The notes under the pieces were generated by a model that did no database searches, had not been told where the DNA came from, and worked only from the letters and a program-made list of their open reading frames with translations. This document shows positions 1 to 49,216 of a stretch of DNA of 49,216 nucleotides, in pieces (within the stretch, counting starts at the first letter, position 1; each line of letters opens with the position of its first letter). Position numbers and translations under genes: made by a program. The stretch comes from an uncultured Bacteroidales bacterium (lineage in GTDB: Bacteria > Bacteroidota > Bacteroidia > Bacteroidales > Bacteroidaceae), in the NCBI GenBank assembly GCA_902763865.1, contig CACWTR010000018.1, positions 1 through 49,216 of the forward strand, given 5' to 3'.

Positions 1-10
1 GTAAGCCCAT

Positions 11-147
11 AGCCCAGGGCATCGCCCTGGGTGGTCTATGTGACATAAGGCACGCCCTGAAAGGGCAAAAGACTTTCCTGTATTATTCTTTTGCCCCTTT
101 AGGGCGAAGGATGATATACGCTTTGCCCCAGGGCGATGCCCTGGGCT
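11..147. repeat. Nested palindromic repeat (REP/MITE-like)
   Basis: Two 20-bp arms (11-30 and 128-147) are perfect inverted repeats of each other, and each is itself a small hairpin (CCCAGGGC-atc-GCCCTGGG). Inside them lies a second inverted pair (53-72 and 87-106, 18 of 20 matching). The unit therefore folds as nested stems. It abuts the abnormal 3' end of the sigma-factor gene. The same genome encodes a REP-associated transposase (26910-28100), which could in principle mobilise such palindromes; that link is inference. Confidence 0.75.
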
Positions 148-153
148 GACAGC

Positions 154-705
154 TTACTGCCCTTTCAGGGTGCTGGTGGTACGACCCAGGATAATCATAA
201 AAAAATTGCTGCCGCCCTTAAAAGAAAGGTTGAAGTCTCCCTGCATACTGACGCTGACGTTCTTGGCTGAGATGCCCACGATGGCGCCAATCTCGTCGTA
301 GCTCATGTTCTCCAGCCATAGTAGTACGAGGGCACGGTCGATTGGCGGCAACTGGTTGATGCGCTGGCGCAGTATCTCCATCTGGCGTGAGTTCTGGTTG
401 TCCTCCTCGTAGGGGTTGATGTCCATCGTCAGCGGAATGGTCTTGTGGCGGTGACGCTTACGCTCCAGGCTGACGCAGACATTCAGGCAGATGCGGTATA
501 TCCATGTGCGCACATCGCTGCGATGCTCGAAGTTCGGCCAACTATGCCACAAGTTGATGAGGCACTCTTGATAGAGGTCGGCCACCTCGTCCTGGGCCTT
601 GCTGAACATATAGCAGACGGTGTAGATGGTTGCCTTGTGCGCTCGCACCTGCCGCTCAAATTCTTGCTCGTTCTGGTTCATTGTCTCAATGTATTTGTTC
701 GACAT
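154..705 (-). CDS. ECF-type RNA polymerase sigma factor, altered C-terminus
   Basis: A sigma-70 family (ECF) protein of about 183 residues. Region 2 is clear (YTVCYMFSKAQDEVADLYQE, then a W..F..RSD..TWIYRI segment), followed by region 4 (LPPIDRALVLLWLENMSYDEIG.IVGISAKNVSV). It would direct RNA polymerase to alternative promoters. The start MSNKYIE is chosen because the -7 box on the minus strand (723-730) lies just upstream; a longer open frame to 771 would begin upstream of the promoter. In homologues I recall, NVSV is followed by a basic helix completing region 4.2. Here it runs into an unrelated tail (SMQGDFNLSFKGG...LKGQ) that ends beside the palindromic repeat. The DNA-binding end may therefore have been replaced and activity impaired. 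Confidence 0.8.
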   Translation of the reverse strand: MSNKYIETMNQNEQEFERQVRAHKATIYTVCYMFSKAQDEVADLYQECLINLWHSWPNFEHRSDVRTWIYRICLNVCVSLERKRHRHKTIPLTMDINPYEEDNQNSRQMEILRQRINQLPPIDRALVLLWLENMSYDEIGAIVGISAKNVSVSMQGDFNLSFKGGSNFFMIILGRTTSTLKGQ

Positions 706-722
706 TTGTCCTTTAGTCGCCA

Positions 723-730
723 CAAAGGTA
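723..730 (-). promoter_or_regulatory. Bacteroidetes -7 box for the sigma factor
   Basis: TACCTTTG read on the minus strand, 18 bases before the ATG at 705. It matches the TAnnTTTG consensus of the Bacteroidetes primary sigma factor. I see no clear -33 TTTG at the usual spacing. Confidence 0.6.
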
Positions 731-781
731 CGATTTGCTACACGAAAAGACGAAAATAGTTCATAATTCAAGGAAATTTAG

Positions 782-789
782 TATCTTTG
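782..789 (+). promoter_or_regulatory. -7 box for the MutS-like gene
   Basis: TATCTTTG on the plus strand, 28 bases before the ATG at 817. A TTG codon inside this box extends the open frame but cannot be the start if this is the promoter. The sigma-factor and MutS-like genes are divergently transcribed from this region. Confidence 0.6.
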
Positions 790-816
790 ACCCCCCAAAA
801 TGATAATCCAGCAATT

Positions 817-2661
817 ATGACAGATATTCACGAGCAATACAGACAGACTTCTATGGCTTTAACTCCAAGGGAACTATACACCGAGCGCATCGCGGCGCTG
901 ACGGAGGAAATTCGGCAGCTGAACAAGCATAACCGGCTGGTGGTGCTGTTAGAGTTGTCGGCCATCGCCTTGGCTATTGGTTGCGTCGTGGCTTATACGA
1001 TGTGGAGCAACGTGGCGGAGCTGGTGGTGGCAGTATTGTTCATCGCAGCTTATGTGGCGATACGAAGGCGAGACAGTAGGAACAGCCGGATGGCGGAAGA
1101 GAAGGAGAGCCTGCGCAGCGTGTATCAGAAGGAACTGAACTATCTCGACGGCGACTTCTCCGGCTTTGCGTCGGGAGAACAATATATCAATCCTCGACAT
1201 GCGTTCACGCTCGACCTTGACATCTTCGGGCCGCAATCACTCTTTCATCGCATCAACCGCACCGTGACAACCGGCGGCAGCGATTTCCTGGCAAAGGAAC
1301 TGTCCGAGACGCGGGTGAGGACTATTGACGAGATTGAGGCGCGACGCGAGGCCATCAGCGAACTGTCGGAAAGGGAGCCGCTGCGGACGGCTTTCATGGC
1401 GCAGGGTTGTGAGCGGCAGATTGATACTACAGATATTCTTGAAGCCTTGCACGCGGTGCAACAGATTCAGATATCTCGCCTTGCTGCCCATCGGTTCACT
1501 CATATTGCAGCCGTTGGAAGCATCATCGTCTTCTATGGACTGCTGGCCGGAGCCATTTTTGGTCCGCTGTCTGCTTCGTTCCCCCTGTTATGGGTACTGT
1601 TCCAGATCCTGGCGGTCTATCTCCTTTTTGGCCGAACGCTGAAGCGCATCAATCAGAGCATCAACATCATCCTGCCGCGACTGAGCACCTACGTCAACAT
1701 GATCATGCTGATTGTGACCTCCGACCTGAAGAGCCGGGAGGGGCGTGACATCATCAACCATTTGTCTGCCGACAAGCAGGATGCCCTCAGATCTTTCCGA
1801 CTGCTGAAGGGCATCATCAATGCGCTCGACCAGCGCAATGAGATATGGGTGCCCATCTCCAATGCCCTCTATCTGGCCGACTACTTCATCGTGCGCCGTT
1901 TCCTGCTTTGGCAAGACCGCTACATGGGGCATATCGATGAGTGGATAGCTGCCGTGAGCCATTTCGACGCGCTGGTGTCGATGGCCGCGTTCCGCTACAA
2001 CGAACCGGCGGCTACGGATGCCGAACTGGTGGATGCCGACGAGGTGGTCTACGAGGCGTGCGGACTCTATCATCCGTTCCTCGGACAAAAGGCCGTGCGC
2101 AACGACTTCACCATCGCCGATTGCCACTATTACATCATCACCGGCGCAAATATGGCGGGCAAGAGCACCTTCCTCCGCTCCATTGGTATCAACTACGTGC
2201 TGGCCACTTGTGGTATGCCCGTCTTTGCCGACAGCCTGCGCGTCTCGCTCTTCTCGCTGTTCAGCAGCATGCGCACCACCGACGACCTCGCCCACGGCAT
2301 CAGTTATTTCAATGCCGAACTGCTCCGTCTGCAACAGCTCATCGGGACCTGCCGGCAGAACCGCCACACGCTCATCATCCTCGACGAAATCCTGAAGGGC
2401 ACCAACTCGCTCGACAAGCTCAATGGCTCGCGCCTGTTCCTCCAGTCCGTCACATCACTCCCCATCACGGGCATCATCGCCACCCACGACCTCGAGCTCT
2501 CGAAGATGCAGGAGCAGTATCCCTCCCGCTTCCACAACTACTGCTTCGAAATCCAACTCTCCGACGAAATCACTTACACCTATCGCCTCTCCGAGGGTGT
2601 GGCCCGCAACCAGAATGCCACGTATCTGCTGAAGAATATTTTGAAGTCAGCATTAAGATGA
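817..2661 (+). CDS. Membrane-anchored MutS-family ATPase
   Basis: A 614-residue protein with a C-terminal MutS domain V ATPase. The Walker A motif is GANMAGKST (near residue 445), the Walker B/signature region is DEILKGTNS..D, and an ATH-DLELS switch motif follows. Two hydrophobic regions (about 40-83 and 223-270) would insert in the membrane. The mismatch-recognition N-terminal domain of true MutS is absent. It belongs to the short Bacteroidetes MutS-like proteins whose function is not established, so classical mismatch repair should not be assumed. The start at 817 follows from the -7 box at 782-789. It is transcribed divergently from the sigma factor. Confidence 0.85.
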   Translation: MTDIHEQYRQTSMALTPRELYTERIAALTEEIRQLNKHNRLVVLLELSAIALAIGCVVAYTMWSNVAELVVAVLFIAAYVAIRRRDSRNSRMAEEKESLRSVYQKELNYLDGDFSGFASGEQYINPRHAFTLDLDIFGPQSLFHRINRTVTTGGSDFLAKELSETRVRTIDEIEARREAISELSEREPLRTAFMAQGCERQIDTTDILEALHAVQQIQISRLAAHRFTHIAAVGSIIVFYGLLAGAIFGPLSASFPLLWVLFQILAVYLLFGRTLKRINQSINIILPRLSTYVNMIMLIVTSDLKSREGRDIINHLSADKQDALRSFRLLKGIINALDQRNEIWVPISNALYLADYFIVRRFLLWQDRYMGHIDEWIAAVSHFDALVSMAAFRYNEPAATDAELVDADEVVYEACGLYHPFLGQKAVRNDFTIADCHYYIITGANMAGKSTFLRSIGINYVLATCGMPVFADSLRVSLFSLFSSMRTTDDLAHGISYFNAELLRLQQLIGTCRQNRHTLIILDEILKGTNSLDKLNGSRLFLQSVTSLPITGIIATHDLELSKMQEQYPSRFHNYCFEIQLSDEITYTYRLSEGVARNQNATYLLKNILKSALR

Positions 2662-2670
2662 AATAACACA

Positions 2671-3002
2671 CTATTGCGATATCCTACTTAGTGCGTTTTC
2701 CCGTTTGTCCAATAAAGCGCAGTAGTCTGCCTTCATCTGCTCTGGAAGAAATGACCGGGTGATGAGTTCTTTCCATTGAGGAAGGTAACTCTTCATCCGT
2801 TCTATCATTTTCTCTGCTACGGCAGCAGGAATACCGCTTTGGGTGAAGACTGTCATGAAGGTGTCAGGGGCATTGTAGGACTTACAGGGGTTGCGCCCTC
2901 TCGCGCAAGGTACTCCTTGGCGTAGCAGAAATGATACCCCTCTTCATCCTCAGTGAGCGTGCCACAGAAGACATCGTTGACATAGATACCGGCTTGTTTC
3001 AT
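2671..3002 (-). pseudogene. hipA remnant with internal deletion
   Basis: The ATG at 3002 opens a HipA N-terminal-domain frame (MKQAGIYVNDVFCGTLTEDE, then YHFCYAKEYLAREGATPVS) that stops at 2853 after 49 codons. A second frame, starting at 2856 with an ATGA overlap, carries a HipA kinase C-terminus (AAVAEKMIERMKSYLPQWKE, then LITRSFLPEQMKADY). Everything between, including the kinase catalytic core, is missing. The simplest reading is a deletion joining the start and end of a HipA-type toxin; in some Bacteroidales the N-domain and kinase are separate genes (HipS/HipT-like). The ATG at 3002 overlaps the hipB stop by ATGA, showing the ancestral operon. Confidence 0.75.
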
Positions 3003-3202
3003 ACGACATCAGTCTTTACGGGTCCAAGATGTTCGCCAAACAAGGCCAGCACATCATTCACCTTGTCCATCCTCAGTGTCTGCTTACCTTGCTCAAGGTC
3101 TCTTACAAACCTGAGGCCCACGCCGGCCCTCTCAGCCAATTCCACTTGGGAAAGGCCGTTTTTCTTTCGCTTTTGTTTGATATGTTCCGATAGAGTCAAC
3201 AT
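2999..3202 (-). CDS. hipB: HipB-like XRE-family antitoxin/repressor
   Basis: A 67-residue helix-turn-helix protein. The HTH core is LSQVELAERAGVGLRFVRDL, typical of the HipB/Y4mF antitoxin branch. Its partner would be the HipA kinase, which survives only as a deleted remnant directly downstream with ATGA overlap, so this is an orphan repressor. The start MLTLSEHIKQ at 3202 is preferred over an upstream codon at 3226, which overlaps the -7 box (3224-3231). A perfect 11-bp inverted repeat upstream (3258-3268/3289-3299) is a plausible autoregulatory operator. Confidence 0.85.
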   Translation of the reverse strand: MLTLSEHIKQKRKKNGLSQVELAERAGVGLRFVRDLEQGKQTLRMDKVNDVLALFGEHLGPVKTDVV

Positions 3203-3223
3203 TAAATTATACCTTAACGGGTG

Positions 3224-3299
3224 CAAAGATATAAATTAATTGCGAATAATATATCAATTCGGGTATAAATTTGGATGAAACATCAAAATTATACCCGAA
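3224..3299 (-). promoter_or_regulatory. hipB promoter and probable operator
   Basis: The -7 box TATCTTTG (minus strand, 3224-3231) is followed upstream by a perfect inverted repeat TTCGGGTATAA (3258-3268) / TTATACCCGAA (3289-3299) with a 20-base spacer. HipB proteins bind inverted repeats to repress their own operon, so autoregulation is likely. The assignment is inferred from position and symmetry. Confidence 0.55.
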
Positions 3300-3333
3300 C
3301 TGACGTAATAAAGCAGTTGTGACTATCTAACGG

Positions 3334-3627
3334 TCACGTCTTTTTCACATTCAGATAGCTTTTTAGTGCTTTCACGTAATCCTCAAAGGCTTTCAGCCCA
3401 ACAGGCGTGATGTGGCAGAGTGTACAGGGCTTCTTGCCCTTGAAGGTCTTCTCTACCTCAATGTAGCCTGCCGCCGACAGCTTGTCTATCTGCACACTCA
3501 GGTTGCCCGCCGTGGCTCCCGTCTGCTCCTTGATGTAGGGGAACTCGGCTTCCTCGGTGCTGATGAGCAGCGACACTACGGCTAGTCGCAGCTCTGAGTG
3601 CAGCAGGGGGTCTAATGGCTTGAACAT
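3334..3627 (-). CDS. Winged-helix transcriptional regulator
   Basis: A 97-residue protein with a winged-helix fold of the HTH_34 type: LHSELRLAVVSLL..., recognition region TGATAGNLSVQIDKLSAAGY, then a wing with TFKGKKPCTLCHITPVGLKAF. It likely binds DNA as a dimer. It starts 3 bases after the membrane-protein gene stop, so the two are co-transcribed. This regulator/membrane-protein pair is common in Bacteroidetes and probably governs its own operon. The CTLC cysteine pair may be structural or redox-active; this is not resolved from sequence. Confidence 0.75.
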   Translation of the reverse strand: MFKPLDPLLHSELRLAVVSLLISTEEAEFPYIKEQTGATAGNLSVQIDKLSAAGYIEVEKTFKGKKPCTLCHITPVGLKAFEDYVKALKSYLNVKKT

Positions 3628-3630
3628 AGG

Positions 3631-4311
3631 CTACGAGTTTTTCAGTTTCAGGCCGGGGAGCGTCAGACCGATGAATGCTAAGACAGTGACGATGAAGGCA
3701 GGGATGATGCCGTGGGCAAAGCCTATGTAGCTAGCATGGGTATAAGGAACCAACCACACGGTCAGTGTCTCCGAGACGTAGAACGACTCCCAGACGAAGC
3801 CACCGATTCCACCCACAATGCCGCACCACACCATCCAACGACTCTTCAATATGTAACCGTTGATGGTAATGGTTATGCCCATGAGCAGGAGCACGACACG
3901 AAGGGGTTGAATCATCATACGCATATAGACTTCGGGCTGCTCGAAGTGTGACATCAGCATGTTATACAGGATGCCGAACACTAAGTATGCGAGTGCAAAG
4001 ATACCGAAAGCCTGCCAAGTCTTATCGACCATCGAACTGACCAGGCTGGCGGGAACTTTCGGCTTGCCTCTCTTTGCGTAGCGGTCAGCAGCAAAGATAG
4101 TGATGGGCAGTAGGATGTACATCAGATACCAAGCCGTGTTGGTCGTAAAAAAGATAAGGATACCTATAAGAATGGCCATCCCCATTGTGCATAGCCCGGC
4201 CACGTAGAGTGACAGTCCAGTGTCCTTTGCCACCATCTGGCGGCTGCGCTCTATCTGCTCCGTGATAATCTCCAGACTGCGCTCGGCAGTCATGTTATTC
4301 TTTTCTTCCAT
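3631..4311 (-). CDS. Multi-pass membrane protein of unknown function
   Basis: A 226-residue protein with a short soluble N-terminus (MTAERSLEIITEQIERSRQM) and about six hydrophobic segments, for example GMAILIGILIFFTT and VVLLLMGITITINGYIL. The start MEEKNN at 4311 is chosen because the upstream extension to 4416 reads into the promoter (4421-4428) and is poor in protein-like character. It is the first gene of a two-gene operon with the winged-helix regulator. I do not recognise a specific function. Confidence 0.7.
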   Translation of the reverse strand: MEEKNNMTAERSLEIITEQIERSRQMVAKDTGLSLYVAGLCTMGMAILIGILIFFTTNTAWYLMYILLPITIFAADRYAKRGKPKVPASLVSSMVDKTWQAFGIFALAYLVFGILYNMLMSHFEQPEVYMRMMIQPLRVVLLLMGITITINGYILKSRWMVWCGIVGGIGGFVWESFYVSETLTVWLVPYTHASYIGFAHGIIPAFIVTVLAFIGLTLPGLKLKNS

Positions 4312-4420
4312 TGTTGTTTCATTTTTTAAGTGATGTTCTACTTTTTGTTTACTGCTCTCTGGCCTCGTCCGTGCTCCTGCAGAAAGCACGTCTTCGGCCA
4401 TTTGTGTCCGGTTCACGCTG

Positions 4421-4428
4421 CAAAGATA
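4421..4428 (-). promoter_or_regulatory. -7 box for the membrane protein/regulator operon
   Basis: TATCTTTG read on the minus strand, leaving a leader of about 100 bases before the ATG at 4311. Confidence 0.5.
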
Positions 4429-4556
4429 GACAAGTTTATAATATAAACCAAATTATTTCATAGATATTTTTGTTCTTGTTGCAGCTTTTTAACATTTGGC
4501 TTAGAATAAGGAGCGTGGGGAAAAGGAATACGGAGTGCAGTGTTGCTGCGCTCTTC

Positions 4557-6206
4557 TTATGTTTTCTGCGGCTTCAGGCCCAGTTCTTTTGCCTTTTCGA
4601 GCATGAACTGGAAGGCGGCGGCATGGTCGTTGGGGATGACGGAGTCCCAGATGGCATCCTTGACGGCTTGCTTCAGGATGCCTATCTCGCGGCAAGGCTT
4701 GAGGCCGAAGGTCTCCATGATTTCCTCGCCAGTAATGGGGTTGTGCCAGGTGCGGTAGTTGTCGCGTGCCTGGAGGTCGGTGAGTTTTTCGCGGACAAGC
4801 TGGAAGTTATCGAGGAAGCGTCGTTTCTTCTCGCGGTTCTTGCTGGTGATGTCTGCCTCGCAGAGTCGCATCAGGTCGTCGATGTCCTCGCCGGCCTCGA
4901 AGAGGAGGCGGCGCACGGCGCTGTCCGTCACGACGTCGTCGGCAATGGCAATGGGCCGCATGTGCAGGCCGACGAGTTTCTCCACGTAGGCCATGCGCTC
5001 GTCTGTCGGCAGTTTCATGCGGCGGAAGAGCGGCGCCACCATCTTCTGTCCGATGTAGTTGTGGTTGTGGAACGTCCAGCCGGCCTGGTTGTCCCATCGC
5101 TTGCTCCTTGGCTTGCCAATGTCGTGCAGGAGGGCGGCCCAGCGCAAGAAGAGGCCAGCCCCAGCCTCACCCCCGACCCCTCTCCCGTGGGAGAGGGGAG
5201 TGGGCTGCTGGTATCTCCCCTCTCCTGCGGGAGAGGGGTCGGGGGTGAGGCTAATGTTATCCAGCACCTCGAGGGTGTGGTAGAAGTTGTCCTTGTGTGC
5301 GCGGCCATTGCGTGTTTCTACGCCTTCCAAGGCTGCCACTTCCGGCAGGATGATGGGCAGCAGCCCGCTGCGGCTCAGCTCGATGAAACCGATGCTGGGC
5401 GCGGGGGTCATCATTATCTTGTTCAGTTCGTCGATGATGCGTTCCTGCGAGATGATTTTGATGCGCTCGGCATTGCGGCGGAGTGCTTCCTGAGTCTCGT
5501 CATCAATCTGGAAGCGCAGCTGTGTGGCGAAGCGGATGCAGCGCATCATGCGCAGGGGGTCGTCGCTGAAGGTGATGTCGGGGTCGAGTGGCGTGGCGAT
5601 GATGCCGTCCTCCAGGTCGAGCAGGCCGTCGAAGAGGTCGATGAACTCGCCGTAGCGTTCCTTGTTGAGGCAGAAGGCCAGGGCGTTGATGGTGAAGTCA
5701 CGGCGGTGCAGGTCGTCGTCGAGCGTGCCGTTCTCTACGATAGGCTTACGGCTGTTCCGCTGGTAGCTCTCGCGTCGTGCCCCCACGAATTCTACCTCCT
5801 GATCGTGCCATTTGAGTTGTGCGGTGCCGAAGTTGCGGAAGATGCTGACGTGAGCGCCTCGTCCCAAGTTCTTGGCAAGGGCTTGGGCGAGACGAATGCC
5901 GGGCCCCGGCTCTGGCCTCACCCCCGACCCCTCTCCCGTGGGAGAGGGGAGTGGGCAGCTGTTATCTCCCCTCTCTTGCGGGAGAGGGGTCGGGGGGGAG
6001 GCTACCACGCAGTCAATATCCTTCGACGGGCGCTCCAGGATGATGTCGCGGACGTAGCCGCCAACGACGTAGCATTCCAGTCCCAGCGTGTCGGCCTTCT
6101 CGCCGATGCGCCGCAACAGCGGATTGTCGATGAGGGGGAGTGGGTCAGTCTGCCGCTCGCGCCCACGGAAGTTGTCGTATTCCTGTATGGCTTCCCGTAT
6201 GGTCAT
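4557..6206 (-). CDS. cca: CCA-adding tRNA nucleotidyltransferase with two palindromic-element inserts
   Basis: A 549-residue enzyme that adds or repairs the 3' CCA of tRNAs. The class II nucleotidyltransferase head is present: GGYVRD (49-54), catalytic DID (63-65), RRDFTINALAF, and DDPLRMMRCIRFA. An HD domain follows (HKDNFYHTLEVLDNIS ... ALLHDIGKPRS). Two Pro/Gly-rich segments absent from the family interrupt it. Residues about 69-98 lie only three residues after the catalytic DID strand, and residues about 319-348 lie just before the HD motif. They are translations of two nearly identical 86-bp palindromic elements (5916-6001 and 5165-5250), read in two different frames. All family motifs remain in frame, so the enzyme is presumably active despite about 60 extra residues. 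Confidence 0.93.
   Translation of the reverse strand: MTIREAIQEYDNFRGRERQTDPLPLIDNPLLRRIGEKADTLGLECYVVGGYVRDIILERPSKDIDCVVASPPTPLPQERGDNSCPLPSPTGEGSGVRPEPGPGIRLAQALAKNLGRGAHVSIFRNFGTAQLKWHDQEVEFVGARRESYQRNSRKPIVENGTLDDDLHRRDFTINALAFCLNKERYGEFIDLFDGLLDLEDGIIATPLDPDITFSDDPLRMMRCIRFATQLRFQIDDETQEALRRNAERIKIISQERIIDELNKIMMTPAPSIGFIELSRSGLLPIILPEVAALEGVETRNGRAHKDNFYHTLEVLDNISLTPDPSPAGEGRYQQPTPLSHGRGVGGEAGAGLFLRWAALLHDIGKPRSKRWDNQAGWTFHNHNYIGQKMVAPLFRRMKLPTDERMAYVEKLVGLHMRPIAIADDVVTDSAVRRLLFEAGEDIDDLMRLCEADITSKNREKKRRFLDNFQLVREKLTDLQARDNYRTWHNPITGEEIMETFGLKPCREIGILKQAVKDAIWDSVIPNDHAAAFQFMLEKAKELGLKPQKT
5165..5250. repeat. 86-bp T-shaped palindromic element, copy 1 (inside cca)
   Basis: Architecture 12+22+18+22+12. 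The outer stem is CCTCACCCCCGA (5165-5176) with TCGGGGGTGAGG (5239-5250). Two inner hairpins sit at 5177-5198 (10-bp stem, 2-base loop) and 5217-5238, separated by an 18-base linker. It is translated on the minus strand within cca without a stop or net frameshift (LTPDPSPAGEG...). Confidence 0.9.
5916..6001. repeat. 86-bp T-shaped palindromic element, copy 2 (inside cca)
   Basis: Same length and design as the copy at 5165-5250: outer arms 5916-5927/5990-6001 with one mismatch, hairpins 5928-5949 and 5968-5989, and an 18-base linker nearly identical to copy 1. It lies in the same orientation but in a different codon phase of cca, giving a different peptide (SPPTPLPQERG...). Confidence 0.9.
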
Positions 6207-6212
6207 CTTCTC

Positions 6213-6557
6213 TTAATTGTGATTTGCTTTCAGGTCTTCCTGCAACTTGCGTTCATAGAATTGCTTCTTGACGTTGAGCCGCTTCCATTCCTCGCCTGTG
6301 ACGAGGCGCAGGCTGTCGGCGGCGGCATTCATCTCGATGCTGTCAAGCAGGAGGATGGCTTGCTCCCGTGCCTTGATTGCCGTGGGGCAGTTGCGGCGAA
6401 GGGAGAAGATGGTGTCGCGTGCTTCGTTCCAGAGGTGATGGTGGAGGGCATAGCGGGCTTCCCTCAGCATGGCTGCGGCGCGTTCTTCTGAGGTATCGGC
6501 GGTGCAGGCCGTCAGCATGGCGGCAGTCATCAGAGATAGTATGAGGTGATGTTTCAT
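6213..6557 (-). CDS. Small lipoprotein, unknown function
   Basis: A 114-residue protein with a lipoprotein signal (MKHHLILSLMTAAMLTAC, lipobox LTAC). The mature part is helical and charged (AAAMLREARYALHHHLWNEA, then CPTAIKAREQAILLLDSIEM). It probably resides in the outer or inner membrane facing the periplasm. The start at 6557 is set by the signal peptide. The 41 bases upstream, back to rseP, are a short degenerate CCCATAA-type repeat. It lies between rseP and cca in a minus-strand series with small gaps. Confidence 0.75.
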   Translation of the reverse strand: MKHHLILSLMTAAMLTACTADTSEERAAAMLREARYALHHHLWNEARDTIFSLRRNCPTAIKAREQAILLLDSIEMNAAADSLRLVTGEEWKRLNVKKQFYERKLQEDLKANHN

Positions 6558-6598
6558 GGGTTTTATGGGACTTATATGTCTTATGGGTTTTATGGGTT

Positions 6599-8020
6599 TT
6601 ACAGCCCGAAGAGGGGCAGAATGAAGTTTCGGATGTCGTTGCTCATGGCAAGGAGCATGAGGGCGATGATGATGCCGATGCCTATCTTCTCGATCCACTC
6701 CATTGCCTTGTCGGAGGGTTGGCGTCCGGTGATGCCTTCGTAGAAGAGCAGCACGATGTGTCCGCCGTCCAGTCCCGGGATGGGCAGGATGTTCATGACG
6801 GCCAGTATGATGCTGATGAAGGCTGTGAGGAGCCAGAACTGCTGCCAGTCCCACGAAGCGGGGAAGATGTTGCCGATGGTGATGAAGGAGCCGACGCTCT
6901 TGGCTCCGTCGGCACTTGCCACGTACTTGAGGTCGCTGACATAGCTCTTGAGGATGCGCCATCCGTAGTCAAGGCCTGCCGGGATGCAGGAGGCCAGGGT
7001 GTAGTCGAGATGGCGTGTCTCGAAATTGGGGAAGTGGCGCGTGACTCCCATCATGTAGTTTTCGTCGAGCTGGAGCTGCAAGGTGTCCGTGCGGCTCTGG
7101 TCGGCACTGGCAACCACGGCCATGAGTGTGCGCCATTGCAGGCTGTCGGCTGCCGTGCAGTCGGGGGATGAGAGCACGTCCTGGCGGCGCAGTGTCACTT
7201 CATAGTCGAAGTCGGCCCAAGTGGAAATCTCCTTCCCGTTGACGCTGACAAGTCTCATGCCGGCAATGATGCCTGCTTTGTCTGCCGCAGAGCCGGGGAC
7301 GACGGAGTCGATGTAGGCTTCGGCCAGGGGAGCGAGGAACTGCGGCTGCGTCTGAATCATTTTCAGCAGCGAGAGACCATCCTCGGGCATCGTCAGTTCT
7401 ATCTCTTCGCCTTGCCGCAGGACGGTGACGGTCTTGGCATTGGCGATGGTGCGCATCACCGGTCCGAGGCTGAACTCTGCTATCTCCTTGCCGTCGGCAC
7501 GGACGGGAATGTCGCCGTCGCGGAAGCCGATGGCATGCGCCTGTTCGTTGTACTGGAAGCCGTTCTCGATGCTTGTCATCGGTATGTAGTCGCGTCCCCA
7601 TGCCAGGAGCACGAGGGAGTAGATGACCCAGGCGGTAATGAGGTTCATCAGCACGCCGCCGAACATGATGAAGAAGCGTTGCCATACGGGTTTCGAGCGG
7701 AACTCGTTGGGTTGTGCGGGCTGCTTCATCTGCTCGAGGTCCATGCTTTCATCGACCATGCCGGCTATCTTGACGTAGCCTCCCAGGGGAATCCAGCCGA
7801 TGCCGTACTCCGTCTCGTTCCTTGCGATGCGCGGGAAGAGGCGGGCAAACCACCGGGACTTTGTGCTGAAGAGGTGGAACTTGTAGTCGAAGAACATGTA
7901 GAACTTCTCCACCTTCACGCCGAAGAGCTTGGAGAAGCCGAAGTGACCGCCTTCGTGCAGGACGACCAGCAGGCTGAGGCAGCACAGGAGCTGCAGGGCT
8001 TTTATGAGTACTGTTTCCAT
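6599..8020 (-). CDS. rseP: RIP-type site-2 metalloprotease RseP
   Basis: A 473-residue intramembrane zinc protease. The HEGGH motif (LVVLHEGGHFGFSKLFGVKV) lies in the first membrane helix and the second metal-binding motif MNILPIPGLDGGH near the C-terminus. A PDZ-like segment (PGSAADKAGIIAGMRLVSVNGKEI) lies between. It would cleave membrane-bound anti-sigma factors or remnant signal peptides. It follows dxr with a 40-base gap, the usual Bacteroidales order dxr-rseP. Confidence 0.93.
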   Translation of the reverse strand: METVLIKALQLLCCLSLLVVLHEGGHFGFSKLFGVKVEKFYMFFDYKFHLFSTKSRWFARLFPRIARNETEYGIGWIPLGGYVKIAGMVDESMDLEQMKQPAQPNEFRSKPVWQRFFIMFGGVLMNLITAWVIYSLVLLAWGRDYIPMTSIENGFQYNEQAHAIGFRDGDIPVRADGKEIAEFSLGPVMRTIANAKTVTVLRQGEEIELTMPEDGLSLLKMIQTQPQFLAPLAEAYIDSVVPGSAADKAGIIAGMRLVSVNGKEISTWADFDYEVTLRRQDVLSSPDCTAADSLQWRTLMAVVASADQSRTDTLQLQLDENYMMGVTRHFPNFETRHLDYTLASCIPAGLDYGWRILKSYVSDLKYVASADGAKSVGSFITIGNIFPASWDWQQFWLLTAFISIILAVMNILPIPGLDGGHIVLLFYEGITGRQPSDKAMEWIEKIGIGIIIALMLLAMSNDIRNFILPLFGL

Positions 8021-8060
8021 ATTTACGGTTTAATCCTTTACCTTATTATATATATAGTAA

Positions 8061-9218
8061 TTACCTTTTGCCTGTTGCCAGGATTTCCTGCGCCACCCGT
8101 CGCGACTCGCTGTCGCAGTCGAGGTAGTCCTGCAGGGAAGGTTGCTCCTGGTGCGGCACGCGCCGTAGCGTTTCCTCGATGACGTCGGCCATCTGGAGGA
8201 AGCTGCAGCGCTCCTGTCGGAAGGCGAGGTTTGCCACTTCGTTGGCGGCGTTGACGATGCAGGCTGCGTTGCCTCCCATCCTTATCGCTTCGTAGGCCAT
8301 CTGTAGGCAGCGGAACTTCTCGGGGTCTGGCTTCTCGAAGGTGAGGTCGCGGAGGTCCCACCAGTCGATGCGGGGGAAGCTGCTCTTGAGCCGAAGGGGG
8401 TAGGAGAGGGCCAGCTGGATAGGAACGCGCATGTCGGGCATGCCCATCTGTCCCTTGACGGCTCCGTCCTCGAACTGGACGGCGCTGTGCAGGATGCTCT
8501 GCGGGTGCACTACGACCTGTATCCTGTCCGGTGCGACGTCGAAGAGCCAACGGGCCTCGATGACTTCGAAGCCTTTGTTCATCATCGATGCGCTGTCGAT
8601 GGTTATCTTGGCTCCCATGTCCCAGTTGGGATGGTGGAGTGCCTGTTGGGGTGTCACGTTGCGGAGCTGGTCGAGCGTGAAGGTGCGGAAGGGTCCGCCG
8701 CTGGCCGTGAGGATGAGTTTCTCTACGGGGCTCACCTCGCCCATCAGACTCTGGAAGATGGCACTGTGCTCGCTATCGACGGGCAGCAGGGGCACCTTGT
8801 GCTTTAGGCAGAGGCGGGTGACGAGTTCGCCTGCCACGACCAGCGTCTCCTTGTTGGCCAGGGCGATGGGTTTCCCTGCCTGGATTGCACTGATGGTAGG
8901 GCGCAGGCCGCTGAAGCCCACGAGGGCCGTCAGCACGATATCGACCGGCTCCATCTGCACCACCTGGCAGAGGGCGTCGGCTCCGGCATAGACTTGTATG
9001 GGCTCGTCCTTCAAGGCGTCCCGCACGTAGTCGTATTTACTCTCGTCGGCTATCACCACGCAGCAGGGCTGGTATTGCCTTGCCTGCCGGATGAGCAGGT
9101 CGGCATTCCTGCCTGCCGTCAGCACGTATGCCTCGAAGAGGTCGGGGTGCTCGCTGATGACCTCAAGCGTCTGAGTGCCGATGCTCCCCGTGGAGCCCAA
9201 TATGCAGATTCTTTTCAT
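8061..9218 (-). CDS. dxr: 1-deoxy-D-xylulose 5-phosphate reductoisomerase
   Basis: A 385-residue enzyme of the MEP isoprenoid pathway, converting DXP to MEP with NADPH. The nucleotide-binding start ILGSTGSIGTQTLEVI, the catalytic region LLPVDSEHSAIFQ, LTASGGPFR, and the substrate-binding MGAKITIDSASMMNKGFEVIEA are all present. Length is normal for the family. It lies in the rimM-dxr-rseP cluster. Confidence 0.96.
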   Translation of the reverse strand: MKRICILGSTGSIGTQTLEVISEHPDLFEAYVLTAGRNADLLIRQARQYQPCCVVIADESKYDYVRDALKDEPIQVYAGADALCQVVQMEPVDIVLTALVGFSGLRPTISAIQAGKPIALANKETLVVAGELVTRLCLKHKVPLLPVDSEHSAIFQSLMGEVSPVEKLILTASGGPFRTFTLDQLRNVTPQQALHHPNWDMGAKITIDSASMMNKGFEVIEARWLFDVAPDRIQVVVHPQSILHSAVQFEDGAVKGQMGMPDMRVPIQLALSYPLRLKSSFPRIDWWDLRDLTFEKPDPEKFRCLQMAYEAIRMGGNAACIVNAANEVANLAFRQERCSFLQMADVIEETLRRVPHQEQPSLQDYLDCDSESRRVAQEILATGKR

Positions 9219-9236
9219 CTTATCTTAGTTCTTATG

Positions 9237-9740
9237 TTACAAGTCAAGCAGTCCTTCGGGCAGGTCCATGCGGATGGTTCGCTCCTTGTGGTTGATGTCC
9301 GTCACCCATTCGTCGGCAGCGGGGATGAGGTGTTTCCCGACGCGGAAGAGGACGTTCCTGGTTGACTCATCGACTGCGTCTATCTGTCCAATCAGGCCTG
9401 CCTTGTTGTCGAAGAGGGTGAAGCCTGTGAAGTAGCGCCACGTGTATTCCTTCTCTTCGTCGGGCTCCGGTGTCAGGGCTTGGGGGAAGAAGACGTCGCA
9501 GCCCACGAGGAACTGCACGTCGGTGGCGGAGTCATAGTCGAGGAACTTCAGGAGAGCCGTTGTGTCGCTGCGGAAGCGGTACTCCTCGAGGAAGAAGGGC
9601 ACGAGGATGCCATCCACGCGCAGGAAGAGGTATTCTGCCTCGGCGCGGTCCCATACGTCGTCGGTGAACGAGAATGTCACTTCGCCCCGTACGCCGTGGG
9701 TGCGTCCTATCTGTCCTATCTTATAGACTTCATTGACCAT
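9237..9740 (-). CDS. rimM: Ribosome maturation factor RimM
   Basis: A 167-residue protein with the N-terminal RimM motif IGQIGRTHGVRGEVTFSF and a C-terminal PRC-barrel-like half (YTWRYFTGFTLFDN..GLIGQIDAVDES..NVLFRVGKHLIPAADEWV). It assists maturation of the 30S head domain and binds S19. It is located between murA and dxr on the same strand. Confidence 0.93.
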   Translation of the reverse strand: MVNEVYKIGQIGRTHGVRGEVTFSFTDDVWDRAEAEYLFLRVDGILVPFFLEEYRFRSDTTALLKFLDYDSATDVQFLVGCDVFFPQALTPEPDEEKEYTWRYFTGFTLFDNKAGLIGQIDAVDESTRNVLFRVGKHLIPAADEWVTDINHKERTIRMDLPEGLLDL

Positions 9741-9781
9741 TGACTATCGTCCTTTTTCTTGCTCCCTGCTTCTACAGGGGT

Positions 9782-11092
9782 TCAGGTGTTTTCTCTCTTT
9801 ATCTTTGCTCCGAGGGCGCAGAGCCGGCCTTCGATGCATTCGTAGCCGCGGTCTATCTGTCCGATGTTGTCGATGCGGCTGATTCCTTCGGCGCTCATGG
9901 CTGCGATGAGCAGTGCGATGCCGGCGCGTATGTCGGGGCTTGTCATGCGTCCGGCATGCAGGAGTCGCTGCTGGTCGTGGCCGACGACGACGGCGCGGTG
10001 CGGGTCGCACAGGATGATTTGTGCGCCCATGTCTATGAGCTTATCGACGAAGAAGAGTCGGCTTTCGAACATCTTCTGGTGGATGAGCACCGAGCCTTTG
10101 GCCTGTGTGCTGACCACGAGCAGTACGCTGAGCAGGTCGGGTGTGAGTCCGGGCCAGGGTGCGTCGCTGATGGTCATGAAGGAGCCGTCGATGAAGCTTT
10201 CTATTTCGTAGTGTTCCTGCCGGGGGACGATGAGGTCTTCTCCTTCCGTCTCGATGCTGATGCCGAGGCGGCGGAAGGTGGCGGGGATGATGCCTAGGTG
10301 TTCCGGTGCGACGTGGCGGATGCGCACGCCGTCGCCCACCATGGCAGCCATGCCGATGAAGGACCCCACCTCGATCATGTCGGGCAGGATGGTGTGTTCT
10401 GTGCCGTGGAGGGATGCGACGCCCTCGATGGTGAGCAGGTTCGAGCCGATGCCGGAGATGCAGGCTCCCATGCGGCAGAGCATGCGGCAGAGCTGCTGGA
10501 CGTAGGGCTCGCAGGCTGCGTTGTAGATGGTTGTGGTGCCGCTGGCCAGCACTGCTGCCATGATGATGTTGGCCGTGCCGGTCACGGATGCTTCGTCCAG
10601 GAGCATGTAGGCTCCCCGGAGCCCGTCGGTATCTACGTTGTAGAGGTGCCGGTCCTTGTCGAAGGTGAAGTGGCTGCCGAGTGTCTGCATTCCCTGGAAG
10701 TGGGTGTCGAGCCTGCGGCGTCCTATCTGGTCGCCGCCCGGCTTTGCCACGACTGCCTTGCCGCGGCGTGCCAGCAGGGGACCGAGCATCATGATGCTGC
10801 CGCGCAGCTGCTGGCAGCAGCGGATGAAGTCGTCGCTCGCGAGGTAGTGGTCGTCGAGGTGCTTGGCGCAGAAGCTGTAGTCGTGGGCATCGTGCCTTGT
10901 CACCTCTACGCCCATGTCGTGCAGCATCTGTATCTGGTTGTTGACATCGACGATGTCGGGGATGTTCTTGATGCGCACGGGTTCGTCGGTGAGCAGTGTG
11001 GCACAGAGCACTTGCAGGGCCTCGTTCTTTGCGCCTTGCGGTGTGATCTCGCCTTTCAGCCTGTGGCCGCCTTCGATGATGAATGATGCCAT
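9782..11092 (-). CDS. murA: UDP-N-acetylglucosamine 1-carboxyvinyltransferase (MurA, Asp in place of active-site Cys)
   Basis: A 436-residue enzyme of the first committed step of peptidoglycan synthesis, transferring enolpyruvate from PEP to UDP-GlcNAc. EPSP-synthase-like repeats are visible, with GGHRLKGEITPQGAKNEAL at the start. At the catalytic loop the sequence is AKPGGDQIGRRRLDTH: Asp121 occupies the position of E. coli Cys115, the residue alkylated by fosfomycin. Cys-to-Asp MurA enzymes are known to be fosfomycin-insensitive. From memory this variant is usual in Bacteroidetes. It sits between the DUF4290 gene and rimM. Confidence 0.95.
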   Translation of the reverse strand: MASFIIEGGHRLKGEITPQGAKNEALQVLCATLLTDEPVRIKNIPDIVDVNNQIQMLHDMGVEVTRHDAHDYSFCAKHLDDHYLASDDFIRCCQQLRGSIMMLGPLLARRGKAVVAKPGGDQIGRRRLDTHFQGMQTLGSHFTFDKDRHLYNVDTDGLRGAYMLLDEASVTGTANIIMAAVLASGTTTIYNAACEPYVQQLCRMLCRMGACISGIGSNLLTIEGVASLHGTEHTILPDMIEVGSFIGMAAMVGDGVRIRHVAPEHLGIIPATFRRLGISIETEGEDLIVPRQEHYEIESFIDGSFMTISDAPWPGLTPDLLSVLLVVSTQAKGSVLIHQKMFESRLFFVDKLIDMGAQIILCDPHRAVVVGHDQQRLLHAGRMTSPDIRAGIALLIAAMSAEGISRIDNIGQIDRGYECIEGRLCALGAKIKRENT

Positions 11093-11108
11093 GTCTCAGC
11101 TCTCCCCT

Positions 11109-11705
11109 CTATTTCTTCCGTTTTCTTTTCTTGCTGCCATCACTGTGCTGCAGGGCTGATTCGCCGACGGGGGCGAAGCTGAAGTTGTCCAGGTCGAGCT
11201 GCAGCTTGCCTGCGGAGTAGCGTTTGATGTCCTGAGCTACGAGGGCGTTGTCCATCGAGTCGCGGTTCCAGAAGAAGAGGTCTTGCTTCATTTGGTTGGC
11301 GATGCTTTCGGTGACGTAGTGGCGCATTCCTTCGTCCTTCAGGGTCATGGCGTAGTCCAGTGCTTGCTCTACGAGGTAGCCGTAGTGGCGGCGCTTGATG
11401 CTCTTCATGGGGTAGGGCAGCGGGGCGGGATGGGCCTGCACTTCTTCCTGCGGCACGATGTTGACGGGGTAGTCGATGTCGAGCTGGTAGTGGCAGATGC
11501 GTGCCAGGTGGTTCCAGAGGCGGTGATTGTTGTCGGCTTTGCTTGCCGTGGATGGAAGCAGGCCGGACATGATTTTCACGATGGTCTGTGCGCAGCGCTG
11601 TCGCTCTGCGCGGTCCTTTATCTGCACGGCCATGTCGGCCATCATCTGCACGCCGCGTCCGTATTCCGGCATGACGAGTTGTTCTCTTTGTGTATTGTAC
11701 TGCAC
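11109..11705 (-). CDS. DUF4290 family protein
   Basis: A 198-residue protein typical of Bacteroidetes DUF4290: MQYNTQREQLVMPEYGRG, then RLWNHLARICHYQLDIDYP and KSIKRRHYGYLVEQALDYAM, ending in a Lys/Arg-rich tail (KKRKRKK). The function is unknown. Its invariant position immediately upstream of murA suggests a housekeeping role. It has no signal peptide or membrane segments. It begins beside the TTTAGAG-type repeat array. Confidence 0.85.
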   Translation of the reverse strand: MQYNTQREQLVMPEYGRGVQMMADMAVQIKDRAERQRCAQTIVKIMSGLLPSTASKADNNHRLWNHLARICHYQLDIDYPVNIVPQEEVQAHPAPLPYPMKSIKRRHYGYLVEQALDYAMTLKDEGMRHYVTESIANQMKQDLFFWNRDSMDNALVAQDIKRYSAGKLQLDLDNFSFAPVGESALQHSDGSKKRKRKK

Positions 11706-11711
11706 TTGTTG

Positions 11712-11850
11712 TGAGAGTTTAGAGTTGAGGGTTTAGAGTTTAGAGTCAGTTGTGGAGTTTAGAGTTGAGAGTTTAGAGTCAGTTGTGGAGTTTAGAGTTT
11801 AGAGTGTAGAGTTTAGAGTCAGTTGAAAGTTGAGAGTTGAGAGTTTGGGG
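11712..11850. repeat. Degenerate short tandem array (TTTAGAGTT-like)
   Basis: About 140 bases built from variants of GAGTTTAGAGT, with higher-order units ending in CAGTTG that recur three times (for example near 11748, 11782 and 11820). It fills the gap between the tsaB stop and the start of the DUF4290 gene. No promoter box is visible within it. Confidence 0.85.
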
Positions 11851-11852
11851 TT

Positions 11853-12632
11853 TCAGCTTCCTGCTTGTGCCAGTGGGGAATGCGGGGTGCCTGCGATGTA
11901 TTCCTTCAGATAGAATGGTTCGAAGTAGGCCACGTCCTGCTTCTGCCCCAGGTGGAGGGAGCGTTCTGCCAGGGGGAACATCCATTTTGCCAGGGGCACG
12001 ATGCCTTCCAGGAAGTGGGCGTTGGGGTGTCGGATGACGCTTTGGCACTTTGCGGCTCCGTCGCCGAAGAACCAGACGGGGTGCTCTTCGAGGTAGGGCA
12101 GATAGGTGTCTGCCTCGACGATGTCAGCTCCGATGGGGCGCACTTCGCGGAGGGAACGGTCATAGACGGCGCTATAGACTTCCATTCTCCGTGCATCTAT
12201 CATGGGTACGAGCAGGGGTTCAGCCTCCCCCGTCTCTTCCGAGGGAAAGGTGAACAGTCCGTCATTCTCCCCATCGCGGTTCTTCCCTCCTTTGGAGGGG
12301 TCTGGGGAGGCTTTCAGCAGCACGGGCACGCAGAGCAGCTTCAGCGTCGGCACGGCGAGCAGCGGCAGGTCGCGCCCGTAGCAGACGCCTTTTGCCAGCG
12401 AGACGCCGATGCGCAGTCCTGTGTAGCTGCCGGGGCCTTCGCTCACGGCCACGGCATCGACGGGGATGGCGTGGCTGTTGGCAAACGAGAGGGCTTCCTC
12501 GACAAACACTCCGCACACGGCGGCGTGGTTCGGTCCGTCCAGGTCTTCCTTGTGGAAGATGAGGCTGCCGTTCTCGCTCAAGGCTACGGAGCAGGCCTTG
12601 GTACTTGTCTCAATATGTAGGATGCATGACAT
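11853..12632 (-). CDS. tsaB: tRNA threonylcarbamoyladenosine biosynthesis protein TsaB, with palindromic insert
   Basis: A 259-residue ASKHA-fold partner of TsaD in t6A formation on tRNAs. The family start is MSCILHIETSTKACSVALS (chosen at 12632; an in-frame ATG exists at 12644). VSEGPGSYTGLRIGVSLAKG and PLLVPMIDARRMEVYSAVYD are hallmark segments. Between them, residues about 108-137 are an atypical stretch (SPDPSKGGKNRDG... TFPSEETGEAEP) that translates the palindromic element at 12223-12311. The C-terminus beyond PFYLKEYIAG is a short extension. Confidence 0.92.
   Translation of the reverse strand: MSCILHIETSTKACSVALSENGSLIFHKEDLDGPNHAAVCGVFVEEALSFANSHAIPVDAVAVSEGPGSYTGLRIGVSLAKGVCYGRDLPLLAVPTLKLLCVPVLLKASPDPSKGGKNRDGENDGLFTFPSEETGEAEPLLVPMIDARRMEVYSAVYDRSLREVRPIGADIVEADTYLPYLEEHPVWFFGDGAAKCQSVIRHPNAHFLEGIVPLAKWMFPLAERSLHLGQKQDVAYFEPFYLKEYIAGTPHSPLAQAGS
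12223..12311. repeat. Palindromic element inside tsaB
   Basis: An 89-bp segment with outer arms GCCTCCCC (12223-12230) and GGGGAGGC (12304-12311), a hairpin TCCCTCCTTTGGAGGGG near the right end, and a degenerate one (TCTTCCGAGGGA) near the left. Sequence and layout match the cca copies and the terminal repeats of the element at 15299-15780. It is open in the tsaB frame. Confidence 0.75.
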
Positions 12633-12672
12633 GGCATTTACCATTTAATCTTTTACCATTTACCATTTTATA

Positions 12673-12725
12673 CCCTTGAGGGGCGGGGGAATCCTCTCCC
12701 CCCTTGCTTTTTGCGCTGCAAAGGT
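12673..12725 (-). promoter_or_regulatory. tsaB promoter and leader hairpin
   Basis: The -7 box TACCTTTG is at 12718-12725 on the minus strand. The leader carries a C/G-rich imperfect palindrome (12673-12706) resembling a decayed copy of the palindromic element family. Confidence 0.5.
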
Positions 12726-12770
12726 ACGAAAAAAAACCTGAAGAGAGAAGAATGAGGCGGAATTTCTTAT

Positions 12771-13703
12771 TCAACTTCTTTCTCGCCTCTCGCTGAGGGC
12801 TTTCATGGCGCTGAAGCCGTAGTCGAGCAGGATGGCCGACTCGCGGAACCTGACCGACTTGCTGCGGCTGCCCAGTAGGACGAGGACGAGGGTGTGGCCG
12901 TCGCGCCGGGCTGCCGAGGCGAGGCAGCTGCCGGCCTGTCGGGTGTAGCCCGTCTTGATGCCGATGCAGCCTTCGTAGGAGGCGAGCAGCAGGTTGGTGT
13001 TCTGGCAGGGCATGTGCCGTCCGTCCAGGAGCGGCAGGTCGGCCTCCCAGGTGCCGACCATCTGGCTGAAGACGCTGTCGCAGAGGCAGTAGCGCGAGAG
13101 GCGGACGAGGTCGCTGGCCGAACTGTAGTTGCTGTCCGACGGCATGCCGTTGGGACTGGCGAAGTGGGTGCTGTCCATGCCCAGGTAGCGAGCCTTCCAG
13201 TTCATCATGTCGTAGAAGGCCAAGGTGTCGCCCGCGATGTGCCGGGCCAGGGCGTATGCCGCATCGTTGTCGCTCACCATCATCATCTCGCGGGTGAGGT
13301 CGGACAGCAGGAAGGCATCGCCCGCCTTTACCCAGGCGTTGCGGGTCAGGCAGTCGCCGGGCCCGACGCAGACGGTGTCGCCCGGGTTGCCGGCTTCGAG
13401 TGCCAGCAGGCAGGTCATCATCTTCGTGATGGAAGCGATGAAGCGCTTCTGGGTGGCATTTTTCTGGCTGACGATGAACCCCGTGGAGTCCTCGACCAGC
13501 AGCCAGGCCTCTGCCGAGAGAGTGGCGAGCCGGTCGTAGCCCTCTACGGAGTCGAGCGCAATGAGGTCCCCGAGGGTTGAGTCCAGCAGGGCAATCTTCT
13601 GCATCCGCAGCTCCTCGGGGGTCAGCGCGGCCCTCCTGTCTGCGCAGGCCGACAGCAGGAGCAGGCCGAGGGATAGGAATAGTGATACTTTTGAATGTTT
13701 CAT
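12771..13703 (-). CDS. D-alanyl-D-alanine carboxypeptidase (PBP5/DacA family), lipoprotein
   Basis: A 310-residue serine peptidase of the S11 family that trims pentapeptide stems in peptidoglycan. It has the active-site SxxK (ASITKMM), SxN (VSDNDAAYALARHI) and KTG (IGIKTGYTRQAG) motifs. A lipoprotein signal (SKVSLFLSLGLLLLSAC) anchors it at the membrane. The start MKHSKVS at 13703 is 4 bases from the -7 box (13708-13715); the longer frame to 13739 would lie upstream of the promoter. Confidence 0.9.
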   Translation of the reverse strand: MKHSKVSLFLSLGLLLLSACADRRAALTPEELRMQKIALLDSTLGDLIALDSVEGYDRLATLSAEAWLLVEDSTGFIVSQKNATQKRFIASITKMMTCLLALEAGNPGDTVCVGPGDCLTRNAWVKAGDAFLLSDLTREMMMVSDNDAAYALARHIAGDTLAFYDMMNWKARYLGMDSTHFASPNGMPSDSNYSSASDLVRLSRYCLCDSVFSQMVGTWEADLPLLDGRHMPCQNTNLLLASYEGCIGIKTGYTRQAGSCLASAARRDGHTLVLVLLGSRSKSVRFRESAILLDYGFSAMKALSERRERS

Positions 13704-13707
13704 GCTG

Positions 13708-13715
13708 CAAAGGTA
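13708..13715 (-). promoter_or_regulatory. -7 box for the carboxypeptidase gene
   Basis: TACCTTTG on the minus strand, immediately upstream of the ATG at 13703, so the transcript would have an almost absent leader. Confidence 0.6.
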
Positions 13716-13739
13716 CGAAAAAAATCGTGCAATAGCCAT

Positions 13740-14319
13740 AGATTGCGGTCAGAAAACCCCGTTCCGCCCGTTTCGCCGGCTCCACTGTCGCTGGACAAAT
13801 GAAACCGATTTGTATGGGAAAAGTGTCAAAGTGTCAGAAATTGCACACTCCGGAAAAGGTCGGAAAAGGGCTCTCTACGCGTCGTTTTTGCCATCACGAC
13901 GCGAACTTGTTTCCATAAGCTCACGTCGTGTTGACCAAATCGACGTGACGTATCGGCCCGCACGACGGGGTGCCCCCTGCGGAGCTCCATGCCGGAAAAA
14001 GTGTGCAAAAACGGCTAAAAACGCCCCTTTTGCAAGGTCCGGATGCCAATTCAGGCGCTGCTCTCTGCGGGTCCTGACTTGCAAGGCGCTGATTTACAAT
14101 GCAGCCCTGATTTCAGCCACTTTTCCCCCTCGGGAGTAGGAAAGCGTGTCCGGAGGCAAAATAATAGATTCTGGAGCGGTCCCCGAAAAATGGTGTGTAA
14201 GCAAAAATCCCGTTTTGCTTTCATTTTGTAAAACAGCCTCATCCCTCCCCCACGTCCTCCCCGAAAGGCGAAGTAAAGTCCCCGCGCCCCCGCCTACAGC
14301 AAAATAAATCCCCGTTTTC
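13740..14319. other. 580-bp intergenic region, no convincing gene
   Basis: This region lies between the divergent carboxypeptidase and yicC genes. Open frames across it have no recognisable domain and are rich in Arg, Cys and Pro. It contains short inverted motifs around CACGACG/CGTCGTG and CGACGTGACG (about 13892-13960) and runs of GC-rich text. The 3' part (14236-14310) is C-rich. I see no RNA gene I can name. It may hold a decayed repeat element. Confidence 0.4.
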
Positions 14320-14350
14320 TTTGCCAATACCGGATAATTCACTAACTTTG
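14320..14350 (+). promoter_or_regulatory. yicC promoter (-33 TTTG, -7 TAACTTTG)
   Basis: TTTG at 14320-14323 and TAACTTTG at 14343-14350 with a 19-base spacer, matching the Bacteroidetes vegetative promoter. It probably drives yicC-gmk-nadD. Confidence 0.65.
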
Positions 14351-14380
14351 CAACATATTATCCCTATTGAAAAAACAGAT

Positions 14381-15259
14381 ATGATACTATCAATGACCGG
14401 ATACGGCAAGGCCTCAGCCGAATTCCAAGGAAAGAAAATAATAGCAGAGGTGAAGTCGCTCAACAGCAAGGCACTCGATCTCTCCACGCGTGTGGCCCCC
14501 GCCTACCGCGAAAAGGAGATGGAGGTGCGGGCCATGATAACTCAGGCCCTGGAGCGCGGAAAGGTGGAGTTCAATCTCTGGACAGAACAGCAGGACCAGA
14601 CAGGAGCCTGTCCCATCAACGGCGAACTGGCGGCAGACTACTTCCGGCAGATGCAGGACATATCGGCCCGGTTCGGCATCCCCGCACCCGCCGACTACTG
14701 GCCCACACTGCTGCGCATGCCCGACGTGCTCTCGCACAGTGAAGTGCAGCAGGAACTCAGCGACGAGGAGTGGAACGTGGCACGCAACGTCGCAGAGCAG
14801 GCCATCGCCCATCTCGTGGCTTTCCGCCAGCAGGAGGGCGAGGCACTGCAACGCAAGTTCGAAGAGAAGCTGGACAGCATCGCAGCACTGCTCGCCGCCA
14901 TCGAGCCCTACGAGAAACAGCGCGTGGAGAAGATACGGCAGCGCATCGTCGAGGGACTCACCGCCATCCCCGACGTGCAGTACGACAAGAATCGGCTCGA
15001 ACAGGAAATGATCTACTACATCGAGAAACTGGACATCAACGAGGAGAAGCAGCGACTGGCAAACCACCTTCGCTACTTCCGCCAGACCATGCAGGACGGC
15101 CACGGACAGGGCAAGAAGCTTGGCTTCATCGCACAGGAGATGGGACGCGAAATCAACACCACCGGCAGCAAAAGCAACCTGGCCGAGATGCAGAACATCG
15201 TAGTCCGCATGAAGGACGAACTGGAACAGATAAAGGAACAGGTGCTGAACGTCATGTAG
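14381..15259 (+). CDS. yicC: YicC-family endoribonuclease
   Basis: A 292-residue protein with the conserved start MILSMTGYGKASAEFQGKKI and C-terminal YicC/DUF1732 blocks (EEKQRLANHLRYFRQTMQ, GKKLGFIAQEMGREINTTGS, QNIVVRMKDELEQIKEQVLN). E. coli YicC is reported to act as an endoribonuclease. The start at 14381 is set by family alignment, downstream of the promoter. In Bacteroidales it normally precedes gmk directly; here a mobile element separates them. Confidence 0.92.
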   Translation: MILSMTGYGKASAEFQGKKIIAEVKSLNSKALDLSTRVAPAYREKEMEVRAMITQALERGKVEFNLWTEQQDQTGACPINGELAADYFRQMQDISARFGIPAPADYWPTLLRMPDVLSHSEVQQELSDEEWNVARNVAEQAIAHLVAFRQQEGEALQRKFEEKLDSIAALLAAIEPYEKQRVEKIRQRIVEGLTAIPDVQYDKNRLEQEMIYYIEKLDINEEKQRLANHLRYFRQTMQDGHGQGKKLGFIAQEMGREINTTGSKSNLAEMQNIVVRMKDELEQIKEQVLNVM

Positions 15260-15262
15260 AAA

Positions 15263-15298
15263 GCCTCCCTGTCCCCTCCAGGGGATGGGGGACGAGAA
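15263..15298. repeat. Degenerate partial palindromic element
   Basis: Directly after the yicC stop lies a decayed half-copy (GCCTCCCTGT, hairpin CCCCTCCAGGGG, then GGGGGAC) of the same family, abutting the left end of the nuclease-bearing element. It suggests repeated insertion at this spot. Confidence 0.6.
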
Positions 15299-15780
15299 GC
15301 CTCCCCCGTCCCCTCCAAAGGAGGGGGGAACGGAATATAGAGAAATAACGGTGGGTGAACCGGTAGTAAGATGAAGCGTGGGTACGAGACGGCAAATTGT
15401 GCGGCATATAGTCTGCTGCGTCGGTTCTCGCAGGAAAACCGCAGGAATCCGACGGAGGCAGAAAGCATACTGTGGAGTGCGCTTCGGGCTTCTCAGTGCG
15501 GGACTCGCTTCAGGCGGCAACACATTATCGGAGAGTACATAGCAGATTTCGTATGCTTGTCGAAAAAACTTATCGTAGAAGTTGATGGAGCATATCATAA
15601 TAGAGCCGCACAAGTAGTTTCGGATGAACAGAGAACAGAAGACTTAATGCGGCTGGGTTTTCAGGTGATGAGGTTCAAGAATGAAGAAATAATAGGAGAT
15701 ATAGACAAAGTCATGGAAAGAATAAACAAAGAGCTTAACACCTCGCCGTTCACCCCTCCTTTGGAGGGGACGGGGGAGGC
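15299..15780 (+). mobile_element. 482-bp palindromic element carrying a DUF559 nuclease
   Basis: Terminal inverted repeats of 35 bp (15299-15333 and 15746-15780, 34 of 35 matching) bound the unit. Each end has an outer arm (GCCTCCCCCGT / ACGGGGGAGGC) and an inner hairpin (CCCCTCC-AAA-GGAGGGG at 15310-15326; CCCCTCC-TTT-GGAGGGG at 15753-15769). This is the design of the 86-bp elements in cca, with the linker replaced by a complete DUF559 endonuclease frame (from 15371). The right end has no stop and reads into gmk. No transposase is present; mobility by a nuclease-stimulated (homing-like) route is inference. Confidence 0.8.
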
Positions 15781-16351
15781 CAGGCTCCTTATCGTCTCTG
15801 CCCCCTCGGGGAGCGGGAAGAGTACCATCGTCCACTATCTGATGGACGAGCATCCGGAGTTCAGACTGGCCTTCAGCGTGAGTGCCACCAGCCGCCCGCC
15901 GCGAGGCAAAGAAAAGGATAGAGTGGATTACTACTTCCTCTCCGACGAAGAGTTTCGCCGTCACATCGAGGCCGGCGACTTCCTCGAGTACGAGGAGGTC
16001 TATGGCGGAAGCCTCTACGGAACACTCAAGCAGCAGGTGGATGAGAAGCTGGCCAGGGGCATGAACGTCGTCTTCGATGTCGATGTCAAAGGCGGCGTCA
16101 ACATCAAGCGCTACTATGGCGAGAGAGCCCTGAGCATCTTCATCCAGCCCCCGTCCGTGGAGGCGTTGCGACAGCGGCTCATAGGCCGCGGCACCGACGA
16201 AATGGAAAAGATAGAGCAGCGACTGGCAAAGGCAGAGTACGAGATGACGTTTGCACCGCAGTTCGACCGCATCCTCGTCAACGACGACCTCGAGACGGCC
16301 AAGCGCGAGGCAGTGGCAATGCTGCGTGATTTCTTAATTCTTAATTCATAA
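15371..16351 (+). CDS. gmk: DUF559 endonuclease fused in frame to guanylate kinase
   Basis: A 326-residue frame. Residues about 15-118 are a DUF559/Vsr-like PD-(D/E)xK nuclease: NPTEAESILW, FRRQHIIGEYIADFVC with Asp59, IVEVDGAYH with Glu70/Asp72, LGFQVMRFKNEEI. Residues 119-137 are the translated right palindrome (SPFTPPLEGTGEA). Residues 138-326 are complete guanylate kinase, which phosphorylates GMP to GDP: P-loop APSGSGKST (144-152), SVSATSRPPRGKE, VDYYFLS, FLEYEEVYGG.LYGT, VVFDVDVKGG. The native gmk start is gone, so this presumably essential kinase must be made as a fusion or from an internal codon (in-frame ATG at 15713, TTG at 15761). An in-frame stop at 15356 bounds the fusion start. 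The last residues (LILNS) come from a short AT repeat. Confidence 0.85.
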   Translation: MKRGYETANCAAYSLLRRFSQENRRNPTEAESILWSALRASQCGTRFRRQHIIGEYIADFVCLSKKLIVEVDGAYHNRAAQVVSDEQRTEDLMRLGFQVMRFKNEEIIGDIDKVMERINKELNTSPFTPPLEGTGEARLLIVSAPSGSGKSTIVHYLMDEHPEFRLAFSVSATSRPPRGKEKDRVDYYFLSDEEFRRHIEAGDFLEYEEVYGGSLYGTLKQQVDEKLARGMNVVFDVDVKGGVNIKRYYGERALSIFIQPPSVEALRQRLIGRGTDEMEKIEQRLAKAEYEMTFAPQFDRILVNDDLETAKREAVAMLRDFLILNS

Positions 16352-16370
16352 TTCTCAAATCAGAATTAAA

Positions 16371-16961
16371 TTGAAACGGACAGGCATCTACGGCGGCAGC
16401 TTCAACCCCATCCACGAGGGACACGTCTGCCTGGCAACGACCCTCGCAGCCCTCGGCCTCGTCGATGAGACGTGGCTGCTGGTGTCGCCGCAAAACCCCT
16501 TCAAGGCCGATGCGCAGTTGCTCGACGACGGCGAGCGTCTGCGGCTGGCACGCCTTGCCGTCGATGGAGTGAAAGGTGTGGAGGTCTGCGACCGCGAGTT
16601 CTCAATGCCACGTCCTTCCTATATGTACAACACGCTCCAGGCCCTGAGCGGCGAGCATCCGGACCGCGAGTTCGTGCTCGTCATCGGTGCCGACAACTGG
16701 GAGCGCTTCCCGCAGTGGTACCGCAGCCGCGACATCCTCGCCGCCTACCGCATCATCATTTATCCGCGTCCGGGCTACAGCTTGCCGCAGGTGCCGCAAG
16801 GCGTGACCGTGGCCCCGACACCCCTGCTCGACGTCAGCAGCACCGACATCCGCCGCCGCATAGCCACCGACCCGCACTATGCCGGACAGGGACTCCCGCC
16901 ATCCGTCTGGCAGGAAATCAGGGAGAAGGGCCTCTATGCATCAGAATCAAACACACAATAA
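16371..16961 (+). CDS. nadD: Nicotinate-nucleotide adenylyltransferase (TTG start)
   Basis: A 196-residue enzyme that adenylates nicotinate mononucleotide in NAD synthesis. It has the nucleotidyltransferase motif GIYGGSFNPIHEGHV and the C-terminal SSTDIRRRI signature, plus FVLVIGADNWERFPQWYRS. The only in-frame start near the conserved N-terminus is TTG at 16371, as the conserved GGSFNP motif begins seven residues later. It follows gmk by 19 bases, the usual yicC-gmk-nadD order. Confidence 0.93.
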   Translation: MKRTGIYGGSFNPIHEGHVCLATTLAALGLVDETWLLVSPQNPFKADAQLLDDGERLRLARLAVDGVKGVEVCDREFSMPRPSYMYNTLQALSGEHPDREFVLVIGADNWERFPQWYRSRDILAAYRIIIYPRPGYSLPQVPQGVTVAPTPLLDVSSTDIRRRIATDPHYAGQGLPPSVWQEIREKGLYASESNTQ

Positions 16962-16975
16962 AACAGAATAAGACA

Positions 16976-17929
16976 ATGAAGACAAACAAACTATTCTTTG
17001 CAGCCGTCTGCTGCCTGCTCTCCGCCAACCTCTCGGCAGAAGAGGAACTGATTCGCTTCGGCGACTTTGAATCGTGGATAACACGTACCATCGAGGAGAG
17101 CGCAATCATCGGAGGAAAGAAACAGACAATCTACGAAATCGGCCCGAAGGGAACCTTCGACGGTGCCCGTGCCTATACAAACCAGGGCGGCTCGCCCTGG
17201 GGGAGCAGCAATGCCTACGCCAAAGTGTCCGGCATAGTGAAGACGAACTCCAGCGTCTTCCCCGACAAGCACGCAGGCGGACAGTGCGCCAAACTCTGCA
17301 CCCAGATTCTCAAGTGCAAGGCTCTCGGAATCGTCAACATCACCGTCCTCGCACCGGGCAGCATCTTCCTGGGCTCCCTGCAGGAACCCGTCACCAGCGC
17401 GTCCAACCCGATGGCCAAGATGAATACCGGCATCCCCTTCACCAAGAAGCCCAAGGCTGTGAAGTTCGACTACAAGTACTTCACGACGGGAGGGGAACGC
17501 ATCCGCGAATCGGGATTCGGCAAGCGGCAGACGCTGGGCGGAAAGGATATGGGCAAGTGCATCCTGCTCCTGCAAAAGCGCTGGGAGGATGCCGACGGCA
17601 AAATCCATGCCCTGCGCGTGGGCACCATGCTCCAGTACTTCACGCAGAACACTCCCGACTGGAAGGAAGCTCAGTCCTTCAGCATCCACTATGGCGACAT
17701 CACACGCGAGGGCTTCTACAAGGAAGGCATGGGACTGATGAAGGGCGAGAAAGCTTATCATGCCCGCAACAGCAAGGGAAAGAACGTCCCCATCCAGGAG
17801 GACGGATGGGCAGGACCCAACGAGTCGCCCACACACATGATACTGATCTTCGACAGCAGTTACGGTGAAGCATTCACCGGCACCATCGGCAATACGCTGT
17901 GGGTCGATAACGTCAAGCTTGTCTATTGA
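16976..17929 (+). CDS. Secreted PCMD-like domain protein
   Basis: A 317-residue protein with a cleavable signal (MKTNKLFFAAVCCLLSANLSA). The C-terminal half resembles the Bacteroidetes PCMD (putative carbohydrate metabolism) beta-sandwich: KPKAVKFDYKYF, then a terminal SSYGEAFTGTIGNTLWVDNVKLVY block. It probably acts at the cell surface or in the periplasm on glycans; the exact role is unknown. The ATG at 16976 follows nadD by 14 bases. Its stop shares a base with the nspC start. Confidence 0.7.
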   Translation: MKTNKLFFAAVCCLLSANLSAEEELIRFGDFESWITRTIEESAIIGGKKQTIYEIGPKGTFDGARAYTNQGGSPWGSSNAYAKVSGIVKTNSSVFPDKHAGGQCAKLCTQILKCKALGIVNITVLAPGSIFLGSLQEPVTSASNPMAKMNTGIPFTKKPKAVKFDYKYFTTGGERIRESGFGKRQTLGGKDMGKCILLLQKRWEDADGKIHALRVGTMLQYFTQNTPDWKEAQSFSIHYGDITREGFYKEGMGLMKGEKAYHARNSKGKNVPIQEDGWAGPNESPTHMILIFDSSYGEAFTGTIGNTLWVDNVKLVY

Positions 17930-19077
17930 TGCGTCCCTATTATCTGGTACAAGAGTCCTTGCTCCGGCGCAATCTGGAGCTCATCAGGCACGTGGCCGAT
18001 GCAGCCGACGTAGAGATAATCCTTGCCTTCAAGGCTTTTGCCCTGTGGCGCACGTTCCCCGTCTTCCGCGAGTACATCCGCCACACCACGGCCAGCAGCC
18101 TCTGCGAGGCACGCCTTGCGCTCGAGGAATTCGGCTCGCTCTGCCACACATACAGTCCTGCCTACGAGGAGGACGAGTTCCCCGAGCTGCTGCATTGCAG
18201 CGGACACCTCACCTTCAACTCCCTCTCTCAGTACGAGCGTCTGTACCCCCTGTGCCGCCGCTTCACGGAGCATCCCGTCTCCCTTGGCTTGCGTGTCAAC
18301 CCCGAGTACAGCGAGATAGAGACGGAGCTCTACAACCCTTGTGCCCCGGGCAGCCGTTTCGGAGTGCTGGCCGAGCAGTTGCCCGACCAGCTTCCTGCCG
18401 GCATCGAGGGCTTTCACTGCCATCAGCATTGCGAAAGCCCCGCTTCTGCCCTGGAGCACACTCTGGAGCACTTGGAGGCGAAGTTCGGCAGGTGGCTGCC
18501 TGCGCTGCGGTGGCTCAACCTGGGCGGAGGCCATTTGATGACGCGTCGGGACTACGACGTAGAGCACCTTATTAATATACTAAAGGGACTGCACCGCCGT
18601 CATCCTCACCTGCGCATCATCCTGGAGCCCGGCAGTGCCTTCGCGTGGCAGACGGGCCCGTTGGTGGCTGAGGTGGTCGATATCGTGGAGAACCACGGCA
18701 TACGGACGGCCATCCTCAACGTCTCCTTCACCTGTCACATGCCCGACTGCCTGGAGATGCCTTACCAGCCGGAAGTGCGCGGTGCCGAGAGTCTTCCCTT
18801 TGATGCAGCCTCGTGGCCCGATGCCCGTGAGAGGAACATCTATCGGCTGGGCGGCAACAGCTGCCTGAGCGGTGACTACATGGGCTCATGGCGCTTCCCC
18901 GAACCGCTCAGGACAGGGCAGCAGATTGTCTTCGAGGACATGATACACTACACGACCGTCAAGACTACGATGTTCAACGGCATCATGCACCCCTCTATCG
19001 TCCTGGAGCACGAGGACGGCACCCGCGAGGTGCTTCGCCGCTTCACCTACGAGGACTACCGTGACCGCATGGACTGA
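17929..19077 (+). CDS. nspC: Carboxynorspermidine decarboxylase
   Basis: A 382-residue PLP-dependent alanine-racemase-fold decarboxylase of the alternative spermidine/norspermidine pathway. PLP lysine context ILAFKAFALW, substrate/PLP motifs GFHCHQHCE, WLNLGGGHLM, ILEPGSAFAW, and CLSGDYMGSW near the C-terminus. The ATG at 17929 overlaps the preceding stop (TGATG). A TTG three bases upstream is less likely. Confidence 0.92.
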   Translation: MRPYYLVQESLLRRNLELIRHVADAADVEIILAFKAFALWRTFPVFREYIRHTTASSLCEARLALEEFGSLCHTYSPAYEEDEFPELLHCSGHLTFNSLSQYERLYPLCRRFTEHPVSLGLRVNPEYSEIETELYNPCAPGSRFGVLAEQLPDQLPAGIEGFHCHQHCESPASALEHTLEHLEAKFGRWLPALRWLNLGGGHLMTRRDYDVEHLINILKGLHRRHPHLRIILEPGSAFAWQTGPLVAEVVDIVENHGIRTAILNVSFTCHMPDCLEMPYQPEVRGAESLPFDAASWPDARERNIYRLGGNSCLSGDYMGSWRFPEPLRTGQQIVFEDMIHYTTVKTTMFNGIMHPSIVLEHEDGTREVLRRFTYEDYRDRMD

Positions 19078-19086
19078 GGGTTTTAG

Positions 19087-19120
19087 GGTTTTTCCTCCCG
19101 TGTTTAGGAGAAACCCTTCT
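19087..19120 (+). terminator. Possible terminator after nspC
   Basis: An imperfect hairpin (GGGTTTTTCCTCC ... GGAGAAACCC) just after the nspC stop. The T-tract is short, so it is only a candidate. Confidence 0.35.
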
Positions 19121-19141
19121 TCACGGCTCAGGTTTTGTTCG

Positions 19142-19149
19142 TACCTTTG
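19142..19149 (+). promoter_or_regulatory. -7 box for the repetitive secreted protein
   Basis: TACCTTTG on the plus strand, about 46 bases upstream of the ATG at 19196. Confidence 0.55.
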
Positions 19150-19195
19150 CACTGCGAACAAACAAAAGTGTATAACGACATAAACAGACAGAGCT

Positions 19196-20227
19196 ATGAA
19201 AAAGATTATCTTCTCCCTGATGTTCATGATGGCAGCCTGCATGGGTGCGGCTGCAATGAGTTTCGAACGCGCACAGGCTGAGGCTCTCTACCTGACGGAC
19301 AAGATGGCCTATGAGCTCAACCTGAACGACCAGCAGTACAACGATGCCTACGAAATCAACCTCGACTATTTCCTCAGGGTTGCTTCGCCATCCGACCTCT
19401 ACGGCAGCTACTACGACTACCGTCTGAGCGACTTGCGCTGCATTCTCTATGACTGGCAATACACGCTTCTCTCGGCAGCCGACTATTTCCTCCGTCCTGT
19501 CGTCTGGCGTGCAGGCGGCTGGTTCTTTCCTGTCTATAGGCACTACAACCGCGGTTTCTTCTACTATAGCCACCCAGTCGTCTGGACGACGTATCGCGGC
19601 GGACACAGCCGGCACTTCCATCACGCGGGCTTCTATGCCAACCGTCGTCCCCTCTGGAACGGAGGTATGCGCGGACACGACCAGTTTCGTCCTTCACCCG
19701 GCATGGGCGGACGTGTAGGCGGGAACCGTCATGGTGCGGGACGTGCCGTAACGGGCAGAGGCTACCACTTCAACCTTGGCAATGGTCGCGGCAGCAATCA
19801 TGGCAACAATTACGGCAACAGCCACAGCAACGGTCACGACAGCGGTATTGGCAGCAGTCACGACAGAGGTCTTGGCAATGGTAACGACAGGGGTCGAGGC
19901 AATATGGGCGGCAGCAATCACGGCATCAGCCGCAGCTATGTGGGTCGAGGCAATTCCTTCGACGGCAGCAGCTCCCGAATGAGCAGCGGTTCCCGAATGA
20001 GCGGCAGCAGAAGCAGCAGTGTCAGCCACGGCTACAGCCCCAGCCGCAGCAGTTCTCCGGTCGTGAGCGGCAGCAGAAGCAGCAGTGTCAGCCACGGCTA
20101 CAGCCCCAGCCGCAGCAGTTCTCCGGTCATGAGCGGCAGCAGAAGCAGCAGTGTCAGTCGCAGCGGCAGCTTCAGCAGCGGCGGCGGCAGAAGCAGCAGC
20201 GGAGGCAGCCGCAGTGGTCGCAGATAG
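19196..20227 (+). CDS. Secreted Gly/Ser/Arg/His-rich repetitive protein
   Basis: A 343-residue protein with a signal peptide (KKIIFSLMFMMAACMGAAAM). Residues about 22-110 are a compact, Tyr-rich domain (LYLTDKMAYELNLNDQQYND, then YYDYRLSDLRCILYDWQYTL). The remainder is low complexity: first Gly/Asn/His-rich (HGNNYGNSHSNGHDSG), then Ser/Arg-rich. It includes a 22-residue repeat (SGSRSSSVSHGYSPSRSSS.V) encoded by 66-bp tandem units. It is probably an exported, disordered surface protein; the function is unknown. The N-terminal domain resembles Bacteroidetes secreted DUF-type proteins, but I cannot name it. Confidence 0.7.
   Translation: MKKIIFSLMFMMAACMGAAAMSFERAQAEALYLTDKMAYELNLNDQQYNDAYEINLDYFLRVASPSDLYGSYYDYRLSDLRCILYDWQYTLLSAADYFLRPVVWRAGGWFFPVYRHYNRGFFYYSHPVVWTTYRGGHSRHFHHAGFYANRRPLWNGGMRGHDQFRPSPGMGGRVGGNRHGAGRAVTGRGYHFNLGNGRGSNHGNNYGNSHSNGHDSGIGSSHDRGLGNGNDRGRGNMGGSNHGISRSYVGRGNSFDGSSSRMSSGSRMSGSRSSSVSHGYSPSRSSSPVVSGSRSSSVSHGYSPSRSSSPVMSGSRSSSVSRSGSFSSGGGRSSSGGSRSGRR
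20000..20158 (+). repeat. 66-bp coding tandem repeat
   Basis: Units begin at 20000, 20066 and 20132 (2.4 copies), nearly identical at DNA level, which indicates recent duplication. Period 66 keeps the frame, so copy number can change without truncating the protein. Confidence 0.9.
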
Positions 20228-20235
20228 GTCTTTCG

Positions 20236-20243
20236 TACCTTTG
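20236..20243 (+). promoter_or_regulatory. -7 box for greA
   Basis: TACCTTTG, 26 bases before the greA ATG. Confidence 0.6.
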
Positions 20244-20269
20244 CACTTAAAAAGTTAAACAGAACAGAA

Positions 20270-20734
20270 ATGGAATATATGTCGCAGGAGGGCTACGATA
20301 AACTTGTAGCCGAATTGCACCAGTTGGAGAGCGTGGAATACCCGAGGGTCAAGGAAGCCCTTATCGAGGCCCGCGAGAAGGGAGACTTGAGCGAGAACTA
20401 CGAGTACAGGGCTGCCCGGCGCGAGCAGGGAAAGTTGCTGGGCCGCATACGCTTCATGCAGCGCGTGCTGGAGTATGCCCGTGTGCTCGACACCAGCAGG
20501 CTTGCTCCCGACACCGTGGGGCTCCTCTCCCGTGTCGGGATGACGAACCTGACCACCGGCAGCAGCATGAGCTACACCATAGTCAGCCCCCACGAGGCCA
20601 ATCTGCAGGAACACAAGCTGTCGATAAAGTCCCCCATTGGTCGTGCCTTGGTGGGCAAGCGGGCTGGTGACACCGTCGAAGTCCGCGTCCCTGCCGGCAT
20701 ACAGCAGATTCGCATAGACAGCATAGAGAGATAG
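20270..20734 (+). CDS. greA: Transcription elongation factor GreA
   Basis: A 154-residue protein with the coiled-coil N-terminus (YMSQEGYDKLVAELHQLESV, EAREKGDLSENYEYRAAREQ with the acidic tip residues DLSEN.EY) and the C-terminal FKBP-like domain ending SPIGRALVGKRAGDTVEVRVPAG. It stimulates transcript cleavage in backtracked RNA polymerase. Normal length. Convergent with ridA. Confidence 0.95.
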   Translation: MEYMSQEGYDKLVAELHQLESVEYPRVKEALIEAREKGDLSENYEYRAARREQGKLLGRIRFMQRVLEYARVLDTSRLAPDTVGLLSRVGMTNLTTGSSMSYTIVSPHEANLQEHKLSIKSPIGRALVGKRAGDTVEVRVPAGIQQIRIDSIER

Positions 20735-20788
20735 CGGGTGCGGGACAGCCGGCCAGGGACTGCCTTCCTCCCGTCGGGGGGTAGAGGC

Positions 20789-20898
20789 GACTCGCGTCCC
20801 TGTCGCCAACGACTCGCGTCCTTATTGGCTTCGACTCGCGTCCTTATCGCCAACGACTCACGTCCTTATTGGCTCCGACTCGCGTCCTTATTTTCCCA
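20789..20898. repeat. 22-bp minisatellite between greA and ridA
   Basis: Five tandem 22-bp units of the form GACTCGCGTCCTTATTGGCT-TC. Alternate copies end in CGCCAAC or TTGGCTyC, so the array also has a 44-bp higher order. No spacers are present, so it is not CRISPR. It occupies the gap between two convergent genes. Confidence 0.9.
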
Positions 20899-20906
20899 GC
20901 CTTGCG

Positions 20907-21287
20907 TCAGCCTTTCACAGCGACGGCTTCTATCTCGACGAGTGCTCCTTTGGGCAGCGTCTTGACGGCGAATGCGGAGCGGGCCGGACAGGGCTCGGGA
21001 AAGAACTCGGCATAGATGCTGTTCATCTCGGCGAAGTCGCCCATGTCGGCCATGAAGACGGTGGTCTTCACCACGTCGGCCATGTCGAGCCCGGCCTGGC
21101 GGAGTATGGCCTGTACGTTGGTGAGCGACTGGCGTGTCTGTTCGCGTATGCCGCCGTCGGGGAAAGCGCCGGTGGCGGGGTCGATGGGCAGCTGGCCGGA
21201 GGTGAAGACGAAGTTGCCTGCCTGTATGCCCTGGCTGTAGGGGCCGATGGCAGCAGGTGCTGCGGGGGTGCTGATGGGGTGTTTCAT
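20907..21287 (-). CDS. ridA: RidA family enamine/imine deaminase
   Basis: A 126-residue protein with the YjgF/RidA signature: AAIGPYSQGIQAGNFVFTSG, QSLTNVQAILRQAG, ARSAFAVKTLPKGALVEIEA with the conserved Arg that binds the substrate carboxylate. It hydrolyses reactive 2-aminoacrylate. The start MKHPISTP at 21287 matches the family; an extended open frame upstream is not supported. Confidence 0.93.
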   Translation of the reverse strand: MKHPISTPAAPAAIGPYSQGIQAGNFVFTSGQLPIDPATGAFPDGGIREQTRQSLTNVQAILRQAGLDMADVVKTTVFMADMGDFAEMNSIYAEFFPEPCPARSAFAVKTLPKGALVEIEAVAVKG

Positions 21288-21361
21288 AGGTTGTTGAAAT
21301 GTGTTGGGAACCGGAGATTGTCCGGTTCGGGGTAAGTACGTTTCAGGTTCAGGGCACGTGG

Positions 21362-21760
21362 TCACTTGATGTTCAGGATGCCATCCACGTCGTGACTGAT
21401 GAACGGCCCCTCCTTGCATTCCAGTATCACACAGGACTCCAGGCACTCCACGGTGTGCCAGACATCCTTCGGGATATCCACCCCGTAGTTGCCGTCCTCG
21501 CGGCTGACGATGCAGCTCTCCACCACCTTGCCGCTGTCGTCGTAGGTCGTTACCCTTATCTTGCCCTTCAGGATGACAAGCGTCTCGGCCTTGGTGGGGT
21601 GGTGGTGCACGGGAATCTGCGTTCCGGGCTCCATCGCGTTCAGGAAGCGGTGACATTTCTCGTCCAGGCTCTCGTGGAAATTGTAGTTCATCCGCAGCCT
21701 TGGCGATGCCTTGGCTTGCTCTGCCAGGCCAAGGAGGAGGTTTTCATCTATTATCTTCAT
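21362..21760 (-). CDS. WbuC family cupin protein
   Basis: A 132-residue cupin of the WbuC type: MKIIDENLLLGLAEQAKASP, then the metal-binding cupin motif PVHHHPTKAETLVILKGKI and a second cupin half WHTVECLESCVILECKEGPF. Family members often lie near polysaccharide genes; no such neighbours are present here. The biochemical role is not established. Confidence 0.85.
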   Translation of the reverse strand: MKIIDENLLLGLAEQAKASPRLRMNYNFHESLDEKCHRFLNAMEPGTQIPVHHHPTKAETLVILKGKIRVTTYDDSGKVVESCIVSREDGNYGVDIPKDVWHTVECLESCVILECKEGPFISHDVDGILNIK

Positions 21761-21803
21761 GTCTTAGGTCATTTATGCTTCGGAAATTGTCTGTTTTTTT
21801 AGG

Positions 21804-21890
21804 CGGAAGTTAGGGGAAGTTAAGGGACATAAGCTATTGTCCTTTAACTCCCCTGGGCGAGCGTAGCGAGCTAACTCCCTTTAACTTCCG
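21804..21890. repeat. Nested palindromic intergenic repeat
   Basis: Outer arms CGGAAGTTA (21804-21812) / TAACTTCCG (21882-21890) are perfect. Inner arms GTTAAGGGACA (21819-21829) / TGTCCTTTAAC (21838-21848) match 10 of 11. A direct repeat GCGAGC-gta-GCGAGC lies near 21858-21871. It lies between the ABC-importer stop and the wbuC start. Nested layout again, but unrelated in sequence to the cca elements. Confidence 0.7.
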
Positions 21891-21938
21891 TATGTTGAGT
21901 AGTGTCATTATTATAGGATAGTTTGGGGAGTTCGTGCC

Positions 21939-24680
21939 TCAGCTGATGAGAATGCGTATGGTGTTGCCGTCGATGGCGATGTCGCGGCTGAAGTTCTGCA
22001 GCATGGTGAGGGCTATGCTGTTTTCTTCGTCGTGCAGCACCTCGGGGCTGAAGTTCTGCGGGCCGAGGATGGAGAACTGCAGCGTGTCGTCCTGCTCGGT
22101 ATAGGCCAGGGTGAGCTGCATGCCGGGCTGTGTGCCGAAGATGGCCAACGACTCGTCGATGACGTGGAGCACTCCATCCGTCCGGCTCTGTGTCAGGTTG
22201 TAGTGCTGGCAGAATTGCTCCATCTGCGACATCATGGCGTACCAGTCGAAGTGCTTGCTCTCGATGCTGAAGGAGGTCTCGTGAATCTGCCGGATGAACT
22301 TGCGGGTGAGCTCGTGCTGCGGGTGGTCGAAGATCTCGTCGGGCGTTCCGTCCTCATAGACCACACCTTCGGCAAAGAACAGCACACGGCTGCTCACCAG
22401 GCGTGCGAAACGCATCTCGTGTGTCACCACAATCATGGTCATCCCCTCGCGTGCCAAGCGTGTCATCACGCCCAGCACCTCGCTCACCATAGTGGGGTCG
22501 AGGGCAGAGGTCGGTTCGTCGAAAAGCAGTATCTCGGGTTCCATAGCCAGTGCGCGGGCTATAGCCACACGTTGCTTCTGACCGCCGGAAAGCTGGTTGG
22601 GCATGGCATCGGCCCGTTGCGCCAGTCCCACCATGTCGAGCAGTTCGCGGGCCTTCTGCTCTGCCTCCTCGCGCGACTTGCCCAGCAGTTGCATGGGAGC
22701 AAGGGTGACGTTGTCGAGCACCGAGAGACCGTTGAACAGGTTGAACGACTGGAACACCATGCCCATCCGCCGGCGCAGCAGGGGCACGTCGGCACTGGGG
22801 GCCAGGATGTCCTGCCCGCCTATGAGGATGCTGCCGGCTGTGGGGTGCTCCAGGAGGTTCAGGCATCGCAGGAAAGTACTCTTGCCGGTACCCGACGGGC
22901 CGATGACGGAGATGACCTCGCCCGGGTGCACGTCGAGCTGTATGTCGCGCAGCACGTCGAGCGTGCCGTAGCGCTTCTTCATGTGTGCAATGCTGATGAC
23001 CGGAAGTTCCTCCCCGGAGAGCCTTCTGTTGCCCGGCTCATCCCCTGTTGCGGACTTTGCGGCGCGGCGCTTGCGGCAGAGGACGAACCATGCTCCGCCA
23101 CCTGCCAGGAGAAGCAACGGCACAGCCCACCAGAGCCATCCCTTCTCTTCGTCCCCGTCCGGGGAAGTGAGGGCGGAAGTGTCCAGTATGCCTTTCTCCC
23201 CCTTGCGCGTGAGCAGCATGATGTGCGAGGCAATGTAGCCGTCGGAGAAGAGCACCTGTTTCTGTCGCTCCTCGGTGATGCTGATAGAACCCATAGCCAT
23301 GTCGGCCTTCCCCGTCTGCACGGCGGGTATCTGCGATGCGAAATCCATCGTCAGGAATTCCAGCCGCCAGTTGCGCCGGTTGGCCCACTCCGTCAGGAAG
23401 TCCACCTCGAGGCCCGACAGCTTTCCGGAGACGATGAAGTTGAAGGGAGGCATTGCCGGGTAGGTTGCCACACGCAGGGTGCGTCCCGTGCCGCGCTGCT
23501 CGGGCACGCTCATGTCCGCAGGATTGTCGGCATTGCTCCAGCGCTCGATTATCTGCTGGTAAGTGCCGTCCTGACGTATGTCGGCCAGGAAGCTGTTGAA
23601 GTCCTGCTGCAGTTCGGTGTTGCCGAGGCGGAAGGCGGCGCCTACCGGACCAGGCGGCAGGCAGGCATTCACCGTATCTACCTTGGCGGCCAGCTTCTTG
23701 TTGAAAGTTACCGAAAGATTCTCATCGACGAAGACATCCATCTTGCCGTTCTCCAATCCCGCCAGCACGTCGCTCTGAGAGGTCAGGCGATATATGTCGG
23801 CATCCGGTGCCAGGCGGGAAACGGCAATGTCCTGAATGCTGCCAATGACGACACCGACCTTCTTGCCGGCAAGGGCCTTGAAGACTGCGGGGACGTCATC
23901 CGCCGCGGTCTCGTGCGAAGGGGCCGTGGCCTGCAGCGTAGGCAGATAGGTGGCCGTGCCGGCCAGCAGCAGGAGCAGTGCAATGAGGATGGCCTTCATC
24001 CTGCGCCGCTGGACAAGCGACCCAAGCAGCTGCCCGATGAGCCATGCCACGAGGAAATAGATGATGGCCGTCACGATGAGCGGGAAGAAGGCATCGAAGG
24101 TGCGCGAGCGGATCAGGTCGGAAGCACGCGTTATGTCGGCTACGGCAATGTAGCCCACGATGCTCGTCCCTTTCAGCAGGCTCACCACTTCGCCCTGATA
24201 GACGGGCAGCACCGCCCTGACAACCTGAGGCAACACTATCCTGAGGAACGTCTGTCGCTGCGTGTAGCCTAAAGCCAGGCCAGCCTCGGTTTGTCCGCGG
24301 TCGATGCCCTGGATGGCAGTGCGCAGCATCTCGCCGATGTAGGCCGACGTGTTCATGGCAAAGGTGACGATGGCCACCACAATGCCTGTGGCATCCAGTG
24401 GCGCCATCACCACGTAGTACATCAGCATGAGCAGCACCAGAACGGGGGTGCCGCGCATCAGGTCGATATATACGATGGCTGTGCGCTGCAGCCAGGGGCG
24501 TCGGTTCATGCGCATCCAGCATACCAGCCCGCCCAGCAGCGTGCCTAAGAGTACGGCGCAGAATGTAATGAGGAGCGTCACTTGCAGGCCGTCGAGTATC
24601 ATCCTGTAGCGATCCTCGACTATCAGGTTGTTCGTGAAGCTGTCAGCTACAGAGTGTAGCCACTGGGTCATTTGTTCCAT
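21939..24680 (-). CDS. Single-polypeptide amino-acid ABC importer (permease + substrate-binding + ATPase + extra domain)
   Basis: A 913-residue fusion. Residues 25-220: HisM/GlnP-type permease with the EAA loop EAGLALGYTQRQTF (132-145). Residue 230-247: membrane helix. Residues 268-382 match the second lobe of an SBP_bac_3 binding domain (LAGKKVGVVIGS ... LADIRQDGTYQQIIERW). Residues 400-495 match the first lobe (LRVATYPAMPPFNF ... SITEERQKQVLFSDGYIAS), so lobe order is inverted. Residues 515-537: helix. Residues 560-800: GlnQ-type ATPase with Walker A GPSGTGKST (594-602), signature LSGGQKQRVAIARAL, Walker B ILLFDEPTSALDP. Residues 805-913: an extra domain ending SIALTMLQNFSRDIAID, loosely like a degenerate GHKL fold. 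Substrate is probably a polar amino acid. Confidence 0.88.
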   Translation of the reverse strand: MEQMTQWLHSVADSFTNNLIVEDRYRMILDGLQVTLLITFCAVLLGTLLGGLVCWMRMNRRPWLQRTAIVYIDLMRGTPVLVLLMLMYYVVMAPLDATGIVVAIVTFAMNTSAYIGEMLRTAIQGIDRGQTEAGLALGYTQRQTFLRIVLPQVVRAVLPVYQGEVVSLLKGTSIVGYIAVADITRASDLIRSRTFDAFFPLIVTAIIYFLVAWLIGQLLGSLVQRRRMKAILIALLLLLAGTATYLPTLQATAPSHETAADDVPAVFKALAGKKVGVVIGSIQDIAVSRLAPDADIYRLTSQSDVLAGLENGKMDVFVDENLSVTFNKKLAAKVDTVNACLPPGPVGAAFRLGNTELQQDFNSFLADIRQDGTYQQIIERWSNADNPADMSVPEQRGTGRTLRVATYPAMPPFNFIVSGKLSGLEVDFLTEWANRRNWRLEFLTMDFASQIPAVQTGKADMAMGSISITEERQKQVLFSDGYIASHIMLLTRKGEKGILDTSALTSPDGDEEKGWLWWAVPLLLLAGGGAWFVLCRKRRAAKSATGDEPGNRRLSGEELPVISIAHMKKRYGTLDVLRDIQLDVHPGEVISVIGPSGTGKSTFLRCLNLLEHPTAGSILIGGQDILAPSADVPLLRRRMGMVFQSFNLFNGLSVLDNVTLAPMQLLGKSREEAEQKARELLDMVGLAQRADAMPNQLSGGQKQRVAIARALAMEPEILLFDEPTSALDPTMVSEVLGVMTRLAREGMTMIVVTHEMRFARLVSSRVLFFAEGVVYEDGTPDEIFDHPQHELTRKFIRQIHETSFSIESKHFDWYAMMSQMEQFCQHYNLTQSRTDGVLHVIDESLAIFGTQPGMQLTLAYTEQDDTLQFSILGPQNFSPEVLHDEENSIALTMLQNFSRDIAIDGNTIRILIS

Positions 24681-24694
24681 AGATAGTTCTTAAA

Positions 24695-25258
24695 TTAGGT
24701 TTCTTCGTTCATCTTGCATATTTTTCGTGCTTCCCTGCGGGCTTCTTTCCATCGGGGAAAGTACTGGTCCATCAGCGCATGGAAGCGGGCGTTGTGGCTC
24801 GGCTCGAGCAGATGGCACAACTCATGGACCACGACATGCTCGACACACCACGTGGGCAGCAGAAGCAGGTATGCCGAGAAGCGGATGGAGCGGTCCTTTA
24901 TGTTGCAGACTCCCCAGCGCGACGTCATAGCCCTGTAGCTCACGGCGGTTGGCGCTACGCCCATCGTCTTGGCATGGTGCTGCACCAAGGGCTCTATCAA
25001 GGCTTTCAGTCGCCGCAGGGCATCGCCCTGCTGTTCCTTCGTCTGCAGCGGCAGCTGGTCGTAGAACGCCATCCGCTGCCGCTGCCGTTCAAAGGTCTTC
25101 TTCTGTGCCTCGGCTATCCAGTCGCGGTGTTCTTCAATGAAGCGCTCCACCTCTTCCCTCGGTATGCCGAAGGGTGCCGAGACGTGCACATCGCCGTTCC
25201 TGACGATGCGCATCGACAGCCGCCGTGTCCTCCTGTATGTTACTTGCAGGCGGGGCAC
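24695..25258 (-). CDS. YgjP-type (DUF45) metallopeptidase
   Basis: A 187-residue protein with the YgjP-like M48-related domain: [40 protein letters not shown], and the zinc motif [17 protein letters not shown] (HELCH plus downstream His). The start at 25258 is preferred because the family homology begins immediately; it makes the gene overlap the fumarase stop by 19 bases. It lies between fumarase and the ABC importer on the same strand. Confidence 0.85.
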
Positions 25259-26880
25259 CAGGGCTTGAGCTGCTTGAAGAAGTCGTTACCCTTGTCATCC
25301 ACGAGGATGAAAGCGGGGAAGTCCTCCACCGTTATCTTCCAGATGGCTTCCATGCCGAGCTCGGGGTATTCCACGCACTCGATGCTCTTGATGCTCGACT
25401 GCGACAGGACGGCTGCCACGCCGCCAATGGTGCCGAGGTAGAAGCCGCCGTGCTTCTGGCAAGCATCCGTCACCTGCTGCGTGCGGTTGCCCTTGGCTAT
25501 CATCACGAGCGATGCGCCGTTTGCCTGGAACTCATCGACGTAGGGGTCCATGCGATTGGCAGTTGTCGGGCCCATCGAGCCGCAGGGATAGCCCTCGGGT
25601 GTCTTGGCGGGGCCGGCATAGAGGATGGGGTAGTCCTTGAAGTACTGCGGCAGTCCCTCGCCGGCATCCAGGCGGGCCTTGAGCTTGGCATGGGCAATGT
25701 CGCGAGCCACGATGATGGTGCCACGGAGGTTGACGCGCGTCGATACGGGGTACTTGCTCAACTCCTTGCGGACGGCATCGATGCCTTTGTCCAGGTCTAT
25801 CTCAACACCCTTGCCGCCTTCGCCGGGCAGACGCAGCTCCTGAGGAATGAGTTCGCCGGGGCAGTCGTCCATCTTCTCCAGCCAGATGCCGTCCTTGTTG
25901 ATCTTTGCCTTGATGTTGCGGTCGGCACTGCAGCTTACGCCCATGCCGATGGGACAGCTTGCGCCGTGACGCGGCAGGCGGATGACGCGGATGTCGTGGG
26001 CCAGGTACTTGCCGCCGAACTGTGCGCCGAGACCAATCTTGTGAGCTTCCTCGAGGAGCTTCTTCTCCAGGTCGATGTCGCGGAAGGCACGTCCCGTCTC
26101 GTCGCCCGTCGTGGGCAGCGAGTCGTAGTACTTGATGCTCGCCAGCTTGACGGTCAGCAGGTTCTTCTCTGCGCTGGTGCCGCCGATGACGAAGGCGATG
26201 TGATAGGGCGGACAGGCAGCCGTGCCCAGGTGCTTCATCTCCTCCACGAGGAAGGGCAGCAGCGTGCCTTCGTTCTGGATGGTGGCCTTCGTCATGGGGT
26301 AGAAGTAGGTCTTGTTGGCCGAGCCGCCGCCCTTGGCAACCATCACGAAGCGGTACTCGGCACCCTCCGTTGCCTCTATGTCAATCTGGGCAGGCAGGTT
26401 GCACTTCGTGTTCACCTCGTCGTACATGTTGAGCGGAGCATTCTGCGAGTAGCGGAGGTTGTCCTGCGTGAACGTGTTGAACACGCCACGGGAGAGTGCC
26501 TCTTCGTCCTCGAAGCCGGTCCACACCTGCTGTCCTTTCTCGCCGTGGATGATGGCCGTGCCAGTGTCCTGGCAGAAGGGCAGGATGCCCTTGCAGGCAG
26601 TCTCGGCATTGCGCAGGAACTGGAGGGCGACGTACTTGTCGTTCTCGCTGGCATCGGGGTCCTTCAGTATCTGAGCCACCTGCAGGTTGTGCTCGCGGCG
26701 CAGCATGAACTCCACGTCGTGGAAGGCCTGCTGAGCCAGAAGTGTCAGCGCCTCGGGAGAGACCTTCACAATCTCCTTTCCCTCGAACTCGCTCACGGTG
26801 ACGCCTTCCTTCGTAAGGAGGCGGTACTCTGTCTTGTCCTCGCCCATCTGGAACATCGGGGCATACTTGAATTCTGTCAT
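25240..26880 (-). CDS. Class I (Fe-S) fumarate hydratase
   Basis: A 546-residue iron-sulfur hydro-lyase interconverting fumarate and malate. Alpha-part motifs [13 protein letters not shown] and [12 protein letters not shown] and the conserved Cys segment [18 protein letters not shown] are visible. The beta-part ends [20 protein letters not shown] and [13 protein letters not shown]. Start MTEFKYAP at 26880 is chosen by homology; the longer frame reads into the transposase 3' end. No promoter box is seen in the 29 bases upstream, so transcription may depend on read-through from the upstream transposase. Confidence 0.93.
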
Positions 26881-26909
26881 TCTATTCAGTTTATGTGTTA
26901 ATAATGTGT

Positions 26910-28100
26910 TTATGCTGTAGCTAAATGTTTGGCAATTTCGTTGAGTGCCACAAAGCGATAACGCTGGGCTGTCGCAGGGATAGGCGTGTAACACAAATGG
27001 CGTGCCTCTGCCTTGCGGCGCAAGGTCTCTTCGACGGCTGACTGGATGCTGGCATCAAGGAAAGCTTGCTCGGTGGGTTGCAATAGCAACAGTTGCCCCT
27101 TCGAACATGCCTCGAAATAGACGCCGCCGGGTTTGTAGTAGCGTTCATGGGGCGAGCCTTCCTTGGGGAACCCGTCGCCAAGAAGAACAACCATCGGGTA
27201 GCCTTGCTCCCGCAAAGCCCGGGCAATGTGTTGCTCGCCCTTGCTGATGGCTGCCGTATAAGTGACCGTCCCGTCGTGAGCAGCCGCCATTGCCGTCCGC
27301 AACCGTTCCTTCACCTGATCGTCAGTAGCGCTGCGCGACATTTCCACCGCCTGTCGGTCAGGCCAGTCAAGGAGGAAATGGTTGCCCATCGAGGTAAACG
27401 ACAGGCCGGCGACCTCCGTGCGTCTGTGCAGACGGAAGAGGTCAGGGTTCCTGGTCTTGAGCCAAAGGCGTCGAGGATTGTCTTTTACATAGTCAATCAT
27501 CCGGCGCAACTGGCCGGGCGCATGAAGGATGCGCTCATGGTAATAGGCAGGGTCCTGCTGCCAGATGCTGCCCCTGCCCGCAAAAATGCGGGCAAAATGC
27601 ACCAGAGCCTTCTCTCCCTCTCCATGTACCCCAGCGGCGTTTTTGCCTTCAGGGAAAGTCCCTTCCCCGTGCACTTTAGCGGCGTTTTCGCCGCTACAAA
27701 AATACTCCTCCTTGTAAACCTTCGTGCATGCGCTCTTGAATCCACGCACCACCGCCCCGATGCTTTGCGGCAGCGGCTCGAGCACTTGAATCACAAAATG
27801 GACATGGTCGGGCATCACCATCTGTGTCAGCACCTTCAGGGCATACCCCTTCCGTTCGTAGAACTGTGCCAGCCCGCCCAGCATCTTGCACACCTGCCGA
27901 CCGAAAGGATTGAGCTTGACGAAAGCCTTTTCTGCGCTCTCACCCGCCAGAACACCAAACAGCGGATACCGTTCCTCCACAGGCAACGTGAAGTGATAGA
28001 TGGCACGCCCCCGGTAGTCCCATCCGTTTTCACGATGGTGCCGCGTGGTATCGACCGGACGCCATTTCCCCTGATCCTTATCCATTGCCTGTGTGCTCAT
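26910..28100 (-). CDS. REP-associated Y1 transposase (RAYT-like) with C-terminal Rossmann-like domain
   Basis: A 396-residue protein. The N-terminal half is a Y1/HUH transposase of the RAYT type: [23 protein letters not shown] motif [20 protein letters not shown], then [14 protein letters not shown] (candidate catalytic Tyr) and [12 protein letters not shown]. Between them, about 40 residues ([26 protein letters not shown]) are an imperfect internal duplication translating REP-like palindromes. The C-terminal 170 residues ([49 protein letters not shown]) resemble a DprA/SLOG-like Rossmann domain. RAYTs process REP hairpins. It sits between hflX and fumarase. Confidence 0.85.
27576..27696. repeat. 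REP-like palindromes within the transposase gene
   Basis: A perfect palindrome TAGCGGCG-tttt-CGCCGCTA at 27677-27696, a decayed second copy around 27631-27648 (CAGCGGCGTTTTTGCC), and GCCCGC-aaaaat-GCGGGC at 27576-27593. All stay in frame. They sit in a hydrophilic insertion of the transposase. Confidence 0.7.
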
Positions 28101-28209
28101 GTGTTATCTATATTTTGTTTTTGTTTGTGTCTGCAAAGTTGTGCTTTTCCTGCGACAATGCCAAACATAGTATGGGGGTAGGGCCATGTCTTCTTTTCCC
28201 TGAGAAGTG

Positions 28210-29538
28210 TCAGGTCGTTTCTTCGTAGTGCTGGAAGAGGAAGTCGTTGTAGGGATACTTCTGGACGTGGAGCTCGCGTACCTTATTATATAGTACCTGC
28301 TTGAGGGTGTCGCAGCCGGTGCGCTGCTGTGCGGAGATGAAGAGGCAGTCTCCTTGGAGGCGCGACATCCAGGTGCGGATGAGTTCCTGCAGCGAGACGT
28401 TGCGGGCTGTGGCGGGTGTGAGGTCGTCGGCATCCTTTTCCTCCCATGTGTAGGCATCTATCTTGTTGAAGATGATCATCTGTGGTTTCTCGCTGCACCC
28501 GAGGTCGGCGAGTGTCTTGTCAACCACTCTGATCTGGTCCTCGAAGTCGGGATGGCTGATATCGACGATGTGGAGCAGCAGGTCGGCCTCGCGCACCTCG
28601 TCGAGTGTGCTCTTGAAGGAATCGACGAGGTCTGTGGGGAGCTTGCGGATGAAGCCGACGGTGTCGCAGAGCAGGAAAGGCAGGTTATCGACTATGACCT
28701 TGCGGACGGTCGTGTCGAGGGTGGCGAAGAGTTTGTTCTCGGCAAAGACGTCGCTCTTGGAGAGCAGGTTCATGAGGGTGCTCTTGCCGACGTTGGTGTA
28801 GCCTACGAGTGCCACGCGTATCATCTTGCCGCGACCAGAGCGTTGGGTGGTCTTCTGCTTGTCGATTTCTGCGAGTCGCTGCTTGAGCAGGCTGATGCGG
28901 TTCAGTATGATGCGGCGGTCCATCTCGAGCTGTGTCTCGCCCGGTCCGCGCAGTCCCACCGAGCCTTTGCCGCCTCCGCTGCCCGAGCCGCCGCCTTGCC
29001 GCTCGAGGTGCGTCCAGAGGCGTTGCAGGCGGGGCAGCATGTAGCGGTACTGTGCCAGTTCGACCTGCGTCTTGGCGTTGGCCGTCTGTGCCCGCATGGC
29101 GAAGATGTCGAGGATGAGATTCGTGCGGTCCAGTATCTTCACCTTCAGTTCCTTTTCGATGTTGCGCAGCTGCTTGGCGGACAGTTCGTCGTCGAAGATG
29201 ACCATCGACACTTCGCGCTCGGCCTCCTCTTCGGCTTCGATGTAGGCGCGAATCTCTTGCAACTTGCCAATGCCGAGGTAGGTGACGCTGTTGGGGCCGT
29301 TCAGCCGTTGGGTGAAGCGGCGCACGGTCTTGGCTCCGGCTGTCTCGGCCAGGAACTCCAACTCGTCGAGGAACTCGGTGGTCTTGCGCTCGTCCTGGGA
29401 CGGAGTGATGAGCCCGACGAGTACGGCTGTCTCGGGGCTGTCGTCCACTACGTTGTGAAACTTCGTGCCCGTCATGCCTTCCTCGAAGGGGAGCGACGAG
29501 CGCGAGGAGTTATAGTGTTTGCTGCGGGAAGTCCTCAC
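28210..29538 (-). CDS. hflX: Ribosome-associated GTPase HflX
   Basis: A 442-residue GTPase that rescues or splits stalled ribosomes under stress. The N-terminal HflX domain (ETAVLVGLI, FDDELSAKQLRNIEKEL, DRTNLILDIFAMRAQT) and glycine-rich linker GGGSGSGGGKGSVGLRGPGE precede the G domain: G1 GYTNVGKST, G3 DTVGFIRKLP, G4 NKID. A C-terminal FISAQQRTG follows. The first ATG at 29538 is used; MTGTKFHN 21 codons on is an alternative. Downstream of the coiled-coil lipoprotein on the same strand. Confidence 0.93.
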   Translation of the reverse strand: MRTSRSKHYNSSRSSLPFEEGMTGTKFHNVVDDSPETAVLVGLITPSQDERKTTEFLDELEFLAETAGAKTVRRFTQRLNGPNSVTYLGIGKLQEIRAYIEAEEEAEREVSMVIFDDELSAKQLRNIEKELKVKILDRTNLILDIFAMRAQTANAKTQVELAQYRYMLPRLQRLWTHLERQGGGSGSGGGKGSVGLRGPGETQLEMDRRIILNRISLLKQRLAEIDKQKTTQRSGRGKMIRVALVGYTNVGKSTLMNLLSKSDVFAENKLFATLDTTVRKVIVDNLPFLLCDTVGFIRKLPTDLVDSFKSTLDEVREADLLLHIVDISHPDFEDQIRVVDKTLADLGCSEKPQMIIFNKIDAYTWEEKDADDLTPATARNVSLQELIRTWMSRLQGDCLFISAQQRTGCDTLKQVLYNKVRELHVQKYPYNDFLFQHYEETT

Positions 29539-29633
29539 AATTTACTATTTGACTATTTACAATTTACTATTTATGTACTATTTAGTAATTAAACTATTTA
29601 CTTTTGTTCCCCCTAAAGGGGGTTAGGGGGTCA
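29539..29633. repeat. AT-rich degenerate repeat plus CCCCCT/AGGGGG palindrome
   Basis: Upstream of hflX: several variants of ACTATTTACAATTT, then a short palindrome CCCCCTAAAGGGGG with a trailing TTAGGGGG (29609-29632). The palindrome resembles a minimal hairpin of the palindromic family but lacks the outer arms. Confidence 0.6.
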
Positions 29634-30488
29634 CTATTTAACCAGCACGACGAGGTACTTGCTGACGCTCCAGAACTTCTGAGGGTCGGTGATGTGAAGT
29701 TCGTACTGCCCCTGCTTGTCCTTGGTCAGCTGGTAGCTTCCGGCAGGGTGCGTGGAGAGGAGCTGTGCGCTCTTGCTGTAGAACTTGAGATCCTTGTCGT
29801 AGCGGATATCTACTTTTGTGAAGTAGTCCTTGTTGAAGTCGCCGTTCTTGAGCACGTCGCCCTTGGTCAGAATTTTCTGTTCCTTCAGCTCGCTTTTGGT
29901 GCCGAAGACGAACCATGCAGTGTTGAGTTCCTTGTCCTGCTGCTGCATCTTGTCCTTGTTGGCACGGTTCTCCTCGGTCAGGGCTGCCACGTTGTTGCTG
30001 AGTCCGGCGATGGCGTCACCCTGTGCCTCGATGAGTGCATCCTTTTCTGCCAGGCTTGCCTCGAGTTCCTGGATGCGGGCTGCCTGGGCATCAATCTGGG
30101 CTTGCAGGTTCTCGATTGTCTTCTGCATCTTAGTACCCTTGATGCTGCTGTTCTTGATTTTCTCTTGCAGCTGTGCAATCAGCTCGCGGTTCTGCTGCAT
30201 GGCTTGCTGGATGAACTGCATGTTCTCGCGCACTACCTCGCGCGTGCTGGCGCTTTCGGGACTGCCGTCGGCAATCGTCACGCGGCCTTCTGCCTCGTTG
30301 ATGCGGCGGATGCCTTCCTGCACTTCGTTGAAGGTGCCCAGGATGTCGTCCAGCTCCATGTCTTTCTCGTTGATAATGCGCTGCAGGGAGTCGCGTTCTT
30401 GCTGTACAGCTTCCTGCTGCCCGCCGGTCATGTTGCAAGCACTCAGGGCAAGTGTGCATGCGACGAATAATAATAATGTCTTTTTCAT
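29634..30488 (-). CDS. Coiled-coil lipoprotein, unknown function
   Basis: A 284-residue protein with a lipoprotein signal (MKKTLLLFVACTLALSAC). Residues about 25-190 form long coiled coils (ENLQAQIDAQAARIQELEAS, LAEKDALIEAQGDAIAGLSN). The C-terminal domain (TAWFVFGTKSELKEQKILTK ... SVSKYLVVLVK) is conserved in Bacteroidetes proteins without assigned function. It starts 9 bases after the rsmI stop, so rsmI, this gene and possibly hflX form one operon. Confidence 0.8.
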   Translation of the reverse strand: MKKTLLLFVACTLALSACNMTGGQQEAVQQERDSLQRIINEKDMELDDILGTFNEVQEGIRRINEAEGRVTIADGSPESASTREVVRENMQFIQQAMQQNRELIAQLQEKIKNSSIKGTKMQKTIENLQAQIDAQAARIQELEASLAEKDALIEAQGDAIAGLSNNVAALTEENRANKDKMQQQDKELNTAWFVFGTKSELKEQKILTKGDVLKNGDFNKDYFTKVDIRYDKDLKFYSKSAQLLSTHPAGSYQLTKDKQGQYELHITDPQKFWSVSKYLVVLVK

Positions 30489-30497
30489 AATGGTTTA

Positions 30498-31190
30498 TTA
30501 TGTTCTTTGTTCTCTGATTTGTTCTTTTCCTCCTACTACTATGACGAACTCGCCGCGAGGCTCTGTTTCCGTGAAGTGGTCCAGAAGTTCCTGGAGCGTG
30601 CCGCGCACGCTCTCTTCGTGCACCTTGCTTATCTCGCGGCAGACGCTCGCCAGACGTTCCGGTCCGAAGACCTCGACGAACTGTGCCAGTGCCTTTACGA
30701 TGCGGTGGGGCGACTCGTAGAAAATCATCGTGCGTGTCTCTTCCGCAAGGGCTTGCAGGCGTGTCTGCCTCCCCTTCTTCTGCGGCAGGAAACCTTCGAA
30801 GCAGAAGCGGTCGCAGGGCAGGCCGCTGCTGACCAGGGCCGGCACGAAGGCTGTGGCTCCCGGCAGCGTGATGACTTCCACGCCGGCGCGTATCGCTTCG
30901 CGGGCCACAAGGAATCCCGGGTCGCTGATGCCCGGCGTGCCGGCATCGCTCACCACGGCTATCGTCTGCCCCGCCAGCAGTCGCTCTACGATGCTCTCCA
31001 CCGTCCGGTGCTCGTTGAACTTGTGGTAGGAGAGCATGGCATTCCTGATGTCGAAGTGCCGGAGCAGGTTGCCGCTCGTGCGGGTGTCCTCGGCCATGAT
31101 GAGGTCAGCCTCGCGCAGCACCTTGAGTGCCCGCATCGTAATGTCCTCCAGGTTGCCTACCGGAGTCGGTACCAGATAGAGTGTTCCCAT
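30498..31190 (-). CDS. rsmI: 16S rRNA (cytidine-1402-2'-O)-methyltransferase
   Basis: A 230-residue tetrapyrrole-methylase-fold enzyme: start GTLYLVPTPVGNLEDITMRA, LIMAEDTRTSGNLLRHFDI, VVSDAGTPGISDPGF, LPGATAFVPALVSSGLP, FYESPHRIVKAL. It modifies C1402 of 16S rRNA in the decoding centre. It has its own -7 box upstream (31214-31221). Slightly short at the C-terminus but complete for the catalytic domain. Confidence 0.94.
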   Translation of the reverse strand: MGTLYLVPTPVGNLEDITMRALKVLREADLIMAEDTRTSGNLLRHFDIRNAMLSYHKFNEHRTVESIVERLLAGQTIAVVSDAGTPGISDPGFLVAREAIRAGVEVITLPGATAFVPALVSSGLPCDRFCFEGFLPQKKGRQTRLQALAEETRTMIFYESPHRIVKALAQFVEVFGPERLASVCREISKVHEESVRGTLQELLDHFTETEPRGEFVIVVGGKEQIREQRT

Positions 31191-31213
31191 TCCTTATTAT
31201 ATATATGCGGATG

Positions 31214-31221
31214 CAAAGATA
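31214..31221 (-). promoter_or_regulatory. -7 box for rsmI
   Basis: TATCTTTG read on the minus strand, 24 bases before the rsmI ATG. Confidence 0.55.
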
Positions 31222-31317
31222 CGAATAAAGTAATGAAGAATGAAGAATGCGGAATGAAGATTTTATGTTTTTTGCACTTTTGAGCCTCTCTTTGCATGGG
31301 AATTAAACTAATTTTTG

Positions 31318-31325
31318 TAAATTTG
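31318..31325 (+). promoter_or_regulatory. Candidate -7 box for tdk
   Basis: TAAATTTG, 24 bases before the tdk ATG. A TTTG at 31291-31294 is a possible -33 element, but the 23-base spacer is slightly long. Confidence 0.4.
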
Positions 31326-31349
31326 TCCCTGCAAAACGTAATGTAACCG

Positions 31350-31970
31350 ATGAAAGACGTGGGTTCAGCAAGTGGCGAGATGGTTCGCCGGGGCCGTGTG
31401 GAAGTAGTGTGCGGCTCCATGTTCTCGGGCAAGACGGAGGAGCTGATACGGCGCCTTCGCCGTGCACAGTTTGCAAGGCAGAGGGTAGAGATATTCAAAC
31501 CGGCCATCGACGTGCGCTACAGCGAAGAGGCAGTGGTCAGTCATGAGGGTAACAGTATTCTCTCCACTCCTGTCGATTCCTCGGCCAGCATCCTCCTGAT
31601 GGGGCAGGAGAGCGACGTGGTGGGCATCGACGAGGCGCAGTTCTTCGACGAGCACATCGTGGAGGTGTGCAACGAGCTGGCAGCCCGTGGCATCCGTGTC
31701 ATAGTGGCCGGTCTCGACCTCGACTTCAAGGGGCAGCCCTTCGGTCCCATGCCTCAGCTCTGTGCCATAGCCGACGAGGTGACAAAGGTGCACGCCATCT
31801 GCGTCCGTTGCGGAGCCTTGGCCTACGTCAGCCACCGCATCGTGGCAGGCGACAAGCAGGTGATGCTCGGCGAGAAGCACGAGTACGAGCCCCTTTGCAG
31901 AGAGTGTTATGCCAAGGCAACAGCCCCCTCCGACTCCACCCAAGGGGAGAACCCAGCAGTTGAATCGTGA
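31350..31970 (+). CDS. tdk: Thymidine kinase, with an unusual C-terminal tail
   Basis: A 206-residue type II thymidine kinase for the deoxythymidine salvage pathway. P-loop [51 protein letters not shown], zinc cysteines CVRCG and CREC. The catalytic domain ends at CRECYAKA. The last residues ([16 protein letters not shown]) are Pro/Ser-rich and encoded by C-rich DNA (CCCCCTCCGACT...CCAAGGGGAG) that looks like a half-copy of the palindromic element family. Confidence 0.94.
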
Positions 31971-31994
31971 AAATCGTAAATCGTAAATTGAAAG

Positions 31995-33113
31995 ATGTTT
32001 GAACGTGAGATTACCTTTGACCGCGTTGTGCGTTGGCTCATCGTGGCTCTTGTGGCGGTAGGACTGATTCTGCTCATCAACCGTCTGTCCAGCGTGCTAC
32101 TGCCCTTCTTCATCGCCTGGATACTGGCTTACATGATTTATCCCTTTGTTGTCTTCCTGCAGGAGAAGTGCCGGCTCCGTTACCGCGTGCTCAGCATCGC
32201 CGTGGCGCTGTTCGTGGTGCTGGCCGTCATCGTAGCGGGAATCTTCCTCGTCGTACCGCCCATCGTGGAGGAAAGCATCCGCATGTCCAACCTCACCACC
32301 GTCTATTTCCACGATGTCCTGTCCTCCTCCGATTTCCTGGTGAAGGTACAGCAGGCGCTGCAGAACTATGCCAACGACGAATCCTTGATGCAGCTCATGC
32401 AGCACAGCAGTGTGGTGGATGCGGCAGAGAATATTCTGTTGCAGGCCTGGGACTTCCTCTCCGGTACCATCAACTTTGCCATCGGACTGCTGGGCGGCCT
32501 GGTCGTACTGCTCTATTTGTTCTTTATCCTCATGGACTATGAGAAGCTTTCCGAAGGGTGGCTCCTCCTCATCCCCGACGGCCAGCGCGACTTCACGGGC
32601 ATGGTGGTGCAGGACGTGAAGAACGGAATGAATGCCTACTTCCGCGGCCAGTCGCTCATTGCCCTGCTTGTCGGCATCCTGTTCAGCATCGGTTTTCTCA
32701 TCATCGATTTCCCGATGGCTATCGGCCTCGGCCTCTTTATCGGGCTGCTCAATATGATTCCCTACCTTCAGCTCATCGGCTTCATTCCCACTATCCTGCT
32801 GGCCTTGGTCAAGGCTACCGACACGGGCCAGAGCTTCTGGCTCATCATGCTTTGTGCCCTGGCGGTGTTTGCCGTCGTGCAGACTATCCAGGATGTCTAT
32901 CTCACGCCTCGCATCATGGGCCGCGTCATGGGCCTGAACCCAGCCGTCATCCTGCTGAGCCTCTCCGTGTGGGGCAGTTTGCTGGGCATCATAGGCCTCA
33001 TCATTGCCCTGCCGCTCACTACGCTGCTCATCTCATACTATCGCCGATTCGTGCTCAAGGAGACGGACGAGAGTGCTCCCGACATACCACAAAAGGACAA
33101 AAAAGCGAAGTGA
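31995..33113 (+). CDS. AI-2E family transporter (UPF0118 permease)
   Basis: A 372-residue membrane protein with about eight hydrophobic segments. Family landmarks include LPFFIAWILAYMIYPFV, GLLGGLVVLLYLFFILMDYE, the PMAIGLGLFIGLLNMIPYLQ motif, and a C-terminal VYLTPRIMGRVMGLNPAVIL. The family includes autoinducer-2 exporters and Na+/H+ antiporters, so the substrate is open. It starts 24 bases after tdk. Confidence 0.88.
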   Translation: MFEREITFDRVVRWLIVALVAVGLILLINRLSSVLLPFFIAWILAYMIYPFVVFLQEKCRLRYRVLSIAVALFVVLAVIVAGIFLVVPPIVEESIRMSNLTTVYFHDVLSSSDFLVKVQQALQNYANDESLMQLMQHSSVVDAAENILLQAWDFLSGTINFAIGLLGGLVVLLYLFFILMDYEKLSEGWLLLIPDGQRDFTGMVVQDVKNGMNAYFRGQSLIALLVGILFSIGFLIIDFPMAIGLGLFIGLLNMIPYLQLIGFIPTILLALVKATDTGQSFWLIMLCALAVFAVVQTIQDVYLTPRIMGRVMGLNPAVILLSLSVWGSLLGIIGLIIALPLTTLLISYYRRFVLKETDESAPDIPQKDKKAK

Positions 33114-33159
33114 AGCAAAAATTTTTCACTTTTCACTTTTCTCTTTTCGCTTTTTGTTG

Positions 33160-33167
33160 TACCTTTG
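33160..33167 (+). promoter_or_regulatory. -7 box for tRNA-Lys
   Basis: TACCTTTG, 34 bases upstream of the tRNA 5' end. Confidence 0.55.
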
Positions 33168-33201
33168 CACCGCATTTCGCATTGGGAATGCAATATAGGT
33201 T

Positions 33202-33277
33202 GACTCGCTAGCTCAGTTGGTAGAGCATCACACTTTTAATGTGGGGGTCTTGGGTTCGAACCCCAAGCGGGTTACCA
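33202..33277 (+). tRNA. tRNA-Lys (TTT anticodon)
   Basis: A 76-base cloverleaf. Acceptor GACTCGC pairs with GCGGGTT (two wobble pairs), the D arm is GCTCAGTTGGTAGAGC, the anticodon stem is TCACA/TGTGG with loop CTTTTAA (anticodon TTT), and the T arm is TTGGG-TTCGAAC-CCCAA. The 3' CCA is encoded. It is followed by a strong terminator. Confidence 0.96.
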
Positions 33278-33284
33278 GATGATG

Positions 33285-33316
33285 GAGAGAGTCGGGAAAG
33301 GCTCTCTCTTGTTTTT
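33285..33316 (+). terminator. Rho-independent terminator after tRNA-Lys
   Basis: A stem around AGAGAG (33286-33291) / CTCTCT (33302-33307), followed by TTGTTTTT. Confidence 0.7.
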
Positions 33317-33340
33317 AGAAATACAATTCAGCATACCTAC

Positions 33341-34585
33341 ATGAACATGAGAACAAGACACACTCTCTTCCTGCTGGTTTCCCTCCTTTTCCTGACCGGA
33401 GCGGAGACTTGGGCGCAGGAAGCAAACTACGACGAAGAGAAGGTGGGGAGCTATGTGCTGCCCGATGCCCTGACCGCTCAGGACGGGCAGAAGGTGACGA
33501 CCAAAAGGCAGTGGGAGCGCAAGCGCCGTCCGGAGTTGCTGAGGCTGTTCCGGGATAATGTCTATGGTGTCATGCCTGATTCCAAGGTCGGGACGAGCTA
33601 CCGCGTCGTAGAGGAAGCGGACGATGCACTGGGCGGTAAGGCTGTCCGCCGTCAGGTGGAGATAACCTTCAGCGCCGGCACTCAGACTCGAAAGATGCTT
33701 GTGCTGCTGTACCTGCCGAAGGGGGCGAGGAAATGTCCCGTCTTTGTGTCTCCCAACTTTCAGGGGAATGCCACTACGACCACCGACCCTGCCGTCATTG
33801 CCTCGCAGTACAGCACCTTTGAACGTGGTCATCAGGTCAGCCGTTGGTCCTACGACCGCATCGTCAGCTCGGGATACGGTGTCTGCACGTTCCACTACTT
33901 CGATGTGTATCCGGACAAGGACGGAATGCTCGGCGAGAGCATCTGTCCCCTGCTGGGCATCAGCTCAGAGGCCGACTTGCAGGCGGGTAGCGGCAAGGCC
34001 ATCGCGGCATGGGCCTGGGGATGTTCCCGGGTGCTGGACTACCTGCTAACGCTGAAGGAGATAGATAGGAAACGCGCCATCCTGGTGGGGCATTCGCGCC
34101 TGGGCAAGACAGCCCTCTGGTGCGGAGCCCTGGACCGTCGCTTCGCAATGGTCGTCTCCAACAACTCCGGCTGCAGCGGAGCCGCATTGTCCCGCCGCAA
34201 CTATGGGGAGACGGTGTCGAGAATCTGCAGCACTTTCCCCTGGTGGTTCTGCAATCAGTACCGCTCCTACGCCGAGGCCGTCTCAGCACTTCCCGTCGAT
34301 CAGCACGAGTTGATAGCCCTCATTGCCCCGCGGCCTGTCTATGTAGCCAGTGCTCAGGACGACCGGTGGGCCGACCCGAAGGGTGAGTTCCTTTCCCTGC
34401 AGGCAGCCGGTTGTGTCTATGCGCTCTATGGTCAGGAGACGCTCCAGGGCTGTGCCTTCCCGTCGGTGAACGAACACCTCTGGCGCGGGAACTGCGGCTA
34501 CCACATCCGTACCGGAGTGCACGACGTGACGGACTACGACTGGCAGGCCTACATTGAATTCGCCGACACCCGCCTGCGGAGGTAG
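33341..34585 (+). CDS. Secreted CE15-like glucuronoyl esterase (alpha/beta hydrolase)
   Basis: A 414-residue protein with a signal peptide (RTRHTLFLLVSLLFLTGAET...WA). The nucleophile motif is VGHSRLGKTALWCGALD, the G-x-S-R-x-G-K arrangement of CE15 4-O-methyl-glucuronoyl methylesterases. The acid-bearing SNNSGCSGAALSRRNYGE and the catalytic-His region SVNEHLWRGNCGYHIR follow. CE15 enzymes cut ester links between lignin and glucuronoxylan. The start MNMRTRH at 33341 precedes the signal peptide; the longer frame begins inside the tRNA. Rumen or gut plant-fibre breakdown is a plausible context (inference). Confidence 0.88.
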   Translation: MNMRTRHTLFLLVSLLFLTGAETWAQEANYDEEKVGSYVLPDALTAQDGQKVTTKRQWERKRRPELLRLFRDNVYGVMPDSKVGTSYRVVEEADDALGGKAVRRQVEITFSAGTQTRKMLVLLYLPKGARKCPVFVSPNFQGNATTTTDPAVIASQYSTFERGHQVSRWSYDRIVSSGYGVCTFHYFDVYPDKDGMLGESICPLLGISSEADLQAGSGKAIAAWAWGCSRVLDYLLTLKEIDRKRAILVGHSRLGKTALWCGALDRRFAMVVSNNSGCSGAALSRRNYGETVSRICSTFPWWFCNQYRSYAEAVSALPVDQHELIALIAPRPVYVASAQDDRWADPKGEFLSLQAAGCVYALYGQETLQGCAFPSVNEHLWRGNCGYHIRTGVHDVTDYDWQAYIEFADTRLRR

Positions 34586-34686
34586 AAGAGCGACGGACGA
34601 GCCCTCCGTATTCTTTCCGAAGTACTTTTTTTGCCTTGTAAGCGGTTTTTTCCTTCGTTTCTCTTTTCTCTTTAGTCTTTTTGTCG

Positions 34687-34694
34687 TATCTTTG
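34687..34694 (+). promoter_or_regulatory. -7 box for tRNA-Leu
   Basis: TATCTTTG, 13 bases upstream of the tRNA-Leu 5' end. Confidence 0.55.
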
Positions 34695-34707
34695 CACCCG
34701 TCATTAA

Positions 34708-34789
34708 GCCCCGATGGCGGAATCGGTAGACGCGTCGGTCTCAAACACCGATAGGGAAACCTGTGCCGGTTCGACCCCGGCTCGGGGTA
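34708..34789 (+). tRNA. tRNA-Leu (CAA anticodon)
   Basis: A type II tRNA of 82 bases to the discriminator. Acceptor GCCCCGA / TCGGGGT, D arm TGGCGGAATCGGTAGACGC, anticodon stem TCGGT/ACCGA with loop CTCAAAC (anticodon CAA), a long variable arm (TAGGGAAACCTGT), and the T arm GCCGG-TTCGACC-CCGGC. CCA is not encoded (ACTT follows). It borders the switch from core to mobile-element DNA, so it is a candidate integration site. Confidence 0.95.
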
Positions 34790-34794
34790 CTTAG

Positions 34795-34837
34795 AACACC
34801 TTGTAAATCGTTGATTTACAAGGTGTTTTCTTTTTTG
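34795..34837 (+). terminator. Strong Rho-independent terminator after tRNA-Leu
   Basis: A perfect 15-bp stem (34795-34809 with 34813-34827), 3-base loop, followed by TTCTTTTTT. Confidence 0.9.
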
Positions 34838-34967
34838 GGGGTGTTAAAAAGGTGTTAATTTTGAACATATAACAGAAAGTTGGTCAAAGAAACGAAAAGA
34901 GGGAAGATGAAAAGTTAAAGAAACGTAGTACATCACCCATTTCTTTCCTTTTCTCACTGAATTTGAC

Positions 34968-34975
34968 TATCTTTG
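34968..34975 (+). promoter_or_regulatory. -7 box for the 35003 gene
   Basis: TATCTTTG, 27 bases before the ATG at 35003. The stretch 34838-34967 is A-rich with no gene. Confidence 0.5.
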
Positions 34976-35002
34976 CACCGTAAATAGCAGTTAAGTCATA
35001 GT

Positions 35003-35926
35003 ATGAACGAACAGGAACAGGCAATAGCCAAGATTCAACAAACGTTGGATTATTGCATCCAGCAAACGCTGCGTTCGCTGGAAGATACCATTGAACGCAA
35101 AGCAGAAGTTCTTCCGGTTAATGATTTGGCAGAAGTTGAGCGGAGCGAGTACACCCATGCCCTGGATGAACTCGCTGTCATCTATTCCAAGTATCCTGTT
35201 GTTCATAGCATCAAGAACTACATACACCTTCCCAACTATCTTTGGGAAAGTACATTCATTGAGTCCTTGACTATGGAAGAGAAACACAAATGGTTTCACA
35301 ACCATAGCCTTGCCACTTACAAAGACTTTTGCAAAGACAACACCATATACGATGAGTCATTCCCTTATTTCTCTATTGTCTATCAAGTCGTAGTCTATGA
35401 AAAGTACGTTCAGCTACTCAAAAGAAGAATTGAGCAAAGAATTCTTGATTCTTTTATCGTGATGGAGAAAAACGAATACACTGTTTCTCCTAAATCCGAA
35501 TCTATAACGGAACCTGCCACTGAGAAAATTCAAGTTGAGACGTGCACTTTTGAACACTCGTTAAACGACCAACAAATTGAATCCCTGGTAGATTGTGTCA
35601 ATGAGGTGCGGATGTTCAAAGGTGGCGAAGTGACCTTTGAACAACTGAAATCCATCTTTGATTGTCAGCCCATAGCTCCGCTCAGGTCAAGCAATAATCG
35701 TCTGTTAGCATTTTTCTTCGACCAACTTTCCAACCACTCATATATTACTGAAAAATGGCAATCGGCTATCTACAAGAACAACCTTTTCCTTTCGCCGCAG
35801 AAAGATTCCTTTGTAAACCAAACGGATATTTCCACGGCTGTCAATCATTGCCGGGACATTCTAATGAAAGGGAAGTTTGCTAAAATAAATCAGTATATCA
35901 ACAATCTGAAAGGACTTTCAGAATAG
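35003..35926 (+). CDS. Uncharacterised mobile-element protein
   Basis: A 307-residue soluble, Gln/Glu-rich protein. N-terminal helices carry many charged residues (EQEQAIAKIQQTLDYCIQQT). The C-terminal third has LLAFFFDQLSNHSYITEKWQ and SAIYKNNLFLSPQKDSFVNQ, which resemble segments in RteC-like proteins of Bacteroides conjugative elements; I am not certain of the family. It has its own promoter and stands first in the mobile-element block, which suggests a regulatory role. No catalytic motif is visible. Confidence 0.6.
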   Translation: MNEQEQAIAKIQQTLDYCIQQTLRSLEDTIERKAEVLPVNDLAEVERSEYTHALDELAVIYSKYPVVHSIKNYIHLPNYLWESTFIESLTMEEKHKWFHNHSLATYKDFCKDNTIYDESFPYFSIVYQVVVYEKYVQLLKRRIEQRILDSFIVMEKNEYTVSPKSESITEPATEKIQVETCTFEHSLNDQQIESLVDCVNEVRMFKGGEVTFEQLKSIFDCQPIAPLRSSNNRLLAFFFDQLSNHSYITEKWQSAIYKNNLFLSPQKDSFVNQTDISTAVNHCRDILMKGKFAKINQYINNLKGLSE

Positions 35927-35954
35927 GAAAAGACATCAAAGAAGCACAAAAACA

Positions 35955-36018
35955 TTGACAATGGGTTGACACATCAAACATTGTCAAACAACCCTCAAAC
36001 TTATTAGCGATACCTTTG
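35955..36018 (+). promoter_or_regulatory. Promoter and inverted-repeat operator for the excisionase/mobilisation operon
   Basis: An inverted repeat TTGACAATG (35955-35963) / CATTGTCAA (35979-35987), perfect over 9 bp, lies just upstream of a -7 box TACCTTTG (36011-36018). It would overlap the -33 region, so a bound regulator would block or activate transcription. The regulator could be the HTH protein at 36081 (inference). Confidence 0.5.
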
Positions 36019-36080
36019 CCCCCGAATTCAAATTCCGGAGGGCGCGCACTCCTATTGTCTCATTTAATAATTATAGAAAT

Positions 36081-36365
36081 ATGGACGCTAATAAGTCAAT
36101 TGAACAACGCATCGAGGAATTGGAGTCCCTCGTGTATGCATCCAAGAACGTACTGAGCTTTGATGAAGCCAGCAAGTTCCTATCCTTGTCGAAGAGTTAT
36201 CTCTACAAGTTAACCTCGGCGGGTCTCATTCCACACTACAAGCCTCAGGGCAAGATGATTTATTTCGAGAAGAACATCCTCGAAGAATGGTTACGTCAGA
36301 ACCCGGTCAAGACTCAAGCACAGATTGCCAGTGAAGCACAGAAGTATTTACTTAATCGCAAGTAG
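36081..36365 (+). CDS. Excisionase-like HTH protein
   Basis: A 94-residue protein with an HTH_17 (MerR/excisionase-like) domain: SFDEASKFLSLSKSYLYKLTS and GLIPHYKPQGKMIYFEKNIL, with a short coiled N-terminus. Such proteins guide integrase directionality or regulate mobile-element genes. It is immediately upstream of the AAA ATPase (3-base gap) in the same operon. Confidence 0.8.
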   Translation: MDANKSIEQRIEELESLVYASKNVLSFDEASKFLSLSKSYLYKLTSAGLIPHYKPQGKMIYFEKNILEEWLRQNPVKTQAQIASEAQKYLLNRK

Positions 36366-36368
36366 GCT

Positions 36369-37475
36369 ATGGAAACACGTAACTATAATCCGAGCGAGCC
36401 AATGAACAAGGACGAGTTCCGTGTCATCTGGCAGTCCATCCACTTGAAAGTAACCGATGAGTACACCGTCCCACCTGAAACTCTTCGGGTGAACGGTTCC
36501 ACCATCGGTACACTTGGTAATTTCAGTGCATCCACAGGTAAGGCTAAAAGCAAGAAGACCTTTAATGTATCGGCCATTGTAGCTGCAGCCCTTACCAATC
36601 GTGAGGTGCTGTGCTACTCGGCATCATTCCCTGAAGACAAGCGCAAGATACTATACATTGACACAGAGCAAAGTAAGTTCCATTGCCAGAAGGTGATGAA
36701 ACGTATTCTGCGATTGGCCGAATTGCCGACAGATGCTGATTGTCCCTATCTTCTTTTCGTGGCCATGCGTGAACTGTCACCAGAGAAACGGAGAACAGTC
36801 ATTGACTATATGCTTTCCAACATTGAAGGTATCGGCTTGGTTGTTATTGACGGTATACGTGACCTGATGTATGACATCAACAATCCTACGGAATCCACGG
36901 AAATCATCAATCTGCTGATGCGATGGTCGAGCAGCTACAATCTGCACATCCACACAGTCCTCCATCTAAACAAAGGTGATGACAATACTCGTGGTCATAT
37001 CGGAACGGAATTGAACAACAAGGCTGAGACTGTCTTGCAGGTGACAAAGTGCCAGACGGATGCCAACATCAGTGAGGTAAAAGCCATGCATATCCGTGAC
37101 AAGGACTTTGAGCCGTTTGCTTTCCGTATCAATGAGGACTCTTTGCCGGAATTGATTGTTGGCTATGAATGTCAACAGAAAGCGGAGCGCATTGCGCTTA
37201 CGGAACTGCCGGACGAGAAACACAAAGAAGCTCTTTGCATTGCTTTCGAGAAAGGCAACATTCAAGGTTACAACAATCTGATTGTTGCCTTGAAGCACGG
37301 TTATGCTTCTATCGGCTTTGAACGTGGGCGCAATACTTTGGTCACACTCAACAAGTGGCTGATGTCCCGTGATATTATTGTCAAACAAGACAAGACGTAC
37401 AGTTTAGCATGGGGCATATATAGTGAGAATCAACATAAACCTAACCATCAAAACCTCTTTGATTATGACCATTGA
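36369..37475 (+). CDS. RepA-like AAA ATPase of a mobilisable element
   Basis: A 368-residue RecA-fold NTPase. A variant P-loop TLGNFSASTGKAKSKKTF, Walker B region GIGLVVIDGIRDLMYD, and LHIHTVLHLNKGD resemble AAA_25/RepA helicases on plasmids and Bacteroidales integrative elements. It likely takes part in element replication or mobilisation with the primase-like gene downstream, whose start it overlaps by 11 bases. The P-loop deviates from GxxxxGK[ST] (GK followed by AK), so ATPase activity needs care. Confidence 0.75.
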   Translation: METRNYNPSEPMNKDEFRVIWQSIHLKVTDEYTVPPETLRVNGSTIGTLGNFSASTGKAKSKKTFNVSAIVAAALTNREVLCYSASFPEDKRKILYIDTEQSKFHCQKVMKRILRLAELPTDADCPYLLFVAMRELSPEKRRTVIDYMLSNIEGIGLVVIDGIRDLMYDINNPTESTEIINLLMRWSSSYNLHIHTVLHLNKGDDNTRGHIGTELNNKAETVLQVTKCQTDANISEVKAMHIRDKDFEPFAFRINEDSLPELIVGYECQQKAERIALTELPDEKHKEALCIAFEKGNIQGYNNLIVALKHGYASIGFERGRNTLVTLNKWLMSRDIIVKQDKTYSLAWGIYSENQHKPNHQNLFDYDH

Positions 37476-38349
37476 ACAAGCAAAACAAATACGACTGGAA
37501 GACTTCTTGCAGTCACTCGGACACACCCCTGTTCGACAAAGGGGTAATAAGTTGTGGTATCATTCGCCGTTGCACAGCGAAAGTACGCCATCGTTCAAAG
37601 TCAACACCAACCGAAACCAATGGTATGACTTCGGTATCGGCCGTGGTGGTAGCATTATCGATTTTGCCATATTGTATTACCACACCAATGACATTTCTCA
37701 TGTACTCAAACAGATTGAGCGTGAGACACCCACCACGGCTGTGATTCCAATTTCGTCCTGCCATCAACAATCTTCGGAACCAAGTTTCAAGGATGTTGAA
37801 ACAAAACCTCTGACACATTTCGCTTTGGAAGACTATATTAGGAAACGCAAGGTTGACATCGACATCTGTCGCCAGCATTGCAACGAGACCCATTATTCTC
37901 TTGGCGACAAACGATATTTTGCCATTGGGTTCCCTAACAAATCTGGCGGAAGCGAACTGCGCAATCCTTTCTTCAAAGGTTGCATACCTCCTAAGGATAT
38001 CTCAGTCATCCGGCGCGAGCAGCACCGTAGCGAGTGCAGCGTCTTTGAGGGTTTCATGGATTACCTGTCATTCCTAACCATGAAAAAGCGTGGGTATGCA
38101 TACGGCCGTTTAAGCGAGGATCAGGATTTTATCATCTTGAACTCCGTCACAAATCTGCCAAAAGCCATCCCCCTGCTTGAAGGTTATGACCACATCTATT
38201 CGTTCCTCGATAACGACCACGCAGGGCGTGAAACCCATGCAAAACTCGTAGAAGCGTATGGCGATAATGTGGTAAGCATGTCAGAGCATTTTGACGACTT
38301 CAAAGATGTCAATGACCTCTTATGTTGGATTGAGAGTAAACATGAATGA
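37465..38349 (+). CDS. Primase-like TOPRIM protein
   Basis: A 294-residue protein. The N-terminal half resembles a CHC2 primase zinc region (LWYHSPLHSESTPSFKVN, QWYDFGIGRGGSIIDFAILY), with the zinc cysteines missing. The C-terminal half is a TOPRIM fold: VFEGFMDYLSFL (Glu), then HIYSFLDNDHAGRETHAKL (DxD). The start at 37465 is chosen by homology; the frame is open to 37423. It probably primes DNA synthesis of the element. Confidence 0.82.
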   Translation: MTIEQAKQIRLEDFLQSLGHTPVRQRGNKLWYHSPLHSESTPSFKVNTNRNQWYDFGIGRGGSIIDFAILYYHTNDISHVLKQIERETPTTAVIPISSCHQQSSEPSFKDVETKPLTHFALEDYIRKRKVDIDICRQHCNETHYSLGDKRYFAIGFPNKSGGSELRNPFFKGCIPPKDISVIRREQHRSECSVFEGFMDYLSFLTMKKRGYAYGRLSEDQDFIILNSVTNLPKAIPLLEGYDHIYSFLDNDHAGRETHAKLVEAYGDNVVSMSEHFDDFKDVNDLLCWIESKHE

Positions 38350-38481
38350 ACTTATGAGTGCTATGCAAGAAGTGCCAATGTCGAACAAACGGCCTCGCTG
38401 TTGGTCCGCTTATTGGCTTTCTTGCAGACGCTCGCAGGCTCGCATCAGATTAACAATTATCCATCAAAAACAGAATCAATA
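38350..38481 (+). other. Short non-coding gap before mobC (candidate oriT)
   Basis: 132 bases without a supported gene, containing a GCTCGCAG/GCTCGCAT direct repeat (about 38431-38445) and a CCAAT/ATTGG pair. Transfer origins of Bacteroidales mobilisable elements often lie just upstream of mobC-relaxase genes, so this is where I would look for oriT. I cannot identify a nic site. Confidence 0.3.
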
Positions 38482-38859
38482 ATGAAACAGAACTCACATA
38501 AAAAGACTGTTGAAAAGACTTGCCTGGAATGTCGTTTGGCATTCCGGTTGTCAGCAAAAGAGAAACAAGAAATAGAAGCTAAGGCTAAGCTATGTGCGAT
38601 GCCCCCAAGTAGGTATATTCGCAGATGTGTAGTGGGGCACAGTCCAAAACTCCATCTTACGGAACAAGAGGCTGAAGCCTTCATCAGCTTGGCAAATGCC
38701 CGTGGCGATATTGTGCACATCAAGAATGCCCTTAGTGGCAAAAGCCAGGAAGAACTGTTACGCTACTTTCGTGACGCAAACTTCATGAACTATTGGATTC
38801 TTGCGACCGATAAACTCATCCGTCGCTGGTATGAAATCGAACGTCAATTATCAGAATAG
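38482..38859 (+). CDS. MobC-like plasmid mobilisation relaxosome protein
   Basis: A 125-residue protein: basic start (MKQNSHKKTVEKTC), ribbon-helix-helix-type region RLAFRLSAKEKQEIEAKAKL, and MPPSRYIRRCVVGHSPK, typical of MobC accessory proteins that open DNA at oriT. The start at 38482 (a longer frame to 38401 exists) follows family starts. The relaxase follows after 3 bases. Confidence 0.8.
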   Translation: MKQNSHKKTVEKTCLECRLAFRLSAKEKQEIEAKAKLCAMPPSRYIRRCVVGHSPKLHLTEQEAEAFISLANARGDIVHIKNALSGKSQEELLRYFRDANFMNYWILATDKLIRRWYEIERQLSE

Positions 38860-38862
38860 CCT

Positions 38863-40086
38863 ATGATAGCCAAAGCAAGATCCATTTCACATGGAAGTAT
38901 TTCCATCGACTATATTACTCGAATGGGAATGGCTGAGATAGTCAAACTCAACCATCTTCCCAAGGACGTTGAGGTGGAAGCATGGTGGGCACACATGCAG
39001 GCTCACCAAATGAAGTTTCAGTATAAGCGTTCGAAGCATCGCCCGATGAAGAACTTCATGATACGCATTGAGATTTCTCCTGCAAGGGAAGAAACCGAAG
39101 GCTTCACTCTTGCCGATTGGGAGAAACTGGCAGAGGACTTCATCAAAGCATTCGATTCCATTGACCTTTCGAAAAAGGCAGACCGCAAGTCGGCTGCTAG
39201 TACTAACATTACTAACTCTCAATACGTTGTCTCTCTCCATCGTGACAGTAAGTCGGGCATCGTCCACATGCATCTCGACTGTAATCGCATTGACATGGAT
39301 GGTAACGTCAACGATGATCACAACATCGGCATCCGGGCCACGATGGCCGCCAATGAAGTGACACGCCAACGTGGATGGGTACAAGCAGAGCAGCGTTCCG
39401 ATGAAAACAAAGAGAGAATCGCGTTTGACTGTATGAATGCACTTAAAGCCATGTCCAGATTCTCATGGGATGTCTATGTTCAGGAACTCGCCGCCAAAGA
39501 TTACGACCTGAAACTACGTTATGACTCCAATGGGGTTGTAAGAGGTTATACCGTCCGCATGGGCAACTCCATTTACAAGTCGTCTGAGTTGGGAAAGGGT
39601 CGCAACTTGATGCCCTCAAAGATTGAATCGACATGGCGTAAGCTGCATCCTTTGACTTCTAATGAGAACCGACTTCATTCAGGACAATCCTACAGTCCAA
39701 GGCACAGTGTTATTCCTCAGCCAAAGGTGTTGCCAAAAGTCGAGCAACCTATCTATTGCCTCCGCAAAGTAGATGTGGATGGTCACACCTATTCCATTGA
39801 AATCCCCGACAAGGCCCTTGATGCTATGAAGGATCAAGTTGCCAGTTTCAAGGTTAATGATGAAATGTCCAACCACATTATCGATGTGGCTCTTTTGCTC
39901 TTCGCCAGCTACATTGATGCAGCCACATCTATGTCCGAAAGTTGCGGTGGGGGTGGGACATCTCCATCCTCTGGTTGGGGAAAGGATGACGATGATGATT
40001 GGGAATGGGCAAAGCGTTGTGCTCAGATGGCCCATTCCATGGTAACAACACCAAAGCCCAAAATACGTCGGAGCCGAGGAAGATAA
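38863..40086 (+). CDS. Relaxase/mobilisation nuclease
   Basis: A 407-residue relaxase. The N-terminal start MIAKARSISHGSISIDYIT is typical of Bacteroidales MobP-type relaxases. The three-His metal motif is SGIVHMHLDCNRIDMDGNV, preceded by NSQYVVSLHRDSKSG. It nicks oriT and pilots DNA during mobilisation; conjugation machinery is absent here, so a helper element would be required. The C-terminus ends in Gly/Asp-rich and basic stretches (SCGGGGTSPSSGWG, RRSRGR). Confidence 0.88.
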   Translation: MIAKARSISHGSISIDYITRMGMAEIVKLNHLPKDVEVEAWWAHMQAHQMKFQYKRSKHRPMKNFMIRIEISPAREETEGFTLADWEKLAEDFIKAFDSIDLSKKADRKSAASTNITNSQYVVSLHRDSKSGIVHMHLDCNRIDMDGNVNDDHNIGIRATMAANEVTRQRGWVQAEQRSDENKERIAFDCMNALKAMSRFSWDVYVQELAAKDYDLKLRYDSNGVVRGYTVRMGNSIYKSSELGKGRNLMPSKIESTWRKLHPLTSNENRLHSGQSYSPRHSVIPQPKVLPKVEQPIYCLRKVDVDGHTYSIEIPDKALDAMKDQVASFKVNDEMSNHIIDVALLLFASYIDAATSMSESCGGGGTSPSSGWGKDDDDDWEWAKRCAQMAHSMVTTPKPKIRRSRGR

Positions 40087-40098
40087 AACAGAAAGCCT

Positions 40099-40683
40099 AT
40101 GAAGAAATACAACATCAACCAAGAGATTCCAGTGCCACCACCAATGCCTAAGGACACTGCGAACCCAGTCGAACACATGTTGAGCTCTATAGACCATCAG
40201 CATGAGTTCTCTCAGGAAGAGAAACGGCTGGAGGCCAAGATAGAATCATTGCGCCAAGCCGTTTCTGATTTGGATAGTCACGTTACCTCTGCCAAGGAGA
40301 TGTGTGACCGCATGATCGAACTTGGCAAAGTTATCGAGACAGGTTGCTCGAAACTCAGTGAGATTGCAGACTATATCACTGATTTGAAGCAGCAGATAGA
40401 AAACATGGTCATACCTGCCAAGATTACTCCAGACTCCTTTGAGGAAGTCAAGAAACGTGTAAACGACTTGATACAGCAAGCCAACAATCTGTTGGAGCAA
40501 CATCGGCTTCAGCAACGCCAGGAATGGAATGCGCAGAACGACCACCTCAAATCTGTAGTCCGCAATAACAAGGGAGTTTGGCTATCCAACAAAGTTTTCT
40601 GGTGGACCATAGGAATCTTTGAAGTGGCTGTATGTCTTGCTATCTACTTCGGTGGTAATGCTCTGCTCTCCGCCATTCGGTAA
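40099..40683 (+). CDS. Coiled-coil protein with C-terminal membrane anchor
   Basis: A 194-residue protein: Pro-rich N-terminus (IPVPPPMPKD), long coiled coil (EEKRLEAKIESLRQAVSDLD to ARNLLEQHRLQQRQ region), and one C-terminal helix (VFWWTIGIFEVAVCLAIYF). It follows the relaxase by 12 bases, the usual place for such genes in Bacteroidales mobilisable elements. A role in coupling relaxosome to membrane is plausible but unproven. Confidence 0.65.
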   Translation: MKKYNINQEIPVPPPMPKDTANPVEHMLSSIDHQHEFSQEEKRLEAKIESLRQAVSDLDSHVTSAKEMCDRMIELGKVIETGCSKLSEIADYITDLKQQIENMVIPAKITPDSFEEVKKRVNDLIQQANNLLEQHRLQQRQEWNAQNDHLKSVVRNNKGVWLSNKVFWWTIGIFEVAVCLAIYFGGNALLSAIR

Positions 40684-40696
40684 TACACTAACAATG

Positions 40697-40737
40697 AAAA
40701 GCCCAGCTGACCAAGTGAGTCAGTTGGGCTTTTTACA
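40697..40737. terminator. Bidirectional terminator
   Basis: A 14-bp stem (40697-40710 with 40720-40733, one G-T pair) flanked by A and T runs. It separates the plus-strand mobilisation operon from the convergent DUF2188 gene. Confidence 0.8.
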
Positions 40738-40759
40738 TATAATCAAGAAAGATACAATG

Positions 40760-40996
40760 TTAATGTCTTCTATCTTTAGGAGGACACGGATCTCCACCAT
40801 AGCTATTCGGATTTTGAATTCTCCCATTAAGGCCGTGTGGGACAAGTTCTCTCTGTTCTTTTCTCGCTTGTTGCCGAGCCCAATCCATCGCTTGGCTCTT
40901 TGTTTCAAAATTTCGCGAGACGCGACTTAAATCATTCTTTTTCACATCCCAACCTCCATTAGGATTGTGATAAACATCAATTTGTTTTCTACTCAT
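40760..40996 (-). CDS. DUF2188 domain protein
   Basis: A 78-residue protein: VYHNPNGGWDVKKNDLSRVS, FETKSQAMDWARQQARKEQR, ELVPHGLNGRIQNPNSYGGD. This matches the DUF2188 pattern (HVVP.P.GGW.V...A..A...F.TK.EA...A...A). Function unknown; such small proteins are common on mobile elements and near defence genes. It follows the subtilase gene on the same strand with a 12-base gap, so it may belong to that operon. Confidence 0.75.
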   Translation of the reverse strand: MSRKQIDVYHNPNGGWDVKKNDLSRVSRNFETKSQAMDWARQQARKEQRELVPHGLNGRIQNPNSYGGDPCPPKDRRH

Positions 40997-41008
40997 AATG
41001 ATTATCTT

Positions 41009-43474
41009 TTATACTCTTTGTGTGATTGTTACTGCTGTTTGTATATCTGCTATTTGAGCTCCAGTTGCAATAACTGCTTGTCTCATTTCATTGTATACAG
41101 GAGCGTTATTATTAGGATCTCCAATTGTTAAAATAGCCGTAAAAGGAACCCCATCTGTCGAATATTGCATGGTTGTTCTGGACTCATATTCTATTTCAAG
41201 GAACCATGGTCCTTGATTCATAACAGACTTGAATTCCCTTTCATATACTTTAATGGGATTCCATTTTTGTTCTGTTTCCACCAATTGCCACTCATAGAGA
41301 TGCCCGATAGATTCACTTTCTCTATCATCCCTATAAAGTGATTTTAGTTGTGACTTTTTTGTCCCATCTTTTTGTTGCATTCTTAAAGCAACATGAACAT
41401 TCTCTCGGATCATTTCATCTCCATATGTATAATCAATTGCAGGTGTACTTACTAAAGTCAGTTTAACCTTACCTCTACAACGTCCATCCTTTATCAACGA
41501 TTGAGGCCATCCAAAACTAAAAGACAGTATTTTCTTGTTTTTAATACGTCCAGCAAATACAAGAGTTATAGAATGTTCATCTCCATTTAACATCTGTGAG
41601 GAAGAGGATGGAACCCCATAACCAATAGAGTCTTTTAATAAATTTTTATATGCACGATTCTTCATAAATTCAGGCACTTCAGAATTGTGGATTAATAAGG
41701 CCATCAATGTTTCTCTGGAAGTATTGCCCTCAATTGCATTATCTAAGCAAGCTAAGGTTTTGGAAATTATGGGGGTAGAAAAACTAGTTCCTGCATTTGA
41801 GTATATTTTGGAGTTTATATCTACAGATAACAACCCCGTCCCATCTGAAGATGAATGACACCCACGTCCGCTCGCATATACGACATCAGGTTTAACCATT
41901 ATAGATGAACCTTTTCCTTTACAAGTATAGCTAGCAAGCCCAACAAAGTCGGGATTTAACGCTCCAACACTTATGTTTCTCACGCTTTCAGCTGGAGCAT
42001 AGATAATATCATTCGTTCCGTTATTTAGTTGATTAATATTTGCAGCAACATCTGTACTCCATTCCGTCCTTATGCCTTTTTTATTTCCCGCTGAAACGAC
42101 AAAAATAACATCATTTTCTTCTGCTATTCTATCTAAGATTTTAGCAAAATCAGAATAATCTGATGCGTTTCTATCTTTCTCGATATTGATACTTAAGTTG
42201 AAGATTCGCGCACCTGTTCTGGCTTTTAGATCTATTACAGCAGATTCTATTTCGCTAAAGAAATCATCAAGTCCGCAAGGGAAACATCTGTTAAAAAGGT
42301 CTTTGTGTTGTAAATCTGGTATAACGCATGCGTCAGCCAGCAAACATCCATCTGATTCTTTACATATTGTTGGGTTTAATGTTGCACCACTGACTAAAAG
42401 GCCTGCAATAAAAGATCCATGTGACTCATTTTTCCACTTAGGAATAATGTTATCCCACTCATCAGATTTCCATAAGTCAAATATATGAGCGATACCACCA
42501 TCCACTACGCCAACCAATGGATAACGTTTATTATCTAAAGGCGTAGGAATTGGAAAAATATCAGTGTGGTCAATGTTAAAAGATGGTATTGTTATTGATT
42601 GAAGCGATGGAACCAATCGGATATTTCTTACTAATGGGTGAGATTTTAAGAAATCAATAAAATCCACATATCTCATTACATCAGAGCATGATTCCACCTC
42701 CATTTCTTTGCGCTGTGCACAATGATTTAGAGACACCAGTGAATTAGGTAGATTGGTGATTTTACAAACAATCGTAGGGGTGGTACTGTTGATGCGAGAT
42801 TTAAAAACTCTTATTCCTGCAATTTGTTCCAATCCTCTTTTGAAAGACTCGTGCATTTTTAACTGCTCTTTGTCTATTGTATCCCATAATTGTTCTGCAA
42901 CAGGTTCCTCAAATAAATCCACATATATTATACTCCCATCTGATTTAAGCCATTCCGAGATGTCATTATTAGTGGAAATAATCTTATCAGTTTCTGAATA
43001 TAAAGAAAAGCTCTCTATGGCTCCCAATTCGGTTCTCCATACAGACGGTTTTATCTCTATTTCTCCATTTGTCTTACGATGGGTACGGATATGTGTTTCC
43101 GCGTTGTCATTTATCAGACTTGCTAGCTTTATTAGGGCCTCTGCATTAGATTTGATAATGAGTTCTCCTCTAAACGTTCCTCCAACAACAGAGCAACTGT
43201 TACGTTCGGTTAATATCTTACTAACTGGTCTATGGCTTTTTGCCATGGCAGCTCGGATTAATCTTACTTTTACATACCCTATCCTTGAAAAGGGGTTATC
43301 GCTAATTGATTTCCCAATTTCCTTGATTTGAGAAACAACATTGGTTTTATGGCTTGCAAATAGCAAGTTGTTATTTGCATAAAAGTCTTTTCTTATAACA
43401 GGTGTTTTCCTTACAGGTACATCTGTGATAAAACTGTCGCTATTTAAAACGACTTGTACAGGTCCATTTGCCAT
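41009..43474 (-). CDS. Subtilisin-like serine protease (S8), IetS-like
   Basis: An 821-residue S8 protease. The catalytic triad is complete: Asp325 in YPLVGVVDGGIAHIFD, His352 in NESHGSFIAGLLVSG, Ser564 in NAGTSFSTPIISKTL; the oxyanion Asn464 lies in VVSAGNKKG. It has a long N-terminal extension (1-315) without signal peptide, so it acts in the cytoplasm. It starts 2 bases after the AAA gene. AAA-ATPase plus cytoplasmic S8 protease is the composition of IetAS, described as an antiphage system and, on Agrobacterium Ti plasmids, as a stability module. The DNA is markedly AT-richer than the core, in line with transfer. Activation mode is unknown. Confidence 0.88.
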   Translation of the reverse strand: MANGPVQVVLNSDSFITDVPVRKTPVIRKDFYANNNLLFASHKTNVVSQIKEIGKSISDNPFSRIGYVKVRLIRAAMAKSHRPVSKILTERNSCSVVGGTFRGELIIKSNAEALIKLASLINDNAETHIRTHRKTNGEIEIKPSVWRTELGAIESFSLYSETDKIISTNNDISEWLKSDGSIIYVDLFEEPVAEQLWDTIDKEQLKMHESFKRGLEQIAGIRVFKSRINSTTPTIVCKITNLPNSLVSLNHCAQRKEMEVESCSDVMRYVDFIDFLKSHPLVRNIRLVPSLQSITIPSFNIDHTDIFPIPTPLDNKRYPLVGVVDGGIAHIFDLWKSDEWDNIIPKWKNESHGSFIAGLLVSGATLNPTICKESDGCLLADACVIPDLQHKDLFNRCFPCGLDDFFSEIESAVIDLKARTGARIFNLSINIEKDRNASDYSDFAKILDRIAEENDVIFVVSAGNKKGIRTEWSTDVAANINQLNNGTNDIIYAPAESVRNISVGALNPDFVGLASYTCKGKGSSIMVKPDVVYASGRGCHSSSDGTGLLSVDINSKIYSNAGTSFSTPIISKTLACLDNAIEGNTSRETLMALLIHNSEVPEFMKNRAYKNLLKDSIGYGVPSSSSQMLNGDEHSITLVFAGRIKNKKILSFSFGWPQSLIKDGRCRGKVKLTLVSTPAIDYTYGDEMIRENVHVALRMQQKDGTKKSQLKSLYRDDRESESIGHLYEWQLVETEQKWNPIKVYEREFKSVMNQGPWFLEIEYESRTTMQYSTDGVPFTAILTIGDPNNNAPVYNEMRQAVIATGAQIADIQTAVTITQRV

Positions 43475-43476
43475 AT

Positions 43477-44655
43477 TTATACTTTTTTAAATTTTGAAAT
43501 CTGTTTGCTAAGAGACGAAGGCGTAATGCATAAAACTTCTGCAATATCTTTTTGCCTCATACTGATTCCTGCTTCCATTAATTTAATACAAACCTCGTCA
43601 TTAGGAAGTTCCAAGAGACGTTTAACTTCTTCATTAATGCGACCATTATTCAGCAATGAATATCGACGCATCATATTTATAACGCTCTCTTCCTCGTTTT
43701 TTGAAATAATCTTCATGCGTTTAATCCAATTGGTCAAATTCTCTATGTCTGCACCAGATGCTCCTTGCATACACCAACAGATGAACTTGACATTTGCGTC
43801 AGTAATTGTAATGGGCTTTAAAAAGTGTTCTAATAATTTCATTCTTACCTCGTTTGAAGGTGTCGGAATTTCTATCTGTATATCAAACCGTCGCCAAATA
43901 GCCGGATCTAATAGCTGTTCATGATTTGTGATACCAATGGTAAAACCAATTGAACTACGTTCGTCAAGACATTGCAATAATGTGTTGACAATACGTTTAA
44001 CCTCACCAACTTCTTGTGGATCATCTCTCAATTTCGCAATGGCGTCAAATTCATCTAGCAAAAGAACGCATTTGTAACGATTAGCAAACGAAAACAAATT
44101 ACTGATGTTTCTAGAACTTGTTCCCAAAAAAGAAGAAACTATACCATCTAATTTTGCTGTCACTATGGGTAACCCTACACATTTTGCCATCCATTTGGCC
44201 ATGTGTGTTTTACCAGTACCAGGCTTTCCAAAAATCAGGCAACTTCTAGATGGTTTTGCCTTCATTTGTAATAACAATCCATAGTGAGTCCATTCTAATA
44301 TTACTGAGTTAATGGCATTTCGAATACTATCTTCAAAAAGAGGTTCCTGGACATCTAATTGTTGCGGAAATATCACTTCCAATATCGGAGCCGCAGTTTC
44401 TTTATCCACGGGAATGGGAGTGTTGGGATAAAGTTCTTCTCCAGATACTATAGAAGATACACTTAATTGTTGCGGTTCTATACTTTGATGCTTTTCTGCA
44501 TTCCTAAGAGTGGCTAGTAAAGATTGAGATTCTTTCTCAAACCCATCTTTTTTGAGCGCATTGGCCAAGCGTTCCACTTGATAGAACGCCAGTTCTTTGT
44601 CGCAATTTATAATTGAACGACACAAAGACTGTATAATGCTAAAGTATTTTTTCAT
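43477..44655 (-). CDS. AAA+ ATPase with C-terminal HTH, IetA-like
   Basis: A 392-residue AAA+ protein: N-terminal helical region (1-105), Walker A GKPGTGKT (143-150), Walker B LLLDEFD (198-204), sensor 1 TIGITNHEQ, and paired arginines WRRFDIQIEIP. The last 35 residues (GISMRQKDIAEVLCITPSSL...KQISKF) resemble a helix-turn-helix. It is the partner of the S8 protease, likely sensing a trigger or gating protease activity. The coding strand and AT-rich composition match its partner. An upstream AT-rich gap (44656-44766) holds no gene. Confidence 0.88.
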   Translation of the reverse strand: MKKYFSIIQSLCRSIINCDKELAFYQVERLANALKKDGFEKESQSLLATLRNAEKHQSIEPQQLSVSSIVSGEELYPNTPIPVDKETAAPILEVIFPQQLDVQEPLFEDSIRNAINSVILEWTHYGLLLQMKAKPSRSCLIFGKPGTGKTHMAKWMAKCVGLPIVTAKLDGIVSSFLGTSSRNISNLFSFANRYKCVLLLDEFDAIAKLRDDPQEVGEVKRIVNTLLQCLDERSSIGFTIGITNHEQLLDPAIWRRFDIQIEIPTPSNEVRMKLLEHFLKPITITDANVKFICWCMQGASGADIENLTNWIKRMKIISKNEEESVINMMRRYSLLNNGRINEEVKRLLELPNDEVCIKLMEAGISMRQKDIAEVLCITPSSLSKQISKFKKV

Positions 44656-44766
44656 ATGCTATCTGATTTCTTGCTGCAAAATTACAAATAATTTCCAAAT
44701 ACACAAAATATATTTCCATAAATAATAATTAATTTCCACATTTTTAACTATAATTGAATGGCTTTG

Positions 44767-45709
44767 TTATTTTAATACCTTAAACATCTTATTGATACAC
44801 TTTTTCTTTTGTTCCATATTCGGATGCACATAGAGGTTGAGGGTCGTGCTGATATTCGCATGACCAAGAATGACGCTAACGGTCTTGTAGTCACACTGGC
44901 TTTCAATGCATCTTGTGGCAAATGAGTGGCGGAGCCCGTGAAATTTCAAATCCGGTATGCCGAGTTGTTTCAGTAGTTGCTTGTAATAGTTGCGGTAGGT
45001 ACGCGGCTCTGTCGGCTTTGCCTCATTGGTTATCACAAAGTAGTCGTCATTCATCAGCTTCTTTAGGGGACGGATAAGTTTTATAAGTTCCTTGCTGATA
45101 GGTAAGTTCCTTGCTGATAGGTATCTCTCGCATAGAGTTCTTCGTCTTAGGTGTACCGATAACAAGTTCTGTACGCCCTTCGCCACCTTCGATTATATAG
45201 ATGCGTTCTATTGTTCTGTTCACATGGATGGTTTCTGTAGCCAGATCAATATCGCTCCATTTCAAGGCGCATACTTCACCAATGCGCATTCCTGTACTTA
45301 GGCAAATGTAGATACCGAGGTTACGGAATGTGAAGTTATCAGTGGCGTATTGCATCAACTTTTTCTGGTGGCTGATGCTCAATACCTCCAATTCTTTCCT
45401 CTTCTGCTCTGTGGGGTACTTGATGTTCAAGTCGGAGAATTCAAGCAGTTCTGCTTTCACGCCAAACTTCTGAATCATCTTCAAGACAATCAAGATGTCC
45501 TTCACTGTCTTCTGACTCAGTCCGTCGTTCAACTTCTGCAGTGCAAAGGCTTGAACATCGTCCTCTGCTAAATGAGACTTGTCACCAAACGCTGGGAGAA
45601 TGTGATTCTCCAAGATGAGGGCATAAGCAGACATTGTTGACTGCTTTACATACTGCTGCTTATCACTCTTCCAGAGGGCAGCAACTTCTCTAATCGTTTT
45701 CTTATCCAT
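44767..45709 (-). pseudogene. Tyrosine recombinase, out of frame by a 19-bp tandem duplication
   Basis: Two frames make one phage-integrase-family recombinase. The N-terminal frame (45709 to 45047) has the SAM-like core-binding domain and the first catalytic Arg (CLSTGMRIGEVCALKW). The C-terminal frame (to 44767) has HGLRHSFATR, VILGHANISTTLNLY with His and the nucleophilic Tyr. They are separated by a tandem duplication (45084-45102/45103-45121). Removing one 19-bp unit restores ...REIPISKELIKLIRPLKKL... and a protein of about 307 residues. Its position beside convergent hsdS genes with inverted repeats suggests it is the hsdS inversion recombinase rather than the mobile-element integrase. 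Confidence 0.85.
45084..45121. repeat. 19-bp tandem duplication inside the recombinase
   Basis: Two perfect copies of TAAGTTCCTTGCTGATAGG at 45084-45102 and 45103-45121. Because 19 is not a multiple of three, loss or gain of one unit toggles the recombinase frame. Confidence 0.95.
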
Positions 45710-45784
45710 ATTTTTCTTTTTAGAGTTATACCTATTTATATTATAAAGAATAGGCTGTTAGATTAGAGAAACAGAAGCATCAAA

Positions 45785-45812
45785 GTCCCAACTTTGAGAT
45801 TCCCAGAGTTTA
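45785..45812 (+). repeat. Outer inverted repeat, left copy
   Basis: 28 bp, 27 matching the reverse complement of 47993-48020. It encodes the conserved VPTLRFPEF start of both hsdS genes. Confidence 0.9.
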
Positions 45813-46327
45813 GTGGAGGGTGGAAAGAATCTTCTATTGGCAAAGAGTTTGAACTTTATTCAGGTAACACCCCCAGCCGATTGGATAAGGAGAACTTTGT
45901 TGGTAATGTAAATTGGATTACGAGTGGAGAACTGAAAGACCATTATATTGGTGATACTAAAGAAAAAATATCAGAAAGTTCTGCGAAAGAAAACAATCTA
46001 AGGCTGATGCCAGAAGGTACATTTGTGATTGCCATTTATGGTCTTGAAGCAGAAGGTGTCCGCAGTACAGGGTCAATAATAACCAAACAATCTACCATAA
46101 GCCAAGCCTGTATGGCTTTCACCCCTAAAGGTGACATCTCTAATGAATTTCTGTATTCATGGTATAAAAAACATGGAAATGTTATTGGCCTAAGATATGC
46201 ACAAGGAACAAAGCAACAGAATCTTAGTTATGACATTCTTGAAAAGTTCAAAATACGTTATCCGTCACTGAAAGAGCAAGATAAGCTCAATTTTTTCATC
46301 TCATTACTTGATACTCGTATCACTACC

Positions 46328-46354
46328 CAAATCAAGATAATTGAGGACTTGAAA
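46328..46354 (+). repeat. Inner inverted repeat, left copy
   Basis: 27 bp, perfect reverse complement of 47541-47567. It encodes QIKIIEDLK of the central conserved region of HsdS. Confidence 0.92.
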
Positions 46355-46940
46355 CAATTAAGGTTGGCACTGATTGAATTATTATATAGTCAATCGCAAC
46401 CCAATTATAAAATTGGCGATATGATAGTTCAGGTATCAAATCGTAATCGAAATGAAAAGAAATACCCAGTCCTTTCAGTTAATAATCGGCTGGGATTCAT
46501 TGAACAATCAGAACAATTTGAAGACCGCATGGTTGCAAGTGACGACACGTCAAATTACAAAGTTGTCAACTATAATGATTTCGCTTATAACCCAGCCCGA
46601 ATAAATGTTGGTTCTATTGCACGGCTCACGTCGTTTGAAAAAGGTATTGTTAGCCCAATGTATATATGTTTCAACGCTAAGCGACAGCTTTTACCCGAAT
46701 ACCTAGAGTGTTTTTTCGATACACAATATTTCTACCATGAAATGCAGAAACGTTTGGAGGGTAGTGTACGTTTATGTCTTTCGTGGGAGGGAATATGCAA
46801 TATACCTATTACAATACCGACCATAGAGAGGCAAAAAGATGTTAGCAAGCAGATTTCCGTTATCGTTGGTAAAATATCTATAGAAGAACAGTATCTTAAA
46901 ATGCTGGAATCTCAGAAGAAATACATTTTGAGTCAAATGT

Positions 46941-48059
46941 TTATATAAACATCGAGTTTAGTAAGAACCTCTTTTGTTGTTGTAAGTTGTACAAGTAGCT
47001 TTCTTCAGTTCGGATTATTCCCTCCCAAAGTTGCATTACTCGCACAATATGTTTTTGATGTGCAATATCTGGGATAGCGACTTTTAATTGTAGAAATTCC
47101 TCCACACTTATGGAACGTCCATCACGAATACCATAAGTTACAATACGAAGAGAGTTTATGAATTTCTTTGAGGTAAAATAGTATTTCAAGAATGCTGTTG
47201 ACAACTTTTCGTTTGGAACAAGAATCGTATATGCAGGACTGCAAACACCTACCTTGCCTGAATATGCAAATCCTCCTTGAAATGAGCGTAAGTGAATCAC
47301 GTACTGATCTGGGTGAACAATCTTATAGTTTGTAATTGAAGATGCTTCAAACTTGATGTCTATATTCAATTCAATTCGCTCAACCATTCCATACTCCTGA
47401 CTTGCTGAAAGCACGTTTGTATATTGTAGTTTGCTATTCCGTTCATTTGAAATACTAAAGAGGTCTGCGTATTTGTACGTTTGCCAAGATCCTTTTTCTG
47501 AAGGAGTGTACAAACGTTCACAAATGGCATCAGAAAGAGATTTCAAGTCCTCAATTATCTTGATTTGAGTTGAAATTCGCTCGTCTATAAGTATAAGGAA
47601 CTTAATGATTTTAGCTCTTTCTGCTTCACTGCCAAACCTGATTTTTATCTTTTTCAGCATACCACCTGTTATAAGTGGTTGGCCAGAGCCAAATATCAAT
47701 CTGTTCAGATTGCATTTTTGCAGATAATAGAAGATGTATTTATTCCATAATCCTGCATTAACAACCAATGCATTATCAGTAACACCGCAAGGTTCATTGA
47801 CAATTTGCATAGTTCCAGCGTTTGCTCCTACCCTTGCAACTAAAACAATTTCATTGGTATAACTTGCCTTGTCCGTCATTCCCATTTGTCCAGTAGAACC
47901 ATACAGGGCTATACTACCGTTTGTAGGTTTATCTCTCCCAGAAGATATGCCTGGAGCAAGTTCATGAAGTTCAGTATAATTCCATTCTTCCGTAAACTCT
48001 GGAAATCTCAAAGTTGGGACATTAAGGACTTTATCTTGTTTATCTGCTGCCATAATCAT
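46941..48059 (-). CDS. hsdS: Type I restriction-modification specificity subunit HsdS (expressed copy)
   Basis: A 372-residue HsdS: start MIMAADKQDKVLNVPTLRFP, first target-recognition domain (about 20-150), central conserved region DERISTQIKIIEDLKSLSDA, second target-recognition domain (about 190-330), and final conserved helix EESYLYNLQQQKRFLLNSMF. It sets the DNA sequence read by the HsdM/HsdR complex. It overlaps the upstream ORF6N gene by ATGA, so it is translated from the hsdM operon. Confidence 0.9.
   Translation of the reverse strand: MIMAADKQDKVLNVPTLRFPEFTEEWNYTELHELAPGISSGRDKPTNGSIALYGSTGQMGMTDKASYTNEIVLVARVGANAGTMQIVNEPCGVTDNALVVNAGLWNKYIFYYLQKCNLNRLIFGSGQPLITGGMLKKIKIRFGSEAERAKIIKFLILIDERISTQIKIIEDLKSLSDAICERLYTPSEKGSWQTYKYADLFSISNERNSKLQYTNVLSASQEYGMVERIELNIDIKFEASSITNYKIVHPDQYVIHLRSFQGGFAYSGKVGVCSPAYTILVPNEKLSTAFLKYYFTSKKFINSLRIVTYGIRDGRSISVEEFLQLKVAIPDIAHQKHIVRVMQLWEGIIRTEESYLYNLQQQKRFLLNSMFI
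47541..47567 (-). repeat. Inner inverted repeat, right copy
   Basis: Perfect 27-bp partner of 46328-46354, within the expressed hsdS. Confidence 0.92.
47993..48020 (-). repeat. Outer inverted repeat, right copy
   Basis: 28-bp partner of 45785-45812 (one mismatch), 40 bases inside the expressed hsdS start. Confidence 0.9.
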
Positions 48060-49027
48060 TCTGCCGTAATCTTGTTAATGAGTTCCGTTGTGGTAATGTC
48101 TTGCATCAAAGTAAAAGCAAACCACTTTTTGCCCAAGTCTTTGATGGATGCTCCAATGTGATAGACCTCATCGTCTATCAGCAGGAAACGATCATGCGCC
48201 TTGTTGAAGTGTTCCACATTTATTGCAGGGTACTGAGTGTTGTGACGATTGATATCAAGCTGAAGTTGTTGGCTGATATGCTGTGTATAGATGGTAGCCG
48301 TTACATTATCTGCTCGTTTGTCAAGGAGTGTCAAAACTGTATCATCCACATAGTTGTCTATCAGCACAATTGAGTTTTTAGCCTTACGCACTAAGTCGCA
48401 GACAAATTGATAGGCATCGAATACCTGACCATCGTAGAAAATACCTTGTTGGGGCTGAGTATTAGCATCCAACCTCTTGAACACTTCATCAATACGTCTG
48501 TCTGTTTCTATCTGATGATATTCAATGTTAGCAAGACGATGGAAAACCTGAGCGTTGTTTGCAAGGAAGTGTCGCATGGCGACAAATGCGTCCATAATTC
48601 TGATGCTAACATCTATAGCCGTCTGGCTTCGTAAGACGGTAGATAACATCGATATACCTTGCTCTGTGAATACATACGGTGCGACAGAAGAATGCTTTAG
48701 TGTTTTGAACCGGTCACAATTTGTGACCAGTTCGTCCTTTTCTACATCAGAGAGTTGGAATCGGAATCGTTCAGGGAAACGGCTTATATTGCGCTTTACT
48801 GCTTGATTAAGTACTTTTGTATCAACACCATATAGAAGCGCCAAATCCCTGTCAACCATTACCTGAGTGTCCCTAATGGTCATTATCAACTGACCTATGT
48901 TTACTTGTTCGATGGCCATTTGGGATGTTGATTCCACCAACTGGTCACATTTTGTGACTGGTTTTGTGGTCTGGTCGCAATTTGCGACTGGTTGGTTATT
49001 CGCAGTCTTTATTGTCTTCTTTGCCAT
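48056..49027 (-). CDS. ORF6N domain protein with PLD-like C-terminal domain
   Basis: A 323-residue protein. An ORF6N (KilA-N-related) domain at about 42-150: QLIMTIRDTQVMVDRDLALL, YGVDTKVLNQAVKRN..RFP, APYVFTEQGISMLSTVLRS. The C-terminal half (GIFYDGQVFDAYQFVCDLVR, KNSIVLIDNYVDDTVLTLLD, HDRFLLIDDEVYHIGASIKD) matches phospholipase-D-like proteins, with one HxK-like motif degraded to HDRFLLID. Such genes often sit between hsdM and hsdS in Bacteroidetes. The N-terminus has NCDQ/KCDQ repeats encoded by DNA palindromes. Role in the restriction system unknown. Confidence 0.85.
   Translation of the reverse strand: MAKKTIKTANNQPVANCDQTTKPVTKCDQLVESTSQMAIEQVNIGQLIMTIRDTQVMVDRDLALLYGVDTKVLNQAVKRNISRFPERFRFQLSDVEKDELVTNCDRFKTLKHSSVAPYVFTEQGISMLSTVLRSQTAIDVSIRIMDAFVAMRHFLANNAQVFHRLANIEYHQIETDRRIDEVFKRLDANTQPQQGIFYDGQVFDAYQFVCDLVRKAKNSIVLIDNYVDDTVLTLLDKRADNVTATIYTQHISQQLQLDINRHNTQYPAINVEHFNKAHDRFLLIDDEVYHIGASIKDLGKKWFAFTLMQDITTTELINKITAE
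48712..48990. repeat. Three related palindromes GGTCrCAA-t-TTGyGAC in the ORF6N gene
   Basis: GGTCACAATTTGTGACC (48712-48728), GGTCACATTTTGTGACT (48944-48960) and GGTCGCAATTTGCGACT (48974-48990). Each encodes NCD[QR] or KCDQ. The last two are 30 bp apart near the gene start. Confidence 0.8.
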
Positions 49028-49035
49028 GTGATTCC

Positions 49036-49216
49036 CTATTCTACAATTCCCAATTCTTTCAGGTACACCTCTATCTGCTTGTCAAGGTCGGCACGTTTGG
49101 CTTCCAGTTCCTTGATCTCGCCCATCACGGCATGAATGTCGATGGGTGCTTCTTCCTCAAAGGTATCAACGTAACGAGGAATGTTGAGGTTATAGTCGTT
49201 GTCGATGATTTCCTGC
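49036..49216 (-). CDS. hsdM: Type I restriction-modification methyltransferase HsdM, C-terminal end
   Basis: The last 59 codons of HsdM, cut by the window edge: EIIDNDYNLNIPRYVDTFEE, EAPIDIHAVMGEIKELEAKR and a C-terminal helix ending YLKELGIVE. The PRYVDTFEEE motif is characteristic of the HsdM tail. It lies 8 bases upstream of the ORF6N gene, placing it first in the hsdM-ORF6N-hsdS operon (hsdR not in the window). Confidence 0.9.
   Translation of the reverse strand, partial: QEIIDNDYNLNIPRYVDTFEEEAPIDIHAVMGEIKELEAKRADLDKQIEVYLKELGIVE

Follow-up and report, generated by a model that had tools for sequence, protein, structure and literature searches.

Palindrome-bounded DUF559 nuclease genes as probable mobile elements sheltered in housekeeping genes

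In the window, by which we mean the whole analysed stretch of 49,216 nucleotides from an uncultured Bacteroidales bacterium, the guanylate kinase gene gmk lacks its ancestral start codon and is read through from an endonuclease gene that lies between two inverted palindromes. How such an arrangement arises, and whether it is confined to this locus, is the question addressed here. A sequence-only reading of the window had taken the arrangement for a selfish, homing-type element lodged on an essential gene, with short palindromes inside cca as its non-autonomous relatives.

A nuclease element between yicC and gmk

The locus comprises the following features.

14381..15259 (+), yicC, directly upstream of gmk in relatives
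15258..15292 (+), an extra, related palindrome that adjoins the left end of the element
15299..15333 (+), left terminal palindrome: outer arm GCCTCCCCCGT plus hairpin CCCCTCC-AAA-GGAGGGG
15371..15745 (+), coding region of a DUF559 / Vsr-type nuclease with the motif D-F..E-x-D-G-x-x-H intact
15746..15780 (+), right terminal palindrome: complements the left one at 34 of 35 positions; its in-frame reading, ..PFTPPLEGTGEA.., leads into gmk
15371..16351 (+), continuous DUF559–gmk open reading frame of 326 amino acids (ATG at 15371, stop at 16351)
ATG 15713 and TTG 15761 (+), among the other in-frame starts of this frame
15779..16351 (+), gmk without its ancestral ATG, the sole gmk match in its own genome (84% complete)

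The element spans 482 bp (15299–15780); its inverted 35-nt ends, complementary at 34 of 35 positions (97%) as first described, are separated by 412 nt, and each consists of an outer arm and the hairpin CCCCTCC-AAA-GGAGGGG or its complement. Both domains claimed for the fusion are found by Pfam in the single frame 15371–16351: DUF559 (PF04480; E = 1.4e-33, residues 17–122) and, in the C-terminal part, Guanylate_kin (E = 6e-43, residues 137–314). Because ATG 15713 and TTG 15761, the latter within the right hairpin, both lie downstream of the nuclease core, the full-length fusion is not the sole route to GMK. The same genome has two DUF559 matches, and the second locus, beside a gene that we recognized by eye as presumably purH, has another palindrome in the same layout (35-nt ends, 97% complementary).

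Relatives show what the junction looks like without the element. A gmk match is present in 34 of 36 congeners (G009 and G031 lack a yicC anchor), and in the 31 with a readable junction, all of them nuclease-free, 29–162 nt separate the end of yicC from the gmk P-loop, against 546 nt in the window and 690 nt in G019. The insertion thus sits where the two genes are normally adjacent, as had been proposed, and the ATG of the relatives (for example, TAGAAATGGGACGC in G008) is absent from the window. G019 has the same gmk insertion with more palindromes and a nuclease interrupted by TAG; from this TAG to the P-loop, 88 codons are open and the sole ATG corresponds to window position 15713. The frame behind the dead nuclease indicates that the tail of the element can serve gmk after loss of the nuclease, in agreement with the claim that gmk takes its start codon from the element. 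G028 has a nuclease-free palindrome in frame after the gmk ATG, and palindromes are also present at the junction in G014 and G038, so that this junction appears, from the genomes compared, to be a repeated landing place. For the insertion shared by the genome of the window (G000) and G019, the comparison of descent with lateral transfer gave an AU P of 0.18.

Homology and conservation of the nuclease

Among profiles of PDB entries, the nuclease matches 3hrl, a DUF559 protein (E = 1.7e-31), and 3r3p (E = 6.2e-8), which is the homing endonuclease I-Bth0305I, annotated as a ‘mobile intron protein’. A fold search returned the same two entries at E < 0.001 (3r3p, 2.5e-4) and, more weakly, Escherichia coli Vsr (1vsr, 2.5e-2), and the PADLOC ‘homing endonuclease’ model also matches (2e-7). 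An alignment of 38 domains shows no variation at residues D59, E70, D72, G73 and H76 (window numbering); all 168 rows of the tree described below have the motif, partly by construction because rows without the E-x-D-G anchor were dropped.

For the nuclease, pN/pS lies at 0.10–0.31 in 17 pairs, with dS saturated in most, and for the host flank, where it could be aligned, at 0.07–0.29; constraint in the LeuRS and HisF pairs is generally tighter on the host than on the nuclease. The host value of 0.80 for L137/L142 compares different genes and is hence meaningless. These ratios argue for strong purifying selection on the nuclease.

Intein and group I/II intron interpretations were dropped: no HINT self-splicing domain was matched by Pfam in 25 DUF559-bearing proteins, and no catalytic intron RNA was found around the nuclease in nine loci at Rfam gathering thresholds. 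Carriage by phages was likewise set aside, as the window nuclease matches 5 of 50,697 phage records.

Inverted ends around DUF559 genes

We searched DUF559 genes for flanking inverted palindromes, a check that the sequence-only reading had suggested, comparing the 250 bp before and the 250 bp after each domain for their best inverted match, with a cut-off score of at least 16. This score was reached by 39 of 49 DUF559 loci from 28 genomes belonging to the genus or the order (65 matches minus 16 that are partial or near contig ends), compared with 4 of 899 control placements of the same geometry, and by 36 of the 79 scorable among 80 loci from named genomes, compared with 1 of 684; control placements were made for these two sets. 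Outside Bacteroidota, 8 of 14 plasmid loci from Alphaproteobacteria, Cyanobacteria and Deinococcus, opened from 43 matching records, also reached it. The corresponding figure for the best-scoring order-wide loci, by a long-frame repeat score that left out L155, L156 and L157 (weak partial matches) and L162 (a duplicate), was 8 of 28; ends are often eroded outside the genus. Neither an ancient, fixed fusion free of palindromes nor a lack of repeat-flanked DUF559 genes elsewhere was found.

The design of the ends is constant, an outer arm (for example, AGACCC or GCCTC) followed by a CCCCTCCC..GGGAGGGG-like hairpin, with stem and loop variable. Pattern searches of the genome of the window found 23 sites for the core palindrome CCCCTCC-N2-6-GGAGGGG and 2 for the reversed control pattern. 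The same structures occur in isolates (Dysgonomonas sp. PF1-14, Flavobacterium difficile, Marinilabilia salmonicolor and Pedobacter spp.) and on complete plasmids. Contigs C44 and C59 of the genome of the window carry a palindrome at or near their end, which suggests that the repeats break the assembly.

Short copies and other loci of the window

Palindrome pairs without a nuclease gene are present at three places in the window.

5163..5252 (−), short pair in frame in cca (site 2), before FLRWAALLHD
5915..6003 (−), short pair in frame in cca (site 1), after KDIDCVV
12222..12312 (−), degenerate short pair in a tsaB-like frame; arms of 34 nt, 71% complementary

The two pairs in cca are about 90 bp long, have arms that are 95% (5163–5252) and 89% (5915–6003) complementary, and share the outer-arm and hairpin design that had been noted for the ends of the gmk element. 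Congeners G012 and G023 have an ordinary loop of nine amino acids at site 1 and, at site 2, another insert whose translation has, by eye, a palindrome-encoded look. The nearest relatives of the cca arms are the arms of the DUF559 elements L077 and L024 (congeners G015 and G003), which fits the view of the short palindromes as non-autonomous relatives. Loop 1 of LeuRS likewise holds nuclease-free palindromic inserts in G143 and in the leuS of the genome of the window. The frame at 12222–12312 is, judged by eye, presumably TsaB. Four further loci of the same genome (L004, L005, L010 and L014) have short palindromes in frame inside proteins that we take, by eye, to be ArgRS, Fmt (methionyl-tRNA formyltransferase), UvrD and ThiD, and in congener G015 palindromes of this kind also seem to lie within an Fmt-like frame next to L085.

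The window contains several other loci. A RAYT-like Y1_Tnp gene (26910–28100, −), with a Pfam match just below the cut-off, has a 16-nt inverted repeat (26925–26940/28153–28168) and no palindromes of the DUF559 type, for which reason mobilization by a RAYT from the window was rejected. An anti-phage defence pair of the IetAS type was identified by PADLOC at 41009–44655 (−; subtilase IetS, E = 8.3e-239; AAA ATPase IetA, E = 5.5e-154). At 44767–48059, two oppositely oriented HsdS-like specificity genes lie, by eye, beside an integrase, the frame of which is split over two open reading frames (45047–45709 and 44767–45186); the arrangement resembles that of a type I restriction specificity locus that can be inverted.

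Residence inside host genes

The nuclease lies in a long frame (at least 250 or more than 300 amino acids) in 11 of 49 loci that were not chosen for frame length and in 43 of the 80 named loci, four of which run to a contig edge. Most long frames are a host protein with the nuclease as an extra domain, and the hosts are varied.

Aminoacyl-tRNA synthetases: LeuRS (two loops), IleRS, ValRS and MetRS
N-terminal insertion, as in gmk: HisF
C-terminus: IspG and ApgM; also chorismate synthase
Others: RecG, MetH, UvrA, MazG, a sugar epimerase, a DegT aminotransferase and restriction-modification enzymes

Each of the 24 proteins scanned with Pfam has a host domain in addition to DUF559, and in 13 of them the nuclease is clearly bracketed by host domains; host identities beyond these 24 were assigned by eye. 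The patchy presence of the element and its many housekeeping residences agree with the earlier view of a selfish element that lodges on an essential gene.

The synthetases provide the clearest view of an insertion. In LeuRS, the insert sits between ...WIGRSEGAE and IFTTRPDTIFG, and all 14 nuclease-bearing stretches measured in leuS and ileS, which were chosen from long frames, are multiples of three. At E = 1e-60, no match besides the interrupted enzyme was found for LeuRS in six genomes (G038, G055, G344, G390, G155 and G089; 96–100% complete) or for IleRS in four (G274, G212, G241 and G210; 97–100% complete). Empty homologues from the same genus are available for LeuRS (G038, filled, versus G255; G089 versus G290) and IleRS (G274, filled, versus G415). 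In the aligned leuS, ileS and gmk cases, the insert takes the place of between a few and roughly 25 host nucleotides that form a variable loop, and we recognized no duplication of the target site. A structural model of LeuRS (mean pLDDT 74, pTM 0.58) has pLDDT below 50 at residues 294–321 and 436–454, so that the palindromes are predicted to encode low-confidence linkers around a better-predicted nuclease core. The insert apparently stays in the host protein unspliced.

Some residences are less orderly. In G028 (L019/L158, the latter at G028:C18:36000-42500), the N-terminal half of an epimerase stops next to the insert in a different frame, and the sister copy in G023 (L159) is a single frame; at L158, the insert is thus accompanied by damage or by loss of frame. 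The hosts of L241 (HsdM) and L213 (a methyltransferase) are split upstream and not intact. L157 (G011:C1:88000-92500) has a DUF559 remnant of about 40 amino acids in frame before a HAD-like phosphatase, probably a decayed copy. At L094, the DUF559 frame continues into a downstream lipoprotein-like gene and there are no recognizable ends (score 7). Upstream of a DUF559-bearing metH of Rufibacter is a SAM riboswitch (L277, 2468–2574).

Among 52 short-frame elements (inverted-repeat score of at least 14, both flanks present), 22 have same-strand open frames abutting both ends; apart from L029, the yicC–gmk case, these frames are neighbouring genes or shadow frames, and no split host gene was seen by eye among the 22. 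That the palindromes are open in most frames follows from their composition alone: being poor in stops, they ease in-frame landing, little beyond what base composition would predict.

In Cyanobacteria, giant frames contain an in-frame DUF559 domain between palindromes (L242 of Scytolyngbya, L272 of Planktothrix and L351 on a Pseudanabaena plasmid), and that of L242 also has an Eco57I-type methylase domain. These three loci show the in-frame habit outside Bacteroidota.

Inheritance and movement

Across 36 elements, similarity of the arms tracks similarity of the nucleases (Mantel r = 0.41; 0 of 2,000 permutations as high). Arm similarity is 0.38 for similar nucleases in different genomes (27 pairs), 0.25 for different elements within one genome (25 pairs) and 0.20 for dissimilar nucleases (288 pairs). 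Because shared descent contributes to this correlation, it demonstrates co-transmission and not recognition.

On a nuclease tree of 168 rows, a set enriched for long frames by the choice of rows, the distribution of host genes takes 40 changes to explain (minimum 20; 76.7 on average after shuffling of the labels). The tree has few columns, many weak forks and a bootstrap that is not settled; changes forced by well-supported branches number at least three for leuS loop 1, three for leuS loop 2, two for ileS and two for metH. Duplicates were left out, as were L155–L157 and five rows without the E-x-D-G anchor (L087, L109, L132, L134 and L227). Among 130 close nuclease pairs, 74 share a flanking gene and 56 share none, with flanks compared over at most 3 kb and less at locus ends; unshared flanks include those of L040/L089 in two genomes and of L137/L142 in two genes of G084. 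Copies have therefore been both inherited and moved to unrelated sites. The recG (five rows) and hisF (three rows) lineages each form one clade at one site, and some residences seem to be old and inherited. The repeated change of host gene, as reconstructed on the tree, would be more like transposition than allelic homing. The label ‘homing-type’ in the sequence-only reading therefore survives in part: homology to a homing endonuclease stands, but a fixed site for each lineage does not, as the host gene changes repeatedly.

A proposed mechanism and its alternatives

We consider it probable, at roughly 0.7, that these are widespread small mobile elements, each a DUF559 nuclease gene between inverted REP-like palindromes, that are sheltered in frame in indispensable genes; the three hosts that are not intact leave this estimate unchanged. 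From the comparison of loci and genomes we infer that the nuclease drives their movement. The DUF559 protein, a PD-(D/E)XK nuclease of the Vsr / I-Bth0305I type, would cut or nick DNA, probably directed by a palindrome; hairpins formed by single strands would suit a Vsr-type nickase. Host repair would then copy the element into the break. New copies might survive between genes or, within genes, mostly when they are in frame, where a tolerant loop or the end of the gene would be a tolerated landing spot. Once there, the indispensable host gene would shelter the element, as frame-breaking deletions would harm the cell; at gmk, the harm would come from removal of the start codon. Short copies would be internal deletions that are mobilized in trans.

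The palindromes could instead be moved by another activity, such as a Y1/RAYT transposase or template switching during replication, with DUF559 as cargo that might act in repair or in defence against phages. RAYT transposases are known partners of REP palindromes in other bacteria, and the window itself has the weak Y1_Tnp match at 26910–28100. That gene, however, is not bounded by these palindromes, the gene that recurs between them in several phyla is DUF559, and arms and nuclease co-vary; we regard this alternative as unlikely. A strictly site-specific homing endonuclease gene, with one allelic site per lineage and palindromes as part of its target, would account for the homology to I-Bth0305I, for the single-site clades in recG and hisF and for the repeated hits on leuS loop 1. 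It is harder to reconcile with host genes that change repeatedly, even between different genes of one genome, and with empty homologues that lack palindromes at the very sites where these surround the nuclease, and we think it improbable.

Could the nuclease be an adaptive accessory domain that essential enzymes have recruited, as a domesticated fusion? It is kept in frame under apparent purifying selection, as in recG of flavobacteria and hisF of Pedobacter. The hosts, however, are unrelated and have no common function, presence within genera is patchy, the same LeuRS loop holds nuclease-free palindromic inserts (in G143 and in the leuS of the genome of the window), and in G019 the nuclease is broken yet gmk is open, all of which makes general domestication very improbable. 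An artefact of assembly or binning might be suspected because the window and many of its relatives come from fragmented genomes and two contigs end at or near a palindrome; the same structures in named isolates and complete plasmids contradict this reading, to which we assign almost no weight.

We therefore favour the mobile, palindrome-bounded nuclease element. A broader claim, to which we give somewhat less than even odds, is that DUF559 nucleases are an unrecognized mobilizing enzyme of REP-like and protein-coding palindromes in many phyla, with essential proteins as their lasting, unspliced homes. The elements connect three subjects that have hitherto been treated apart: the unassigned DUF559 family, repeats in the form of GC-rich palindromes, and odd insertions found in housekeeping enzymes. 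If the proposal is correct, a nuclease domain rides for long periods inside LeuRS, IleRS or RecG without splicing, selfish DNA is a direct source of new protein domains, and bacterial palindromes have a testable mobilizer.

Relation to known systems

In fungal mitochondrial genes, homing endonuclease genes of families other than DUF559 are fused in frame to their hosts, and in yeast mitochondria the GC clusters are GC-rich mobile palindromes in coding sequence. To our knowledge, the fungal fusions are not bounded by palindromes in the manner of the DUF559 elements.

We found no description of a palindrome-bounded DUF559 element in the open-access full-text literature, the range of our search (subscription papers and preprints lie beyond it). 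The accessible portions of PMC10969869, PMC3733652, PMC2229807, PMC12907096 and PMC11878797 contain no description of one; PMC12907096, in its accessible part, concerns a Vsr-like protein with DUF559 from Caulobacter. In other bacteria, REP palindromes, which include GTAG and CGTC types, are linked to RAYT transposases (PMC3733652). Like these REP/REPIN–RAYT systems (REPtrons), the DUF559 elements have inverted hairpin palindromes with an outer foot, form short copies and flank an enzyme gene. Unlike REPtrons, they encode a PD-(D/E)XK enzyme and not a Y1/HuH enzyme (Pfam finds no Y1 domain in the frame 15371–16351), their arms have AGACC/GCCTC-like feet by eye and no GTAG foot, and they are frequently in frame in housekeeping genes.

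Rickettsia palindromic elements (RPEs) are, in the available part of their description, about 150 bp long, lie in frame in protein genes that have no relation to one another and seem to be retained in the product, with no enzyme named there (PMC10969869). They resemble the DUF559 elements in that palindromes lie in frame inside unrelated genes (here cca and leuS), and the short copies are as free of an enzyme as an RPE; the longer form, 482 bp with a nuclease, is what differs, and by description RPEs are set apart from DUF559 elements.

With I-Bth0305I (PDB 3r3p) and other Vsr-like intron nucleases, the elements share a homologous catalytic domain, but no intron or intein was found around DUF559 and DUF559 lineages change their host gene; unlike homing endonuclease genes in general, they have no fixed target site per lineage, though some clades keep one. 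They resemble inteins with homing endonucleases in placing a nuclease in frame inside essential enzymes, and differ in that no splicing domain was found and the insert appears to remain in the protein. Terminal inverted repeats are a feature that they have in common with insertion sequences and MITEs. Because the DUF559 elements share features with REPtrons, RPEs and homing genes, yet depart from each in a defining feature, they are best read, on the sequences compared here, as a new class of mobile element.
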